A DNA stretch of 64,000 bases, from contig NZ_CP075338.1 in the NCBI RefSeq assembly GCF_023278365.1, positions 1,922,001 through 1,986,000 on the forward strand, given 5' to 3'. A program made the translations under genes and the position numbers. The DNA comes from Epilithonimonas zeae. Its GTDB lineage: Bacteria > Bacteroidota > Bacteroidia > Flavobacteriales > Weeksellaceae. How positions within the stretch are numbered: position 1 is the stretch's first letter; each line of letters begins with the position of its first letter. A model generated the notes under the pieces. The model was given only the letters and a program-made list of their open reading frames with translations, did no database searches and was not told where the DNA came from. Shown piece by piece: positions 1-64,000 of the stretch.

Positions 1-1023
1 GATTCTGAAACGAAATTTAAGCTTTTGGGCAGGGGTCTTGATATCAAATCTGCACTTTATATTGAATTAAAAATGCCGCAGGATTCTGTGCTACTTTATC
101 TGAAAAAATCAGCAGCTCAATATAAGCAAATAAAAAATACGTCGGAAAGAACAAACTTATTGAATGCTGCTTATATTAATATTAGCACTAGTTTCTTTAA
201 TGCAAAAAAATTGGATTCAGCGATTTATTATTCGCGTAAAGTAATTAACTCCAAGCAAATAAGTGAAGAATCAAAATCTCCTGTGTTTCAGACTTTAGCA
301 CAAATACATCGTGAAAAGAATAATTGGGACAGTGCATTTTATTATTATAAACAAGCCGAAGCAACATCGGTTAAACTGGGTAATCCTTTGGATTTAAAAT
401 CGATTTATCAAACACTTACCGAGATGTATGATAGATCTGGAGATAAGAAAAATGCTTTAATATATGCTAAAAAGTACGCCCACTTATCCGACAGTCTTAA
501 TGCTATTAATAAACAAAGTGTAGCAGTGGCTAATAAAAATATTAAAGAAAATCTTCAGGAAGAGAATTTATTCCAACAAAAACGCTTGTATTGGATTATA
601 GGAGGTATTCTTGTAATTCTGTTTTTTTTAGCATTACTGTCATTATATATTTTTAGATACTATACTAAAGAGAAAAAAAGTATTATTGAAGAAAAAACAA
701 AAGAACTAAAGGAACTTCATTCTAAAGTAAATGATTCCTTTGATGAGATAGTCTCTCTCGCAAAAAATAACGACAGCACTTTTTTAGGTCGTTTCAAAGA
801 AGTATATCCGGATTTCTGTAATAAAATTCAGAAGATATGCCCGGACATTATCAATTCTGAACTAACTTTTTGTGCCTATCTCAAGCTGAATTTTTCAACA
901 AAAGAAATTGCGACTTATACATTCACTGCAATTAAATCCGTTCAAAACAGGAAGAACCGCCTAAGAAAGAGACTGAATATCCCTTCTGATGAAGATATCT
1001 ATATCTGGATAGATAAACTATAA
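1..1023 (+). CDS. TPR-containing membrane regulator with C-terminal HTH (5' truncated)
   Basis: The reading frame is open to the left edge, so the true start lies outside the window; the first visible codons (frame 1) already read as TPR-like helices. Visible order: TPR-type repeats with the SAFYYYKQA/SAIYYSRK pattern (first ~170 residues), one membrane segment (about WIIGGILVILFFLALL), a short coiled coil (EEKTKELKELHSKV), then a LuxR-like helix-turn-helix end (STKEIATYTFTAIKSVQNRK, then RLRKRL). Proteins of this design are common in Bacteroidetes and are thought to be membrane-anchored transcription regulators that sense through the TPR part. The protein at 45829-47448 has the same architecture and a closely similar HTH end, so the two are paralogues. 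Ligand and targets are unknown. Confidence 0.85.
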   Translation, partial: DSETKFKLLGRGLDIKSALYIELKMPQDSVLLYLKKSAAQYKQIKNTSERTNLLNAAYINISTSFFNAKKLDSAIYYSRKVINSKQISEESKSPVFQTLAQIHREKNNWDSAFYYYKQAEATSVKLGNPLDLKSIYQTLTEMYDRSGDKKNALIYAKKYAHLSDSLNAINKQSVAVANKNIKENLQEENLFQQKRLYWIIGGILVILFFLALLSLYIFRYYTKEKKSIIEEKTKELKELHSKVNDSFDEIVSLAKNNDSTFLGRFKEVYPDFCNKIQKICPDIINSELTFCAYLKLNFSTKEIATYTFTAIKSVQNRKNRLRKRLNIPSDEDIYIWIDKL

Positions 1024-1058
1024 AAAACAGGCTCCATTGGAATGGAGCCCATTTTTAT
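1022..1058. terminator. Bidirectional rho-independent terminator
   Basis: A 9-bp perfect stem (ggctccatt/aatggagcc, 1030-1049) with a 2-base loop is flanked by an A-run on the left and a T-rich run on the right. It sits between two convergent genes and can end transcription from both sides. Confidence 0.8.
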
Positions 1059-2371
1059 TCTTTAATAATTTTTAAGGTGTGTTTTTGCCCGTCAAATATA
1101 CCTTTAAGAAAATAAGCGCCTTTTGGAAGCTTGTTGACATTAAGCTGTCTGCCTTTCATGCCTTTGACATCCAGAACTTTCTGACCAGAGGTATCATAAA
1201 TTTCTACATTAGTAATAATAGATGCTCCGCCAATATTCAGGACATCTTTTACTGGATTTGGATATATAGAAACAATTTTCTTATCGATATTATTAACAGC
1301 CATCACAGGATCTGGCAGCTCCAGACGAAAACCTATTGGAGATCCGTTTTTCTTCCCCCATCCTGTAATATATTTTCCATTGGGAGAAATTCCTGTTGGC
1401 AGATTAAAAGTCACATCTTGGGTATCAATTCCAAGGCTTTTTGCATAGGCAGTCAGCTCTACCCTTCCAGTCGTCGGAGTCCAGATGAAGCCCTCTCCTT
1501 TATCTGGTGCCGTACCGGTACCATCAAAAAGATTACGGAAATATCCCACTACCATGCTTCCATCGGCATTTACAGAAGTTGCTGCTCCAGAAAAACCTGT
1601 GTCTAGGCTCACGTCAGGATGATTGATTTTTATTACTCCAGTATCTTCGCTCCAGATGGTAGCATACCCCAGCAAACTGCTTCCTACTGCCCAAACTCCG
1701 TTATCTGAAACGTCTGAAACCTCATTCAAAGGTAAGCTACCGTATTCTGTTTCTTCCGTAACAAGAGTCTGGGTATTGTTTTTCCAAATAGCAAAGGTTC
1801 TTCCCATATCAGTATCCTGCCATCCGCCAACTACAGTTCCATCAGCGTTCACTGCGTTGGCTCTTGCACTATTACCTGCTACAGTACTGCCCATATCTAT
1901 AATACCAGTTTCGGCACTCCACTTTACCGGATGCGCTGTACCTCCAGAAATCCACCCCAACCCTACTACTGTCTTTCCGTCGGATGATATGCCATAAGCC
2001 GTGGTACTTGATCCTCCTGAATTCGCACCCAAATCTCCCAGATAAGTATGTGTCTGTGTTGCCACATCATACAGGGTCATTTCGTTAATATTGGTGCCAG
2101 GGTTGGTTATAGACATAGCAATCTTACTTCCGTCCGAGGAAATACTTCCTGTACCGGACGCAGGAATCCCGTTGGTAACATCTCCAATGTTTTTCAATCC
2201 CAATGATGGTGTCCACATAAAGAAGCTATTTGCATAGATGCCGGTCACTGTTCCCGTATTGGATACATTGTCGGGATGTACTTCAACTCCCAGATTGCTT
2301 ACCTGGGCATCAACCTGGTAAAAAAAAGCACCTATAGTAATAAACAGGGCAGAGATAATTTTTTTTGTCAT
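1055..2371 (-). CDS. Secreted HAF-repeat protein with T9SS type A sorting domain
   Basis: I place the start at the ATG at 2371 (MTKKIISALF), because it begins directly with a signal peptide ending at VDAQ; a longer in-frame extension to 2443 has no signal-like start. The middle holds repeated blocks such as AYGISSDGKTVVGLGW and NAVNADGTVVGGW, each containing an [SN]xDGxxVVG core, typical of the extracellular HAF-repeat family (probably a beta-propeller-like fold). The last ~75 residues (SIYPNPVKDVLNIGG, IYDTSGQKVL, LPKGAYFLKG) form a classic type A sorting domain, so the protein should be exported by the type IX system and anchored or released at the surface. The ligand or enzymatic activity is unknown. 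Confidence 0.85.
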   Translation of the reverse strand: MTKKIISALFITIGAFFYQVDAQVSNLGVEVHPDNVSNTGTVTGIYANSFFMWTPSLGLKNIGDVTNGIPASGTGSISSDGSKIAMSITNPGTNINEMTLYDVATQTHTYLGDLGANSGGSSTTAYGISSDGKTVVGLGWISGGTAHPVKWSAETGIIDMGSTVAGNSARANAVNADGTVVGGWQDTDMGRTFAIWKNNTQTLVTEETEYGSLPLNEVSDVSDNGVWAVGSSLLGYATIWSEDTGVIKINHPDVSLDTGFSGAATSVNADGSMVVGYFRNLFDGTGTAPDKGEGFIWTPTTGRVELTAYAKSLGIDTQDVTFNLPTGISPNGKYITGWGKKNGSPIGFRLELPDPVMAVNNIDKKIVSIYPNPVKDVLNIGGASIITNVEIYDTSGQKVLDVKGMKGRQLNVNKLPKGAYFLKGIFDGQKHTLKIIKE

Positions 2372-2781
2372 AATGATTAGATATTTAGCTTGAGTAATAT
2401 AATTTACCATTTTCCTATTGCAATCATAATATAAAACAATCAATACACATATACCCTTTACATACCTACATAGCTCAAATCACTATCTACAAAGAGTTTT
2501 TGGACTTCATCAAACATAACATTTCCTTTTAGGATTATAGAATATATAATCGGTCATCGCTTTTATATATCACAAAAATTCACATCAGGTACATAAAAGG
2601 TAGAGTGTTTTTTTGGCTATATAGCATTTATTATTCTCTTTGCAGCGCAAACACAGACACAAGTGATGTTACTGAACTTCTCAGTAGAGTACACATCGGG
2701 CTATTATGCTTTTCTTAATCTAAAATATTATAGCCCGGCTACCTACTTTCCTTCTCTTTTGTTGATGTTTTTGTTATACAA
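2372..2781. other. 410-nt gene-free stretch
   Basis: This is the divergent region between the HAF-repeat gene (leftwards) and the small secreted protein (rightwards), so it must hold both promoters. I found no convincing TAnnTTTG element, no repeat and no RNA gene in it. Confidence 0.5.
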
Positions 2782-3366
2782 ATGACATATCCAAAAACAA
2801 TAATGAGCAGCTCCTGTTTTCCAAAATCTCTTTGGAAGAGTCTCCTATTGTCATTCTTTCTATATTCTGCGCAAACATACGCCCAGACAGTTGTTACAGG
2901 GATGGAATACATTACCATCAGTGAGGATGCTGTCATATCTATACAAAATGAAAAACAATCGGATGATGATCATACAGTAGATGAGAAATGCAGTATTGAA
3001 AATGAGACCATAGCATCTGAAAAGTCTTATATCAAGGAAAAAATAGTTAAAACCCTGATAAAGCGCGCTGGATCATCCGGATCATCGGAAGATAAAGGTC
3101 AAAAAGCAGATAATGACTATGATCGTCAGAAAATAAAGATCAACAGCAGTCCTTATGATAATGACACTTCATTTTCAGTTTCATCAGGCAGATCATTTTT
3201 AGCCTGCAACGTAGATTTTCAATGGCGAGCCTCCGGCGTAGCAGAAAAAGTTTATTTCACGCTATTTTTTGTATGGGATATATTCCCAATTTTCGGAAAC
3301 CATCTTATTTCTTTTCTGGATAACACAAGCACTTATCATTCAGGAAGAGCACCTCCATATTGTTAG
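2782..3366 (+). CDS. Small secreted hypothetical protein
   Basis: Family not recognised. The 194-residue product has a hydrophobic N-terminal segment (KSLLLSFFLYSAQTYAQ) ending in a Bacteroidetes-style AQ cleavage site, followed by a polar, acidic and lysine-rich middle (about residues 45-130) and a short aromatic, hydrophobic stretch (VYFTLFFVWDIFPIF) before the C-terminal end RAPPYC. The start could also be the internal ATG at 2803. It lies upstream of, and on the same strand as, the HU-like gene and the giant secreted-protein gene, which suggests one accessory unit. The long open frame, the signal peptide and the lack of a better competing frame support a real gene. Confidence 0.6.
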   Translation: MTYPKTIMSSSCFPKSLWKSLLLSFFLYSAQTYAQTVVTGMEYITISEDAVISIQNEKQSDDDHTVDEKCSIENETIASEKSYIKEKIVKTLIKRAGSSGSSEDKGQKADNDYDRQKIKINSSPYDNDTSFSVSSGRSFLACNVDFQWRASGVAEKVYFTLFFVWDIFPIFGNHLISFLDNTSTYHSGRAPPYC

Positions 3367-3518
3367 ATTTTCTACAGTTATAACACCATTTTTACAAAAC
3401 TCAAATTATATCCAGACCATTCTGAAGCGTACTCTGTCAAAATAAACGTAATCATTATTGGAGTGCGCAGAGGGCTGGTGGAATGATCAACATATAACAC
3501 TTAAACACCTGATGAATT

Positions 3519-4250
3519 ATGGCAATATTACACAAAATCAAAGCCTATCTCTATGAGAACCTCCTTACAAAGGACAATCCTAATGATTATATTGCACGCA
3601 CTGTAAGCGAGCGTTCACTGAATGTTAAACAGATCTGTGAAGCCGCAGTCAACAGGGGCGGAGCAGACGTATCTGCTGCTGCTATGGAGCACGCCACCAG
3701 CCTGTTTCTGAAAGAAATGGCTTACCAGCTGTGCGATGGCTATTCTGTCAATACAGGCTATTTTACTGCCGGAACTCAGATCCGCGGGGTTTTTGACAGC
3801 CCTTCGGAAACCTTTAGCAGTGACAAGCACAATATCCTTTTTCAGTTTAACCAGGGAGAAAAGCTAAGAGCCGAGATCCCCAATATAGAAGTGAGTATAC
3901 TGGGGATTGCAGACAGTGCCTGTTCTATCTTACAGGTGACCGATGTCAAGAGTGGTGCTGTAAATGACCTTATCACGCCGGGCCGTAACCTCAAGATCTC
4001 CGGTAATAAGATAAAGGTAGTGGGAGATGATCCAAACAACGGGGTCTTTTTTGTGAATACCACTACACATGAGAGAGTCGTGGTAGAAAGCAATGACATA
4101 GTGACCAACAATCCCTCGGAGCTCATTATCGTAATACCCGATCTGGCATCCGGCACCTATACCCTGGAGGTACTGACACAGTTCTCCGGAACACAAATGC
4201 TGAAAGAGCCTCGCATGGCCAGCTTTGACAAGGTACTGACTGTACAGTAA
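3519..4250 (+). CDS. HU-like DNA-binding protein with Ig-like C-terminal domain (DUF4469 type)
   Basis: The N-terminal ~120 residues (HKIKAYLYENLLTKDNPNDY, SLNVKQICEAAVNRGGADVS) match the HU/IHF-like DNA-binding fold found in Bacteroidetes proteins of the HU-CCDC81 group. The remaining ~115 residues (LTPGRN-type LITPGRNLKISG, NPSELIIVIPDLASGTYTLE) match the Ig-like DUF4469 domain that usually follows it. No signal peptide is present, so the product should act in the cytoplasm on DNA. The gene looks richer in G and C than its neighbours. Directly downstream, a 23-bp palindromic array begins at 4251, immediately after the stop codon; binding of that array by this protein is an attractive but untested idea. 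Confidence 0.8.
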   Translation: MAILHKIKAYLYENLLTKDNPNDYIARTVSERSLNVKQICEAAVNRGGADVSAAAMEHATSLFLKEMAYQLCDGYSVNTGYFTAGTQIRGVFDSPSETFSSDKHNILFQFNQGEKLRAEIPNIEVSILGIADSACSILQVTDVKSGAVNDLITPGRNLKISGNKIKVVGDDPNNGVFFVNTTTHERVVVESNDIVTNNPSELIIVIPDLASGTYTLEVLTQFSGTQMLKEPRMASFDKVLTVQ

Positions 4251-4365
4251 GACCATAGCTGGAACAGGCTATCTGTTCCGGGCGGAACAGACCGTATGTC
4301 TCGGGCGGAACACGACAACTGTTCCGAACGGAACAGACGGTATGTTCTGAAAGATAAAAATAAGG
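4251..4365. repeat. 23-bp tandem palindromic array (iteron-like)
   Basis: Units TGTTCCGGGCGGAACA (4274), TGTCTCGGGCGGAACA (4297) and TGTTCCGAACGGAACA (4320) start exactly 23 bp apart. In the first and third, 8-bp arms CTGTTCCG/CGGAACAG flank a 2-base centre. Spacers share ACCGTATG/ACGGTATG. Weaker flanking units keep the phase: GGAACAG at 4261 matches GGAACAG at 4284, and TGTTCTG at 4343 follows the third unit by 23 bp. The array lies between the HU-like gene and the 5-kb secreted-protein gene. Confidence 0.85.
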
Positions 4366-4392
4366 TTTCCTAAGTAGACTATGCTTAGGAAA
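4366..4392. promoter_or_regulatory. 9-bp hairpin in the leader of the giant gene
   Basis: A perfect 9-bp inverted repeat (tttcctaag / cttaggaaa) with a 9-base loop follows the 23-bp array. No T-run follows it, so it is not a standard terminator. It could be a leader-RNA structure or a protein-binding dyad. Confidence 0.5.
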
Positions 4393-4413
4393 TCCAGAGA
4401 TTAAAACACAAAA

Positions 4414-4428
4414 TTTAGTTTAACTAAA
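4414..4428. promoter_or_regulatory. 15-bp dyad just before the start codon
   Basis: TTTAGTT-T-AACTAAA is a perfect dyad with one central base, ending 6 nt before the ATG at 4435. It would overlap the ribosome entry region of the giant gene and may affect its translation or transcription. Confidence 0.4.
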
Positions 4429-4434
4429 ATACTT

Positions 4435-7400
4435 ATGATAAAAAAAATTGACTTTTTAAAAACAAGTAAGCTTATTGCATTTGCATTGCTATTTCTTTGT
4501 GCCGTTGTTTTTGCTCAGGCGCCCGGCATACAATGGCAGAAGCTATATGGTGGATCATCTTATGAGTGGTTTTATAAGACCATACCAACTTCCGATGGCG
4601 GTTATATTGCCGTTGGACAAGCCGCTTCTACCGATGGAGATGTTACAGGAACTGGCTATACTAAACAAGATGCTTGGATCGTAAAAACTGATGCCTGTGG
4701 TAACAAACAATGGGATAAAATATTAGGCGGAGATGGAAGTGATGAGAATTTTTATGATATCAAGCAAACCAATGACGGAGGCTATATTGTAGTTGGGTCA
4801 TCTGATTCTTCAAATAATGGAACAGTCTCCGTGACTGGTAAAGGACTTACCGATGTATGGGTAGTCAAGCTTAATAGCTCGGGAGCAACACAATGGCAAA
4901 AGCTATATGGTGGTTCAAGGCCAGATCAAGGCTACTCCGTATCACAAACATTAGATGGAGGATATATTGTAGGAGGAACAACTCAATCGGTAGATGGAGA
5001 CCTTTCTGGCAATACAAGTGTTCTTGTAAAACCTGTAGTTATGAAATTGGATACGAACGGAAATTTAAATTGGGTAAAAACCTATATCTGGCAAAGCGAT
5101 TGGGAGATTTTATCTGAAATTATACAAACTGCGGACGGTGGATACATTTTTGTTGGAAATTCCTTTAATAGTGGTAATTCTGATGCCATTGCTTATAAAT
5201 TAAATTCAACCGGAGTTGTAACCCGGAAACAGCTATATGGCGGCAATGGTTATGATCGCTTTACTAATGTGAGAAGTACTTCAGATGGAGGATATATAGT
5301 AGCAGGCTATTCGGACACCTCAAATAATGGGAGTGTATCAGCCACTAATCATGGTGGATCAGACGTATGGCTTGTAAAGCTCACTTCAGCAGGTTCAAAG
5401 TCCTGGGATACACTATTAGGGGGTTCTGGAGAAGAAAAAATCACTAATTCTAATCTAACGATAGATACAGATGGAGGTTATGTCATCTGTTCATCATCTA
5501 CTTCTTCGAATAGTGGTAATGTAACAGATACTAATCATGGAGCGCAGGATGCTTGGGTATTTAAAACCAACTCGTCCGGTGTCATTCAATGGCAAAAACT
5601 TATTGGGGGGACTGCAGATGATCAATTATTTTCTATATATAATACGGCTAATAATAACTATATTTTAGCAGGTTACTCTGAGTCATCAGCAAGTGGCGAT
5701 ATAAAAGACACCAACAAAGGATCCTTAGACGCATGGCTATTAAAGTTGGGAGATGTTACGCCAACGCCTGTTATAACAACAACGTCAGCAACTTGTTTTT
5801 CAGCAGGTACAGCAACCATTAGCAATTATAATGCTTCTTATAGCTATACCTTCCTGCCTGTAGGACCAACTATCGGAACAAATGGTTTAATATCAGGAAT
5901 GGCAGTGGGCACAAACTACACTGTTACTGCAAGCGGAGGAAACTGTACTTCGGCAACCAGCGTTTCATTCAGTATTGCAGCGCAACTTAGCGGTGCATCC
6001 TGTAGTCCCTGTACATCCCAGCGTATTATCAATTCTTCATTAGTATATTCAGGTGAATATACCGGATGGACCTTAGCTAACACTGATGTGACCAGACCTT
6101 CAGGCAGCAATCAGGGGGTGAATTTCCAAAGAGATGGGCAGATTAATGATCTTACTCAAAATTTAACGAAGGTAAATCCTCAAGGCAACACTTCTCCTGT
6201 ATTTAACATCAAGATAGGACCTTATGATGCAGTGCCACAGGCAAGCAGTAATAAAGCATCTCTTGAATTTTACTACGATAATGTGTTATATATGCGAATA
6301 TCAACCACCAATGGAGTAACGACAGGAGGTGCCAATGTAAATTATTTCAATGGTGCAAGTGGGAATTATGCAACTAAAGTACCGATGAATACTTCTGGTG
6401 TGGGTGCTACTGTTTCCGCAACAGTTCAGCTTACTTTACCTGCTACAGTATCTAATTTTGGTCAGCTAAAGATACATTATGATGGTTCAGGTACAACCCC
6501 AGTAGATGACTTTTACATAGGAGAAGTTAGTCTGATAACAACAGTAGCTACTCCTGCCATCCCTACAGTAACAACTACTGTGGCCACCTGCTCGTCAGAC
6601 GGAACGGCAACTATAAGCAATTATAACCCTTCTTATACTTATACATTTACACCAACAGGTCCAACTGTGGGTCCAACTGGTTTAATATCTGGAATGATCA
6701 CAGGAACAAACTATATAGTAAAAGCAAGTATTGAAGGCTGTCAATCTTCTGCAAGTTCTTCGTTCAGTATTGCGGCATCGCTTAATTGCACATTTGTATG
6801 TAACACGAAATTCTATTTGTCACAATATCCTTTAGCAGGAACAACAACTCTGTATGAATTAGACAATACCACTAATCCTTTTACAATAACTTCTATAGGT
6901 GCTTCTCCAGCGGGTATGAAAGTAAATGGTATTGGCTACAATACAGTAGATAATTTGATCTATGGGATAAGAACCGACACTGGTTTTACGAACTATATGG
7001 TAAGGATAGACGCCAATGGAGTATTTACCAGCTTGGGTGCTGTGACTAATTTACCAACAGGTGGCTATAACTCTGGTGCATTTGATAACGGTGGAAATTA
7101 CTATTTACTTAATTCCGGGTCAACGAGGTTTTATAGAATAGATGTAACAACCAATACTGCTACATTGATTACACTTTCAAGGTCATTAAATGTGAACGAT
7201 ATTGTTTATGATAAAATAACAGGAATGTTTTTTGGCTACGAAGGAATATCAGGAGCTAATATATTAGTTTCTATTGACCCTGCCACCGGAACTGTTACCA
7301 ATATCGGAGCAAGCGGATTACCGGATGGTACTCTCGTAGGAGCCTTGTATGTCGATGCCTCTGGAGATATTTTCGGAAATGCAGATAATGGTTCAGGCTT

Positions 7401-9435
7401 TTATCAATTCAATAAAACTACAGGTAGAGCCGTGAAAATTTCCAACTCGATTGGTGCCAATGGAAACGATGGGACAAATTGCCCTGATGCGGTAATTACT
7501 TTCCCGGCAGATTTGAGCGTTACCAAAACAGATGGTAAGACCTCTTATATTCCTGGTACAACCAACACCTATACTATTGTAGTAAGCAATACCAATGGGC
7601 CATACGGTGTGCTTGGAGCTACGGTGTCGGATTCTTTGCCAGCCGGCATCCCTGCTGCTAATATGTTATATTCCGTGCCTGTACTCACAGGTGGTGCGAC
7701 CACAAGTATTACTGGTTCCCAAACGGGTGCTCTTAATGATGTGGTAGGTCTTCCTGTAGGCGCTACAATCACCTACACCATTACTATCAATGTCCCTGTG
7801 GCATATACCGGTAATCTTACCAATACTGTTACGGTAATTCCACCGGTAAACTCTTCAGATCCTACTCCGGGGAATAATACAGCAACAGATACGGATACTG
7901 AAATGTGGCCTACTTGTACTTTTGATAATACAAATGGCGGAAATACGACGCCTGTTCCAGTAGCAAAATCTAATATAAGTGCAAATGCCGCCCCTACTAT
8001 TACATATTTACAAAATGCCTCTGCTTCCGCATCCAGAACCAATGAATTTGATTTTGGCGGAGTAAATCTTACCAATTCTACAGGGAATACAATACCAAAT
8101 GTATTGATCGATATAAGTAAGTTAGGTTTCTGGACGCAGAATGTATCTGGAACTACTTTTAAAATATATGCATATAACCAAGCCAACCAAGCTTGGGAAG
8201 GGACTTTGGGTAATGGGCAGACCGCTTATTTCAAGATATTAGGTGTTTCAGTAAACGGTGCTCAAATAACAAATCCGAACATCAGGTTGCTTCCCGTCCA
8301 AAATTCTGCATCGGTAACAGGATATCATTTTGCTTCTACAAGTGATACCGTTTCTGACGTTGCGACGTCTTTTACAGATGGAGGCACAGGAACTAGTTAC
8401 TCTATTACTGGTTCTACGGTTTCTCTTCCTCAAAATCTGCCTGTAATAGATTTGGGAGCTTTAGCCAATGGATCTACGCTTACAAATGTTAAAATCAGAA
8501 TGGGATTGGTAATGCCGAATAATGCAGATGCCTGGGTAAACAATCCGGATACGGGAACAGGTGATATTGATTATTATGTATATGGGTTTGCGGATGTTTG
8601 GGGTACAGGTTACGATTTTGGAGATGCCCCATCAAGTTACGGGATAGCACAGCATGCTCCTTCATTATGTAGTCCGGCAATTTACATAGGACCAAACAGA
8701 CAGGATTATGAAAGTTCTGTTACAGTAAATACAACAGCTGATGCTGATGACCTGAATATGCCAAATTATGATGATGAGAACGATAGCCTACCTGATTTTT
8801 CAGCAGGTCAAACTTCATATTCTATTACTTTACCATATGTAAACAACGCTGCTTCCGGTACTGTAAGTGCTTGGATAGATTGGAATAACAACGGCGTTTT
8901 TGATGCTTCGGAACGGGCCAATACAAACATATCTACAGGAAGCGGAAATATAGTTCTTACTTGGAAAACCTCTGGAGCTGCAAGCGGAGAAGGGGTAATA
9001 CCATCCGGAATCACGACAGGGTATAAAATGGTGCGCACCCGTATTGGGACTATAAGTTCAGAAATATTGAGTGTGTCCGGCATAGCGAAAGATGGTGAGG
9101 TAGAAGACAGGCTTCTATTTGTTTCTGCATATTGCACCAAACCAGGAGATTTCACAACAGGAGGTACACCTACAAAAATAGGTATCACAGTTCAGGAAAA
9201 ACTTTCGGGTTGGCCAGAGTCTATTCCTAATGGTCATATAGCTTTGGAATCAAAAGAAAAAGGATTTGTGATTACGAGAGTTTCGCACGTGAGTACAACA
9301 CCGGATCTCACAAATGATTCTATCAAAGATCCTAAAGAGGGAATGCTGATCTATGACATTCAGGACAAATGTGTAAAATTATTCAATGGGATTACATGGA
9401 ATTGTATTCGTAGAACTTGTAATGACACTAATTAA
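4435..9435 (+). CDS. Giant secreted multidomain repeat protein (1,666 residues)
   Basis: The product starts with a signal peptide (LIAFALLFLCAVVFAQ). About residues 30-440 hold seven ~55-residue repeats with cores WQKLYGGS, DGGYIVVG and DVWVVKL, probably a beta-propeller. Two near-identical Ig-like repeats follow (ATCFSAGTATISNYNASYSY and ATCSSDGTATISNYNPSYTY), the first about residues 445-520, the second about 715-785. A DUF11-type domain (ADLSVTKTDGKTSYIPG) lies near 1025-1155 and a GEVED domain (FGDAPSSYG, WIDWNNNGVFDASE) near 1395-1560. The last ~40 residues (EGMLIYDIQDKCVKLFNG-TW) are not a standard YPNP sorting domain but a module also present in the next gene. It is most likely a surface adhesin or matrix protein; the partner is unknown. 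Confidence 0.85.
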   Translation: MIKKIDFLKTSKLIAFALLFLCAVVFAQAPGIQWQKLYGGSSYEWFYKTIPTSDGGYIAVGQAASTDGDVTGTGYTKQDAWIVKTDACGNKQWDKILGGDGSDENFYDIKQTNDGGYIVVGSSDSSNNGTVSVTGKGLTDVWVVKLNSSGATQWQKLYGGSRPDQGYSVSQTLDGGYIVGGTTQSVDGDLSGNTSVLVKPVVMKLDTNGNLNWVKTYIWQSDWEILSEIIQTADGGYIFVGNSFNSGNSDAIAYKLNSTGVVTRKQLYGGNGYDRFTNVRSTSDGGYIVAGYSDTSNNGSVSATNHGGSDVWLVKLTSAGSKSWDTLLGGSGEEKITNSNLTIDTDGGYVICSSSTSSNSGNVTDTNHGAQDAWVFKTNSSGVIQWQKLIGGTADDQLFSIYNTANNNYILAGYSESSASGDIKDTNKGSLDAWLLKLGDVTPTPVITTTSATCFSAGTATISNYNASYSYTFLPVGPTIGTNGLISGMAVGTNYTVTASGGNCTSATSVSFSIAAQLSGASCSPCTSQRIINSSLVYSGEYTGWTLANTDVTRPSGSNQGVNFQRDGQINDLTQNLTKVNPQGNTSPVFNIKIGPYDAVPQASSNKASLEFYYDNVLYMRISTTNGVTTGGANVNYFNGASGNYATKVPMNTSGVGATVSATVQLTLPATVSNFGQLKIHYDGSGTTPVDDFYIGEVSLITTVATPAIPTVTTTVATCSSDGTATISNYNPSYTYTFTPTGPTVGPTGLISGMITGTNYIVKASIEGCQSSASSSFSIAASLNCTFVCNTKFYLSQYPLAGTTTLYELDNTTNPFTITSIGASPAGMKVNGIGYNTVDNLIYGIRTDTGFTNYMVRIDANGVFTSLGAVTNLPTGGYNSGAFDNGGNYYLLNSGSTRFYRIDVTTNTATLITLSRSLNVNDIVYDKITGMFFGYEGISGANILVSIDPATGTVTNIGASGLPDGTLVGALYVDASGDIFGNADNGSGFYQFNKTTGRAVKISNSIGANGNDGTNCPDAVITFPADLSVTKTDGKTSYIPGTTNTYTIVVSNTNGPYGVLGATVSDSLPAGIPAANMLYSVPVLTGGATTSITGSQTGALNDVVGLPVGATITYTITINVPVAYTGNLTNTVTVIPPVNSSDPTPGNNTATDTDTEMWPTCTFDNTNGGNTTPVPVAKSNISANAAPTITYLQNASASASRTNEFDFGGVNLTNSTGNTIPNVLIDISKLGFWTQNVSGTTFKIYAYNQANQAWEGTLGNGQTAYFKILGVSVNGAQITNPNIRLLPVQNSASVTGYHFASTSDTVSDVATSFTDGGTGTSYSITGSTVSLPQNLPVIDLGALANGSTLTNVKIRMGLVMPNNADAWVNNPDTGTGDIDYYVYGFADVWGTGYDFGDAPSSYGIAQHAPSLCSPAIYIGPNRQDYESSVTVNTTADADDLNMPNYDDENDSLPDFSAGQTSYSITLPYVNNAASGTVSAWIDWNNNGVFDASERANTNISTGSGNIVLTWKTSGAASGEGVIPSGITTGYKMVRTRIGTISSEILSVSGIAKDGEVEDRLLFVSAYCTKPGDFTTGGTPTKIGITVQEKLSGWPESIPNGHIALESKEKGFVITRVSHVSTTPDLTNDSIKDPKEGMLIYDIQDKCVKLFNGITWNCIRRTCNDTN

Positions 9436-9449
9436 AAACGACATCAACA

Positions 9450-9983
9450 ATGAATTATAAAATAATAATCAATAGTCTAATACTTGTTTTGCTGGCAGAT
9501 TTTGCCAGCGGACAAGTCTCTATGGGAGGTAAACAAAGTGTAGAAGGAACAGCCACAATTCTGGATTTTAATAGCCAAACTGGTAATATAAAAGGAATAA
9601 TCCTTCCGGCAGTGGATGATATTTCCAAAGCATTGTCTTCTGACCCTGTGAGTAATAATGGTACATTTTTATTCAATAAAAGCAATCAAAAAGTTCAGGT
9701 CTACGAGAACAACGTATGGAAAGATCTTTCGGATGCCGGAAGCAGTAGTAATCTTGTTATTAACACTTCTGATGAGAAAACTGGAGGTGTGGTTATAGGT
9801 GCTTCAAGCAGTCCTGCAAAAGGGGTTCTTATCCTGGAATCGTCGGATAAGGCAATGATCTTACCAAGAATATCAGAACCGCATAAAAATGTTAAAAGCC
9901 CTTATCCGGGAATGATGTGTTTTGATACGGTAAGCAGAACACTTGCAGTATTTGATGGTGCAAAATGGAATTATTGGAATTAA
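9450..9983 (+). CDS. Small secreted protein sharing the C-terminal module of its neighbour
   Basis: The 177-residue product has a signal peptide (MNYKIIINSLILVLLADFASG, cut after GQ). Two internal blocks are visible, each pairing an ILPA/ILPRI core with a later G-x-x-F/C-FN/FD segment: first IKGIILPAVDD with NNGTFLFNKSNQKVQVYENN, then KAMILPRISEP with YPGMMCFDTVSRTLAVFDG. The final segment ends in KWNYWN and matches the end of the preceding giant protein in pattern (GMxxxD, x-V-x-x-F-x-G-x-x-W). It starts 14 nt after the giant gene and is surely co-transcribed. Such GxxxYNT..NGxxW modules occur in many Bacteroidetes surface proteins. I infer that it is a partner or accessory subunit of the giant protein. 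Confidence 0.75.
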   Translation: MNYKIIINSLILVLLADFASGQVSMGGKQSVEGTATILDFNSQTGNIKGIILPAVDDISKALSSDPVSNNGTFLFNKSNQKVQVYENNVWKDLSDAGSSSNLVINTSDEKTGGVVIGASSSPAKGVLILESSDKAMILPRISEPHKNVKSPYPGMMCFDTVSRTLAVFDGAKWNYWN

Positions 9984-10023
9984 CAATCTCTGATTTATAA
10001 AAGAATCCTAACGAAGTGTTTTG

Positions 10024-10052
10024 CTTGCGGGATCTTTTCCTGCAAGTTTTTT
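10024..10052 (+). terminator. Terminator after the giant-gene operon
   Basis: A 9-bp stem (cttgcggga/ttcctgcaag with one G-U pair) with a 5-base loop is followed by TTTTTT. It lies 40 nt past the stop codon at 9983. Confidence 0.75.
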
Positions 10053-10262
10053 GGCCGGGCAGTTTTTTAAAAACTAGATTTTATCATTGTCTATTTTTTT
10101 CTGTCTGGCTTTTTTTTATCATTTGATAATATGTTTTAACATCTTATATCTTATCCAAGTCTGATTGACCATTAAAAAGCTTATATAATTAATCAGTAAT
10201 AATACATACTAAATTTATTTTTCTTGTCGGAATTGACCATAACAGGCCGGCAAGTTTATTCG

Positions 10263-10312
10263 CCGGGCAGTTTACATCACTAACTTTCTTCATACTGCTG
10301 CCCGGTTTTTTT
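10263..10312 (+). terminator. Long-loop CCGGGCAG hairpin with T-run
   Basis: CCGGGCAG (10263-10270) pairs perfectly with CTGCCCGG (10298-10305) across a 27-base loop, and seven T follow. It is a second possible terminator, or part of the repeated element in this region. Confidence 0.55.
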
Positions 10313-10461
10313 ATAGTGATATGAAATTGCAATACAAATACTTTATCTATGGATACACAAATACAAAAAATAGATGCTGTGGTAAAACATTATTTGCAGA
10401 AAATCATACAAATATTCTGAAACTCATATTAGCGAATTAAAAGGATACTGATATCATAAAT

Positions 10462-10490
10462 AAAAGCGTTTCATAAGTGAGACGCTTTTT
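10462..10490. terminator. Terminator of the M28 peptidase gene
   Basis: AAAAGCGT..TCA / TGA..ACGCTTTT forms an ~11-bp stem with one G-U pair and a short loop, with A and T runs on both sides. It lies 11 nt past the stop codon of the leftward peptidase gene. Confidence 0.7.
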
Positions 10491-10500
10491 ACTTGTACAA

Positions 10501-12069
10501 TTAATAATCTTTACTGCTTCTTTTCGGTTCTTTCACTTCGGGCCATTTGGTCACAGCACCTTTATCATCATTAGGCATCACGCGCTTTTCACGGCTTGTG
10601 AACTCTGGATCTTCTGACGCCATATAAGCTAAAGTCGCAGTCAGAATCACGTTATTTTTCAACTCATCGAAAATGATTTTGTCATACGTATCTTTGGTCG
10701 TGTGCCAAGTGTAACCGAAATACCCCCAATTAAGTGAACTCAACGAAAATCCTGGAACGCCCGCTGCTACGAAAGAAGCGTGGTCGGAACCACCTCCACC
10801 GGGAATTCCTGGAAAAGTACTTTTGATCTGGTCTTTTACTTTTTTAGGTGCTGCATCCAACCATCTCCCGATATAAGCATAAGAATCTTTGAAACCCTGT
10901 CCGCTGATGTCCACTACTCTTCCAGTTCCATTATCCTGATTGAAAACTGCCTGCACGCCTTTGATAATTTCCGGATTGTCGGCTACAAAACCTCTTGAAC
11001 CATTCAGTCCTTGTTCCTCGCTTCCCCAAAGTCCAACAACAATGGTACGCTTTGGATTGGGATAATATTTTTTAAGGATTCTCATCGTTTCCAGCATCGT
11101 CAAAGTTCCTGTTCCGTTATCTGTTGCCCCTTGAGCACCGTCCCAGGAATCAAGGTGAGCGGAAAGAATCACATATTCGTTTGGTTTTTCTGAACCTTTT
11201 ATCATTCCGATGGTGTTGAAAGATTTGGCTTCCGGAAGAACTTTGGATTGTGCATCCACTTTGATTCTCGGTTTTGCGCCTTTTTCTGCCATTCTGTAGA
11301 GCATTCCGTAATCTTCCAAATCGATATCGAACATTGGAATTGATTTCGTTTTCGCCCCGAAAATACGATTGGTACTATGGATTCCTGTCCAGTTGGAAAT
11401 GGCAATTCCTGCAGCTCCCGCTTTTTCAAAAGCTTCCGGTAATGTTGTGTTATCATATCCGATAGTCTTAATATAATCTGCGAAATCCTTTTTAGCCTGT
11501 TCTTTCTCGGCTTTCAGTTTTTCGTACAATTCCGGTGTTGCAAATTCTTTGATTTGTTCATCAGAACGACCGATTTTATGATATTGCGCCATCAAAACGA
11601 TTTTACCTTTCACCGACGGCAGCCATTTATCAAATTCGGTTTTGGAAGATACTTTCGGAAGAATCACCACTTCTGCTTCTACCGCTTTTTTGGTTGCCGG
11701 ACTCCACGCTAATTGGGTTGCAGATAATGTTTTAGTTCTTGGATAAACCAAATCTACGTGTGTTGTTCCGCGCTGCCAGCCTTTCCACGTTCCGAATTGC
11801 TGAAGATTAGCATCGATTCCCCAAGATTTCAATTTATCGGCTGTGTAATTGTTAGCGGCTAACATCTCTGGTGTCCCGACAAGACGCGGTCCGATGCCGT
11901 CTAGAAGTTCGTAAGCCATATCTTCCAATTGGGAATTGTTATTGACTTCATTCACAAAACTTTGAACGATTGGATTAAGTTTTTCTTCAGATTTAGTTTG
12001 AGCGTTGGTTAAGGTGATTTGAGCTGCAAAGAAAACTGCAGACATTGTTAAAAATGAGTTTCTCTTCAT
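10501..12069 (-). CDS. M28 family zinc metallopeptidase (secreted)
   Basis: The 522-residue protein has a signal peptide (FLTMSAVFFAAQITLTNAQ). The family's two-zinc ligands are visible in order: H305 (SAHLDSWD), D317 (GATDNG), E351/E352 (GSEEQG), D379 (NQDNG) and H456 (YTWHTTKD). Residues ~110-280 form the PA-type insert domain (AGAAGIAISNW). The protein resembles carboxypeptidase Q/aminopeptidase-type M28 enzymes and should release amino acids from peptides in the periplasm or outside the cell. It is a single-gene unit with its own terminator. The exact specificity cannot be read from sequence. Confidence 0.92.
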   Translation of the reverse strand: MKRNSFLTMSAVFFAAQITLTNAQTKSEEKLNPIVQSFVNEVNNNSQLEDMAYELLDGIGPRLVGTPEMLAANNYTADKLKSWGIDANLQQFGTWKGWQRGTTHVDLVYPRTKTLSATQLAWSPATKKAVEAEVVILPKVSSKTEFDKWLPSVKGKIVLMAQYHKIGRSDEQIKEFATPELYEKLKAEKEQAKKDFADYIKTIGYDNTTLPEAFEKAGAAGIAISNWTGIHSTNRIFGAKTKSIPMFDIDLEDYGMLYRMAEKGAKPRIKVDAQSKVLPEAKSFNTIGMIKGSEKPNEYVILSAHLDSWDGAQGATDNGTGTLTMLETMRILKKYYPNPKRTIVVGLWGSEEQGLNGSRGFVADNPEIIKGVQAVFNQDNGTGRVVDISGQGFKDSYAYIGRWLDAAPKKVKDQIKSTFPGIPGGGGSDHASFVAAGVPGFSLSSLNWGYFGYTWHTTKDTYDKIIFDELKNNVILTATLAYMASEDPEFTSREKRVMPNDDKGAVTKWPEVKEPKRSSKDY

Positions 12070-12191
12070 ATCTTTTATTTGATTCCGATAAAGATAGGAA
12101 TAAGGGATTTAAACGCAAAGATTAAATAACGAAACTATTACTAAAGCTCGGGATCCTTCGATTAAGTATTTTTAGTGTCTATCCTAAACGT

Positions 12192-12217
12192 TGTCGGGCT
12201 GAGCGGAGTCGAAGCCC
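12192..12217. repeat. Dispersed intergenic fragment GGGCTGAGCGGAGTCGAAGCCC
   Basis: The core gggct-gagcggagtcga-agccc is an inverted repeat (5-bp GGGCT/AGCCC arms). From general knowledge, near-identical GCTGAGCGGAGTCGAAGC phrases are scattered between genes in many Bacteroidetes; here it lies upstream of the M28 peptidase gene. A shorter related phrase (gcggagtcgaccgagcg) occurs at 16437. Confidence 0.55.
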
Positions 12218-12244
12218 CTGTTAATTGAACTTAATATAAAACAA

Positions 12245-12277
12245 AACCCTTTCAGAGTTTGAAACTCTGAAAGGGTT
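12245..12277. terminator. 15-bp perfect terminator hairpin
   Basis: AACCCTTTCAGAGTT pairs with AACTCTGAAAGGGTT over 15 bp with a 3-base loop. It lies about 22 nt downstream of the leftward SDR gene end and probably terminates it; no long T-run follows on that strand. Confidence 0.65.
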
Positions 12278-12299
12278 GAATATTAAGAATTATTTTATT

Positions 12300-13013
12300 T
12301 TAAGGATTCGTCGAGAAAATAGAACCATTAGCAATCAATGCGCGTCTGTTCATTTTCAGGATATCTCTTACCCATTCTGCAAAATCTTCTGGCTGAAGAA
12401 CCTTATCCGGATTACCGTCCGTCAAACCGCCATTGATGCTCATATCGGAAGCAATGGTACTCGGTGTCAGCGTAATTACACGAATATTCTGCTTTCTCCA
12501 CTCTGCCATCATCGACTGTGAAAGGGAAACGACAGCCGCTTTGGAAGCCGCATAAGCCGACATATTCGGTCCGCCTTTCAATCCTGCTGTGGAAGCAACA
12601 TTCACGATGTCACCTTGTCCTTTTTCTTTCAAAAACGGATAAACGGCTTTAGCTGTGTAATAAACGCCGAAAAGATTGGTTCTAATCACTTGTTCCCAAA
12701 CATCCGAAGCCATTTCCTCGATGCTTCCAAAGTCACCGATTCCTGCATTGTTGACCAAAATATCGATTCCGCCTAATTCGTTTGCTAAAGATTCGATTCC
12801 TGCTTTAACTTCTAATTCGTTATCAACACTGAAAACTGCGTAAGCTACTTTCACGCCGGTTTGTTTCAGTTCGTTAACTGCTATTTTGAGATAATTTTCG
12901 TTTCTTCCCGTGATACCAACGTTCACACCTTCGTTGGCAAGAATCTGAGCTACAGCTTTTCCAAGTCCTCTTCCACCTCCTGTGATAATGGCATTTTTAC
13001 CTTTAAGATTCAT
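12300..13013 (-). CDS. SDR family NAD(P)-dependent reductase (FabG-like)
   Basis: I choose the ATG at 13013 (MNLKGKNAIITGG); an in-frame extension to 13055 is unlike the family N-terminus. Motifs: cofactor loop TGGGRGLG near residue 9, NNAG near 88, catalytic Ser in the VASTAG segment, and YAASK (Y-x-x-x-K) near 155. The length of 237 residues fits 3-oxoacyl-ACP reductases and related classical SDRs. Neighbours do not fix a substrate; it stands alone between the M28 and GDPD genes. It could serve fatty-acid synthesis or unrelated ketone reduction. Confidence 0.85.
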   Translation of the reverse strand: MNLKGKNAIITGGGRGLGKAVAQILANEGVNVGITGRNENYLKIAVNELKQTGVKVAYAVFSVDNELEVKAGIESLANELGGIDILVNNAGIGDFGSIEEMASDVWEQVIRTNLFGVYYTAKAVYPFLKEKGQGDIVNVASTAGLKGGPNMSAYAASKAAVVSLSQSMMAEWRKQNIRVITLTPSTIASDMSINGGLTDGNPDKVLQPEDFAEWVRDILKMNRRALIANGSIFSTNP

Positions 13014-13364
13014 AATCTGATTTATAAAATTTGAAGGTGCAAATTTACCAAACACACGTTTAAAATCCGAATAAAGTCTTATGATTTAATACAAGTTTAT
13101 CATTGAGAAATTCGATTGAGTTTACAAGATACTTTTTTTGGAACACAAAGTGCACGAAGTTTTTTATACATTGTTGTTTGTTAAGTTCACAAAGCCGTAA
13201 AACTTAAAAAAGAAAAGCAAGACTTATATAAGCGTAAGCGCCTTTGTGAACTAAAATATCCAAAATATTATATATTCTTCGTGAGCTTTGTGTTCAAAAA
13301 TTCTCAGATAACAATTACATTAAATTATATATTTAATAAAATTTAACCTGACTATGCGACAAAA
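13014..13364. other. 351-nt gene-free stretch
   Basis: It is almost filled by the nested inverted repeat at 13141-13295. No protein or RNA gene is seen; the remaining bases are AT-rich. Confidence 0.6.
13141..13295. repeat. Nested inverted repeat of the ACAAAG family
   Basis: Outer arms gaacacaaagtgcacgaag (13141-13159) and the complement of 13277-13295 agree at 17 of 19 positions. Inner arms agttcacaaagccg (13184-13197) and the complement of 13239-13252 agree at 13 of 14. A related direct copy starts at 14134, and another inverted pair lies at 19122-19229. The shape suggests a miniature mobile or REP-like element. Confidence 0.7.
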
Positions 13365-14111
13365 TTATTTGCCTTTTAATTGGTCAGGAATGTTAGTCGT
13401 AATGAAATTGATTCCTTGATTTTTGAGTTCTTCGTAAATTTTGATATCATTCACAGTCCAGGAATTGGTAATCAAACCAAGCGAATTGGCTTCTGAAATC
13501 CAAGTCGGGTTTTTCTCAAAAACGCTGTAATGATAATCCAATCCGTCCAAACCTTCGGCTTTGATTTGCTGAGGAGAAAGATTTCCTTCAAGATACTGGA
13601 CTTTTGCAGACGGATTTTGTTTCTTGATTTCTTTACAAATATTAAGACTGAATGAGATATAATCACTTTGGCTGTCGAGTCCGAGGTCTTTTACGGTTTT
13701 CAGAACTTTGGTAACGATTTCGTTTTCACGCTCTTTGGATTTGGTTGGTTTTATTTCGATAATTAATTTTACGGAAGCATCTTTCTTTCCTTGCTTCAGA
13801 TAATCTTTCAGGGTTGGGAGTTTTTCTCCGTTGGATAATTTCAGTTTTCTCAAATCGGAAAAATCAGTTTCCGCGATTTCCATTTTTCCGTGATGCTCGT
13901 CGTGATTGATCACCAATTTCCCATCTTTGGTCATATGAATATCGAATTCGGTTCCATAAATTTTCAGTTTCTGAGCATTTTCTAAGGACTGAATCGAATT
14001 TTCCGAAGTTTTGGGCTGTGTATTCCAGAACCCACGATGGGCGATAATTTGAGTTTGGGCGTTGATAAACATAGTTGTGACAAGGGTTAAACTACAAAAT
14101 ACTTTCTTCAT
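13365..14111 (-). CDS. Glycerophosphodiester phosphodiesterase (secreted)
   Basis: I place the start at 14111 (MKKVFCSLTLV), which opens with a signal peptide ending INAQ; an upstream in-frame ATG at 14150 would bury it. Family motifs: IIAHRG at the mature N-terminus (catalytic His-Arg), ENSIQSL, then EFDIHMTKDGKLVINHDE holding the metal-binding Glu/Asp and second His, and a C-terminal TNSWTVND. The ~249-residue length fits bacterial GDPDs, which split glycerophosphodiesters into glycerol-3-phosphate and an alcohol. Export points to scavenging phosphate or glycerol outside the inner membrane. Confidence 0.92.
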   Translation of the reverse strand: MKKVFCSLTLVTTMFINAQTQIIAHRGFWNTQPKTSENSIQSLENAQKLKIYGTEFDIHMTKDGKLVINHDEHHGKMEIAETDFSDLRKLKLSNGEKLPTLKDYLKQGKKDASVKLIIEIKPTKSKERENEIVTKVLKTVKDLGLDSQSDYISFSLNICKEIKKQNPSAKVQYLEGNLSPQQIKAEGLDGLDYHYSVFEKNPTWISEANSLGLITNSWTVNDIKIYEELKNQGINFITTNIPDQLKGK

Positions 14112-14133
14112 TTTTCTGATATTAATAAATTTT

Positions 14134-14210
14134 GAACGCAAAGTCCACAAAGATTTTTTAATTACTAAACTTTTTTAAGGTTCGCAAAAGCGTAAAACTT
14201 AGCAAGACTC
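14134..14210. repeat. Second copy of the ACAAAG repeat family
   Basis: gaacgcaaagtccacaaag (14134-14152) and ttcgcaaaagcgtaaaactt (14181-14200), then agcaagact, align in order with 13141-13159 and 13186-13230 of the nested repeat. It lies between the GDPD start and the ligA start. Confidence 0.6.
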
Positions 14211-14308
14211 GCAGAATTCAAATCTATGTGGATTATTTTACAAGTAAGCAAATTACTCATTTTATTTTTAGTCGTTCTCCTTGTTTTGGTTATTTTTGCT
14301 TTAAATAA

Positions 14309-16321
<2,013 letters not shown>

Positions 16322-16386
16322 TTTGAGTTGGAGGGTTTGAGAGTACAAGCGTTTGAATTATGAGAAACGTTGATTGAATGTCGAAT

Positions 16387-16487
16387 CTCCTAGCCCTGAT
16401 TGCAGTGGAAATCCCGCAGTGAGGCGACGGAGCAAAGCGGAGTCGACCGAGCGAGGAATTGTAACGGAAAGCAGGTTCCCGGCTCCT
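16387..16487. repeat. Dispersed ~100-bp intergenic repeat, copy 1
   Basis: This copy carries tagccctgattgcagtggaa at its left end and gtaacggaaagcaggttccc at its right end, with a variable middle. The reverse complement of 60855-60964 has the same order of end blocks (agcccgacttgagcggaaat ... gattgggagcggaaggcgg). From memory, repeats with this pair of ends are common in Chryseobacterium and Flavobacterium intergenic DNA. It follows ligA. Confidence 0.6.
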
Positions 16488-16503
16488 AAAAATTAATTTT
16501 CTG

Positions 16504-16923
16504 ATGAGAAATGAAATTGAAAATAAACTGATGAAAAAGAATACCAAACCGACGAGTATGCGGATTTTGGTGTATGATTTTCTGGACTCTCAGGATGTGG
16601 CTTTGTCTTTGTCGGAGATTGAAAATCAGTTTGAAAATGCCGATAGAATCACGATTTACAGAACGCTGAAAACTTTCGAAGAAAAAGGAATCGTTCACAG
16701 TATCCAGGAAAATAGCACTACAAAATATCGGCTTTGCGAGGATGACTGCAACGAAAATACACACAGCGACAGACATCTGCATTTCTACTGCAAAATCTGT
16801 AAACAGACGACCTGCAAAGAGAATGTAACGTTTGCAGACCACCCGAATCTAGGTTTCCGAATAGATGAAGTTAGGTTTTTTGCGAAAGGGATTTGTGAAA
16901 ACTGTCTCGACGAAACTTTGTAA
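16504..16923 (+). CDS. Fur family transcriptional regulator
   Basis: This is a 139-residue winged-helix metalloregulator. The N-terminal DNA-binding part contains SLSEIENQF and DRITIYRTLKTFEEKGIVH, the latter a hallmark Fur recognition helix. The C-terminal part has the metal-site histidines (HSDRHLHFYC) and two CxxC pairs (CKIC and CENC), which bind a structural zinc. Whether it is Fur, Zur or PerR cannot be decided; no binding box is evident nearby. An internal in-frame start at 16531 is possible but the longer form fits. Confidence 0.88.
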   Translation: MRNEIENKLMKKNTKPTSMRILVYDFLDSQDVALSLSEIENQFENADRITIYRTLKTFEEKGIVHSIQENSTTKYRLCEDDCNENTHSDRHLHFYCKICKQTTCKENVTFADHPNLGFRIDEVRFFAKGICENCLDETL

Positions 16924-16968
16924 TAGTATTGCACTTTCCACAGCTTTAATTTTGCGGAAAAATCAGCT

Positions 16969-17565
16969 ATGGAATTATTGATCAAAATCTTTTTACCCAC
17001 TTATTTTATTCTATTTTTCGGGATTTCTTTTGTTGCGAAAACGATTATTGTTGCCAGAAGAATCAAGAAAAACCCTTTGGTTTTACCCCAGGACGAAAGT
17101 GCTTATGCGCTAGTTGGAAATTATTTCAAACTTTGTCTGGCTGGGATTTTCGTTTATGTTATTTTGTTTCCGTTTTTGTCGGAAAGTTCTTTTCTTTCTA
17201 TTGACTTTCTTGATGTCGAGTTCCTGAAATTCGTTGGATTGATATTCATGTTATTAGCTTTGATTTGGACGATTGTTGCTCAGAATCAAATGAAAGATTC
17301 CTGGAGAATCGGGATTGATAACAATATGAAAACTGAATTGGTAACTTCCGGATTATTTTCGATTTCCAGAAATCCTATTTTCTTTGGAATGGTTGTAAGT
17401 TTGGTCGGTCTTTTCTTTCTTACACCAAATGCGGTTTCTCTATTGTTTTTGATTCTGGGTTATGTATTGATTCAGGTTCAGATAAGACTGGAAGAGGAAT
17501 TTCTTTATAGACAACATGGGGAAAAGTATCTGGATTATTTGATTAGAACAAGAAGGTTGATATGA
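16969..17565 (+). CDS. Isoprenylcysteine methyltransferase-like membrane protein
   Basis: The 198-residue protein has four to five membrane segments. The C-terminal half carries the family pattern SRNPIFFGMVV followed by EEEFLYRQHGEKYLDYLIRT, which binds S-adenosylmethionine in ICMT/PEMT-type methyltransferases. Bacterial members act on unknown lipids or proteins. It follows the Fur-family gene by 45 nt and is followed 33 nt later by the MgtC gene, so the three may form one transcript. Confidence 0.82.
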   Translation: MELLIKIFLPTYFILFFGISFVAKTIIVARRIKKNPLVLPQDESAYALVGNYFKLCLAGIFVYVILFPFLSESSFLSIDFLDVEFLKFVGLIFMLLALIWTIVAQNQMKDSWRIGIDNNMKTELVTSGLFSISRNPIFFGMVVSLVGLFFLTPNAVSLLFLILGYVLIQVQIRLEEEFLYRQHGEKYLDYLIRTRRLI

Positions 17566-17598
17566 TAGATTTTTCTTAATTTTAATCAATATTTTTCT

Positions 17599-18243
17599 AT
17601 GGAATTTTTGGAAATGTTCGCCTTGCAAAATGACCTTTTATTAATAATCATCTCAGTTTTTATCGGTCTTATTATTGGCGCCGAAAGAGAATATCGTAAT
17701 AAATCTGCCGGTTTAAGGACTTTCATATTGGTAAGTTTTGGGTCTTGCTTATTTACCATTCTTTCTATCAAAATCGGAGTCGAGAATCCAGACAGACTAG
17801 CCGCCAATATTATTACAGGAATTGGTTTTCTTGGTGCTGGTGTTATTTTCAAAGACGATAATAAAATTGGAGGTATCACGACCGCCACAACGATCTGGGC
17901 AACCGCTTCTCTTGGAATGGCTATTGGTTCCGGTCACATTGCTCTAGCTCTTTTGGGAACGATTCTGGTTTTATTGATTCTCAGCTTGTTGACTTATCTC
18001 CAAGATTACATTGATAATCGTCATAAAATCAGGGAATACCGCATTGTAACAAGCTCCAAGGATGACTTCCAATATTGTGAAGCGATGTTTAAAAATCATC
18101 ATTTGAAATACCTCATCATCAAACAGCAATTTACTACAGGAAGCCTTGCCACCACTTGGAAGCTGACAGGGAAAAACACAAATCACGAAGCGCTTATTCA
18201 ACAATTGATGAATGATGATAAAATCAATGCTTATCAATTTTAA
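17599..18243 (+). CDS. MgtC/SapB family membrane protein
   Basis: The N-terminal ~135 residues hold four hydrophobic segments with the family signatures GAEREYRNKSAGLRTF and IGFLGAGVIFKDD, then GITTATTIWATASLGMAIG. The last ~75 residues are soluble (REYRIVTSSKDDFQYCEAMF), the usual C-terminal ACT-like extension. MgtC proteins help growth at low magnesium and within hosts by affecting ATP synthase and membrane potential in other bacteria. Its role here is inferred only from the family. Confidence 0.92.
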   Translation: MEFLEMFALQNDLLLIIISVFIGLIIGAEREYRNKSAGLRTFILVSFGSCLFTILSIKIGVENPDRLAANIITGIGFLGAGVIFKDDNKIGGITTATTIWATASLGMAIGSGHIALALLGTILVLLILSLLTYLQDYIDNRHKIREYRIVTSSKDDFQYCEAMFKNHHLKYLIIKQQFTTGSLATTWKLTGKNTNHEALIQQLMNDDKINAYQF

Positions 18244-18375
18244 TCTTTAGACAAAGCAAAACAATTCATAAAACCCGAATCACATTTGCCAAGCCATCAG
18301 ATTACGAAGCCATATTAAAAAAGGCATTCAGAATTCTCCAAACACCTTTTTACTTTAACTAATAAATATTATAAA

Positions 18376-19026
18376 TCAATTCTGATTTTTCCTCAGCCAT
18401 TCCAATCGTCGTTGGTCTGGTAAATGTTTGACAGAAAAATTTTCAAAAGTCGCTTTGAAACCGTTTCCGTCCGGACTTGCTGCCATAAAACCAACCTGAA
18501 CCGGTGTGTTGTCTTGCAGATAAGCATTTCGCATCATTACATATTCTTTGTCATCAAATGAATAAAAAATCTCAACGGCATCTAACCTTCTTACGGCTTT
18601 TATCCAGACAAATGGCGGCGTTTTCTCGAGAACAATCACACTCCAATCACTGGTTTTGTGAGTTACAACTGTACTCAGATTAAATTTTCCATCAACGAAT
18701 TCCACACCGGCTTTGATGTAATTTTGTTCATCAATTCTGAGCATTAGTCCCATTTGGTCAAATCGGGCTTTGTAATCTCCGGTGATTTTAACTTTCGTTT
18801 CGAATTCTCCACCGTAAGTCGAATAATAAAATGGCGCATCATCCACCGTAAAACCATAATGCGAAATTCTCCAATAATCGCTTTGCGGCGTGACGGTCAT
18901 TGTAAGTCTTTTGTCTTTGATTTCCCATTGTGAAGGCTCGTTGAACCAGGTCATTTTTTCCAAAGATTGTGCTTTTGTTTGGAAAAAAGCCAACATCAGA
19001 ATTGATGCTAATATAATTTTCTTCAT
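18376..19026 (-). CDS. Secreted DUF1349 domain protein (LamG-like lectin fold)
   Basis: The 216-residue product has a signal peptide (ILASILMLAFFQTKAQS). The mature part matches DUF1349: MTWFNEPSQWEI, DYWRISHYGF, then KITGDYKARFDQMGLMLRID and VGFMAASPDGNGFKATFENF. This is a concanavalin/LamG-like beta sandwich, in other organisms linked to carbohydrate binding. It carries no visible catalytic signature. It is a single gene on the minus strand. Confidence 0.85.
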   Translation of the reverse strand: MKKIILASILMLAFFQTKAQSLEKMTWFNEPSQWEIKDKRLTMTVTPQSDYWRISHYGFTVDDAPFYYSTYGGEFETKVKITGDYKARFDQMGLMLRIDEQNYIKAGVEFVDGKFNLSTVVTHKTSDWSVIVLEKTPPFVWIKAVRRLDAVEIFYSFDDKEYVMMRNAYLQDNTPVQVGFMAASPDGNGFKATFENFSVKHLPDQRRLEWLRKNQN

Positions 19027-19121
19027 TCTTAATATAATTTTAAACGCAAAGTTTCTTAGTTTGATTCAATGTTGTAACCGTCACAAAGACGTTTTACTCA
19101 TCAAAGTCAAGTAGTTACATT

Positions 19122-19229
19122 AAACCACAAAAGACATAAAAGAATTTCAGCTGGTTATTAGTTTGGATTATAAGAAAATATGAACTTTTAAATATTCCTG
19201 AACTTGTACTTTTATGCCTTTTGTGGTTT
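19122..19229. repeat. Inverted repeat of the ACAAAG family
   Basis: The 21-bp left arm (19122-19142, core aaaccacaaaagacat) and the complement of 19209-19229 differ at one position. An upstream fragment aacgcaaagtttcttag (from 19044) matches the start of the family at 14134. It fills the gap between DUF1349 and the acetyltransferase. Confidence 0.65.
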
Positions 19230-19235
19230 TTATTT

Positions 19236-19796
19236 TTATATTTCCCTGATGACTTTACAAGGATTGCCGACGGCTAAAACATTCGCTGGAATATCTTTTA
19301 CGACGACGCTTCCTGCACCAATGACAGCATTATCACCAATGGTAACACCCGGAAGAATGCTACAACCTGCGCCAATCCAAACGTTATTTCCGACGGTGAT
19401 AGGTTTTGCATATTCCAGTCCTGTGTTTCTGGTTTCTACATCAAGAGGATGATTCACGGTATAGAATCCGCAATTCGGGGCAATGAAAACATTGTCTCCG
19501 AAAGTCACTTTTGCGCAATCGAGAATCACGACATTAACATTGGTGTAGAAGTTTTCCCCGATTTCTATGTTGTAACCGTAATCACAGTAGAAAGGCTGTT
19601 CTATCAGGAACATTTTCCCTGTTTTGCCAAATAGCGTTTTGATAATACCTTTTCGCTCCTTCATTTTAGAAGGCTGAGTCTGATTGTAGCGGAAGCACAA
19701 ATCCTTGCATCTCTGTCTTTCCTCCACCAATGTTGCATCATTTGCATCATATAATTCGCCGGAGAGCATTTTTTGTTTTTCGTTCAGATTATTCAT
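19236..19796 (-). CDS. Sugar O-acetyltransferase (maltose/galactoside type)
   Basis: This is a 186-residue hexapeptide-repeat enzyme. The N-terminal Mac domain is clear (KMLSGELYDANDATL, ERQRCKDLCFRYN). The left-handed beta helix has repeats such as NIEIGENFYTN, VTFGDNVFIAPN, ITVGNNVWIGAGC and VTIGDNAVIGAGSVV; the catalytic His lies in FYTVNHPLD. It transfers an acetyl group from acetyl-CoA to a sugar hydroxyl. The physiological sugar is unknown. Confidence 0.93.
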   Translation of the reverse strand: MNNLNEKQKMLSGELYDANDATLVEERQRCKDLCFRYNQTQPSKMKERKGIIKTLFGKTGKMFLIEQPFYCDYGYNIEIGENFYTNVNVVILDCAKVTFGDNVFIAPNCGFYTVNHPLDVETRNTGLEYAKPITVGNNVWIGAGCSILPGVTIGDNAVIGAGSVVVKDIPANVLAVGNPCKVIREI

Positions 19797-19900
19797 TGTA
19801 TTTTTACATCTTGACAGGCAAATTTAGATTCATTAGCCTGAATAATCAATACTGATAAATAACCATTTTTTGACTTAAAATAAAAAAGACTAAACAAGTA

Positions 19901-21112
19901 ATGAATCCTTTCGATAGAATTTTCAATCTTAAAATAAAACTAATCTTCCCAGTTATAATGTTTCTTGTAAATAACTGGACTTCTGCTCAGACAAAATACC
20001 AAAAAGATTTCAATGAATTTTGGGCAGATATCAATGACAATTACGCCTATCTTGACCAGCAAAATATTGACTGGAAAAAAGTCAAACAAATCTATGAGCC
20101 TCAATCTTCTAGGATTTCCAATGATGACGAATTCATTACATTTATGGAAAATGTTTTAAACGAATTGTACAACGGGCATTCATCCTTAAATACCAATCTA
20201 CCAAATTCCAACAGATTAGTCCCTTCCGGATCGGATTTGTATCTCGAAAAAGTTGGCAACAAATATATTATTAAGGATATAAGAAAAGGGTTTGGAGCTG
20301 ATTTAGCAGGTTTAAAACCAGGAATGGAAGTTACCGCTTACAATGGAAAGTCTGTTGATGAACAACTGAAAAAATTCTTACCAAAATTTACAACCCAACA
20401 TACTCAAAAGATGTATCAATATGCTATTGATATGCTGTTTGCAGGTACTCACGATATTAAAAGAGAAATTACAGTTGTCGAGAACGGAAAATCGAAAACT
20501 TTTGTTCCCATCACCTATGGAAACAGTAATGAATTGCTTTTCAGTAAGGTTCTTAATGATACTACTGCCTATATCAAAATCAATAATTCTTTGGGAAACA
20601 ACAATCTCATTGCAGAATTTGATAAAACATTGGATAGCTTTTTCCAGTTCAAAAATCTGATTATTGACTTAACTGAAACTCCTAGTGGCGGCAATTCTAC
20701 TGTTGCAAGGGCAATAATGGGCAGATTCACCAATCAGCTTTTACCTTTTCAGGGGCATGAGTTTGATGAAAAAGATTTTGAAACCAAAAGACATTGGTAA
20801 GAATACGTGACACCACGCAAAACAACTTATAATGGTAAAGTTTATATTCTGGTTGGACATTGGACGGGAAGCATGGGCGAAGGGATGGCAATTGGTTTTG
20901 ACGGTATGAAAAAAGCCAAAATAATCGGAACCAAAATGGCTGGTTTGCTTGGCGCAATCTCTAACTTCCAAATGACCGAAACCAAGATTGGATTCCAGTT
21001 TCCGACGGAGAGATTATATCATATCAATGGAACACCAAGAGAAAATTACGTTCCTGAAATCCTGACCCAAAATATCGAGGAAACACTTCAAAAAGCGCGA
21101 GAGATTAAATAA
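19901..21112 (+). pseudogene. S41 family peptidase interrupted by one in-frame stop
   Basis: A signal peptide (IFPVIMFLVNNWTSAQ) is followed by an N-terminal helical part, a PDZ-like segment (AGLKPGMEVTAYNGKSVDE) and the S41 core. The frame is open from 19901 to a TAA at 20798-20800 and continues in the same frame to 21112, with no shift. After the stop come GKVYILVGHWTGSMGEG, which holds the probable catalytic serine, and the rest of the protease fold. The first part alone (299 residues) therefore lacks the catalytic site. A single base change could explain TAA; a sequencing error is also possible. A GTG at 20807 is in frame but there is no sign of real restart. Confidence 0.85.
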
Positions 21113-21118
21113 TTATTG

Positions 21119-21868
21119 ATGAAGAATATTCAGTCTGATTTGAATGAGCAATTGTTGCAACAGGATTTTGTTTACGAAACAGAACAATTGCAGCTGGAGC
21201 AATGTAAGTTAATAGCTCAGAACTTTGTGGAACTGGAAAATGGAATCGCAATTCTCAGCGACCTCAAGAACAATAAAAGCTACATCTACTCAGGCAAAAT
21301 CGCCGATGAACTCAATATCTTTCAGAATAGAAATCAGCTTGAAATCGAAAGTATCTGGGAAGATGAATTGTTTAACATTCTGAATCCTGATGATGTTTTG
21401 CAGAAGCACATCCTGGAGCTTCAGTTTTTTCAGTTTATCAAGACGATGGCGTTTGATAAGCGTAAGGATTTTTGTATTATCAGCAAACTGAGATTATTGA
21501 GTAATTCAAGGTCTTTGATACATAAGATGTTTTATTTTTCAGATGTGCATCATAAGAATGTAGAGCTGGCACTCTGCCTTTATCATTTCGATTTCTTACC
21601 GTCCTCAGATTACACAGGAATGATTATCAATACAGCCGAAGGAAGCATTATTCAGCAGACCGAAGTTGAGAATTCTAATTTCCTGTCTGCCCGTGAAAAG
21701 GAAATTCTGAAGATGATTCAGTCAGGAAAAAAGAGTAAGGAAATTGCGGATTTTCTCTTTATCAGCATCAATACTGTGAATCGACACAGACAAAATATCC
21801 TTGAAAAGATGCGGGTTTCCAATACTACCGAAGCTTGTACATTGGCTTCAAAACTTCAATGGATTTGA
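21119..21868 (+). CDS. LuxR-type HTH transcriptional regulator
   Basis: The ATG at 21119 follows the broken S41 gene by 6 nt, so it is probably co-transcribed with it. The N-terminal ~180 residues are a sensor-like region of unknown family, containing YHFDFLPSSDYTGMIINTAE. The last 65 residues are a clear GerE/LuxR domain: LSAREKEILKMIQSGKKSKE, then IADFLFISINTVNRHRQNIL. The product should bind DNA in the cytoplasm; its signal is not predictable. No phosphoacceptor domain is seen. Confidence 0.88.
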   Translation: MKNIQSDLNEQLLQQDFVYETEQLQLEQCKLIAQNFVELENGIAILSDLKNNKSYIYSGKIADELNIFQNRNQLEIESIWEDELFNILNPDDVLQKHILELQFFQFIKTMAFDKRKDFCIISKLRLLSNSRSLIHKMFYFSDVHHKNVELALCLYHFDFLPSSDYTGMIINTAEGSIIQQTEVENSNFLSAREKEILKMIQSGKKSKEIADFLFISINTVNRHRQNILEKMRVSNTTEACTLASKLQWI

Positions 21869-21965
21869 TTGAGTGGGAGCTATTGAGAATGTGTGAGTTT
21901 GGAAGTTGAGAAATTTTTGAGAAACTATCTTTACTCGAGCGAACAAAGACTCTTTGTCTGAAAGA

Positions 21966-22367
21966 TTATTTATCGCCTGTCATTTCCTTCAAATTCTCAT
22001 CCTTCATCTTAGCCTCTATTTTCTCAACTTTCAAGCTTTGTCTCAGGTAGCCGAAGAGGCTCATATACCAGTTGGCAATCCAGACCAGCGAGAAGAACGC
22101 CAGCAAGTAGCCGCGCCAATCGTTGTAGAGTAACTGAAATCCGGTGATGATTAAAAAAATAATGCTGACGTAATGGCTGAAACAATATTCGCAGGTAAAA
22201 AGATAGAAAAATTTTCTTTTGGCAATAGATTGTGAACTACCACAGATCTTTTGACAATACTCTCTAGGCTCACGAAAAATCTCTTCGTGGGTTACCGTCC
22301 ACGCAATGCAGGCTACGGGAATGGCTATAAGAAAAAGATGAAGTATCTGGGATAGTAATGGCATCAT
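21966..22367 (-). CDS. Small membrane protein with a CxxC pair
   Basis: The 133-residue product has about three hydrophobic segments (LSQILHLFLIAIPVACIAW, SIIFLIITGFQLLY, GYLLAFFSLVWIANWYM) and a CxxC in FTCEYCFSHYVS just before the second one. This arrangement recalls DUF1360-like membrane proteins, but I am not sure of the family. A lysine-rich cytoplasmic tail follows. It lies downstream of the efflux operon beyond a strong terminator, so it should be transcribed separately. Function unknown. Confidence 0.65.
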   Translation of the reverse strand: MMPLLSQILHLFLIAIPVACIAWTVTHEEIFREPREYCQKICGSSQSIAKRKFFYLFTCEYCFSHYVSIIFLIITGFQLLYNDWRGYLLAFFSLVWIANWYMSLFGYLRQSLKVEKIEAKMKDENLKEMTGDK

Positions 22368-22424
22368 AACTTTGATTTTGAATGGATTGATAATTCAACT
22401 ACCATTAAAATCAATGCCAAAAAA

Positions 22425-22454
22425 AAACTCAGAATCAATCAAGATTCTGAGTTT
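22425..22454. terminator. Terminator of the MFS efflux operon
   Basis: AAACTCAGAATC pairs with GATTCTGAGTTT over 12 bp with a 6-base loop, with an A-run beside it that becomes a T-run on the minus strand. It lies 27 nt past the MFS stop codon. Confidence 0.85.
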
Positions 22455-22480
22455 CTAACAAATAACTAAAAAAAAATAAA

Positions 22481-24061
22481 TTAATGAGCCGCGCTCAGGT
22501 CGATTTTCTCGCCTTTGCCTTTTCGTTCTCTTACGAAGAGCACAAAGGGAATACATATCAAAAACATCAATCCCAAATAAAGGAAAACATCCATATAAGA
22601 TAATACTGTTGCCTGTTTGGTTACCGAGAAATCCAGCATTTGATAAGCGGCATTCAGCGCTCTGTCTGGCGTATAACCCTTGGCGATGAAGCTGGCTTTG
22701 AGTGCTGCAACTCTCTGCTGAACATCAAAATCGTTGACATCCAAGTGCGACACCAGATTGCTTCTGTACAATTCACTCTTGTTGGCAATGAAAGTTGTAA
22801 TCGCTGCAATCCCGAATGAACCTCCTAACTGACGCATCATCCCTGTAAAAGCAGCACCTTGCCCAATCTCTGGACCTTTCAAAGTACTTAACGATAATGA
22901 TGTGATTGGAATAAATAACAATCCCAATCCCATTCCTCTTACAATTAGCATCCAGAAGAAGGCATCTTTGCCGGTGTCTGGCGTCAGGATTTTATAACCC
23001 CAAAAACTGTAAACGAAGAAGATGAATAACCCTAATGCTACCAATATCTGCTGCTTAGCACCTCTGGTCAACAATTGACCAATGATTGGCATCATAAAAG
23101 CGGTTGTCAATGCAGCAGGAATCATCAGTGCTCCAGATTGTAATGCCGTCCAACCCAGAATACTCTGTGTATAAAGCGGAACAATAAATGTGGAACCATA
23201 TAAACCGAATCCTAAAATGAAGGACATCACGGTTCCAATTCTAAGATTTCCATTCTTGAGAACGCGGAGTTCAACAATCGGATACTTGAAGGTGAGTTCT
23301 CGCCAAATAAATAATATGAATCCTACAACAGCTGTAATCGTCAATACTACAATGGCTTTACTGGCAAACCAATCGTCCTCGTGACCTCTTTCCAAAATGT
23401 ATTGTAAAGAACCCACGAACGCTGCCAATAATCCAATCCCGATCCAATCAACATCGGAAGCTGAGCGTTTCTCGGAATATCGAGGACTTTTCACAAATTG
23501 TAATGTCAGTAACGTCGCAATAATTCCCAAAGGAATATTGATATAAAAGATATAAGGCCAGCTGTAATTGTCAACAATATAACCTCCCAATGGCGGACCA
23601 AGCGTTGGCCCGATAATCACGCCCAATCCGTAGATGGCCTGAGCCATACTTCTTTTTTCAACAGGATAAGATTCGGTGATAATGGTTTGTGAAGTTACCA
23701 AAAGTGCTCCACCACCAATCCCCTGACAAAGTCTGAAAAATACCAGTTCCCAAATATTGGTCGCATTACCACAGAGAAAAGAAAAAATCGTGAATATGAT
23801 AATGGATACCGCAAAGTAATTTCTACGCCCGAACTGTTGGGAAAGCCAACTTGTCATCGGAACGATAATCACGTTACCAATGGCATAAGCCGTGATTACC
23901 CAACCCACTTCGGAAAGTGTTGCCCCAAGGTTACCCTTCATCTCGTTAAGTGCCACGTTCACGATGGTGGAGTCCACAATCTCAAGAAGCGCACACATAA
24001 TCGCCGTGATGGTAATAATGGTTCTGCGAAATCCGTATTCTACTAATGAATCGTCTTGCAT
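22481..24061 (-). CDS. DHA2 family MFS drug efflux permease (EmrB-like)
   Basis: The 526-residue inner-membrane transporter with about 14 hydrophobic segments fits the DHA2 group. Signatures: EIVDSTIVNVALNEMKG (motif D1), TAYAIGNVIIVPMTSWLSQ, FGRRNYF (motif A variant), and GIGGGALLVTSQTII with GVIIGPTLGPPLGGYIVD (motif C, antiporter). It exports hydrophobic drugs using the proton gradient. It is the last gene of the tetR-tolC-hlyD-mfs order on the minus strand and works with the HlyD and TolC partners just upstream. Confidence 0.95.
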   Translation of the reverse strand: MQDDSLVEYGFRRTIITITAIMCALLEIVDSTIVNVALNEMKGNLGATLSEVGWVITAYAIGNVIIVPMTSWLSQQFGRRNYFAVSIIIFTIFSFLCGNATNIWELVFFRLCQGIGGGALLVTSQTIITESYPVEKRSMAQAIYGLGVIIGPTLGPPLGGYIVDNYSWPYIFYINIPLGIIATLLTLQFVKSPRYSEKRSASDVDWIGIGLLAAFVGSLQYILERGHEDDWFASKAIVVLTITAVVGFILFIWRELTFKYPIVELRVLKNGNLRIGTVMSFILGFGLYGSTFIVPLYTQSILGWTALQSGALMIPAALTTAFMMPIIGQLLTRGAKQQILVALGLFIFFVYSFWGYKILTPDTGKDAFFWMLIVRGMGLGLLFIPITSLSLSTLKGPEIGQGAAFTGMMRQLGGSFGIAAITTFIANKSELYRSNLVSHLDVNDFDVQQRVAALKASFIAKGYTPDRALNAAYQMLDFSVTKQATVLSYMDVFLYLGLMFLICIPFVLFVRERKGKGEKIDLSAAH

Positions 24062-24139
24062 AATTTTGAGTTGAATGCCGGATGTCAGAGGTCAGAAGTT
24101 TTTAAATGCTTCTTGTTCCCTTTTCCAGCTTCCTTGTTT

Positions 24140-25255
24140 TTATTTTAATGAAACGACAGTTTGAACATTCATCCCGACACGTAGTTTTTTCATAATATCT
24201 TCGTTAAGATTGTCGAAAGTAATTTTAACAGGAAGTCTCTGAACGACTTTTACGAAGTTACCACTCGCATTATCCGGAGGCAACAATGCAAATGCAGAAC
24301 CTGTAGCCGGAGAGAATGAACTGATAGTTCCCTGGAATTTTTGATCAGGATAAGCATCGATTTCAATTTCTACTTTCTGGCCTTCTACCATTTTCTCAAC
24401 CTGAGTTTCTTTGTAGTTGGCAACAACCCATTTTTGGTTACTCAAAACTACACTGAATAATTGTGAACCAGCCTGGATATATTGTCCCACCTGAACAGGA
24501 ATCTTGGAAACATAACCATTTTCCTTAGCCGTGATTACGGTGTAAGAAAGATTCAGCTTTGCATTTTCTACATCCACCTGTCTTTGCTTCAATTGTGAAT
24601 TGGCGATGCCGACATTTTGATAGGTTGCATTAGATTGAGATGTAACAACACCGGTCTGAACATTAGCCTGATTCTTTTGGTCAATCAAAACCTGAAGTTG
24701 TTTCTGAGCGGTTTGATATGCTGCAGATGCCTGCTCATATTGTTGCTGCGTAATGGTGTGGTCTTTTACCAATTCGGAATATCTTTTCATATCCTGCTCT
24801 GTTCTCCAGACATTCACTTTCGCAGCTTCGATTTGCGCATTAGCCGTCTGAACTGCCGCTCTGGAATTACCGATTCCTGTTTTTGCTGCTTCCGAACCAG
24901 CCTGAGCGGATGCTACATTGCTCTGAGCCGTTCCTAACGCTGCTTCTGCCTGTTCCAAAGCCATTGTCTGGTCTCTGTTATCAAGAACAACAAGCGTATC
25001 TCCTTTTTTCACAAACTGATTGTCCTTAACTTTTACTTCTGCAACGTAGCCTGATATTTTAGAAATTACCGGACTTACATCTGCTGCGATTTGTGCATCG
25101 TCCGTTTCTTCGTGAGCTTGACTGTACTGGTATTCTCTGAAACCAAAGAAAGCACCAGCCAAAACTGCAATTGCTAATACGATGTAGAAAACCGGACTTT
25201 TTTTCTTTTTTACCGGAATCTCTCCCTGCTCGAATTTTATGTTATCTTGTGCCAT
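24140..25255 (-). CDS. HlyD family adaptor of the MFS efflux system (EmrA-like)
   Basis: The 371-residue product has one N-terminal membrane helix (residues ~20-38, VFYIVLAIAVLAGAFFGF). The split lipoyl domain is visible (SGYVAEVKVKDNQFVKKGD ... TVITAKENGYVSKIPVQVGQ), flanking a long coiled-coil hairpin rich in A, Q and E (residues ~95-220), then a beta-barrel. It bridges the MFS permease and the outer-membrane channel. The gap of 78 nt to the MFS gene contains a decayed repeat (gccggatgtcagaggtcag). Confidence 0.95.
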   Translation of the reverse strand: MAQDNIKFEQGEIPVKKKKSPVFYIVLAIAVLAGAFFGFREYQYSQAHEETDDAQIAADVSPVISKISGYVAEVKVKDNQFVKKGDTLVVLDNRDQTMALEQAEAALGTAQSNVASAQAGSEAAKTGIGNSRAAVQTANAQIEAAKVNVWRTEQDMKRYSELVKDHTITQQQYEQASAAYQTAQKQLQVLIDQKNQANVQTGVVTSQSNATYQNVGIANSQLKQRQVDVENAKLNLSYTVITAKENGYVSKIPVQVGQYIQAGSQLFSVVLSNQKWVVANYKETQVEKMVEGQKVEIEIDAYPDQKFQGTISSFSPATGSAFALLPPDNASGNFVKVVQRLPVKITFDNLNEDIMKKLRVGMNVQTVVSLK

Positions 25256-25284
25256 TTTATTTGTTTAAAGTTTTTTGTTGATTT

Positions 25285-25372
25285 GTCCGATGTCCGATGA
25301 TGGATGTCGGATGATTTTAGATTAAGTTTATTTTTTTGTTTCCGAATAGCAGCCATCGGACTTCCGACATCC
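25285..25372. repeat. CCGATGTC inverted-repeat cluster between HlyD and TolC genes
   Basis: Several overlapping copies of tccgatg / tcggatg occur here, including a perfect 10-bp inverted repeat ggatgtcgga (25302-25311) / tccgacatcc (25363-25372). It fills most of the 128-nt junction inside the operon. Confidence 0.7.
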
Positions 25373-25383
25373 TGCATCACACC

Positions 25384-26682
25384 TTATTGATTAATAATTC
25401 CTGAAGTTTGTAATAATTTTTTGTGAGCCAGTGCTGCATCTGCTTTAGAAGTAACCACATTTACGTTCGCTGTGATTCTTGCAGTATCAGCATCCAAAAG
25501 ATTGGTAATGGTTTCTAAACCGTTGTTATATTTATTAAGTGTAATTCTGTAATTTTCTTCCGCTTGCTCTAATGCTCTTTGATAAACATCGATTTTCTTG
25601 TGCGCATAGAGGTCATTCTGATAATCACGTTTTACTTCCAAAGTCACATTGTCATTTAACAAATCATTGTTTGCAGCCAATTCCTGTTCTCTAGCTTTAG
25701 ATTGCATCAAACTTGAGTTTTTTTTCCAGATATTAGAAAGATTATATTGAATTCCAACTCCAACATTCACAGCATTTGTAATCGTTAAAAGTTTCGGAAT
25801 GTCCGCTGCAACGTAACCACCTGTGAAGGCTAATGAAGGAAGGTTTTCTGCTTTTGCAGATTTGGTTCCAAGTGCTGCTGCTTTTCTTTGATAATCCAAA
25901 GCTTTCAAATCATTTCTGCTTTCTCTGGCCAAATTCAGATAATAATCATCCGGTTTTCCAAGGTCATCTTCGCCGATATATTTAGAATCAACTTCGATTT
26001 CGGTATTGTCCGGAAGACCAAGAAGTAAATCCATATTGATGTTGGCAATACTGTAATTGTTCTGCGCTTCCATCAATTGTAACTCGATGTTAGAAGTCTG
26101 AAGTTGCGCTTTCAAACGGTCATTTCTTGCGATGACGCCGTTGTTTTCTAATTTGATAAAGGATTGGTCTCTTTTCTGTGAAGATGCCAAATTTTCTTTC
26201 AACAATTTCACTACTTCATTAGCCTTAAAAAGATTATTGTAAGCCTGAGAAATGTTGTAAGCAATCACATTCTTATCGTTTTCGGATGTTAGTTTAGAAG
26301 CTTCTACAAGATATTCTGCAGATTTGATTCCGTATTTGATTCTTCCTCCAGAGTAGATTGGAACGGAAAGATTGGCAGAACCATAAAGCACATTGCTCAC
26401 TTTTGGTCCGCCTCCAGACATTCCTGCAATTTTCAAATCCACATTAGGCTCTAAAGGCAAATACAAATAACTTCCAGAAACCGTCAGTTCCGGTAGCTGC
26501 TTGTTTTTCGCTGCCAAAAGATTGGCTGTAGATTCTTCTATTTTAGCTTGATCTATCTTTAGATTTTTGCTATTTGCTATTCCCAATTTCACAGCTTCTT
26601 CCAGACTCAACACTCTTTTTTCCTGAGCAGAAACAAAAGAGAAAGTGGTTATTAAGAATACTGTTGCAAAAAATTTATTCAC
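25384..26682 (-). CDS. TolC family outer-membrane channel
   Basis: The 432-residue product starts with a signal peptide (ATVFLITTFSFVSAQ). Two related halves with long helical stretches (LSLEEAVKLGIANSKNLKID and AKAENLPSLAFTGGYVAAD) are typical of OEP/TolC proteins. It forms the trimeric channel for the MFS/HlyD pair next to it. It follows the TetR gene by 33 nt on the same strand, so it is probably repressed together with it. Confidence 0.94.
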   Translation of the reverse strand: MNKFFATVFLITTFSFVSAQEKRVLSLEEAVKLGIANSKNLKIDQAKIEESTANLLAAKNKQLPELTVSGSYLYLPLEPNVDLKIAGMSGGGPKVSNVLYGSANLSVPIYSGGRIKYGIKSAEYLVEASKLTSENDKNVIAYNISQAYNNLFKANEVVKLLKENLASSQKRDQSFIKLENNGVIARNDRLKAQLQTSNIELQLMEAQNNYSIANINMDLLLGLPDNTEIEVDSKYIGEDDLGKPDDYYLNLARESRNDLKALDYQRKAAALGTKSAKAENLPSLAFTGGYVAADIPKLLTITNAVNVGVGIQYNLSNIWKKNSSLMQSKAREQELAANNDLLNDNVTLEVKRDYQNDLYAHKKIDVYQRALEQAEENYRITLNKYNNGLETITNLLDADTARITANVNVVTSKADAALAHKKLLQTSGIINQ

Positions 26683-26715
26683 TTTAGTAATTATTGTTAT
26701 AGTTGTGTGTAATGA

Positions 26716-27345
26716 TTATCCTTGGTAACCAACCAGCGCTCGCACAATGGTTTTCACGTGGTCAGAGGCTTCCTGGAAATATTGATTTTCATATAGTTTC
26801 TCGTCGAAATCTGAGTTATGTTTTTTCAGATATTCCTTATATATTTTAGTACCATGCATAGCGTTGAAAATAGTTCCCGAAATGGTGCATTGTAAAAGAT
26901 GATAAGAAGGTTTTTTAGTAAAAATTCCTTTTTCCAGACCTTGTTCTATAATCTTTTGATTGATTTCTATATAATTGATTTTTGATGCTCTAAGAAAATT
27001 CTGAATATTTTTATTCTGACTGATAACTTGTTGCGTATGAACAAGCAAAAAGAAGTCTCTCAATCTCTGAACTCGGTTTACGAAATTATCTATAAAAGCA
27101 TCAATTTTTTGAATTTCGTTCAGTTCATTATTTTCTAAAATATTCTTTGCAAAGTTGAGTCCTTCTTCCATTCTCCATTTGAAAAGCTCCTCCATCAAGT
27201 TTTCCTTCGAACCGAAATAATAGGAAATCATAGAAACATTGACCTTTGCTTTGGTCGCAATGTCTCTCACCGAAGTCCCATTATAGCCGTTGGCAGCGAA
27301 GAGTTTCTCCGCAACCATCATAATATGTTCTTCTTTTGTTGGCAT
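26716..27345 (-). CDS. TetR family regulator of the efflux operon
   Basis: The 209-residue product has an N-terminal HTH (AEKLFAANGYNGTSVRDIAT, then KAKVNVSMISYYFGSKENLM), the standard TetR DNA-binding domain, and a helical ligand-binding region. It is the first gene of the operon, and a 20-bp palindrome overlaps the -33 box of its promoter. The expected behaviour is self-repression, with a drug or lipid ligand releasing it to permit efflux expression. Confidence 0.94.
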   Translation of the reverse strand: MPTKEEHIMMVAEKLFAANGYNGTSVRDIATKAKVNVSMISYYFGSKENLMEELFKWRMEEGLNFAKNILENNELNEIQKIDAFIDNFVNRVQRLRDFFLLVHTQQVISQNKNIQNFLRASKINYIEINQKIIEQGLEKGIFTKKPSYHLLQCTISGTIFNAMHGTKIYKEYLKKHNSDFDEKLYENQYFQEASDHVKTIVRALVGYQG

Positions 27346-27363
27346 AATTGATTTTTAACGGCG

Positions 27364-27394
27364 CAAAGTTAAATCAAAAACACGTTCAATCAAA
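27364..27394 (-). promoter_or_regulatory. Flavobacterial promoter of the tetR-tolC-hlyD-mfs operon
   Basis: On the minus strand, TTTG (27391-27394), a 19-nt spacer and TAACTTTG (27364-27371) match the Bacteroidetes -33/-7 consensus TTTG-n19-TAnnTTTG exactly. The -7 box lies 18 nt before the tetR start codon. Confidence 0.85.
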
Positions 27395-27407
27395 CATTTG
27401 TTTGATT
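27388..27407. promoter_or_regulatory. TetR operator palindrome
   Basis: AATCAAAC-ATTT-GTTTGATT is a 20-bp element with 8-bp perfect arms, and covers the -33 box. Size and position are those of a TetR-family operator. Confidence 0.8.
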
Positions 27408-27563
27408 AATTTTTTATTAAGGAATTATAGACATTGTAAATAAATGTAAATTATTAGAAATCAAATATAATAAAAGAAGGAACTGAACTATGTAAAAAAA
27501 GGGTTTTGCAGATTGAGAATCCAATCAACTAAAAAATGAGAAGATCAAAAAATAGCGGCATAA

Positions 27564-28241
27564 TTATTTTGAAAAAACCATATCCAGACTTCTGTAATCT
27601 ATCCACTCGGAAAACTTTGTACTGCTATCGGTGATGACACTTATAAAGATTTTATTTTCTTTGGTATCCAGATTATTTTTATAGACAACAAAATAGGTTG
27701 CGTTATTTTTGTCATCCTTCCATTTCATCGCCTCTTCAGTAATATGGTCGGTTTCATATTCGCCGTTTTCATCTAAAAAGAGTGGATTTTTTTTTGTGTT
27801 TTCACGCTTTTTATAAAAGGTTTGTTTCCCGAATTTTTTATTGAATTCGGCTATCAACAATTCGGAGTTATTGTTGTTTTCCATTTCCAATTCGTAAACA
27901 AAGGCGTTATTATCCTTTTTCAGGTAATAGATAACCAAACTTGTGATTTTTCCGATATTCAAATCATTAAATCTGAAATCATTATCCGGCGAAAACGAGA
28001 ATTCTTCATAATCCAGATTCAGGTTGACTGTTGTAGAATAATTGTCTTTCTTATCCAAATTAAAACCTTTCAAGATTGTATCTACACTTGTGTTAAGTGC
28101 AATTTTATCAACCTGAATTGTCTGCTTCTGTTTAGGTTTTACTGTATTAACTTTAAGCGTATTTTCGACTTCTTTTTTCTCTTGTCCATTGCAAGAATTC
28201 ATCAATAATAGAATAACGGATAGAAATAATATTTTTTTCAT
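27564..28241 (-). CDS. Hypothetical lipoprotein
   Basis: Family not recognised. I choose the ATG at 28241 (MKKILFLSVILLL) rather than 28271, because it gives a lipobox (LMNSC) right after the hydrophobic segment. The mature ~205 residues are hydrophilic and lysine-rich, with no catalytic motif that I can identify; segments such as SLVIYYLKKDNNAFVYELEM are beta-like. The sequence ends with EWIDYRSLDMVFSK. It could be a periplasmic or outer-membrane-anchored protein. It stands alone between the efflux operon promoter and holB on the minus strand. Confidence 0.7.
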   Translation of the reverse strand: MKKILFLSVILLLMNSCNGQEKKEVENTLKVNTVKPKQKQTIQVDKIALNTSVDTILKGFNLDKKDNYSTTVNLNLDYEEFSFSPDNDFRFNDLNIGKITSLVIYYLKKDNNAFVYELEMENNNNSELLIAEFNKKFGKQTFYKKRENTKKNPLFLDENGEYETDHITEEAMKWKDDKNNATYFVVYKNNLDTKENKIFISVITDSSTKFSEWIDYRSLDMVFSK

Positions 28242-28308
28242 TGTGTTCAGAATATTTTTAAAATTCAACAATAAACTAAGAAGTAACAGTCAGATTTAAA
28301 ATCTAAAA

Positions 28309-29415
28309 CTAATTTGAAGCTTTATGAATATATCTGGTCAATTTGATTCCCATATCGGTCAATACAATTTTGGAATTGGCGTTTCTGGAAATGTGGTAAG
28401 AGGCATCTGTGATTTCCTCAACAATAGAAACAATATTAGCACCGTGAATGAACTTGGAAAAAGATTGCCAGTTGAAATTACCTTCACTCAATTTCTTATA
28501 AACAAGATTATCATTTCCGTAATTTTGAAGCATTGCCAAACGGAAAATCTCAATACAATAATTGAGGAATTTCATTTGTTTTTCACGATTCCATTCGGAG
28601 ATTTGACGTGCCCATTTTACAATTTCGCGGAGAACTTCGGGTTTCTTTTTTGCCTGAAAAGCATTCCGAACCCATTGGATAAATAAAGTCTCGAATTCCG
28701 AAGCACCCTCGTTATTTTCTGATAATGATTTAGCCAAATTCCAATCACCCTGAGCCTGATAAGCAATTTCTTTTGCTGAATTGTGGTTTTGAAGTTTTTC
28801 TAAAATATCTTCATCATTAATTCTAGGAACATTGACAATCTGACATCTTGATAAAATGGTTGGTAAAATATCATTGGTACTTGGCGCACAAAGAATAATG
28901 AATGTATTTTTAGGAGGTTCTTCCAGAAACTTCAGGATTTTGTTGGCTGCCGCATCATTCATTTTATCAGCTCTCCAAACGATAAGAATTTTGCTTCCGC
29001 CTTCAAAACTTTTCAGATTGAATCTTTGTCCGATATCTTCGGCTTCGTCCGCTGAAATGAAAAACTGTTTATTCTCAGATTCCAGGAAACTCGTCCAATC
29101 ATCAAAGGATGAATAAGGATTTTCCAGAACCATCTCTCTGAAATTGTCGAAAAAACGTTTACTCAGCGAAACATTCTTCTCAGAAAAAACCGGAAAACTG
29201 AAATGCAAATCAAGATGATTGAGATTCTCGACCTTATGAACAGATGCAGGATTTTCTTTCTCAAAAATCTCCTGAGCCATCGCTAAAGCCAATGGTAAAA
29301 CACCAAAACCTTCTTCTCCTACGAAAAGTTGCGCGTGCCCAACTCTAGAATCCTGAATACTATCCTGTAAAAGATTTTTGATGGATTGCTGACCAATAAT
29401 CTGTTCCCATTTCAT
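28309..29415 (-). CDS. holB: DNA polymerase III delta-prime-like subunit
   Basis: The 368-residue product has AAA+ clamp-loader features: IIGQQSIKNLLQDSIQDSRV then GHAQLFVGEEGFG (degenerate Walker A, as expected for delta-prime), KILIVWRADKMNDAAANKIL then KFLEEPPKNTFIIL (sensor/Walker B-like), and LSRCQI (SRC motif). It belongs to the replication clamp loader. The C-terminal ~140 residues are helical. It is usually named DNA polymerase III subunit delta' in this group. Confidence 0.9.
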   Translation of the reverse strand: MKWEQIIGQQSIKNLLQDSIQDSRVGHAQLFVGEEGFGVLPLALAMAQEIFEKENPASVHKVENLNHLDLHFSFPVFSEKNVSLSKRFFDNFREMVLENPYSSFDDWTSFLESENKQFFISADEAEDIGQRFNLKSFEGGSKILIVWRADKMNDAAANKILKFLEEPPKNTFIILCAPSTNDILPTILSRCQIVNVPRINDEDILEKLQNHNSAKEIAYQAQGDWNLAKSLSENNEGASEFETLFIQWVRNAFQAKKKPEVLREIVKWARQISEWNREKQMKFLNYCIEIFRLAMLQNYGNDNLVYKKLSEGNFNWQSFSKFIHGANIVSIVEEITDASYHISRNANSKIVLTDMGIKLTRYIHKASN

Positions 29416-29560
29416 AAGGACAAAGATAAATATTAGTTTTTAGTTGTTGGTTATGAGTTGATAGTTTTTAAGCTATTTTCAACTTATCTTATTATATGTA
29501 TCAAGTATCGGAAAATAACATCAATCTATCGAAGGTACTTAACAAACTTTAACCCAAATA

Positions 29561-29568
29561 TATTTTTG
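29561..29568 (+). promoter_or_regulatory. Candidate -7 box for the outer-membrane protein/lptC unit
   Basis: TATTTTTG fits TAnnTTTG and lies 45 nt before the start codon at 29614. A clear -33 TTTG is not at the ideal distance. Confidence 0.4.
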
Positions 29569-29613
29569 CAATTCATTATTAATTAAGATATTTGCGCATT
29601 GAAATTTTAAAGG

Positions 29614-30894
29614 ATGAAGAGAATTTTTGTTTTATCATCATTGGTAGCAGGATATTTCCTGAACGCTCAAAGTATTGGTAATTCGCCATACGGAGCTTAT
29701 GGAATTGGAGATGTAAAATATGATAACACAGTCGATATTAGTTCAATGGGAGGTATTTCCACGGCTTACATTTGGGACTTTAATAATAATTTTAATTTCC
29801 GAAATCCAGCTGCTAATACCAACTTGGAACTTACCACTTTGAAAGTAGAAGGCACAAACGAAAATAATTATTACAGATCTGACTTTAATAATATAAAATC
29901 AGATAAACATTCGACATATCTATCTAATATATCGATAGCTTTCCCTATTTCCAGAAAAGTAAAATTCGGGATGGGTTTCCAGCCTTACAGCTCTAAAAGT
30001 TATGATATTGTAAAAAGCCAAGCTTTACCGGATGATAGTCAAGTAACACAAGTGACTAATTTCCACGGTGAAGGTTCTCTGAATACTGTTCAGGCAGCAC
30101 TTTCTTATCAAATCAATTCAGAATTCGCTTTAGGTCTTAGATCTAATTTCTATTTTGGAAAGTTATATGATATTGAGGAATCTGCTTTTACCGGAGCAGA
30201 ATTAATCAGTGGTTATTCTAACAGTTATAGAGTAAGTGCATTCAATTTTACATTGGGAACAACTTATCAGAAAAAGCTGGAAAACAATCATAAACTGACT
30301 GTTGGTGCAACATACACAATTGGTAACAGCGGAACCTTGAAAAATACTTACACAAATAGTACCTATTATTATTTACTGGGAGAAACTAAAGGAGGGGAAA
30401 CAATCATAGATGAGCAGGTTAATTATGACAAGAAATTTCTTCCACAAGAAGCTTCTCTTGGTTTAGGTTATGGTAAAGATACCAAATGGTTTTTGAGTGC
30501 GCAGCTAGACTACAAAAAAGGTGAAAGCATCAACTTCCTAGGCTCACCAATTTTCTATCAGGATTCTTACAGATACTCAGTCGGAGGATGGTATTTACCA
30601 AATTATAACAACTTCCGTTCTTACTTCTCAAGAGTTATTTACCGTTACGGTGCTTATTATGAAAAAGGAGGTTTACAGTTGAATGGAACCAACATCAACA
30701 AATATGCAATCACTGCTGGTGTTACACTTCCGTTTGAGAAAAGTACAATCAACCGTATGAACAGCATTGATCTTGGAATTGAACTTGGAAAAAGAGGAAC
30801 TTTGGATAACAATTTAATTCGACAAAATTTCATAAATTTGAGGATTGGGATCAACTTTGCTGACAAGTGGTTTGCGAAGCGCCTATACAACTAA
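29614..30894 (+). CDS. Outer-membrane beta-barrel protein
   Basis: The 426-residue product has a signal peptide (IFVLSSLVAGYFLNAQS) and many alternating aromatic/polar strands (SYQINSEFALGLRSNFYFG, FLSAQLDYKKGESINFLG), giving a PorV/FadL-like barrel impression. The N-terminal motif SIGNSPYGAYGIGDV is typical of an uncharacterised Bacteroidetes outer-membrane family. It precedes lptC by 20 nt, probably in one operon, which suggests a role in envelope building, but no enzymatic role can be read. Confidence 0.78.
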   Translation: MKRIFVLSSLVAGYFLNAQSIGNSPYGAYGIGDVKYDNTVDISSMGGISTAYIWDFNNNFNFRNPAANTNLELTTLKVEGTNENNYYRSDFNNIKSDKHSTYLSNISIAFPISRKVKFGMGFQPYSSKSYDIVKSQALPDDSQVTQVTNFHGEGSLNTVQAALSYQINSEFALGLRSNFYFGKLYDIEESAFTGAELISGYSNSYRVSAFNFTLGTTYQKKLENNHKLTVGATYTIGNSGTLKNTYTNSTYYYLLGETKGGETIIDEQVNYDKKFLPQEASLGLGYGKDTKWFLSAQLDYKKGESINFLGSPIFYQDSYRYSVGGWYLPNYNNFRSYFSRVIYRYGAYYEKGGLQLNGTNINKYAITAGVTLPFEKSTINRMNSIDLGIELGKRGTLDNNLIRQNFINLRIGINFADKWFAKRLYN

Positions 30895-30914
30895 TGAAAG
30901 TACACTGATAATCT

Positions 30915-31511
30915 ATGAAGGATTATTATTCAAAAATATTTAAACTAAAAACATCACAACGATTCATTTTGTTGCTGATGTTTTTTCTTATTCAGTCCTG
31001 CGAAGAAGATATTGCGAAGGTTAGTAACGAAAAGAAAAAGACCAATTTTGCATCTCAGGTTATCTACAATGGTAACATTATTCAAAAAGATTCTGGACAA
31101 GTTAAGGTTAACTTCCGTGCGCCTTTGATAGAAAAGTATGAGTTGATAGACTCGCCTTATGTAGAAGCTAAAAAGGGAATCTACTTGGAATTTTTTGATA
31201 AAAAATCTAAAGAGCCAGGTAAAATCTGGGCAAAATATGCGAGAAACGATATCAAAAAGAACTTCTACTTCGCAAAAGGACGAGTGAAAATCATTACGAC
31301 AGAGGGGCAGACTTTTGTAACAGAAACCATCAATTGGGATCAAAACAAACATGAGATGTATACCAAAGACACTGTTTTTGTGTCTGATAAAGACGGAAAC
31401 ATTCTTGTTGGTGCCCACGGGATGGTTGCAAAAGACGACTTTTCAGAATATACTTTCTTCAACAATTCCGGAAGTTTCACCTCTTCGAATTTACCTGCAA
31501 CCAGCAAGTAA
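30915..31511 (+). CDS. lptC: LPS export protein LptC
   Basis: The 198-residue product has an N-terminal hydrophobic segment ending in a lipobox-like FLIQSC, then the LptC beta-jellyroll: QVIYNGNIIQKDSGQVKVNF, then YVEAKKGIYLEFFD, YFAKGRVKIITTEG, TETINWDQNKHEMYT. LptC links the inner-membrane LptBFG transporter to LptA in lipopolysaccharide transport. The lipobox is common in Bacteroidetes versions; a plain membrane anchor is the alternative. Confidence 0.88.
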   Translation: MKDYYSKIFKLKTSQRFILLLMFFLIQSCEEDIAKVSNEKKKTNFASQVIYNGNIIQKDSGQVKVNFRAPLIEKYELIDSPYVEAKKGIYLEFFDKKSKEPGKIWAKYARNDIKKNFYFAKGRVKIITTEGQTFVTETINWDQNKHEMYTKDTVFVSDKDGNILVGAHGMVAKDDFSEYTFFNNSGSFTSSNLPATSK

Positions 31512-31566
31512 ATTGCGATTAACCGATAGCTTTTTACTTATAGCTTTCATATAAATCTCTACAAAT

Positions 31567-32622
31567 TTGGAACACGTGAATTTTTACGCAATTGGTTTGA
31601 TGTCTGGAACTAGCTTGGATGGATTGGATATTTGTTATGCCAAATTCACTCAAACCGATTTTGTTTGGAACTTCGACATTCTGAATTGTGAGACACTTCC
31701 CTATTCTTCTGATTGGGAACAATCTCTGAGAAATGCAGTAAATCTCTCCAGCGAGGAACTTTTAAAACTGAATTCTGATTATGGATTTTATCTTGGCGGA
31801 AAAACTTCAGAATTCATTTCAAAAAATAAAATTATCAATCTTGATTTGATTGCCTCTCATGGTCACACGGTTTTTCATCAACCAAAAAATAGATTCACGT
31901 TACAAATTGGAGACGGAAGAGCAATTAAATCAAAAACCAATAAAACTGTTATCTATGATTTCCGAAGTCAGGATGTGATTTTAGGAGGAAATGGAGCACC
32001 TTTGGTTCCAATTGGCGACCAACTGTTGTTTTTGGAATTTGATGCCTGCCTTAATCTTGGTGGGTTTTCTAATATCTCTTTGAAACGGAATGGAAAACGT
32101 TTGGCTTTCGATATTTGTCCCGTCAATATTATTCTGAATGATTTGGCTTTGAAACTCGGAAAGAAATTTGACGACAATGGAGATCTGGCGAAACTTGGAA
32201 TGATAGATTACGAACTTCTTGATCAATTAAATCAGTTTAAATTCTATCAGGAAAAAGCACCAAAATCTTTGGGAATCGAGTGGATTAAAGAACAAGTATT
32301 ACCCTTGATAAAAACACAAAAATCCGAAAATCTTCTGGCAACTTTCACAGAACATTCTGCAGTTCAAATTGCTAAAGTTTTGGATGAATTTGAGATAAAA
32401 AACGTCTTGATAACCGGCGGCGGAACTTACAACAATTATCTTATTGAAAAGATAAAAGCAAAGACCAAAACCGAAATCCAAATTCCAAAAAAGGAAATTA
32501 TTGAATATAAAGAAGCTTTGATTTTTGCTTTTATGGGCGTTTTGAGATCATTAAATCTCAATAATGTTTTGTCATCAGCAACAGGAAGTTTGTACGACCA
32601 TTCTTCCGGTTTGATTTGCTAA
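31567..32622 (+). CDS. anmK: Anhydro-N-acetylmuramic acid kinase AnmK
   Basis: The 351-residue kinase recycles cell-wall anhydro-MurNAc to MurNAc-6-phosphate. Motifs: GLMSGTSLDGLD near the N-terminus (phosphate/sugar site), IASHGHTVFH, NLGGFSNIS, and VLITGGGTYNNYLIEKI at the C-terminal half. The start is uncertain: a TTG at 31567 or the GTG at 31576, both giving the motif at a normal distance; no ATG fits. The gene ends tail-to-tail with the SRPBCC gene, one base apart. Confidence 0.93.
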   Translation: MEHVNFYAIGLMSGTSLDGLDICYAKFTQTDFVWNFDILNCETLPYSSDWEQSLRNAVNLSSEELLKLNSDYGFYLGGKTSEFISKNKIINLDLIASHGHTVFHQPKNRFTLQIGDGRAIKSKTNKTVIYDFRSQDVILGGNGAPLVPIGDQLLFLEFDACLNLGGFSNISLKRNGKRLAFDICPVNIILNDLALKLGKKFDDNGDLAKLGMIDYELLDQLNQFKFYQEKAPKSLGIEWIKEQVLPLIKTQKSENLLATFTEHSAVQIAKVLDEFEIKNVLITGGGTYNNYLIEKIKAKTKTEIQIPKKEIIEYKEALIFAFMGVLRSLNLNNVLSSATGSLYDHSSGLIC

Positions 32623-32623
32623 A

Positions 32624-33010
32624 TTAAAGTTGTTCAATTTTATCAGTCAAAGAATTGATGAAATTCTGAAGTGGTTTTTCTACCATCATTTTGATAAACG
32701 GATTGAATTTTCCTTCAAATAACAACTGAACTTCGGTTTGATTTTCATTAAGAGGATTCATTGCGCCTGTCAATGCAAAATCCAAACTTGAGCTTGCAGA
32801 TTTCAGAACTACTTCTTTATCAGAAACATTATCAATTTTCAAAGCAATTTCCGGCATTCCCTTCAACCCGAATTTGAAACCATCTTCTCTAGCTTCGAAA
32901 CTTTGCAGACCTTCTGGCATCAAATCTTTGTAATCCTCAGGGTTTTTAAGCATTCCTGCTAATTCTGATGAAGATTTATTTACAACAATTTTTCGTCCTT
33001 CTAAATTCAT
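32624..33010 (-). CDS. SRPBCC (START-like) family protein
   Basis: The 128-residue product fits a small helix-grip fold: RKIVVNKSSSELAGMLKNPE, then DYKDLMPEGLQSFEA, GFKFGLKGMPEIAL, NENQTEVQLLFEGKFNPFIK and a C-terminal helix (LQNFINSLTDKIEQL). These proteins bind hydrophobic ligands; the ligand is unknown. It is transcribed away from the NUDIX gene, with only 36 bp between the two start codons. Confidence 0.78.
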   Translation of the reverse strand: MNLEGRKIVVNKSSSELAGMLKNPEDYKDLMPEGLQSFEAREDGFKFGLKGMPEIALKIDNVSDKEVVLKSASSSLDFALTGAMNPLNENQTEVQLLFEGKFNPFIKMMVEKPLQNFINSLTDKIEQL

Positions 33011-33015
33011 TTTTA

Positions 33016-33023
33016 TATTTTTG
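33016..33023 (+). promoter_or_regulatory. Candidate -7 box for the NUDIX gene
   Basis: TATTTTTG matches TAnnTTTG, 23 nt before the NUDIX start and only 5 nt from the SRPBCC start codon on the other strand. Confidence 0.5.
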
Positions 33024-33046
33024 TATTAATATTAATAGCCTTACAA

Positions 33047-33658
33047 ATGTATAAAGTTTTTATCAATGAGAAAAGATTAATTTTGAGTTCTGAGCCTCAA
33101 GATAGTCCTAAAATACTGAATTACGATGGGTCGCATAGTTTCGACTTTGCTATTGATTTGTTAGAAAATACAGCTTCGCAAGGTCTTAATATTTATCATA
33201 ATGATGTTGAAGAACTTTGGACTGATTTTAGAAATTATTTCAAAAATATAGAAGCTGCCGGTGGCGTTGTCATCAATCCGGAAGACAAAATCCTTTTTAT
33301 CCACAGATTAGGAAAATGGGATTTGCCCAAAGGTAAAATCGAAAAAGGGGAATCCAGAGAAGTAGCTGCCGTACGCGAAGTGGAAGAAGAATGTGGCATT
33401 TTCAATCTTGAACTGAAGGATTTTATCAATTCTACTTATCATATTTATACGGAAAGAGATGGTAAAAAAATCCTAAAAACCACTTACTGGTTCGAGATGT
33501 TTTACGCCGGAAATGATACGCCGAAACCACAGATAGAAGAAGGTATCAATGAAGTTGGCTGGAAAAATGAAGAAGAAATCGAATCGCAAATTCTACCTTC
33601 AACATTTCAAAATATTAAATTGATTCTGAATGATTTCAAAAATAAAAAACCTCAATAA
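33047..33658 (+). CDS. NUDIX hydrolase
   Basis: The 203-residue product carries a complete Nudix box at residues 96-118: G-KIEKG-E-SREVAAV-REVEEECGI, fitting Gx5Ex7REUxEExGU. A 68-residue N-terminal extension is not typical of the smallest family members. It hydrolyses a nucleoside diphosphate linked to another moiety; the substrate cannot be told from sequence. It is the convergent neighbour of murF, with a shared terminator. Confidence 0.93.
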   Translation: MYKVFINEKRLILSSEPQDSPKILNYDGSHSFDFAIDLLENTASQGLNIYHNDVEELWTDFRNYFKNIEAAGGVVINPEDKILFIHRLGKWDLPKGKIEKGESREVAAVREVEEECGIFNLELKDFINSTYHIYTERDGKKILKTTYWFEMFYAGNDTPKPQIEEGINEVGWKNEEEIESQILPSTFQNIKLILNDFKNKKPQ

Positions 33659-33670
33659 TCTGAGGTTTTT
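33645..33670. terminator. Bidirectional terminator overlapping the NUDIX stop codon
   Basis: AAAAACCTCA pairs with TGAGGTTTTT (10 bp, 6-base loop). The stop codon TAA at 33656-33658 lies inside the loop, so the hairpin is part of the 3' end of the gene. Confidence 0.8.
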
Positions 33671-33673
33671 CTT

Positions 33674-34945
33674 TTATATATAATCGATTATTTTTTCGAG
33701 AGCAATTCCACGTGAGGCTTTTAATAAGACATTTTCATTCTTAATTGGATTAGTTTTTAATCTTTCAATCAGTTCTGAAGTATTCTCAAAAGCATTATCC
33801 GAATGATTAACCAATTTGAAATTCGGGCCAACTGTAATTATTTCATCAAACCCACAAGATTGTGCAAAGTCTAGAATGGTCTGATGTTCCTTCAAACTTT
33901 CCTCTCCAAGTTCCAGCATATCGCCAATGATAATCGTCTTGCTTCCTTCGAACGTTTTGAAGTTTTCTAAAGAGACCTGCATACTGCTCGGATTGGCATT
34001 ATAGGTATCCAAAACTAATGTTTTATCATCCTTCTTCTGGATTTGCGAGCGCATATTGGAAGGAATATAATTTTCTATCGCTTTCTTAATTTCAGAAATA
34101 TTGAGTCCAAAATGTAACCCTAAAGCAACAGCCGCAGAGATATTATCATAATTATATTTGCCCGTAAGATTAGAAAAAATCTCAGTTCCCTGATAATCTA
34201 ATCCTACAAAATGGTCTTTGTAAACCGGCGAAAAGTAATAATCTGAGCCGGATTTTCCGAACGTAATTTTCGGTGAATAATCAACCGTTTTCTCTTCCTG
34301 AATCACATCATTCTGATTAACCAGAATATTTTGATGATGGCTTTTCAGATAATCATACAGCTCGGATTTCCCTTTGATTACGCCTTCATAACCACCAAAA
34401 CCTTCAAGGTGGGCTTTTCCAAAATTGGTGATATAACCGATATTGGGTTTCGCAATCTTACAAAGGAATTCAATTTCTTTCTGATGATTAGCTCCCATTT
34501 CTATAACAGCGATCTCATGCTCTTGTCTGATTGAAAGAATTGTCAAAGGAACTCCAATATGATTATTAAGATTTCCAAACGTATATTGAACTTTGAATTT
34601 CTCTGCAAGAACATTACTGATTAATTCTTTGGTTGTAGTTTTACCATTACTTCCAGTTAATCCAATGAAATGAATCTCTAATTGATTTCTGTGATAAATA
34701 GCTAAATTCTGTAAAAATTCTAAAGTAGAAGAAACATAGAAGATATTATTATCGTAATCAGAATACTTCTCATCTTCGATAATCACAGCCAAAGCACCCT
34801 TTTCAATGGCTTCTGCGGCCTTTTCCGCTGCATTATAACTTTCTCCAGAGAAGGCAAAGAAAATGCTTCCATTCTCTATCTTTCTACTATCTATAACAAC
34901 ATTCTTGCTTTGCAAGAAAATGGGGTAAAACTCGCTGATATTCAT
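33674..34945 (-). CDS. murF: UDP-MurNAc-tripeptide D-Ala-D-Ala ligase MurF
   Basis: The 423-residue cytoplasmic enzyme adds D-Ala-D-Ala to the UDP-MurNAc tripeptide in peptidoglycan synthesis. The N-terminal domain is followed by an ATP-binding P-loop TGSNGKTTTK (residues 97-106). Later motifs: EMGANHQKEIEFLCKIAKPN, ITNFGKAHLEGFGG, LDTYNANPSSMQVSLENF and GDMLELGEES, all usual for MurF. The gene lies between the NUDIX and gldJ genes and has its own terminator-separated transcript. Confidence 0.97.
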   Translation of the reverse strand: MNISEFYPIFLQSKNVVIDSRKIENGSIFFAFSGESYNAAEKAAEAIEKGALAVIIEDEKYSDYDNNIFYVSSTLEFLQNLAIYHRNQLEIHFIGLTGSNGKTTTKELISNVLAEKFKVQYTFGNLNNHIGVPLTILSIRQEHEIAVIEMGANHQKEIEFLCKIAKPNIGYITNFGKAHLEGFGGYEGVIKGKSELYDYLKSHHQNILVNQNDVIQEEKTVDYSPKITFGKSGSDYYFSPVYKDHFVGLDYQGTEIFSNLTGKYNYDNISAAVALGLHFGLNISEIKKAIENYIPSNMRSQIQKKDDKTLVLDTYNANPSSMQVSLENFKTFEGSKTIIIGDMLELGEESLKEHQTILDFAQSCGFDEIITVGPNFKLVNHSDNAFENTSELIERLKTNPIKNENVLLKASRGIALEKIIDYI

Positions 34946-34949
34946 AGTT

Positions 34950-34957
34950 CAAAAATA
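34950..34957 (-). promoter_or_regulatory. Candidate -7 box of murF
   Basis: On the minus strand TATTTTTG lies 4 nt before the murF start codon. This spacing would give an almost leaderless mRNA; the -33 box is not at the ideal distance. Confidence 0.35.
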
Positions 34958-34982
34958 TTAAAATGCTTCTATATAAAAACAA

Positions 34983-35011
34983 AAAACAGCAGAAAATTCT
35001 GCTGTTTTTTT
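34983..35011. terminator. Terminator of gldJ
   Basis: CAGCAGAA pairs with TTCTGCTG across a 2-base loop, extended by A-run/T-run pairs. It lies 20 nt beyond the gldJ stop codon and separates gldJ from murF. Confidence 0.8.
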
Positions 35012-35030
35012 ATATCATAAAAGTTTGATA

Positions 35031-36638
35031 TTATCTTTTTGTACGTCCAGTTTTGGAGTTTTTAGCATCTTGTGCTACACGGAAACCAACCCAGCCGTAT
35101 CCTTTCATTTGATTTTTAAATCTTCTTTGTCCCGGATCCAACCAGTATGCAGAATCTAACCAAGAACCTCCTTTTACAACCCTACTGTAGTCATTGATTT
35201 GAGAAGTTGCTTTATTTTTATCTTTTTGTAGAACTACACTTCCATTTTTGTTAACAATGAAAGTTGGTTTAACAGAGTTGTACATGTTATACTCTGAACT
35301 ATCACTTGGAGGCGTTCCTCCAGCATCTAGTGAAGATTGATAATCACCATCTCTGTAGTTTCTATTATCCTCAACCACTTTTCTTTCAAATTCTCCAGGT
35401 AAACCTTTGTAAACCAAACGACCATCTGCTAAAGTGTCGTACTTGATTTCCATATTACCCACTTTTTTGTAAGATCCATCTTCATTTTTAACAGCTTGAA
35501 CCACTACGTTTCCTCTGAAATAGTTGAAGTCACTAAACTCCTCATCAATCATCGGTCTGTAGATATCAGCCACCCATTCTGCAACGTTACCATACATTCC
35601 GTAGATTCCAAGATCATTAGAAGGATATTGTTTCACATCTGCAGTGGTAGGAGATCCATCATTTTTCCAACCAGCAACACCAGAGTAATCACCTCTACCT
35701 TGTTTAAAGTTTTCCAGGTACATTCCGCGGTTTTTACCTTTTTTACCTTTAATTTTATCCATTTGAGTATTCTTACCTAAGTAATTGTTATACTCTCTTT
35801 CTTTCTGAAGTCCTAAAGCAGCAAACTCCCATTCAACCTCTGTAGGAAGTCTGAATTTTTCAACAACACCTGATGCAGCATTCCTGTTAGCAGCAGCAAT
35901 TTTTTCGTTAGTCGTTTTGATTCCACTTCTTTGCTGTAGTTTTTTCTTATCAATATAAGCATCCATTTCCGCATCATTGGATTTGAATTTGTCCATATTG
36001 AAAGTTGCACCAGCCGTTGCAGCTTTATCAGCAGTATATACATCTTTAGATATAACACCTTGTTTCATCAACGCCTTTTCATTAGCTCTATCAGTCAACC
36101 AGTCACAATATTTTGTCGCCTGTAACCAAGAAACACCTACAACAGGATAATAATCATATTCTGGAGATCTGAAATAAGTCTCTGCATAGTCGTTACGTGA
36201 CAACTTGTTATTCCAAACTAAAGTATCTGGCAAAGCACCTGTATAGATATGCTTGAAGCTAGGGTCAGAAGAAGGGAAAACGAACTTAAGCCAAGTAGTA
36301 TATTCTCTATATTCTGAATTGGTAATTTCTGTATCTCCAATGAAGAAAGAACTTACCTGCATTCTTCTTGGTGTATTATTCCAATCATGCATTACATTGT
36401 CTTCCACAAGCCCCATTGTAAAAGTTCCACCCTCTACATAAACCATTCCTGGCCAAGCTTTAGGCTTTTGCTGTTTACCTGAGAAGAACCACCCGTCTTT
36501 TTCGTTGGGCTTCCATCCGGTTTTGCTAACAAAACCTTTAGTACCACCACCTTTCTTCGAGTTCCCTCCGCCTCCACAACTTACCAAAAGTAGCGTTGAG
36601 CTTAAAGTAATGATCGAAAACAACCTTATTTTTTTCAT
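35031..36638 (-). CDS. gldJ: Gliding-motility/T9SS lipoprotein GldJ
   Basis: The 535-residue product has a lipoprotein signal (LLLVSCGGGG). The mature part is a formylglycine-enzyme-like (SUMF1) domain: MVYVEGGTFTMGLVEDN, DTEITNSEYREYTTW, VVGVSWLQATKYCDWL, FRLPTEVEWEFAALG, YGMYGNVAEWVADIY, RVVKGGSWLDSAYW and YGWVGFRVAQDA. GldJ stabilises GldK and supports type IX secretion and gliding; the fold is not known to be catalytic here. Its neighbours porU and porV, transcribed divergently, make a T9SS cluster. Confidence 0.93.
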   Translation of the reverse strand: MKKIRLFSIITLSSTLLLVSCGGGGNSKKGGGTKGFVSKTGWKPNEKDGWFFSGKQQKPKAWPGMVYVEGGTFTMGLVEDNVMHDWNNTPRRMQVSSFFIGDTEITNSEYREYTTWLKFVFPSSDPSFKHIYTGALPDTLVWNNKLSRNDYAETYFRSPEYDYYPVVGVSWLQATKYCDWLTDRANEKALMKQGVISKDVYTADKAATAGATFNMDKFKSNDAEMDAYIDKKKLQQRSGIKTTNEKIAAANRNAASGVVEKFRLPTEVEWEFAALGLQKEREYNNYLGKNTQMDKIKGKKGKNRGMYLENFKQGRGDYSGVAGWKNDGSPTTADVKQYPSNDLGIYGMYGNVAEWVADIYRPMIDEEFSDFNYFRGNVVVQAVKNEDGSYKKVGNMEIKYDTLADGRLVYKGLPGEFERKVVEDNRNYRDGDYQSSLDAGGTPPSDSSEYNMYNSVKPTFIVNKNGSVVLQKDKNKATSQINDYSRVVKGGSWLDSAYWLDPGQRRFKNQMKGYGWVGFRVAQDAKNSKTGRTKR

Positions 36639-36797
36639 AATCTGCTATAGAAATTTTCAAAGTACAAAGAAAAAGGAAATTCTTTAATTAATCAAATATT
36701 GTTTCCCTTTTTTTGATAGAACGCAATTAAATTAATTTTATTATATACCATTTTTTTAAAAAAATCGTTTATTTTGTAATCTTAATAAATAACATTG

Positions 36798-39700
36798 ATG
36801 AAATTCAAATTTTATACATTCGTTTTCTTTTTTATATCTGTTTTCGGACTTGCTCAAAAAATTAATCTTAATTGGGAAGGCACAAAAGTAATGGACTATG
36901 GTACCGAGAAAATAACCTACCCCTTTTTCACGAATCAGAGTTATCAAGTAGATGCCAATTCTATTTTTGTTAACGTAAATATAAAAACGGACAATCAACT
37001 AAAAATAGATCAGGTGCAATGGCAAGAATTGGCTAGTAACGACATTCATGATCTTAAAATAAACTCTATAACTTCAAATCCTTCTGTAAGTATCAATTAT
37101 TTCTTTAACGATAACGACAATACTAATAATGCTAAAGTAAAGGTTGAAGCTATAAAAGTTGAGAACAATAAGATATATAAACTCATATCTTTTAATATCA
37201 ACCAAAACAATGAAAAAATTGCTGCTTTATATAAAGGAAGCAACAAATACGGAACTTCTGAAAACCCTTTGAAATCTGGAACTTTCTATAAAATAAAAGT
37301 TGACAAGTCTGGAATTTTTAAAATTACTAAGCAATTTTTACAACAAAACGGAATTAATGTATCAAGTATTAATCCTAAAAACTTCAGAATATACGGTAAT
37401 GGTGGAATAATGCTACCTGAGCACAATCAAGATAAACGGTATGATGCTTTACAAGAAAATGCTATACAAGTCGTGGGAGAAGAGGATGGTGTTTGGAATG
37501 ATAATGATTATGCTTTGTTTTATGCTCAAGGACCTAACGGATATAATCTTTTTGATAAAACAAATGGAGCTGGCGTAAAAAGGACAGAATTCAGAAGGCA
37601 AATTGCACCAAACAATTTTGTTAACCTCTATGAAGATTATTCTTATTATTTTATAAATTTTGATATTGGCACAGGCAAAAGAGTACAAACTGTAAATAAT
37701 AATTTACCCTCAGAGCTAATAACCCGTTATGATGATTATCAATATATTAATGAAGAGAAATTCAATCTTGTAAAACTTGGAAGAACTTGGACCGGAGATG
37801 CTATACAGGGAAATAGAGATATAACTTTTACCACAAAATCCCCAATGCAGATAGACGATGTTATAAGATTTAAAACCCAAGTAATTGGTTTTAATGCTCA
37901 ATCAGGCAATGTTAAGATTGATATTAATGGGACAAAAAGAGATGAAACATTACGATCAGATTCGCAAGATTTTGTTCCTATCAATATGGAAGGAGCATTG
38001 TACAATCAAACAGGAAATAGTATAAAGTTCACTTATACCACTAATGTAAGTGCTAATCCTAATGCTAGTTTTTATTTTGATTTTGCTGAAGTTCAATATA
38101 AAGAAGATTTAAATTTCAATAATTCTCAAATGAATTTCCGAGATTATGATATTGTAACAGGATCAGGCCAATTATATGGATTTTCTGTAAAAAACACATC
38201 TGACTTAGACCAAATTTGGGATGTGTCAGATATTACCAATGTAAAAAAAGTAACTAACAAAAACTCTCAAGCTTCAACATTTAATTTTGGATATATTGCC
38301 AACAGTGAAAACTTCAATAATGAGTTTGCTGCTTTCAAAAATTCTGCAGCTTTTGAACCTAACTTTGTAGGCAGAATTGAAAATCAAGATTATTCTTCTC
38401 TCAAAAATGTAGACTATTTGATAATAACTCAGCCTGCTTATATAAGTCAAGCACAAAGATTAAGAGATTTTCATAAATCAAAAAATAACTGGATCGTCGA
38501 AGTTGTAGACGTCAACAAAATTTACAATGAATTTAGTAGTGGTAGTAAAGATATTACAGCAATCAGAGATTTCATAACAAGGCTGAATACTACTAATGGT
38601 AAACTTAAATATGTCTTATTAATTGGTGATACTTCTTATGATTTTAAAAATCGTACTGCTAATAATACAGATGTCATCCCTAGCTATCAAAGTGAGAACA
38701 GCGCAGATGTAAAAGCTTCTTATGTTACAGACGATTATTTTGTAATGACTGCTCCTCAAGTGGTTACTGATTTAAGTCAAGTTCCAGATATTCCTATTGG
38801 AAGACTTCCTGCCGACAGTCCACAAGAAGCGAAATCTATGATTGATAAAATTTTGGCATATAACAATGCATTACCCAATCAATCGAATCCATTTGGAGAA
38901 TGGAGAATGAAATTAGATTTTGTTGCTGATGATGATTATGAGGGCGCTGGTATTCCTGCTGGGATAAAAGGTCCTTTCCATTATTTAGTAGATTATGCCA
39001 TAACACAAAATTTTTCAAACACTAATAAACCTGAGTACAATATTCGTAAACTTTATTTAGATGCATTTCCTGCAACTACCGGAGCTGGAGGACAAAGATA
39101 TCCGCAGGTAAATCAAGCTATTACTAATGATGTTGGAAACACTTTGTATTTGTTTTATTTTGGACATGGCGGTATTAATGGATGGGCACAAGAAAGAGTT
39201 CTAACCTCAACGGAGGTACAAGGTTTTAATAATTTTACATCTGTTTATAGTAGATTCCCATTTGTATCAACAATTACTTGCGAATTCACATTGTGGGATG
39301 ATCCTGGCACCTATTCTGTAGGAGAGCAAGTTATAAAACATAATACAGGAGGGGCTGCCACAATGATTACTTCTAGTCGAGCGATTACAGTAGATTATGG
39401 AAGAAAGTTCACTCCTATTTTCACTAAAAATATGTTTACTTTAAAATCTGATGATTTTAATTCCATAGGAGATGCTCATCTTAAAGCTCGACAAGAATAT
39501 TATACATACTCTGAATCAGGTTATGGCCCATCATCCGATCCATTAAGGGTCAACTTCTTAGGTGATCCAGCAATGAAAATGAGTAGACCCAAGCGTCTTT
39601 TGAAAATTGAAAATATAGAAACACCCATCCCCGGAAAAATAAGGGCATTAGATTTTGTTAAGGTTACTGGTCGTGTTCTAAAAGCTGATGGCGTAACAAC

Positions 39701-40766
39701 TGATGATACTTTTGTTGGTCGTGTAATTATAAATATTTTTGATAAAAAAATAAAAAAGAAAACATTAAACAATGATGCTCTTTCCGAACTTGAAGATAAA
39801 CTGGAATTTGAGGAAGAGCCTGGAGCTATAGTAAAAGCTTCGGGGAAAATAAAAAAAGAAAACTCTGGTACTTTTACGGTTGAGTTTTATGTTCCAAAAG
39901 ATATTAATTATGAAGTTGGAAGTGGCAGAATATTAGCCTACGCAGAAAATTTTGAAGATGCTAAAACAACAGGTAAAGATGCATTTGATGTTTTCAACAA
40001 TCAACCACAAGTTGTCGGGGAAATTAATCCAGAAGGAATTAATGACTCCGAACCACCAGCTATTAATCTTTATATGAATAATACAAACTTTGCCAATGGT
40101 GGTATTACAGACCAAAACCCCATGCTTTTAGCTTGTTTAAAGGATAATATGGGCATCAATTCTACTGGTGCTGGAATTGGGCATGATATTACCTTTGTTT
40201 TGGATGGCGATATTATTAACACAACTTCAGTAAACGATTATTTTTCTCCTGGTGATGGCAACGGATGTAGTTTTGGGGATCTTCAGGATTATCAAAAGGG
40301 GTCTGTAACATTCCCTTTCAAAAGTTTAACTCCTGGCGAACACCAATTAGTATTTAAAGTTTGGGATATCAATAATAATTCTACTTCTTCTACGTTAAAC
40401 TTTGTAGTAAAAGATGAGTCTGAAAAAAAATTGACTGTTAACAGACTTCTTAATTGGCCAAATCCATTTACTAATAAAACCTATGTTCAGTTTGAACATA
40501 ATTGTGATGACATCTTGGACGTGAATGTTCAAATCTATACAATCACAGGAAAAATAGTGAGAACATTATCGACCAGTATATCTGCAGAACCATTCCTGCA
40601 AGGCTTCAGAACACCAAGACAAGCTATAGAATGGGACGGAAAAGATGATTTTGGTGATACAGTTGCAAAAGGTACATATATTTTTAAGATATTTGCACGC
40701 AGCCAGAATCAGGAAAAATGTTCAGGAAGCGCAACAGCTGTAGAAAAAATGGTTCTATTAAAATAA
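36798..40766 (+). CDS. porU: Type IX secretion sortase PorU
   Basis: The 1,323-residue product starts at the ATG at 36798 (a TTG just before is less likely) with a signal peptide (KFYTFVFFFISVFGLAQ). The C25-type peptidase core lies in the middle: LLIGDTSYDFKNRT, then IPIGRLPADSPQEA, the catalytic His790 in YFGHGGINGW and Cys828 in STITCEFTLWDDP. The C-terminus has an FlgD-like segment (LNWPNPFTNKTYVQFEHNC) and a WDGKDDFGD motif. PorU cuts off the C-terminal signal of T9SS cargo and attaches it to lipopolysaccharide. The gene is intact. Confidence 0.95.
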   Translation: MKFKFYTFVFFFISVFGLAQKINLNWEGTKVMDYGTEKITYPFFTNQSYQVDANSIFVNVNIKTDNQLKIDQVQWQELASNDIHDLKINSITSNPSVSINYFFNDNDNTNNAKVKVEAIKVENNKIYKLISFNINQNNEKIAALYKGSNKYGTSENPLKSGTFYKIKVDKSGIFKITKQFLQQNGINVSSINPKNFRIYGNGGIMLPEHNQDKRYDALQENAIQVVGEEDGVWNDNDYALFYAQGPNGYNLFDKTNGAGVKRTEFRRQIAPNNFVNLYEDYSYYFINFDIGTGKRVQTVNNNLPSELITRYDDYQYINEEKFNLVKLGRTWTGDAIQGNRDITFTTKSPMQIDDVIRFKTQVIGFNAQSGNVKIDINGTKRDETLRSDSQDFVPINMEGALYNQTGNSIKFTYTTNVSANPNASFYFDFAEVQYKEDLNFNNSQMNFRDYDIVTGSGQLYGFSVKNTSDLDQIWDVSDITNVKKVTNKNSQASTFNFGYIANSENFNNEFAAFKNSAAFEPNFVGRIENQDYSSLKNVDYLIITQPAYISQAQRLRDFHKSKNNWIVEVVDVNKIYNEFSSGSKDITAIRDFITRLNTTNGKLKYVLLIGDTSYDFKNRTANNTDVIPSYQSENSADVKASYVTDDYFVMTAPQVVTDLSQVPDIPIGRLPADSPQEAKSMIDKILAYNNALPNQSNPFGEWRMKLDFVADDDYEGAGIPAGIKGPFHYLVDYAITQNFSNTNKPEYNIRKLYLDAFPATTGAGGQRYPQVNQAITNDVGNTLYLFYFGHGGINGWAQERVLTSTEVQGFNNFTSVYSRFPFVSTITCEFTLWDDPGTYSVGEQVIKHNTGGAATMITSSRAITVDYGRKFTPIFTKNMFTLKSDDFNSIGDAHLKARQEYYTYSESGYGPSSDPLRVNFLGDPAMKMSRPKRLLKIENIETPIPGKIRALDFVKVTGRVLKADGVTTDDTFVGRVIINIFDKKIKKKTLNNDALSELEDKLEFEEEPGAIVKASGKIKKENSGTFTVEFYVPKDINYEVGSGRILAYAENFEDAKTTGKDAFDVFNNQPQVVGEINPEGINDSEPPAINLYMNNTNFANGGITDQNPMLLACLKDNMGINSTGAGIGHDITFVLDGDIINTTSVNDYFSPGDGNGCSFGDLQDYQKGSVTFPFKSLTPGEHQLVFKVWDINNNSTSSTLNFVVKDESEKKLTVNRLLNWPNPFTNKTYVQFEHNCDDILDVNVQIYTITGKIVRTLSTSISAEPFLQGFRTPRQAIEWDGKDDFGDTVAKGTYIFKIFARSQNQEKCSGSATAVEKMVLLK

Positions 40767-40810
40767 AAAAATTAATACATTGGTAAAACTTTTACCTTAA
40801 AAGAAAAAAA

Positions 40811-41941
40811 ATGAATTTAACAAAAAGATTATTTTTAGGATTAGGATTTGGCGTTAGTGCCTTTGCCTTTTCCCAAAGCAATGTTCAGCCAGTATTGACG
40901 GGTGCTCCTTTCTTGAGAATATCTCCAGATGCAAGAGCTGGTGGTATGGGAGATCAGGGGGTTGTGACATCTACAGATGTTTTTTCACAGTTTTGGAATG
41001 CTGCAAAATATCCTTTTGCAAAAGTTTCTTCCGGATTTGGGGTTAACTATACACCATATATGAGTAAGCTTACAAGTGATGTATTCTTGCTTTATGGTTC
41101 TTATTATACATTTTTAGGTGATGATGAGCGTTCTACTTTGAGTGCGAGTATCTATTACTTCAATATGGGTGATGTAGATTTAACAGATTTCGTGGGTAAT
41201 GAAGTGATTCAAGGAGGAACAGCAAAACCAAATGAATTCTCAATCGACGTAGCTTACGGTTTAAAATTAAGTGATAACTACTCAATGGCGGTTACTGGTA
41301 GATTCATCAGATCTGATATTGGTGGGGGGTTCAACTCCAACAGTACTCTGAAACCAGCTAATACTTTTGCAGTAGACGTTTCCGGTTACTATATGTCTCC
41401 TAAGCACGAAAGTATTAGTGGATATGAAGGTCGTGTAAAAGCAGGTTGGGCAGTTCAGAATCTTGGTCCTAGATTAGATTATACAGGAGATGAAGAATCC
41501 AGATCTTACCTTCCTACAATGGCAAGATTAGGTTTAGGTTATGATTTATTAATTGATGATCAAAACCGTTTCAGTTTAAGTGGTGAAGCTTCCAAAATTT
41601 TGGTTCCTGGTCCGGATGACACAGGTAACGTTCCAAACGTTGGAGTAATGGAAGGAATTGGAAAATCTTTCAGCAATAAGAAAAGTATTATGTTCAGTGG
41701 AGCTGCAGAATATTCTTATGACGAGACTTTCGCATTGAGAGCTGGTTATTTTACAGAAGCACCGGAGCAAGGAGCTAGACAATACGCCACTGTGGGTGTT
41801 GGTTTCAAATATGCTTCTTTCGGATTAGATCTTTCTTATTTGATCAACACGTCTAAAATCAATTCAGCTTTGGATAATACTTTAAGATTTGGATTGACTT
41901 GGAACATCGGTAGCGAAACTTACAACGCTCAAGATTATTAA
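40811..41941 (+). CDS. porV: T9SS outer-membrane protein PorV (LptO)
   Basis: The 376-residue protein is preceded by porU by 44 nt. A signal peptide (FGVSAFAFSQ) is followed by the PorV/FadL-like barrel with the family start LRISPDARAGGMGDQGV and repeated strand motifs such as AAKYPFAKVSSGFGVNYTP and YMSPKHESI. PorV moves cargo proteins from the translocon to the PorU sortase. The porU-porV gene order is the usual one. Confidence 0.95.
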   Translation: MNLTKRLFLGLGFGVSAFAFSQSNVQPVLTGAPFLRISPDARAGGMGDQGVVTSTDVFSQFWNAAKYPFAKVSSGFGVNYTPYMSKLTSDVFLLYGSYYTFLGDDERSTLSASIYYFNMGDVDLTDFVGNEVIQGGTAKPNEFSIDVAYGLKLSDNYSMAVTGRFIRSDIGGGFNSNSTLKPANTFAVDVSGYYMSPKHESISGYEGRVKAGWAVQNLGPRLDYTGDEESRSYLPTMARLGLGYDLLIDDQNRFSLSGEASKILVPGPDDTGNVPNVGVMEGIGKSFSNKKSIMFSGAAEYSYDETFALRAGYFTEAPEQGARQYATVGVGFKYASFGLDLSYLINTSKINSALDNTLRFGLTWNIGSETYNAQDY

Positions 41942-41972
41942 TTTTCCGAATTAATAATTAATTATAAAATTT

Positions 41973-42004
41973 TGCCAAGGCTTTCCGCTTTGGCATTTTT
42001 TTTT
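41973..42004 (+). terminator. Terminator after porV
   Basis: TGCCAAGGC pairs with GCTTTGGCA (9 bp with one G-U), then nine T. It closes the porU-porV unit. Confidence 0.85.
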
Positions 42005-42071
42005 GATTAAATTTAAAATTAACTTTACGTTTAATCTCATCCTGAATATCCCATTAAACCATTACTTTCTC

Positions 42072-42079
42072 TAAATTTG
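42072..42079 (+). promoter_or_regulatory. Candidate -7 box for the FUSC gene
   Basis: TAAATTTG matches TAnnTTTG and ends 4 nt before the start codon at 42084, which would make the transcript leaderless or nearly so. Confidence 0.5.
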
Positions 42080-42083
42080 CAAA

Positions 42084-44339
42084 ATGAACTACAGTTCCGA
42101 ACTCAAAAAATTCTTAACCAGCCAATACATCTATTCCGGAGCAAGAATCGCTTTAGCAATAGTAATTCCGAGTATCATCTTGGCACAATTTGGTTTGCTT
42201 AAAGAATATTTTTTGTTTCCCTTAGGAACGAGTTTCGTAGGATTGACGGATCAACAAGGTCCTTTCATAAGAAGAAGAAATACTTTAATATTATCTATTT
42301 TTTCCTTCTTTCTGATTGCACTTTTAGCAAGCTTACTCAAAGGATTTCCTATTGCAGTTTACCTACAAATCATCGTTTTCGGATTTTTCTTTTCAATGAT
42401 TGGTGTGTATGGGATGAGATTGGCAACTTTTGGATCTATCGCACTCGTAGTCCTTAGTATCTTTATTGACGGGCATCTTACGGGAGATGATATTTTCAAA
42501 AGTACATTCATATTTTTCTTGGGCTGTTTGTGGTTTTTTATCATTTTTTTGATTGTTTCAAAATTGCAGCCATACAAATTAGCCAGTCAGGTTGTTGGTG
42601 AGAATTACTTGGAATTGGCAGATTATCTTAGAATCAAAGCCGGGCATTATACCAAAAATCCAGATTTCGATTCGTTACTGAATCAATTGATTACCCAACA
42701 AGTCAAAATCAAAAATCATCAGGAAGATACCAGAGAAATTGTTTTCAAAACCAGACAAATCGTCAACGAGTCTACTACACAAAGCAGAATTCTAATGTTG
42801 ATGTTCCTCAATTCCATTGATCTTTATGATAAGCTTCTAACTTCAGAAAACGATTATAAAAGAATGAATCAGGTTTTTGGGGAAACCAAACTTCTTCAAA
42901 ACATTCACGATTATCTTTTGGTAATGGCAGACGAGATAACCAATCTTGGGATTTCTCTACAAAGCGGTTTGCCTTATAAAGAAATCACTAATTTCGATAA
43001 TGAACTAAAGAAAATTTACGACGAATTTTTCGATCACCGCGCCAAGAAATTTTCATCCGAAACATTAGAAGATTTTATGATGATGCGTCAGGTTCTGATG
43101 AGGATTACGGAGATTACGGATGAAGTCACAACTATTTTAAAAGTCAATTCTCAGGATAAAAAACTGGCCAAAAGTTTGTCCTCAGGATTAGATTATTCTC
43201 AATTTTTACCGCAAGAAGAAAAACTGAACCTCAAAGTTTTATTCTCCAATTTTTCTCTTAATTCAGGACATTTTCGTCACGCTGTAAGAGTAACAATTGC
43301 ATTGCTGATAGGTTATATTGTTTCCAGGTTTGAGATTCTCGGGATTGGACATTCTTATTGGATCCTCATTACCATTATTGCTATTCTGAAACCTGCTTAT
43401 GCAACTACAAAACACAGGAATCTTCTGCGTTTCTTCGGAACTTTGGCGGGTGCGATCATTGCATATATCATTTTATATTTTGTTGATGAACCTACAACAT
43501 TGTTAATTATACTTCTTGTGAGTATGATTATCTGTTTCAGTTTGTTGAAATCCAATTATTTCTGGGCAGTTTTGTTTATGACGATTTATATTTTCCTGTC
43601 TTTCAACTTCTTAAGACCTGGAAATATCAACCTCATCTTCAAGGACAGATTATTGGATACAGCGATTGGTGGAATTGTAACTTTTCTGGTCGCATATTTT
43701 ATTTTGCCGGTTTGGGAACACACTCAAAATCTCGCTTTGATGAAAAAATCTTCAAAAAGCAATCTGGATTATTTCCGATTGGTAATGGATCATTTCTTGA
43801 AAAACGAACCGGAAGATCAGGATTTCAGACTGAAAAGAAAAAATGCCATTATCGATTTAGCGAATCTTTCCGATAACTTCCAGAGAATGATTTCTGACCC
43901 AAAAAATCAACAAAGAAAGCTGGAAGCAGTTCATCAATTTGTTACTACAACGCATTTGATTACAGCTTATACAGCTTCTTTATCACAATACGCCAAATCC
44001 GGTCACGAGTTTCCGGAAATCGATTTTCAGAATTGGAAAATCAAAATCTCTGCAGAATTACTGCGAACATCGTCCCTACTCTATCAACAAGATCTGGATG
44101 AACAAATACGTTCCGAAAGCCACATAAAGCCGGAAGATCAGGTGTTTGATTTATTAGAAAAAAGAAAAGCAGAATTGGAAAATCAAGTTTTTTCCGATGA
44201 GAGGAAAACCTTTACGGTAAGTCATTTGACTGAAATCAAAAACATCAAAGAATTACTGGAATTAATCAATGATGTTGCAAAAGACCAGCGGAAAATTATA
44301 GAGGAATATTTGATTCATCAATCCAAAGCAAATGCTTAA
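42084..44339 (+). CDS. FUSC family membrane transporter (YccS/YhfK-like)
   Basis: The 751-residue product has two sets of about five hydrophobic segments (residues ~15-165 and ~405-545) with long soluble helical regions after each. The second set matches the aromatic acid exporter fold: ALLIGYIVSRFEILGIGHSY then WILITIIAILKPAYATTKHR, GTLAGAIIAYIILYF, DTAIGGIVTFLVAYFILPVW. The substrate is unknown; relatives export aromatic acids. It is a single-gene unit with its own terminator. Confidence 0.88.
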   Translation: MNYSSELKKFLTSQYIYSGARIALAIVIPSIILAQFGLLKEYFLFPLGTSFVGLTDQQGPFIRRRNTLILSIFSFFLIALLASLLKGFPIAVYLQIIVFGFFFSMIGVYGMRLATFGSIALVVLSIFIDGHLTGDDIFKSTFIFFLGCLWFFIIFLIVSKLQPYKLASQVVGENYLELADYLRIKAGHYTKNPDFDSLLNQLITQQVKIKNHQEDTREIVFKTRQIVNESTTQSRILMLMFLNSIDLYDKLLTSENDYKRMNQVFGETKLLQNIHDYLLVMADEITNLGISLQSGLPYKEITNFDNELKKIYDEFFDHRAKKFSSETLEDFMMMRQVLMRITEITDEVTTILKVNSQDKKLAKSLSSGLDYSQFLPQEEKLNLKVLFSNFSLNSGHFRHAVRVTIALLIGYIVSRFEILGIGHSYWILITIIAILKPAYATTKHRNLLRFFGTLAGAIIAYIILYFVDEPTTLLIILLVSMIICFSLLKSNYFWAVLFMTIYIFLSFNFLRPGNINLIFKDRLLDTAIGGIVTFLVAYFILPVWEHTQNLALMKKSSKSNLDYFRLVMDHFLKNEPEDQDFRLKRKNAIIDLANLSDNFQRMISDPKNQQRKLEAVHQFVTTTHLITAYTASLSQYAKSGHEFPEIDFQNWKIKISAELLRTSSLLYQQDLDEQIRSESHIKPEDQVFDLLEKRKAELENQVFSDERKTFTVSHLTEIKNIKELLELINDVAKDQRKIIEEYLIHQSKANA

Positions 44340-44342
44340 AAA

Positions 44343-44370
44343 AAAGCAACTTGTTATTTCAAGTTGCTTT
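44343..44370. terminator. Terminator hairpin shared by FUSC and T9SS-cargo genes
   Basis: AAAGCAACTTG pairs with CAAGTTGCTTT over 11 bp with a 6-base loop, between convergent genes. Confidence 0.8.
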
Positions 44371-44391
44371 GTGATATTATTTAAGATACTT

Positions 44392-45681
44392 TTATTTTTT
44401 TATCATCTTGAAGGTCTGTAGAACTCCATTCTCTAATTTTACATTGACCAAATAGATTCCTGACGCTAGTGATGATACATCCATCTGATGATTTTTTGGC
44501 TGAATCGAACTTAATAATGTTTGTCCGGTTAAACTTAGTATTGATATTTCCTTGATTTGTTTTTTAGAAGAAACATTCAAAGTATGGTGTACGGGATTAG
44601 GATAAAGACTGATAGATTCTGTTTCTATATCATTAACGCCTAATTTGCTGCAATCTGAAATAAAGGACCAATTGCCCTCCAATCCTGGATCTTCTTCCCA
44701 AGTTGTTGTAATCCAAGATTCTTTATTATCCAAACTTTGGAAAGTAGGATTTGTTGCCCATCCTTGGATGCGCTGAAAATTGGTTATAAAAATGTTTTGT
44801 CCTGTTTTGGACCAGACTTGTAATGTGAGCCAATATCTTGTATTTTCATCTTTATTCACGGGGATTTCCAAACCGCCATTAGGAATTGTCAAGCTAGCCC
44901 AAAAGGTTGGATAAATTACAAAATCCTCACTATGTCTAGTAACTTCTGTAGGAACAAGATTTTCATAAGACGCAATCACATCTCCTGGAGAGTTGTTGTT
45001 ATCTTTTCGAACTTCAATAGAGAATTTTTCAAAATCATCGTTTTCTGCCAATGGTAACAACAAAAATTTCAAAGATTTCAGCTTAAAGGCTTCCGAATCT
45101 TTAGGTACAAAAAAATCATCTGCTGCCAAGTATCCGGTATCTCCACTTACAGAACAAGCTGCCCAAAATGGACCTTGGTAATCCTGGTTACAGCCATAAG
45201 CTGGCTCCGCAGGAATATCGCCGCATCTAATGTATTTTTTAACCAAATCATTATTGGTACCACATTGGTCATCTGCATGTACATAGTATCTTACAACTTC
45301 ATCTTTGGTAGCCGTCCATTTGATTGTATCATACCCCGATGCATATACCGTTGTTCCTTCTTCATCTGAAATAGTAATGTAGGACGTTTTAGCAGTTGTA
45401 TTTTCTGAATAAATAATAAATGTATATTCAACCCCGGCAGTAACATTTACATTAGAGTAAGATCCATACATAACCGCTGTATGGATCTGCTCATTTCTCC
45501 CTTGGCAACTTGGAGTGAAGAGTTCCTCAGGAAAATAATATCCGGCAGTTAAGCAACCAGCTCCATCAGTTTTAGATTTAGCAATTTGGTTATACGAGAT
45601 TCGGCTTTCGAAGTTTTTTGATTGTTGCGAGTAGCTCAATTGATAAATAAATACCAATAATAAAAAAGCAATTTTTTTCAT
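44392..45681 (-). CDS. T9SS type A cargo protein, unknown function
   Basis: I choose the ATG at 45681 (MKKIAFLLLVFIYQLSYSQ) as it starts the signal peptide; an in-frame ATG at 45711 is further up. The mature part has paired cysteines (GAGCLTAGYYFPEE, FWAACSVSGDTGY) and beta-rich segments such as GVEYTFIIYSENTTAKTSYI. The C-terminal ~75 residues (SLYPNPVHHTLNVSSKKQIK, ILSLTGQTLLSS, LASGIYLVNV) form a type A sorting domain. It should be delivered by T9SS. The middle domain is not recognised. Confidence 0.85.
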   Translation of the reverse strand: MKKIAFLLLVFIYQLSYSQQSKNFESRISYNQIAKSKTDGAGCLTAGYYFPEELFTPSCQGRNEQIHTAVMYGSYSNVNVTAGVEYTFIIYSENTTAKTSYITISDEEGTTVYASGYDTIKWTATKDEVVRYYVHADDQCGTNNDLVKKYIRCGDIPAEPAYGCNQDYQGPFWAACSVSGDTGYLAADDFFVPKDSEAFKLKSLKFLLLPLAENDDFEKFSIEVRKDNNNSPGDVIASYENLVPTEVTRHSEDFVIYPTFWASLTIPNGGLEIPVNKDENTRYWLTLQVWSKTGQNIFITNFQRIQGWATNPTFQSLDNKESWITTTWEEDPGLEGNWSFISDCSKLGVNDIETESISLYPNPVHHTLNVSSKKQIKEISILSLTGQTLLSSIQPKNHQMDVSSLASGIYLVNVKLENGVLQTFKMIKK

Positions 45682-45828
45682 ATCATAATAAATTTTATTG
45701 ATTGGTAACAAATGTTGAAAAAAAACAATAATGTCTCCAAATATTGGGATACACTATAAATGCTCAACGATTATTTTGAGATACTCATCCAACACTCACC
45801 CAAACGTAAAAACCTATTTATCAGAATT

Positions 45829-47448
45829 TTATAAATCAGATAAATATTTATTCAATTCGGTTTTGCTATTGGTTAATCCTAATTTCTTTCTAAGACGTGT
45901 GCGGATATTTTCTACGGATCTAAGTGAGGATTTGGTAATATTCATAATCTCTTTTGTGGAGAGATTGAGTCTTATCAACGCACAAATCCGCTTATCCATT
46001 ACGCTCAGATCTGGATGTTTAGCATTGAGTTTTTCGTAAAAAGATTCGTAAACATTAGAAAACCGAAGTTCAAACTCTTCCCAGTTATTGTGAACCGAAT
46101 TATGATTCATCATATTAATTACAAGATTAACAGATTGTTTCACGTTGCTTTCTCCTGCGGTCGACTGGATTTTTTTAAGATTGTCTACCAAAACATGAAA
46201 CAACTCTTTCTGTTCCGCTTCCTTGATTGTTTTGATTGTGAGTTCCTTATTCCGTTTTTCCAATTCTTGTTTTAATTGGATTTCCTTGTATTCCTTCAGC
46301 TCATGTTCTAGTTTGATTTTCAATAACCGACTTTTGTAACGAATCATAAAAATCGATAAAATCAAGAGCAGAATAACCAGGATGCAAATGGTAAGAATCA
46401 GCGTGAATCTTTTTTGATTATAATCCAATTTTTGTTGTTGCGACTTGATTTTGCTGGCATATTCCAGCTTTGTTTTTTCTACATTAACCGCTTTTTCTTC
46501 GATTTTGAGACTATCACGTACACTGTCATAAGATAAAAAATATTTAGCTGAGTTTTTGTAATCTTTCTTTAGTAGGTAAGCTTTATACAATGCTTCTAAC
46601 ACGTTTTTTTGTGCAAAGGTGTTTGTTGTAGACTCATATTTTTCGGCTTCGTGCGCATAGAAAACAGCTTGATTAGCATCATCAATTTTACGATAGAAAT
46701 CGGATGAAACAAGATATATCCAACTTTTTGTTGAATCATCTGTGGTTTTGTTGATAGATGATCTTGCCTTGTCTAGAAAAATTTTGGCTTTTTCATAATC
46801 TTGCAGATGGATATAAGTTTCTCCGATATTGGTATTGAGTATTATCAGCAGTTTTTCATCTGGCTTTTTTTTGAGATACACAGCGGCTTCCTGGTAATAT
46901 TTCAAAGCCAATTTCGGAGCGCCATATTGGAAATTCAATCGACCAATATTGATTTTGGTTTGCGCCATGTAATAATAATCTTTCACAGTATTATAGTGTT
47001 TCCAAAGTTTATTAAAATATAGTAATGCTAAATTTTTGTCATTGAGTCTGGCGTACAAAATCGCCAATTTGGTTTCCAATTTATACCTCCTCGGATCTGT
47101 CGTATTTTTGTAAAAATCGTACTCTTTGAGAAGCGCATTGGCAAAAAGATCTACCGCATCAAAAGCTGAATAAATCTCTGCCGTTTGTCTGTAATATTTA
47201 ACCCAAGCCGTATCTGTATTGATTTTTTTCGTAGATTCCTCGGCAACACCAATATAATAATTCATCCGTTCCACATCTTCGAACTTTATTTTCGAAGCTA
47301 TTTTCAAACTCAAATCAACTGTTTGTTGTTTACTTTTACTCAAAACCAAACTATCTAATAATCTGGAAATATTCTTTTGAGCAACGAAAAAAAATGGAAA
47401 CAAAAAAAATAATATAAACAGGCTCTTTCTCTGAACTATCATTCTCAT
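45829..47448 (-). CDS. TPR-membrane regulator with C-terminal LuxR-like HTH
   Basis: The start is either ATG 47448 or ATG 47442, both giving a signal/anchor segment (FILFFLFPFFFVAQK). TPR repeats fill residues ~30-300 (ALKYYQEAAVYLKKK, AVFYAHEAEKYES). A membrane segment (FTLILTICILVILLLILSIF) is followed by a coiled coil (LELEKRNKELTIK-type), then an HTH end (STKEIMNITKSSLRSVENIR, then TRLRKKLGL). The layout places the TPR sensor outside the cytoplasmic membrane and the HTH inside. The same design appears at 1-1023. Confidence 0.85.
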   Translation of the reverse strand: MRMIVQRKSLFILFFLFPFFFVAQKNISRLLDSLVLSKSKQQTVDLSLKIASKIKFEDVERMNYYIGVAEESTKKINTDTAWVKYYRQTAEIYSAFDAVDLFANALLKEYDFYKNTTDPRRYKLETKLAILYARLNDKNLALLYFNKLWKHYNTVKDYYYMAQTKINIGRLNFQYGAPKLALKYYQEAAVYLKKKPDEKLLIILNTNIGETYIHLQDYEKAKIFLDKARSSINKTTDDSTKSWIYLVSSDFYRKIDDANQAVFYAHEAEKYESTTNTFAQKNVLEALYKAYLLKKDYKNSAKYFLSYDSVRDSLKIEEKAVNVEKTKLEYASKIKSQQQKLDYNQKRFTLILTICILVILLLILSIFMIRYKSRLLKIKLEHELKEYKEIQLKQELEKRNKELTIKTIKEAEQKELFHVLVDNLKKIQSTAGESNVKQSVNLVINMMNHNSVHNNWEEFELRFSNVYESFYEKLNAKHPDLSVMDKRICALIRLNLSTKEIMNITKSSLRSVENIRTRLRKKLGLTNSKTELNKYLSDL

Positions 47449-47476
47449 TAATATAATTAGAACATAAAAATACACC

Positions 47477-47492
47477 AATTACTGCAGTAATT
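47477..47492. promoter_or_regulatory. 16-bp perfect palindrome upstream of the TPR/HTH gene
   Basis: AATTACTGCAGTAATT is perfectly symmetrical and lies 28-44 nt before the start of the leftward TPR/HTH gene. The position fits an operator, but it is a single site and may be chance. Confidence 0.35.
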
Positions 47493-47518
47493 TCACAATC
47501 TAAATTCTAATTTTATAA

Positions 47519-48130
47519 TCAATCCACAACTGCGAAACAATAGTTATCAAAGAAAGAAATTTTGGCTTTGTAAAAATCTTCATTCTCCAAATCATAAACC
47601 CTGCTTTTAACTGTAAATTCTTCCTGCAACTCAAAAGGTAAAACATCGTAATGTTTTTTCAATGACCAATGTTTGCTGTGATGAATTTTGTAAAGCGCTT
47701 CTTTCACACACCAGATTGCCGTTAAAAAATCAACTTCCTCAGAATTATCAATATAAACATCTTCGTGAAGAATAAATTTGTGTCGAATATTCTTGATTTT
47801 TTCTTTACGTTTTTCAAGGTCTATTCCAACTTTCTTTTTAGAAATGGCTAAAGCCGCCAACGGATAAGAATGACTGATTGAAATATGGAAATCCTGCGGA
47901 AACAGATAAGGTTCGCCATTTTCTCTGTAAAGAATTTTGTGATTAGGAAGTAATACTTTCAGCATTTTTCTTACCATCAAAAACTCTGAGATTTTATTCG
48001 GATGATAACCTAGAATTTTAGCCTGATTTTCCGGTTCCAGCAAAAGATCAGAATCCAATTCTTCATTTTCATCAAATTCCCAAATCAGAATTTGAGCAAT
48101 ATCATCGGAAAGATCTTTATAAAGTGGCAT
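47519..48130 (-). CDS. 4'-phosphopantetheinyl transferase (Sfp type)
   Basis: The 203-residue enzyme moves phosphopantetheine from CoA to carrier proteins. Motifs: HISISHSYPLAALAIS (substrate region), VGIDLEKRK (metal-binding Asp/Glu, near residue 104) and WCVKEALYKI (near 143). The ATG at 48130 is used; a TTG one codon earlier is unlikely. It resembles family members that activate acyl carrier or biosynthetic carrier proteins; no megasynthase is in the window. Confidence 0.92.
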   Translation of the reverse strand: MPLYKDLSDDIAQILIWEFDENEELDSDLLLEPENQAKILGYHPNKISEFLMVRKMLKVLLPNHKILYRENGEPYLFPQDFHISISHSYPLAALAISKKKVGIDLEKRKEKIKNIRHKFILHEDVYIDNSEEVDFLTAIWCVKEALYKIHHSKHWSLKKHYDVLPFELQEEFTVKSRVYDLENEDFYKAKISFFDNYCFAVVD

Positions 48131-48256
48131 CAATTACTTTTTTGAATGGTTAAAATTAATAAAAAAAGACGACTTCAAAAATTACAATCCTGATTGTCAG
48201 AACTTAAAAATGCCTTAAAAATGAGGTTTTATGATTATTTTAACAATTATCCGATG

Positions 48257-48264
48257 TAAATTTG
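48257..48264 (+). promoter_or_regulatory. Candidate -7 box of the small membrane protein gene
   Basis: TAAATTTG matches TAnnTTTG and lies 10 nt before the start codon at 48275. Confidence 0.5.
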
Positions 48265-48274
48265 CAGTATCAAA

Positions 48275-48652
48275 ATGAAAAACGCAATTGTATATATTCT
48301 AATGTTTATTTTCCTGCTCTTCACAGCAGAGAACAAACAGACGCTTGATTTCCAGCAAGATTTTGGAACTCAGAATGTATCATTGCGCCTTCTTTCTTTT
48401 GCAAAAAAACACCATTTGAATCATACTTTGGAGAAAACTTCTCTACAACAGATCAATGATTCTTTGGATTCTCCTGAAGAGATTAATCTGAACTTTTCCG
48501 ATGCTCTTAATGTTGTTGCAATTGCAGCAACATTCGGCTTTGGTTATCTTTTACATTTATATTTCAGAGGTAGAACGCAAACCTTTCACGAACCGAAACT
48601 CATTCCATCTTCGGTCAAAAGATTTATTCTGCTGCGTTCAATCCGAATTTAA
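48275..48652 (+). CDS. Hypothetical 125-residue membrane-associated protein
   Basis: Family not recognised. It starts with a hydrophobic segment (IVYILMFIFLLFTA), has a middle polar part (HLNHTLEKTSLQQINDSLDS), then a second hydrophobic stretch (LNVVAIAATFGFGYLLHLYF) and a basic C-terminus (SSVKRFILLRSIRI). It lies upstream of the RND operon on the same strand and could be an accessory or leader-gene product, but the 245-nt gap and separate promoter argue for independence. Confidence 0.6.
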   Translation: MKNAIVYILMFIFLLFTAENKQTLDFQQDFGTQNVSLRLLSFAKKHHLNHTLEKTSLQQINDSLDSPEEINLNFSDALNVVAIAATFGFGYLLHLYFRGRTQTFHEPKLIPSSVKRFILLRSIRI

Positions 48653-48897
48653 AAATTTTTTTTTCGAAAACACAATTACCCTTATTCCAAAGTGGTAACA
48701 TCACCCGTTGTTTTTGAAATTTCCTACTCAAATTTTGAATGATCATTAGTAATGATTAAAGCATTGATTTAATTCTAAAAATTAATGTCCAAAGTCAGAT
48801 CTCTGTTAAATCATTCTTTCAATATCCCATTAAAAAATAAAAATTATTTAAAATGAAACCGCAAGGTTTGTTAATTCCTTTAAAAAAATATAAGATT

Positions 48898-49983
48898 ATG
48901 AACAAGAGAGTCACACTTACTCTTATTTTCAGCACATTATTGATGATTTTAAGCTGCAACGACAAGAAAGAAGAAAAAGAAGAATCTGTCGTTTACCCAA
49001 CAACGTCTCCTTTAAAAATGGACACCGTGATTAACAAAGAATTTGTTTCCCAGATCAGATCCGAGAGAAATATCGAAATCCGAGCACAGGAAAAAGGATT
49101 CTTAGAAAAAATATATGTTGATGAGGGTCAACACGTACAAGCCGGACAGGTTTTGTTCAGAATTATGCCTCAACTTTATCAGGCTGATGTTTTGAAAGCT
49201 AAAGCTGAAGTGGCACAAGCAGAAATTGAACTACAAAACTCTAGCACATTAGCCAATAACAATGTGGTTTCTATTAATGAAAAAAGAATGGCTAAAGCTA
49301 AATTAGATGCGGCTAAAGCTGAATTGAACTTAGCTCAAACCCATTTATCTTTCACAACAATCAAAGCGCCATTTTCAGGGATCATTGACCGTCTTCCGCT
49401 GAAATTAGGAAGCTTAGTTGATGAGGGTGATCTTCTGACCAGCCTTTCCGATAACGGCGGGATCTTCGCCTATTTCAATGTTTCTGAACCAGAATATCTT
49501 AATTATCAGACGCATTCTGCAGAACGCGGAAACAACCAGGTTTCTTTGATAATGGCAAATGGCGAAACTTTTCCAAATAAAGGAATTATCCAAACCATTG
49601 AAGGTGAGTTCGATAATGAAACAGGCAATATCGCTTTCCGAGCAAAGTTCCCGAATTCTAATCAATTATTGAGAAATGGAGAAACCGGAAAAATCCAAAT
49701 GACACTTCCTCTTAAAAACGCCTTGATTATTCCTCAAAAAGCGACTTACGAAATCCAGGATCAGAAATATGTTTTTGTAGTTGGAAAAGATGGGGTTGCT
49801 AGATCAAAAAATATCAAGGTTGCTTACGAACTTCCTGATATCTATGTTGTTTCTGAAGGACTTAATCCTGATGACAAAATCTTGTTAGAAGGGGTCCAAA
49901 AAGTAAAAGATGACCAGAAAGTGGAGACCAAATTCCAAGACCCGAAAAAAGTCCTGAGCTCATTAAAATTACAAGCAAACTAA
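48898..49983 (+). CDS. RND efflux periplasmic adaptor (lipoprotein)
   Basis: I choose the ATG at 48898 (MNKRVTLTLIFSTL) since it precedes a lipobox (LMILSC); an upstream in-frame ATG at 48853 has no such start. The lipoyl halves (GFLEKIYVDEGQHVQAGQVL and FTTIKAPFSGIIDRLPLKLG) flank a coiled hairpin rich in A and E; beta-barrel and membrane-proximal domains follow (YEIQDQKYVFVVGKDGVARS). It belongs to the MexA/AcrA-like group, first in the adaptor-permease-channel operon. Confidence 0.95.
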   Translation: MNKRVTLTLIFSTLLMILSCNDKKEEKEESVVYPTTSPLKMDTVINKEFVSQIRSERNIEIRAQEKGFLEKIYVDEGQHVQAGQVLFRIMPQLYQADVLKAKAEVAQAEIELQNSSTLANNNVVSINEKRMAKAKLDAAKAELNLAQTHLSFTTIKAPFSGIIDRLPLKLGSLVDEGDLLTSLSDNGGIFAYFNVSEPEYLNYQTHSAERGNNQVSLIMANGETFPNKGIIQTIEGEFDNETGNIAFRAKFPNSNQLLRNGETGKIQMTLPLKNALIIPQKATYEIQDQKYVFVVGKDGVARSKNIKVAYELPDIYVVSEGLNPDDKILLEGVQKVKDDQKVETKFQDPKKVLSSLKLQAN

Positions 49984-50000
49984 GATAATGGTTAATGATT

Positions 50001-50043
50001 AATTGTTAATGGTAACAGTGCTTTCCCTTAATAATTAACAATT
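50001..50043. repeat. Inverted repeat at the adaptor-permease junction
   Basis: AATTGTTAAT (50001-50010) pairs perfectly with ATTAACAATT (50034-50043) across a 23-base loop. It occupies the middle of the 82-nt junction. Confidence 0.65.
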
Positions 50044-50065
50044 GACAATTAATAATTATAAAATT

Positions 50066-53000
50066 ATGTTTAAGAAATTCATTCGCAGACCTGTTCTGTC
50101 GATCGTGATCTCCTTGATCATCGTATTTATGGGAGTCTTGTCTTTGGTAAAACTTCCTATCACGCAATTCCCTTCTATTTCTCCACCAAAAGTGAACATC
50201 ACTGCGGAATATCCAGGAGCTAATAACGAGTTGCTAATTAAATCTGTTGTAATTCCGTTGGAACGTGGACTAAATGGTGTTCCGGGGATGAAATATATGA
50301 CTTCCGATGCTGGAAACGACGGTGAATGTTCTATCCAAATCGTCTTTGATTTGGGAACTGATCCGAACGTTGCTGCTGTGAACGTTCAAAACCGTGTGTC
50401 ATCGGTTGTTAATAAATTGCCTCCTTTGGTAGTTCGTGAAGGTGTGAAAATCACGCGTGAAGAGCCGAATATGTTAATGTATATCAACCTTTACAGCGAT
50501 GACCCGAAAGCAGACCAAAAATTCCTTTTCAACTATGCGGATATCAATGTAATGTCAGAATTGCGAAGAGTTAGCGGAGTTGGTTTTGCAGATATCTTAG
50601 GAACCCGTGAATATGCGATGCGTATTTGGTTAAAGCCTGATAGAATGACAGCTTACGGAATTTCTGCTGACGAAGTAATGGAATCTTTGAATGCCCAAAG
50701 TTTAGAAGCTTCTCCAGGAAAAACCGGGGAAAGTTCCGGAAAACGTTCTCAGTCATTTGAATATATTTTGAAATACCCTGGTCGTTTCAATAATGAAAAA
50801 GATTATGGAAATATCATTCTGAAAGCTAAAACAGATGGCGAATTTGTAAGGTTGAAAGATGTTGCTGATATAGAATTCGGTTCATCAATGTATGACATCT
50901 ACTCTACTTTGAATGGAAAACCATCAGCCGCAATCACATTGAAACAATCTTACGGTTCTAATGCAAGTGACGTTATCAAGAATGTAAAAGTGTTGATGTC
51001 TGATTTACAAAAAACCTTTCCAAAAGGAATGCATTACGAAATCAGTTATGACGTTTCCAGATTCCTGGATGCATCTATTGAGAAAGTAGTTCATACATTA
51101 TTCGAAGCGTTTATATTAGTAGCAATCGTAGTTTTCTTATTCTTAGGAGACTGGCGTTCTACCTTGATTCCAACAATTGCAGTTCCAGTTTCTCTGGTAG
51201 GAACATTTGCAGTAATGTCCGCCTTCGGAATTACTTTGAACTTGATTTCACTTTTTGCTCTAGTAATGGCAATCGGGATTGTCGTCGATGACGCGATTGT
51301 TGTGATAGAAGCCGTCCACGCCAAGATGGAAGAGAAACATCTGTCGCCACTCAAGGCAACGGAAGAAGCAATGCACGAAATCAGCGGTGCAATTATCGCA
51401 ATCACTTTGGTAATGGCTTCGGTTTTCATTCCGGTTGCGTTTATGTCCGGTCCCGTTGGGGTTTTCTACCGTCAGTTTTCTATTACAATGGTTTCATCCA
51501 TTATTTTATCCGGAGTTGTCGCTTTGACATTAACACCTGCTTTATGTGCATTAATCCTGAAAAATAATCACGGAAAAGAGAAAAAGAAAACACCGGTTAC
51601 AAGATTTTTGGATGGTTTCAACAACTTATTTACAGTTGGAGCAGGAAAATACCACAACTTATTAACTAAAGTTGTTACGAGAAAAATGGTAACACTTCCT
51701 TTATTAGTTCTTTTCTGTATCGGAACTTTTTTCTTAAGCAACAAATTGCCTTCAGGATTTATTCCAAGTGAAGACCAAGGGATGATTTATGCAATTATCC
51801 AAACACCTCCGGGTTCGACTTTAGAAAGAACGAATCAGATTGCATTACAACTTCAAAAAGCGTCTGAAGATATTGATGGGGTTTCGTCTGTTTCATCTTT
51901 GGCAGGTTATGAAATTTTGACTGAGGGAACAGGTTCTAACTCCGGAACTTGTTTAATTAACTTGAAAAATTGGGACGAAAGAAAAGAATCTGCGACAGAA
52001 ATCATCGAACAATTGGAACAAAAAGCCAAGGAAATACCTGGAGCAAACATCGAATTCTTCCAACCGCCGTCAATTCCCGGTTATGGTGCCGCAGGAGGTT
52101 TTGAATTAAGACTTTTGGATAAAGCCGGAAGTGGTGATTATCACAAAATGGAACAAGTCAGCAATGATTTTGTAAAAGAACTGAAAAAACGTCCGGAATT
52201 GGGTTCTGCTTTCACATTCTATTCTGCAAGTTTCCCTCAATATATGTTGAAAGTTGATAATGATTTAGCAGAACAAAAAGGTGTAACAATCGAAAAAGCA
52301 ATGGATAATCTTTCAACATTGATTGGTTCCAATTACGAAACAAGTTTCATCCGATTCGACAGACCTTATAAAGTGATTGTTCAGGCTGGTCCGCAATATC
52401 GTGCGTTGCCAAGTGATTTATTAAAATTGTATGTGAAAAATGATAAAGACCAAATGGTTCCTTATTCAGATTTTATGCATCTTGAAAAAGTATATGGATT
52501 GTCAGAAATCACAAGACATAATATGTACAACTCTTCCGAAGTGAGTGGAACACCGGCTCCCGGATATAGTTCCGGAGATGCAATTAAAGCGATTCAGGAA
52601 GTTGCTGATAAAACTTTGCCTAGAGGTTTCGGAATTGACTGGGCAGGAATTTCAAAAGACGAAGTTTCCAGAGGTAACGAAGCGATTTATATTTTCTTGG
52701 TTTGTCTTGGATTCGTATATTTGATTCTTTCTGCTCAGTATGAAAGTTTCATACTTCCATTACCAATTATTTTGTCTTTACCGACAGGGATTTTCGGAGC
52801 ATTTTTATGTTTAACACTTTTCGGATTAGAAAATAATATCTATGCACAGGTGGCAATGGTAATGCTCATAGGGTTACTGGGAAAAAATGCCGTTTTGATT
52901 GTTGAATTCGCTGTTCAGAAAAAAGCTGAGGAAGGGCTTTCTACAAAAGAAGCAGCTTTACAAGGTGCATCGTTGAGATTCCGTCCGATTTTGATGACAT

Positions 53001-53257
53001 CATTCGCATTTATCGCTGGATTGATTCCATTAGCTTTAGCAACCGGACCTGGAGCCGTTGGTAACAGAACGATTGGAACAGCTGCTGCAGGAGGAATGCT
53101 TATCGGAACTATTTTCGGATTGATGATCATTCCTGGATTGTACTACATTTTTGCCAACATTGCAGCTAAGTCCAAACTTACTTACTATGAAGAAGAAAAT
53201 CCTTTAACTGAACAAACTGAACCTTACCAACACGATGGAAAATTTGAAGATAAATAG
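50066..53257 (+). CDS. RND multidrug efflux permease (AcrB-like)
   Basis: The ATG at 50066 (MFKKFIRRPVLSIVISLIIV) is chosen, with the family's usual start. The 1,063-residue length and the 12-helix pattern are standard. The proton-relay aspartates are in GIVVDDAIVVIEAVH; other RND motifs are GVPGMKYMTSDAGNDG, MSGPVGVFYRQFSITMVSS and the second-half FRPILMTSFAFIAGLIPLAL. It exports toxic compounds from periplasm or membrane in exchange for protons with its adaptor and channel. Confidence 0.96.
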   Translation: MFKKFIRRPVLSIVISLIIVFMGVLSLVKLPITQFPSISPPKVNITAEYPGANNELLIKSVVIPLERGLNGVPGMKYMTSDAGNDGECSIQIVFDLGTDPNVAAVNVQNRVSSVVNKLPPLVVREGVKITREEPNMLMYINLYSDDPKADQKFLFNYADINVMSELRRVSGVGFADILGTREYAMRIWLKPDRMTAYGISADEVMESLNAQSLEASPGKTGESSGKRSQSFEYILKYPGRFNNEKDYGNIILKAKTDGEFVRLKDVADIEFGSSMYDIYSTLNGKPSAAITLKQSYGSNASDVIKNVKVLMSDLQKTFPKGMHYEISYDVSRFLDASIEKVVHTLFEAFILVAIVVFLFLGDWRSTLIPTIAVPVSLVGTFAVMSAFGITLNLISLFALVMAIGIVVDDAIVVIEAVHAKMEEKHLSPLKATEEAMHEISGAIIAITLVMASVFIPVAFMSGPVGVFYRQFSITMVSSIILSGVVALTLTPALCALILKNNHGKEKKKTPVTRFLDGFNNLFTVGAGKYHNLLTKVVTRKMVTLPLLVLFCIGTFFLSNKLPSGFIPSEDQGMIYAIIQTPPGSTLERTNQIALQLQKASEDIDGVSSVSSLAGYEILTEGTGSNSGTCLINLKNWDERKESATEIIEQLEQKAKEIPGANIEFFQPPSIPGYGAAGGFELRLLDKAGSGDYHKMEQVSNDFVKELKKRPELGSAFTFYSASFPQYMLKVDNDLAEQKGVTIEKAMDNLSTLIGSNYETSFIRFDRPYKVIVQAGPQYRALPSDLLKLYVKNDKDQMVPYSDFMHLEKVYGLSEITRHNMYNSSEVSGTPAPGYSSGDAIKAIQEVADKTLPRGFGIDWAGISKDEVSRGNEAIYIFLVCLGFVYLILSAQYESFILPLPIILSLPTGIFGAFLCLTLFGLENNIYAQVAMVMLIGLLGKNAVLIVEFAVQKKAEEGLSTKEAALQGASLRFRPILMTSFAFIAGLIPLALATGPGAVGNRTIGTAAAGGMLIGTIFGLMIIPGLYYIFANIAAKSKLTYYEEENPLTEQTEPYQHDGKFEDK

Positions 53258-53297
53258 AAGAAATTTTAGAATTTCCAAAACCAAATGAAAATAGTTT

Positions 53298-53370
53298 TTC
53301 TCGCTGATTTTAAGGATTAGGCTGATTTTTCAGCATTGTTAATCGGCAAAATTTGAGTAATCGGCGAGAA
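53298..53370. repeat. Inverted-repeat element at the permease-channel junction
   Basis: ttctcgctgatt (53298-53309) and the complement of aatcggcgagaa (53359-53370) differ by one base; internal copies ggctgattttt and aatcggc repeat the motif. From memory, TCTCGCAGATT...AATCTGCGAGA elements are widespread intergenic repeats in flavobacteria, and this looks like a diverged copy. Confidence 0.65.
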
Positions 53371-53392
53371 TTATAAATCAAAAAAAAACAGT

Positions 53393-54841
53393 ATGAATAA
53401 ATTATTTCATAATCATAAAAGTATAATAACCACAATTGCTTTTTCGCTCCTTTTAGCAAGTTGTAAAGCACCAATGGCGACCAAAATTCAGGATAGAGTG
53501 AAAGAAACCATTCCTCAGAATTTTGAGAATCAGACTGCTTCGGAAAACAACTCGGGAATTACACCCTGGAAACAATTTTTTACAGATCCGAATCTTGTGA
53601 ATCTGATTGATGAAGCTTTGAAAAATAATCAGGAATTAATGATTACGCTTCAGCAAATTGAAATTGCGAAAAGTGATGTGATGTACAAGAACGGAAAGCT
53701 AAGTCCGACGGTTGCAGCAAGATTAGGAGCCGGAATAGAAAAAGTGGGTCGCTACACAAGCACAGGAGCTGGTGATGCTTCAACTGATATAACCGATGGA
53801 AAAGAAGTTCCTGAGAATTTAGGAAATTTTGAAGGCGGATTGATTGCCAACTGGGAAGTTGATATCTGGCATAAATTGAGAACCGAAAAACAAGCTGCTG
53901 TTGCTCATTATTTGTCTACAGTTGAAGGAAAGAATTTTGTTCTTTCAAGTTTGATTGCAGAAGTGGCTGATAATTATTATGAATTATTGTCGCTGGACAA
54001 TCAACTGGATATCATCCATCAGTATATGGATTTGCAAAAAAAAGCGCTCGAAGTTGCCAAAATCCAAAAACAGGCAATGGCTGCAACGGAATTGGCCGTT
54101 AAAAAATTCGAGGCTGAATTGGCAAAATCCAATGCGACAGAATACGACTTGAAACAGCAAATCACGGAAAAGGAAAATCAAATCAATGCTTTGCTTGGTC
54201 GTTATCCGCAACCGATTGTGAGAACCAAAGAAAGCTTTATGTCTATTGTTCCGCAAACGGTTTATACAGGAATTCCGTCTCAGTTATTGGCAAATCGTCC
54301 TGACATTAAGCAGGCTGAATTGGAATTGAAATCTGCAAAACTGGATGTAGAAGCGGCGAGAAAAGAATTTTATCCTAGCCTTGAGATTAACGCTGCTCTT
54401 GGTTTGGAAGCTTTTAAGCCCAATTATCTTGTGAAAATGCCGGAATCCATTGCTTACAGTCTGGTTGGAGAATTGGCTGGCCCATTGATTAATAAAAGTG
54501 CAATTCAAGCAAATTTCAAATCAGCTGATGCAAGACAAATCCAGGCTTTGTATGAATATGACAAAACCATTCTGAGTGCTTATCTAGATATCACGAATCA
54601 AATGTCGGCGATTAAAAACCTCGATAAATATTATGAAATGAAGTCTCAGGAAGTGCAGGCACTTGACCAGGGAATCGATATTGCCAATCAATTATTCAGA
54701 AATATGAGAGCGGATTATCTGGAAGTTCTGATGAATCAGCGTGATGCCTTGGACGCAAAAATGGAACTCATCGAAGCTAAGGAAAGACAGCTGAGCACAG
54801 TTGTCAACATCTACAAAAGCTTAGGTGGCGGTTGGAAATAA
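53393..54841 (+). CDS. Outer-membrane efflux channel lipoprotein (NodT/TolC family)
   Basis: The 482-residue product has a lipobox (LLLASC, residue ~24) and the NodT-type layout: WKQFFTDPNLVNLIDEALKN, then NQELMITLQQIEIAKSDVMY, LSSLIAEVADNYYELLSLDN, PSQLLANRPDIKQAELELKS, and the mirrored C-terminal half. It is the third gene of the RND operon and completes the tripartite pump. It has its own terminator downstream. Confidence 0.94.
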   Translation: MNKLFHNHKSIITTIAFSLLLASCKAPMATKIQDRVKETIPQNFENQTASENNSGITPWKQFFTDPNLVNLIDEALKNNQELMITLQQIEIAKSDVMYKNGKLSPTVAARLGAGIEKVGRYTSTGAGDASTDITDGKEVPENLGNFEGGLIANWEVDIWHKLRTEKQAAVAHYLSTVEGKNFVLSSLIAEVADNYYELLSLDNQLDIIHQYMDLQKKALEVAKIQKQAMAATELAVKKFEAELAKSNATEYDLKQQITEKENQINALLGRYPQPIVRTKESFMSIVPQTVYTGIPSQLLANRPDIKQAELELKSAKLDVEAARKEFYPSLEINAALGLEAFKPNYLVKMPESIAYSLVGELAGPLINKSAIQANFKSADARQIQALYEYDKTILSAYLDITNQMSAIKNLDKYYEMKSQEVQALDQGIDIANQLFRNMRADYLEVLMNQRDALDAKMELIEAKERQLSTVVNIYKSLGGGWK

Positions 54842-54869
54842 ACATTCATTATTCTCTCTATACGCGATG

Positions 54870-54900
54870 CTCTCAGAAATTTTTCTGGGAGTATTTTTTT
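54870..54900 (+). terminator. Terminator of the RND operon
   Basis: CTCTCAGAAA pairs with TTTCTGGGAG (one G-U), followed by TA and seven T. It lies 28 nt past the stop codon at 54841. Confidence 0.75.
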
Positions 54901-54994
54901 GTGACATATTCAATATTCAGAATATAAAAGGTATTTTTTTGAAAAAATATTTACATAAATTTACTGGTTTATAAGCAATCAGGCCTATTTCATT

Positions 54995-56425
54995 TTGAAA
55001 TTAATTTTAGCATTTTTACTCGCATTCGGTACAATCATCAAAGCACAAAATAGTCGAGATGCAGAAACTTTGTTCCTAGAATCTAAAAATTTACTTTATA
55101 AAAAACCTTCGGAATCTGCTGTTATTTCAGAATTTCTTTCCAAAAACAGTTCGGATAATAATGATAAAATAAAAGCGCTTTTACTTCTTGCCGAAAGTTA
55201 TCTATTAAGAGGCGATTACAATTCTGCGAGTGAAAAATTATTTCAGTGTCTGGAACTTTCAAAAAAATCCAGTCGTCCGGAAAATGAATTTCAAATCAAC
55301 TTTCTACTGGCAAGACTTTGTGATGAATTGGGAATTGAATTTTCTCAATTATATCTTATCAAAGATGAAAAGGAAATCACTCAGAATTATTACGAAAAAG
55401 CCATAAAATCTCATTCAAATTCTAATTGGAATCAAACTATTAAGAATTTAAAGTTATTCGAAAAGCAAAAAAATAAATCTTTTCCGGAACTTAACAATTT
55501 CTATTACGCACTTTCCTACTCTAATCTTGGAAAGGTGGACTCAGCACAATATTTCTCGCATAAAATTCAGAATGACACACCTTATTATTTTTATGTCAAG
55601 GCTAAAATTAAATCTTCAGGAAAAGAATTTGATAAGAATATTGATTATCTCGAACTTTTAAAACCAATTGAAAAGAAAGTTAAGGATGTTTGGTTGCGAG
55701 AGGAGATTTATCAATTGGCCATCAACAGTTACGAATCCAAAGACCAGGAAAAATATCGGGAATTCTATCAACTTCAAACCGCTTTGCAGGATTCTTTGAA
55801 GTATGTAAAAGAAAATGCCAGAATTTTTTTTCTTACCAAAATCAGTCAGAAACAGGATGAAATTTTAGAATCCAAATCTGAACAGCAGAAAAGAATTATT
55901 TATTTTATTTCGATTGCGATTTTACTTGTATTGATTATTGGTTATTTCATCAATCGAAAATTAAATCAAAAACAAAACGAGTACGAAAAAGCAATAAAAG
56001 AAGCGGAAGAAAGAGAAAAATTCATTGCGGAAAACAAAGCGCAGGAAAGTGCCGGAAAAATTGTAATTCCTGATAAAACAGTTAGCTTTCTGCTGGAAAA
56101 ACTGGAAAAATTCGAATCCAGCAATGAATATCTTGACCCAGCGATTTCGCTAAACCTACTTGCCGAAAACCTGAACACAAATACCAAATATCTATCAGAA
56201 ATCATCAATACTTATAAGAATAAAAATTTCCACACATATATCAACGAACTGAGAATCAATTACATCATCAATCAACTAAGAAATAATCCAGTTTACTTGA
56301 AATACAAGGTCAGTCATTTGGCAGAAGAAGCCGGGTTTTCTTCACATAGCTTGTTTTCGACCGTGTTCAAGCAGGTTACAGGACACTCGCCTGCGTCATT
56401 TATAAAAACCATTAAAAATGAATAA
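54995..56425 (+). CDS. TPR-membrane regulator with C-terminal AraC-type HTH
   Basis: The 476-residue product starts at a TTG (54995), giving a signal segment (LILAFLLAFGTIIKAQN); no ATG is better placed. TPR-like repeats (residues ~20-290) are followed by a membrane segment (IIYFISIAILLVLIIGYFIN), a coiled coil (NEYEKAIKEAEEREK), and a double HTH AraC domain (SLNLLAENLNTNTKYLSEII and YKVSHLAEEAGFSSHSLFST, then VFKQVTGHSPASF). It should be a membrane-tethered regulator of the same general kind as the LuxR-type ones. The stop overlaps the next gene by 8 nt. Confidence 0.88.
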   Translation: MKLILAFLLAFGTIIKAQNSRDAETLFLESKNLLYKKPSESAVISEFLSKNSSDNNDKIKALLLLAESYLLRGDYNSASEKLFQCLELSKKSSRPENEFQINFLLARLCDELGIEFSQLYLIKDEKEITQNYYEKAIKSHSNSNWNQTIKNLKLFEKQKNKSFPELNNFYYALSYSNLGKVDSAQYFSHKIQNDTPYYFYVKAKIKSSGKEFDKNIDYLELLKPIEKKVKDVWLREEIYQLAINSYESKDQEKYREFYQLQTALQDSLKYVKENARIFFLTKISQKQDEILESKSEQQKRIIYFISIAILLVLIIGYFINRKLNQKQNEYEKAIKEAEEREKFIAENKAQESAGKIVIPDKTVSFLLEKLEKFESSNEYLDPAISLNLLAENLNTNTKYLSEIINTYKNKNFHTYINELRINYIINQLRNNPVYLKYKVSHLAEEAGFSSHSLFSTVFKQVTGHSPASFIKTIKNE

Positions 56426-57548
56426 GATGATAGCATTGAGAATTTTTTTGGTGATGATTTTATCCATTTCAACAAGTTTGGTTTTTGCTCAGGAAGGCAA
56501 TAAAGAAATTGATAGTCTGATTGGCGCAGCCAATTCGTTTATCTTCAAAAATCCACAGAAGACTATTGAGATTGGTAAGGACATTTTGAAGAAAAAAAAC
56601 ATTGAATCTTCTTACAAAATCTCGTCTTATATCTTGATTTCCAACGGCTATTCTGGCTTGAATGATTATCAAAAATCCATTGAATTCGCTTTGAAAGCCA
56701 ACGAATTATCTGAACAAACTAAAGATATTGCCAACCAAATCAGGACTTTGGGACTCATTGGAAATCAATACATTCGGATAGAAATGCGCGATGAAGCCTG
56801 GCATTATCTCGACAAAGCGGATAAATTGTCGCAAACGGTTTCTTTACCTGAATCCAAAAAATATTTGATTGGAAATATCAATCTCCTGAAAGGGTTTCTG
56901 TACAAAAGAAGTCTGGATTGTGGTTATGCGATTAAACATTTTAACAAAGCGATTAACGAGTTCAAAAAAGATAAAGACAACGGATTTGCGAAAGCGAATC
57001 TCGGGCAGGCTTATAACCAGAAAGCTTATTGCTACCTCAACATCAACAAAGATTCTGCGCAGGTCAGTTTTGAAAATGGATTGGCTGACGCCAGAAAAAA
57101 CGGCGCAAAATCTCTGGAATGTAATGCAATGATTGGATTGTCCGAAATCAAAAGCTCCAGAAAAGATTTTGACAGTTCTAATAAAACGTTGTTATCAGCA
57201 CTTCCACTTTCTAAAGAAGCCCAGCAAATCGAAATGGAAAGCAGGATTTACAAACTCCTGGCAGAAAATTTCATTGAACTTAATGATTTTGAAAATCATA
57301 AGAAATATCAAAAACTGTTTGATTCTACTCAATCCAAATTTGCTCTGGAAGATGTAAAATCTGTCAACGAATTAATTAAGAAACGAAACGAATTCAAGCA
57401 GAAAAATTTTGAATCCGAACAAAAAAAATATGTGATTATCATTTATGTTCTTCTTGGTATTTTAGTTTTATCAGGTGCAATTTTATCTTATTTTTTGGTC
57501 AATAAGTCGAAAAAAATCAATCAAAACATCAAAAATAAAATTTCTTAA
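56418..57548 (+). CDS. TPR-membrane protein without a DNA-binding domain
   Basis: The 376-residue product has a signal segment (LVMILSISTSLVFAQ), TPR repeats across residues ~30-310 (YQKSIEFALKANELSEQTKD, GYAIKHFNKAINEFKKDKDN) and one membrane segment (YVIIIYVLLGILVLSGAILS) with a short, basic tail (NKSKKINQNIKNKIS). The layout matches the TPR-membrane half of the AraC neighbour, but the HTH part is missing. The 8-nt overlap with the AraC gene suggests translational coupling and perhaps a heteromeric complex. Loss of an HTH by truncation is the alternative; no HTH remnant is seen downstream to 57696. Confidence 0.8.
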   Translation: MNKMIALRIFLVMILSISTSLVFAQEGNKEIDSLIGAANSFIFKNPQKTIEIGKDILKKKNIESSYKISSYILISNGYSGLNDYQKSIEFALKANELSEQTKDIANQIRTLGLIGNQYIRIEMRDEAWHYLDKADKLSQTVSLPESKKYLIGNINLLKGFLYKRSLDCGYAIKHFNKAINEFKKDKDNGFAKANLGQAYNQKAYCYLNINKDSAQVSFENGLADARKNGAKSLECNAMIGLSEIKSSRKDFDSSNKTLLSALPLSKEAQQIEMESRIYKLLAENFIELNDFENHKKYQKLFDSTQSKFALEDVKSVNELIKKRNEFKQKNFESEQKKYVIIIYVLLGILVLSGAILSYFLVNKSKKINQNIKNKIS

Positions 57549-57696
57549 TCTAAAATTAATTCAGTAAAAATTATCTGATTTTCAATTAATTAAAATTAAA
57601 AAACTTTTGTTTTCTTGAAATTTTCGGATATCTAATAGCATATCTCTACGCATTCTGAAATTAAGGGTCTAATTTTACTTAAAAGAAATTATTTAT

Positions 57697-59349
57697 ATGA
57701 AGAGTAAATTTATCCTTGCGGCATTATTGGTATCATTTTTAGAAATCAATGCTCAGCAGACGCCAGTCTTTAAAATGGTCAAAGACATCAATCCGACGGG
57801 CGATTCTTTTCCGGAAAATCTCATCAAAGTAGATTCGAAAATATATTTTTCTGCAGATGACGGCGAACACGGAAAAGAACTTTGGGTCACAGACGGTACG
57901 GAAACCAAACTGGTCAAAGACATCAATCCAGGAAGCAATGGTTCTGATATTTATAACTTTAAAGTTCTGAATGGAAAACTTTTTTTTACCGCGACTGATG
58001 AAGCTAACGGAAACGAGCTTTGGACGTCAGACGGGACAGAAGCCGGAACAGTCCTTGTAAAAGATATGTATCCGGGTAGCGGTGGTTCTTATGCTTTTGA
58101 ATTCGTGGAGTTCAACAATGCTTTATACTTTAGGTCAGAAGATGGTGTTCACGGAACCGAGCTTTGGAAAACCGACGGAACAACGGAAGGAACCGTAATG
58201 GTGACAGATTTGCGCGAAGGTGAATTTGGTTCTAATCCTTCTTATTTTACAGTTCTCAATGATAAACTTTACTTCAACGCGCTAGATGGATTTGATTTTG
58301 ATAACGGTCAGCACGGCTTTGAACTTTGGGTAACAGACGGCACTGCGGCCGGAACGCAAATGGTAAAAGATATCCATGCAGAAAGTTCCAATCCTTCTAA
58401 CCTGAAAGCGTTTGGCAATAAAATCTATTTCAATGCCGATGATGGCACAAACGGCATCGAACTTTGGGCTACAGACGGAACCAGCGCCGGAACTTATATG
58501 GTTAAAAATATCAATACTGGTGGTAATGGAAACGCTATTCCTGCAGATTTTATTGACTTTAATGGAAAGTTATTTTTCACAGCATATAGTAGCGACACAG
58601 GAAGAGAAATATGGACGACAGACGGTACCGAAGCTGGTACTAAAATCCTGAAAGATGTTTACGAAGGAACTGAAAATGGCGTAATTCCACAGTTTAAATA
58701 TATCATTTATAACAACAAGTTATTTATGACATTAAGAGATGCTGAGCACGGCGGAGAGATCTGGTCAACCGACGGAACACCGGAAGGTACTCAATTATTT
58801 ATAGATGTTTTGCCAGGTCCTGGCGATTCTATGGGCATTACTATTTCGCCAATGTTTTTCCAGGTGATGGGTGGTAAGCTATACTTCCGAGCTGTCAATA
58901 GTGAAGAATATTATCAGTTATGGAAATCCGACGGAACATTGGCGGGAACTCAAAAGATAATGGCTGACCCACAGAATCCGTCACAGGATGCCCTAAGTTA
59001 CACTCCTTATTTTACGGCGATGGGAGACAAATTATATTTCACGGCAAAATATAATGACAGCGGTTATGAACTATGGAGTGTAGCTGCTGATGAAGCAATG
59101 GCCGTAACGGATATTAGTAAAAATCAATTTTCAGTTTATCCAAATCCAGTGGATGATATCATCAATATTTCTGGAGACTCTCAGATTTCTTCGGTTCAGA
59201 TTTATGATTATGCCGGGAAATTGTTGTTGAGCAATTCTGCCAATTCGAAAAAACTGCAACTTAATGTTTCTTCTTTACCAAAAGGGAATTACATTGTCAG
59301 AGTTTTATCTGGACAAAACAGCAGTTCACATAAAATCATCAAAAAGTAA
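57697..59349 (+). CDS. ELWxxDGT-repeat secreted protein with T9SS type A sorting domain
   Basis: The 550-residue product has a signal peptide (FILAALLVSFLEINAQ). At least eight repeats with the core [EL]WxTDGTxxGT (for example GNELWTSDGTEAGT, GFELWVTDGTAAGT, GREIWTTDGTEAGT) follow, plus a degraded ninth (GYELWSVAADEA). The C-terminal end (SVYPNPVDDIINISGDSQIS, IYDYAGKLLL, LPKGNYIVRV) is a type A sorting domain. The ELWxxDGT family is thought to form a beta-propeller; its ligand is unknown. It should be exported through T9SS. Confidence 0.92.
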   Translation: MKSKFILAALLVSFLEINAQQTPVFKMVKDINPTGDSFPENLIKVDSKIYFSADDGEHGKELWVTDGTETKLVKDINPGSNGSDIYNFKVLNGKLFFTATDEANGNELWTSDGTEAGTVLVKDMYPGSGGSYAFEFVEFNNALYFRSEDGVHGTELWKTDGTTEGTVMVTDLREGEFGSNPSYFTVLNDKLYFNALDGFDFDNGQHGFELWVTDGTAAGTQMVKDIHAESSNPSNLKAFGNKIYFNADDGTNGIELWATDGTSAGTYMVKNINTGGNGNAIPADFIDFNGKLFFTAYSSDTGREIWTTDGTEAGTKILKDVYEGTENGVIPQFKYIIYNNKLFMTLRDAEHGGEIWSTDGTPEGTQLFIDVLPGPGDSMGITISPMFFQVMGGKLYFRAVNSEEYYQLWKSDGTLAGTQKIMADPQNPSQDALSYTPYFTAMGDKLYFTAKYNDSGYELWSVAADEAMAVTDISKNQFSVYPNPVDDIINISGDSQISSVQIYDYAGKLLLSNSANSKKLQLNVSSLPKGNYIVRVLSGQNSSSHKIIKK

Positions 59350-59368
59350 TTTCTTCAATTTCAAATTT

Positions 59369-59397
59369 AACCCGGGAGTTTTAGCTTCCGGGTTTTT
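59369..59397 (+). terminator. Terminator of the ELWxxDGT gene
   Basis: AACCCGGGAG pairs with CTTCCGGGTT (10 bp with one G-U), followed by TTT. It lies 20 nt past the stop codon at 59349. Confidence 0.8.
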
Positions 59398-59418
59398 ATT
59401 TTTAAATAATTTAGTAAA

Positions 59419-59436
59419 ATATACCAATTGGTATAT
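59419..59436. promoter_or_regulatory. TetR operator 1 (perfect 18-bp palindrome)
   Basis: ATATACCAATTGGTATAT is perfectly symmetrical and lies just upstream of the -7 box of the TetR gene. A second, imperfect copy is at 60085. Confidence 0.8.
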
Positions 59437-59444
59437 AATTTGTT

Positions 59445-59452
59445 TATCTTTG
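59445..59452 (+). promoter_or_regulatory. -7 box of the TetR gene
   Basis: TATCTTTG matches TAnnTTTG, 22 nt before the start codon at 59475. The operator lies in the spacer upstream, between the expected -33 and -7 positions. Confidence 0.7.
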
Positions 59453-59474
59453 CAAAGTCAATTCAGAAAACAAA

Positions 59475-60068
59475 ATGTCAAAAGCAGAAAAAACAAGACA
59501 GTTCATCATCGAACAAACCGCAGAACTTTTCAATAAGAAAGGTTACGCCGGGACGTCTTTGTCTGACATTACTTCTGCAACCGGATTAACAAAAGGAAGC
59601 ATCTACGGAAATTTTGAAAACAAAGATGAAGTTGCCAAAGAAGTTTATCTCTACAATTCCAAAAGGTTGCAAACCAGCTTTATCAATCAGCTGAACAATG
59701 AAATGACAGCGCGTGAAAAACTATTCACAATTATTGATTTTTACAGAAAAACCTGGGAAATCAATTTCTCTCGTGGCGGATGCCCTCACTTGAATACAGC
59801 TGTAGAAGCCGACGACACAATGCCTGTTCTTAAAGCAGAAGTAGCTAAGAATTTTGAAAATTGGGCCAACCAATGGAGTCAAATTTTAGAAAAAGGAAAA
59901 ACTCAAAACGAAATTGTAGAATCTGTTGATTCATCACAATATGCATTTCAATTCATTGCTTTGATAGAGGGCGGGATTCTGCTTTCAAAAACGATGAATA
60001 ACAAAACTCATCTTTTCAACGCTTTAAAAAGAATCGAAATAATCATCGATAACGAATTAATCAAATAA
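59475..60068 (+). CDS. TetR family regulator
   Basis: The 197-residue product has the TetR HTH (TRQFIIEQTAELFNKKGYAG, then TSLSDITSATGLTKGSIYGN, FENKDEVAKEVYLYNSKRLQ). The C-terminal region contains GGCPHLNTAVEADDTMPVLK, a pattern common in the TetR_C_6-type group. Two palindromes of the same kind (59419 and 60085) flank the gene, so it probably represses itself and the SDR gene 43 nt downstream. Confidence 0.93.
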   Translation: MSKAEKTRQFIIEQTAELFNKKGYAGTSLSDITSATGLTKGSIYGNFENKDEVAKEVYLYNSKRLQTSFINQLNNEMTAREKLFTIIDFYRKTWEINFSRGGCPHLNTAVEADDTMPVLKAEVAKNFENWANQWSQILEKGKTQNEIVESVDSSQYAFQFIALIEGGILLSKTMNNKTHLFNALKRIEIIIDNELIK

Positions 60069-60084
60069 ATTTTTTTCAATAAAA

Positions 60085-60102
60085 ATATACCAATCGGTAT
60101 CA
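60085..60102. promoter_or_regulatory. TetR operator 2
   Basis: ATATACCAATCGGTATCA matches operator 1 at 15 of 18 positions, keeping both ATACC/GGTAT halves. It lies between the TetR stop and the SDR start. Confidence 0.75.
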
Positions 60103-60111
60103 AATATCATT

Positions 60112-60837
60112 ATGAAAACAACCAACAACACAGTATTTATTTCCGGTGGTTCAGCCGGAATCGGATTAGAAATTGCTAAATCATTTTCAGAAAAAGGAAA
60201 TAAGGTGATTATCAATGGAAGAAACCGAGAACGTCTTGATAATGCTTTGGAACAATTGGAAAATGCGGTTGCCATCCAAGGCGACTTATCTATCGAAAGC
60301 GAAAGAATACGAATTGCCAACGAATTGATTCAGAATCATCCAGATGTCAATATCGTCATCAACAACGCTGGAGAAGCTTACTATTACAACCTGGCAGACA
60401 ACAGCAATACTTACGAATTGGCAAAGAAAGAAATCAACACCAATTATTTGACAATCATCCATTTCACAGATTTGTTACTTCCGCATCTATTACAAAAAGA
60501 AGATGCTGCATTGGTTAACGTGACATCCATTGCCTCATTAGTTTCTTATGCGCCCATTCCAACTTATGCAGCCAGCAAAGCGGCTCTTAGAAGTTATACC
60601 CAATCTCTCAGAAATGCTTTGAAAGCAACTTCGGTTAAAATTTTCGAGGTGTTGCCACCCTTGGTCAATACTAGTTTTTCAACAGAAATCGGTGGCGAAA
60701 ACGGAATTCCGCCAAAAGAAGTGGCAGACGAGTTATTGATAGCTTTGGAACAAAATCAATTCGATGTTCCTGTGGGACAAACCAAAGTGGTGCTTGGTGC
60801 TTTTCAGGAAGCACTGTCAAAATTGAGTCAGAATTAA
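60112..60837 (+). CDS. SDR family oxidoreductase (DltE-like)
   Basis: The 241-residue enzyme has SGGSAGIGLEIAKSF (cofactor loop), NNAGEAYYYNLAD (NNAG), the catalytic Ser in VTSIASLVSYAP and YAASKAALRSYTQS (Tyr and Lys). The pattern PIPTYAASKAALRSYTQSLR is that of DltE-like SDRs. It is under the operator described above and follows the TetR gene, suggesting that its expression responds to the TetR ligand, which could be a reactive carbonyl; the substrate is unknown. Confidence 0.9.
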   Translation: MKTTNNTVFISGGSAGIGLEIAKSFSEKGNKVIINGRNRERLDNALEQLENAVAIQGDLSIESERIRIANELIQNHPDVNIVINNAGEAYYYNLADNSNTYELAKKEINTNYLTIIHFTDLLLPHLLQKEDAALVNVTSIASLVSYAPIPTYAASKAALRSYTQSLRNALKATSVKIFEVLPPLVNTSFSTEIGGENGIPPKEVADELLIALEQNQFDVPVGQTKVVLGAFQEALSKLSQN

Positions 60838-60854
60838 AATATTAACATTTGTTT

Positions 60855-60964
60855 GGGCAGCTTAATCCGCCTTCCGCTCCCAATCTTTTTTGCAGACGAT
60901 TTCGGTTTAAATAGAACTTAAGTACAAGCAAAAAAGGATTTCCGCTCAAGTCGGGCTGCGAGTA
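60855..60964. repeat. Dispersed ~100-bp intergenic repeat, copy 2 (inverted)
   Basis: The element contains ttccgctc twice (60872 and 60941) and a hairpin formed by atcttttttgc (60883-60893) and gcaaaaaaggat (60928-60939), with one bulged base. Its ends match, in reverse orientation, those of the copy at 16387-16487. Confidence 0.65.
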
Positions 60965-61082
60965 ATTCAACGCTAAACAAATTAAACTTATTTTTAAGAC
61001 ACAATAATTGCCTTGGCGACTTACAGGAATTTAATAAATATAAAATTTTGCGCCTTTGCAATTAAATATAAAATCTAAAATT

Positions 61083-61514
61083 ATGGACAGATTAGCACAT
61101 TTGAAATCATTAATCGGAAAAGAATTCACAGATTCACCGTCGCCTTTTATGCGCTGGCTGAAACCGATTGTTGTTTCTGCAGAAAAAGGTCATCTGGAAT
61201 TTCAATATACCATTCGTCCGGAATGGCTCAATCCGATTGGGAATCTTCACGGTGGTGTAACGGCGGCAATTATTGATGATGTTTTGGGCGCAACAATGTT
61301 TTCTCTTAATGAACCAACTTTTTACACAACCATTAATAATGTTATTGATTATTTCTCCATTGGGAAAGAAGGCGAAAATATCATTGCTGAAACGCATATC
61401 ACCAAATTGGGAAAACAATTCATCAACGCCACCTGCGAAATCTGGAATGCTGACAAAACCAGACTGATTGCAAAAGGCACATCCAACTTATTCAAAACAC
61501 AAATCTCAAGATAA
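61083..61514 (+). CDS. PaaI-like hotdog thioesterase
   Basis: The ATG at 61083 (MDRLAHLKSLIGKEF) gives 143 residues; an in-frame upstream start is not family-like. Hotdog motif: NPIGNLHGGVTAAIIDDVLG, with the HGG and the following Asp that define the active-site region of PaaI/YbgC-like thioesterases, then TINNVIDYF and ETHITKLGKQFINATCEIWN. It hydrolyses acyl-CoA or acyl-ACP thioesters. Its stop overlaps the start of the downstream KAS gene (TAATG), so the two are translationally coupled. Confidence 0.88.
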   Translation: MDRLAHLKSLIGKEFTDSPSPFMRWLKPIVVSAEKGHLEFQYTIRPEWLNPIGNLHGGVTAAIIDDVLGATMFSLNEPTFYTTINNVIDYFSIGKEGENIIAETHITKLGKQFINATCEIWNADKTRLIAKGTSNLFKTQISR

Positions 61515-62749
61515 TGAAACGAGTCGTAATTACAGGAATGGGAGCCGTAACGCCTTTGGGAAATGACGTAGAAACCTTTTGGAACAATATTCTGAAAGGC
61601 GAAAGCGGTGCTGATACAATCACACATTTTAATGCTGAGAAATTCAAAGTTCAGTTTGCAGCCGAAGTCAAAAACTTTGCTCCGGAAAAATACCTGGATA
61701 AAAATGAAATCAAAAGAAGCGACCTTTTCACACAATATGCGATTTACGCCGCTGCTCAAGCAATGGAAGATTCCGGATTGAATTTTAAAGACTTCGATCC
61801 TTTTGATATTGGTGTGATTTGGGGAACCGGGCAAGGTGGAATGGAAACTTTTGAAAATGAAGTGACAGAATATGTTTCCGGAGACGGAACACCAAGATTC
61901 AGTCCGTTTTTTGTTCCGAAACTGATTGCTAATATGGCTTCCGGAATGATTTCTATGAAATACGGATTGCGAGGAATCAATTATACAACGGTTTCTGCCT
62001 GCGCCACAGCGAACACTGCTTTTATGGATGCCTTCAATTATATCCGCTGGGGAAAAGCAAAAGTGATTGTAAGTGGAGGCTCGGAAGCACCTATTACTCC
62101 AGCATCATTAGGTGGATTTTCATCAATGAAAGCTATGTCCACCCGAAATGATAATCCGAAAGCTGCCAGCCGACCTTATGATGTGGAACGCGATGGTTTT
62201 ATAATGGGAGAAGGTGCTGGGGCTTTGATTTTGGAAGAATATGAGCACGCCAAAGCCAGAGGTGCAAAAATTTATGCAGAGTTAATTGGCGCAGCAATGA
62301 CAGCCGACGCTTATCATATGACTGCACCTCATCCGGAAGGAATTGGCGCGGCAAAATCTATGGAACTGGCATTGGAAGACGCCAACATTCAGTCAGACCA
62401 AGTCGATTATCTGAATCCGCACGCTACTTCTACTCCACTTGGAGATTTAGCAGAGTTGAACGCTATTAATAAAGTTTTCAAAGGCAGTCCAAATCTTGAT
62501 ATCAGCGCTACCAAATCTATGACGGGGCATTTGCTAGGTGCCGCTGGTGCTGCAGAAGCTATTATTTGCATCAAAGCAATTCAGGAGAATATAATCCCTG
62601 CAACAATCAATGTTTCAAAGCTGGATGAGAATATTCCGGAGGGCATTAATATCGTTACCGAAAATAAAGAAAAACCAATCAACATTGCGATGAGTAATGC
62701 ATTTGGTTTTGGTGGTCATAACTCGACGGTTATTTTTAGAAAAATTTAA
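61514..62749 (+). CDS. Beta-ketoacyl-ACP synthase II (FabF-like)
   Basis: The 411-residue condensing enzyme has the full KAS II triad: Cys163 in TVSACATANT, His303 in NPHATSTPLGD and His339 in KSMTGHLLGAAGA. The start is coupled to the thioesterase gene by a one-base overlap. FabF elongates acyl-ACP in fatty-acid synthesis. The coupling to a thioesterase and the lack of an adjacent acpP suggest a second, specialised copy rather than the housekeeping fabF, but this cannot be decided from the window. Confidence 0.94.
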   Translation: MKRVVITGMGAVTPLGNDVETFWNNILKGESGADTITHFNAEKFKVQFAAEVKNFAPEKYLDKNEIKRSDLFTQYAIYAAAQAMEDSGLNFKDFDPFDIGVIWGTGQGGMETFENEVTEYVSGDGTPRFSPFFVPKLIANMASGMISMKYGLRGINYTTVSACATANTAFMDAFNYIRWGKAKVIVSGGSEAPITPASLGGFSSMKAMSTRNDNPKAASRPYDVERDGFIMGEGAGALILEEYEHAKARGAKIYAELIGAAMTADAYHMTAPHPEGIGAAKSMELALEDANIQSDQVDYLNPHATSTPLGDLAELNAINKVFKGSPNLDISATKSMTGHLLGAAGAAEAIICIKAIQENIIPATINVSKLDENIPEGINIVTENKEKPINIAMSNAFGFGGHNSTVIFRKI

Positions 62750-62883
62750 AATTATTTAAAACACATAGGCATAATAGAATAAGTATTCATAATAACATTT
62801 AATTAAATAGAAAAGCTATTTTGTCTTTAATCAATATGTTCGAAGAAATAAGAGCTATGTGGCTACGTAGTAAAAGGATAAAT

Positions 62884-62917
62884 CAAGAAAGGCTTAGTAA
62901 AAACTAAGCCTTTCTTG
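62884..62917. terminator. 14-bp perfect bidirectional terminator hairpin
   Basis: CAAGAAAGGCTTAG pairs with CTAAGCCTTTCTTG across a 6-base loop. It lies between convergent genes, 9 nt from the end of the leftward PNPOx-like gene. Confidence 0.85.
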
Positions 62918-62925
62918 TATCTTTA

Positions 62926-63450
62926 TTATTTCTGTGTGTGATTGATATCGTTTCTGTGTTCCATAATTTCCAGATTGGCATCTACGAAATAAGCACTTCC
63001 GAATCCATTCACATAAGCGCCTTTTACAGGATGAAGAGCAATTAGGATAAAGTCGGTCATTTCGTTCAGAACATCTACAATTTTTCCGTGTCTTTCTTTT
63101 AATTTTCCAACAATATTATTCCAATCATCAGAATCTCTTTCGATTTGAGAAGTTGAAACTTCAACAGTCAGTCTTTCTCTTGCATAGACTTGTTTCGTAG
63201 CAGACTCATCCTCAATGAACATTGCAGAAACTTTTCTTCCTTCAGCAAGATTTTTGGTATGCTTAGCCATAAAAGAAACCAAAACATAGAATTTATTATC
63301 GATTTCTACAAATGGTGCATAACTAGCGTTCGGTGTTCCTTCTGCATCTACAGTTGCCAAAGTTACACTTAGCGTTTTAGCAATTAATTCTTTTACTTTT
63401 GGAGCAACTGGTTTTGCCTGTCTCTTTGCTTCTTCTGTATGTTCACTCAT
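62926..63450 (-). CDS. Pyridoxamine 5'-phosphate oxidase-like/HugZ-type protein
   Basis: The ATG at 63450 (MSEHTEEAKRQAKP) is chosen; an earlier in-frame ATG at 63471 would add seven residues. The 174-residue split-barrel protein has VTLATVDAEGTPNASYAPFV then FYVLVSFMAKHTKNLAEGRK, and a C-terminal GAYVNGFGSAYFVD that resembles heme-utilisation (HugZ) proteins. It probably binds a flavin or heme. No heme-transport genes lie nearby in the window. Confidence 0.8.
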   Translation of the reverse strand: MSEHTEEAKRQAKPVAPKVKELIAKTLSVTLATVDAEGTPNASYAPFVEIDNKFYVLVSFMAKHTKNLAEGRKVSAMFIEDESATKQVYARERLTVEVSTSQIERDSDDWNNIVGKLKERHGKIVDVLNEMTDFILIALHPVKGAYVNGFGSAYFVDANLEIMEHRNDINHTQK

Positions 63451-63573
63451 AATATATTTTTTTGATGTCACAAAAATAGTTATTTAGATTTAAACTAAAT
63501 AAACTTTTATTATGTGAATTGTCATATTATCTTTACATTATAATTACTAAATAATTTTATAATTTAATTCCAA

Positions 63574-64000
63574 ATGAACAAAAACATCCCAACATATAGT
63601 CTTAATGACATCACAAAAGACGGAATGTTCATAGAAATCGTTCGGGAAAATTCTGGTGAAACCAATAAAGATATTGAGGAAAAAGGCATTCATAGAGACA
63701 GCCATTATCTCTTTCTTTTTCTACAAAGCGGTAAAGCAGAGGTTATGGTAGATTTTAAGGATTTTAAAATGGAAGGACCTGCCATTTTTTGCATTAGGCC
63801 TGGGCAGGTTCATTATTCAAAGAATTTTGATATATACGGTTGGTTTTTAGCCGTAAATTCTGACCTAGTTCCGAATGAAGTTCGTACTGTTTTTGAAGAA
63901 TCGTTTTCTCCAATTCTTCCTGTAAAAATAGAATCTGAATTTTCGAAGAATCTTGATAATTGTGCTCAACTTCTTTATTTGTACAATAAAAAACCAAAAA
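63574..64000 (+). CDS. AraC-type regulator N-terminus (3' truncated by window)
   Basis: The frame is open from the ATG at 63574 to the right edge (142 codons). It reads NKNIPTYSLNDITKDGMFIE, then HRDSHYLFLFLQSGKAEVMV, ending the AraC-type cupin (FCIRPGQVHYSKNFDIYGWF). The HTH domains must lie outside the window. It is divergent from the PNPOx-like gene, with a 123-nt gap, and may regulate it. Confidence 0.82.
   Translation, partial: MNKNIPTYSLNDITKDGMFIEIVRENSGETNKDIEEKGIHRDSHYLFLFLQSGKAEVMVDFKDFKMEGPAIFCIRPGQVHYSKNFDIYGWFLAVNSDLVPNEVRTVFEESFSPILPVKIESEFSKNLDNCAQLLYLYNKKPK

Follow-up and report, generated by a model that had tools for sequence, protein, structure and literature searches.

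In the 64-kb stretch of DNA analysed here (the window), a phased array of 23-bp palindromic units lies directly behind a gene for an HU-like protein with a DUF4469 domain. We propose, with a probability of about 0.8, that each HU-DUF4469 protein recognises its own array, so that the array would be the cognate site of the protein whose gene directly precedes it. The proposal is supported by the phase of the units, their position behind the gene, a dyad symmetry without an RNA signature and a covariation between the array and one loop of the protein. The phased array itself is a general feature of the HU-DUF4469 gene family. Table 1 collects the features of the locus in the window.

Table 1. Features of the HU-DUF4469 locus, in window positions
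Feature	Position	Strand	Basis or remark
Upstream ORF, 194 aa, N-terminal hydrophobic stretch by eye	2782..3366	+	cluster recurs upstream in two relatives
HU-DUF4469 gene	3519..4250	+	both Pfam domains; homologue of PDB 4fmr
Codons of the variable last DUF4469 hairpin loop, residues 221-231	4179..4211	+	residues 222-226 are proposed to confer specificity
23-bp phased palindromic array, four units	4261..4348		sequence; two relatives have an array at homologous positions
First CG-NN-CG centre between units	4279..4284		next two centres 4302-4307 and 4325-4330
Separate hairpin 3' of the array, outside the phased units	4364..4395 (about)	+	similar stretch in relative G010
Downstream 1666-aa protein, signal-like N-terminus (DUF6923, DUF11, GEVED)	4435..9435	+	ORF, Pfam

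The phased array and its gene family

The initial annotation had described three palindromes placed exactly 23 bp apart, and they were confirmed with their starts at 4274 (TGTTCC-GGGC-GGAACA), 4297 (TGTCTC-GGGC-GGAACA) and 4320 (TGTTCC-GAAC-GGAACA). Read on the other dyad, the array consists of four units of the form GGAACA-N7-TGTTCC (4261-4279, 4284-4302, 4307-4325 and 4330-4348), the second and the fourth being imperfect, and the first unit is separated by a gap of 10 bases from the stop codon of the HU gene at 4250. The identity at lag 23 was 30/46, whereas the highest score among 5000 first-order Markov shuffles of 4251-4365 was 28. Furthermore, at any period from 12 to 40, at least 30/46 was found at just two sites of the 64-kb window, the array (period 23) and a site at 57366 (period 21). 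By eye, the array is present in the window genome and in the relatives G007 and G010, the copy in G010 having three units only.

Some familiar kinds of repeat were considered for these units. An intrinsic terminator was rejected because, as read from the sequence, a T run is absent after all four units, and a CRISPR array because the 23-bp units are contiguous, without spacers. The Rfam search of window positions 1-12000 gave two matches, both under their gathering scores.

Regarding the protein, the HU-like DNA-binding domain PF14848 covers residues 7-129 (Pfam E 4.7e-39; 133.7 bits, curated cut-off 30) and the Ig-like DUF4469 domain PF14734 covers residues 137-233 (E 4.5e-30; 104 bits, cut-off 22.6), which places it in the HU-DUF4469 (PF14848/PF14734) family. 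The solved homologue with an HU plus Ig structure is 4fmr_A (profile E 4.3e-36, Foldseek E 2e-22), that is BVU_2165 of Bacteroides vulgatus, which has the same two domains over nearly its full length and is listed as a putative DNA-binding protein. An AlphaFold run on 61 rows gave a pLDDT of 85 and a pTM of 0.60, the five models spanning 85 to 65, and in this model the variable loop connects the last two Ig-like strands, 212-220 and 232-242. The model fits the whole chain of 4fmr poorly (TM 0.47, rmsd 13.7), so either the two domains are arranged differently or their arrangement is uncertain. Among the 50 Foldseek matches listed, none was an Ig-fold transcription factor.

The PF14734 profile matched 8 of the 23 genomes searched in the genus, 28 of 246 in the family, 14 of 395 in the class (10 of them over the cut-off) and 14 of 395 in the phylum; a single genome had as many as 12 matches. 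The first survey comprised 105 loci, near-duplicates and partial genes counted in. In the 250 bp after the stop codon, with periods of 18 to 30, 47 of the 105 HU flanks scored at least 30/46, as did 4 of the 580 other ORF ends at the same loci, and the best period was 23 in 94 of the 105 loci. The recurrence of phased palindromes behind HU/DUF4469 genes of other genomes, which the initial annotation had suggested looking for, was thus found. It had named GTTCCG/CGGAAC palindromes; the unit sequence varies from array to array.

A further set was drawn from 80 named loci, 52 of which were used, the other 28 being in already-used genomes; seven of the 52 were dropped because they came from genomes of the first set, which left 45 loci. 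The best period was 23 in 42 of these 45, and 36 scored at least 30/46. Within a more distant group (20 of 33 loci), 11 loci scored at least 30, the best period being 23 in 10 and 22 in 8, and among plasmid- or phage-labelled records (8 of 9 matches) the best period was 23 in five, with scores of 35, 40, 36, 34 and 27. Behind some HU-DUF4469 genes no period-23 array was found, for example at L095, L101, L103, L168, L190 and L257.

Several other observations were made at these loci. About 150-190 bp past the HU stop codon, L095 has by eye a stretch resembling the 3'-end of a tRNA or tmRNA. The HU-DUF4469 gene of L007/L137 (G016:C2:65827) contains an in-frame TGA and the array behind it is still preserved, L176 and L177 are truncated copies, and the window genome has HU-HIG-like frames with interrupting stop codons at G000:C1:34239-34539 and 3440536-3440826.

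Proposed half-sites in the array and the loop that covaries with them

The phase and the dyad symmetry are constant between arrays, whereas the sequence of the unit varies. We found that 57 of 81 arrays were above the 95th percentile of symmetry to unrelated arrays. The dyad that falls between bases was flanked most often by CG (55 of 121 arrays) and next by CA (11); this count is unselected, while an earlier CG register had been picked by CG content and is biased. For 90 arrays in the CG register, the arm beside the CG had 1.2-1.55 bits at offsets 3-8 within arrays and 0.01-0.29 bits across arrays, the register being chosen by CG.

Palindromic units may act in DNA or in RNA, and in the second case the array would form tandem hairpins in the 3'-end of the HU transcript, bound by the HU-like protein. 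The strand from 4245 to 4434 does fold far better than shuffles (z -7.7), a figure that includes the separate hairpin 3' of the array, to which a stretch of G010, and none of G007, is similar. A precedent for HU, RNA and REP elements together also exists in naRNA4 from REP325 of Escherichia coli, as described in the available part of PMC6907758. However, when the pairing of arms from the same unit was compared with that of arms from shuffled units in 90 arrays, the difference was +0.09 of nine pairs at the better dyad, itself selected for pairing, and -0.09 at the other dyad, so compensatory pairing was absent. Nor was there an excess of G-U in the same arrays, with 180 GU against 222 AC mismatches. 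Both results imply half-sites that conform to one consensus throughout an array, which is the pattern expected where a protein binds DNA. Furthermore, several small-genome relatives have, by eye, a terminator-like hairpin with a T run between the stop codon and the array. We dropped RNA as the main reading because, convincing as the fold energy is, the covariation and G-U tests were empty, and we consider it very improbable. These comparisons favour arms that would be DNA half-sites instead of RNA hairpins. Each 23-bp unit would then be made of two facing half-sites, the orientation alternating about every 11.5 bp, and a half-site would consist of a variable arm, about six bases long, and a CG beside one of the dyads that is often constant.

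Two Chryseobacterium genomes, probably of C. taichungense and C. taeanense, have 23 copies, and 22 of these were compared, the truncated L176 being omitted. Their array class, as judged by eye, tracks the last 30 residues of DUF4469 and not overall protein identity. We computed the partial correlation between the identity of five-residue windows and the similarity of the arrays, the rest of the protein being held constant; of the 92 family-level loci, the 78 whose array was usable entered this analysis. The peak was at residues 222-226, with r 0.33 between genomes (2782 pairs), 0.19 between genera (2197 pairs) and 0.71 within the same genome (221 pairs), and none of 2000 within-genome permutations matched these values in any of the three comparisons. 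The five residues nearest the array gave 0.07, -0.01 and 0.39 respectively, and therefore the covariation is not simply strongest beside the array. The four cross-genus pairs with an identical five-residue window had a mean array similarity of 7.64, no higher in effect than the 7.6 of pairs sharing nothing, and this counts against the relation.

The relation was followed in the further set, at the 43 of 45 loci with an array score of at least 25. When each locus was paired with the old locus nearest in the loop, the mean array similarity was 10.02, against 8.83 for the nearest in the body of the protein and 8.17 for a random one (Wilcoxon p 0.003 and 0.0001 respectively). The partners nearest in the loop ranked in the top 6% of array similarity for 21 of the 43 arrays and those nearest in the body for 10. 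The prediction failed, with a rank under the median, in 12 of the 43 (L270, L264, L245, L236, L248, L265, L263, L260, L258, L269, L249 and L234). Within the further set the partial r was 0.61 over 903 pairs, again with none of 2000 permutations matching it, whereas the identity of the rest of the protein predicted the array poorly (r 0.13).

Certain loops and arms could be matched by eye: i) loops of the form [YF]A[VI]G[ST][LMV]L occur with ACAA(A)..(T)TTGT at loci of Tannerella, Porphyromonas, Prevotellaceae and Weeksellaceae; ii) the loop GGN[TS]KQLL occurs with GTATA..TATAC; iii) the loop F[SA]GSS occurs with TCAG..CTGA. Furthermore, among 67 arrays in the CG register, an A at offset 8 was found in 21 of 28 arrays when the first loop residue is Y and in 4 of 35 when it is F (Fisher 3e-7, uncorrected for descent). 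The Fisher and permutation values overstate the evidence, because arrays and proteins share descent.

It could be argued that the relation reflects physical linkage only, the end of the gene and the array being inherited or exchanged together without any reading. The loop is within about 100 bp of the array, the last residues correlate within the genome too, as seen above, and the HU gene with its array is exchangeable as a block, since a match common to L158 and L159 (among the pairs listed) runs from the leader of the HU gene exactly to the array end, where the homology stops. We compared third codon positions in 22 hand-picked pairs, 21 of them distinct. Their identity was 0.15-0.65 over the last 30 codons and 0.22-0.56 over the body, being higher at the end in 12 of the 21 pairs, which would fit linkage, and lower in 9; with this division, recent joint transfer is not evident. 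Against linkage alone are also the peak at residues 222-226 and not at the last residues, the recurrence of the relation between orders, where third codon positions have mostly diverged, its recurrence in the separately gathered set, and the poor prediction from the rest of the protein there. We regard it as improbable that linkage is all.

On these sequence comparisons, the variable arm covaries with residues 222-226, across genera as well as in the further set. If the array is the cognate site of the protein, the variable last hairpin loop of the Ig-like DUF4469 domain would read the variable arm, and the rest of the half-site would fall to some conserved region of the protein, possibly its HU domain. 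Gene and array would form a self-addressed pair, and paralogues in one genome would often have different addresses.

Neighbouring genes, arrays without a gene and exchange

The initial annotation had also suggested that the HU-like protein binds the array and controls the giant gene behind it. The first half of this agrees with an array that follows the gene family and covaries with the loop, but control of the downstream gene did not hold as a rule, as the next gene was on the same strand at 49 loci of the first survey and on the opposite strand at 51. With the downstream strand random, we rejected the array as promoter of the giant gene as a general rule. The genes that follow are, moreover, spread over many clusters. 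The narrower reading, an operator or leader element for the 5-kb surface-protein gene, does have its position in the window and several neighbourhoods on its side. A gene of the same cluster as the downstream gene of the window also follows the array in two relatives, the downstream gene is on the same strand at 30 loci and on the opposite strand at 8 in the Bacteroidales-rich further set, and fimbrillin or leucine-rich-repeat genes follow HU gene plus array in Parabacteroides and Treponema records. We judge this operator reading unlikely overall. The array might act on the next gene at the window locus or in the Bacteroidales-rich set as a local possibility, and the 1666-aa downstream protein is best taken as a neighbour with, at most, a putative link to the system.

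On the upstream side, the gene was on the same strand in 89 of 98 cases of the first survey. At 58 of 101 loci, the gene directly upstream is on the same strand and belongs to a family in which the N-terminus is constant and signal-like and the C-terminus varies, secretion being judged by eye. The Pfam scan of 72 of the 83 upstream proteins (E <= 0.01; 25 of 44 families listed) gave Fib_succ_major 10 times, Fibrinogen_C 5 times and C-type lectin twice. The upstream gene of the further set was on the same strand in 20 of 29 cases, and by eye mostly outside the signal-like family. No Pfam family matched the 194-aa ORF of the window, and in G007 a secreted-looking cluster-1 gene sits between the homologue of this ORF and the HU gene. 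A second cognate site upstream of the operons was searched for and none was found, the mean z being 0.5 (upstream) and 0.9 (downstream); these z values are inflated, in the direction of finding a site, because the own matrices were used in 23 rotations and the shuffled ones in 6, and we give them no weight as evidence. As a separate observation, shared-cluster ORFs downstream of L098, L104 and L117 suggest a tandem repeat array, possibly CRISPR-like, the ORF of L098 having the repeated peptide VNTLQSESSPN.

Regarding sites away from HU genes, the motif has two exact matches in the window genome, both inside the array, which is the only place where it is in tandem. With one mismatch there are nine sites, one in the array and eight single ones elsewhere (reversed-pattern control, 1), and these eight could be chance or lone trans sites. 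In 360 kb of the contig of one relative, the period-23 sites were three HU loci and a low-complexity G/T-rich stretch at 168105, in a scan that would miss weak arrays and in which other periods gave similar counts (up to 3).

Some T-class and A-class arrays of the two Chryseobacterium genomes have no DUF4469 gene beside them. L284 (about 5006, G171:C20:21506) and L285 (about 4952, G156:C21:33952) are by eye composites of the T with the N class and follow the same 530-aa gene in two species, and L286 (about 5065, G156:C23:155365) is by eye a composite of T with A. L295 (about 4745, G156:C15:83745) and L296 (about 4906, C21:262406) are intergenic A-class arrays with no HU-DUF4469 gene near. These orphan arrays may be trans targets or remnants of lost genes. 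The N-class pattern occurred at 99 and 124 places and its reversed control at 89 and 101, so this search was uninformative; the search with the A-class pattern (6 and 13, against 16 and 9) was informative via tandem sites only. Near-identical short tandem ORFs, probably an intergenic repeat element, were also seen beside orphan arrays, at 5227-5696 of L284 and 3984-4717 of L285.

The suggestion that the array marks a mobile or replicative element fared weakly. The HU gene plus array can act as an exchanged block, as at L158/L159, but mobility genes are irregular neighbours, with a probable transposase cluster at 7 of 101 loci and an integrase upstream in one of six plasmid records. The phage and plasmid matches (two phage-labelled and seven plasmid records) are of distant relatives only, and a phage or plasmid origin was rejected because they are confined to these.

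Partition centromeres and plasmid iterons likewise are phased arrays adjoining the gene of the small protein that binds them, and the array could in principle have served a former plasmid or island as partition centromere or as iteron origin. The adjoining gene for a small DNA-binding protein, the block behaviour and the presence on plasmid-labelled records would fit. Nevertheless, five of the seven plasmid records are from Parabacteroides distasonis and may be chromosomal contigs, the four fetched ones being of one strain with very many 'plasmids'. Unlike centromeres and iterons, the family has palindromic 23-bp units and many copies per genome, and no ParA-like NTPase or replication initiator is among the families listed (25 of 44) for the 72 upstream proteins. 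With as many as 12 copies in one genome, this origin appears very improbable.

Relation to known systems and possible role

The usual description of HU-type proteins is that they bind DNA with little sequence preference, and their HU/IHF clades were reportedly surveyed by Burroughs and co-workers in 2017. An Ig-like fold contacting DNA is known from the eukaryotic transcription factors p53, Rel and Runt, and the proposed reading of DNA by an Ig-like loop would resemble them as an analogy of principle only, the HU-DUF4469 proteins being bacterial and fused to HU, with a hypervariable loop. In a literature search that covered few subscription journals, we found neither an array, a cognate site nor loop specificity for HU-DUF4469 proteins or 4fmr, and nothing on DUF4469 by name.

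The HU protein of E. coli with naRNA4/REP325 is likewise an HU-type protein with a palindromic repeat. However, according to the available part of PMC6907758 the REP325 repeat works as RNA, whereas the symmetry in the window family carries no RNA signature and each protein has its own repeat sequence. Both PF14848 and PF14734 are reported for TDE_2259 of Treponema denticola in the accessible portion of PMC12724145; its locus number adjoins that of the surface antigen TDE_2258 (BspA/LrrA), and in a trtA mutant both fall by about 5 log2 units. That portion treats TDE_2259 as a non-specific HU-like protein and does not mention any array next to it. The regulator TDE_0127, described in PMC7586716, belongs to another family.

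Beyond the recognition of the array we infer physical binding, assembly and an effect on expression. Several copies of the protein would come together on the array and form a local nucleoprotein complex, bending or bridging the DNA, and this complex would set or insulate the expression of the surface-protein locus of the gene. Such assembly and control of surface-protein loci is our best guess for the role, and we offer it tentatively, at somewhat less than even odds. At a similar level, still short of an even chance, we would place a polymorphic DNA address system in Bacteroidota and some spirochaetes, with private arrays, orphan arrays that join surface-protein loci and a readable residue-to-base code. 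The system would be new in kind, and we call it so because no known kind that we compared shares its anatomy; filed more strictly, it could be a variety of paralogue-specific operators.

If this is true, a genome would carry several distinct address pairs, and chosen loci could be clustered, insulated or switched by them. A large and mostly unstudied branch of HU proteins seems to be sequence-specific via its Ig-like domain, with the answer lying beside each gene. The many natural pairs of loop and site are perhaps enough for a recognition code that would predict the sites of family members, and proteins of the family could possibly be borrowed as programmable DNA readers. This would also give a handle on why HU-DUF4469 genes often adjoin variable surface proteins.
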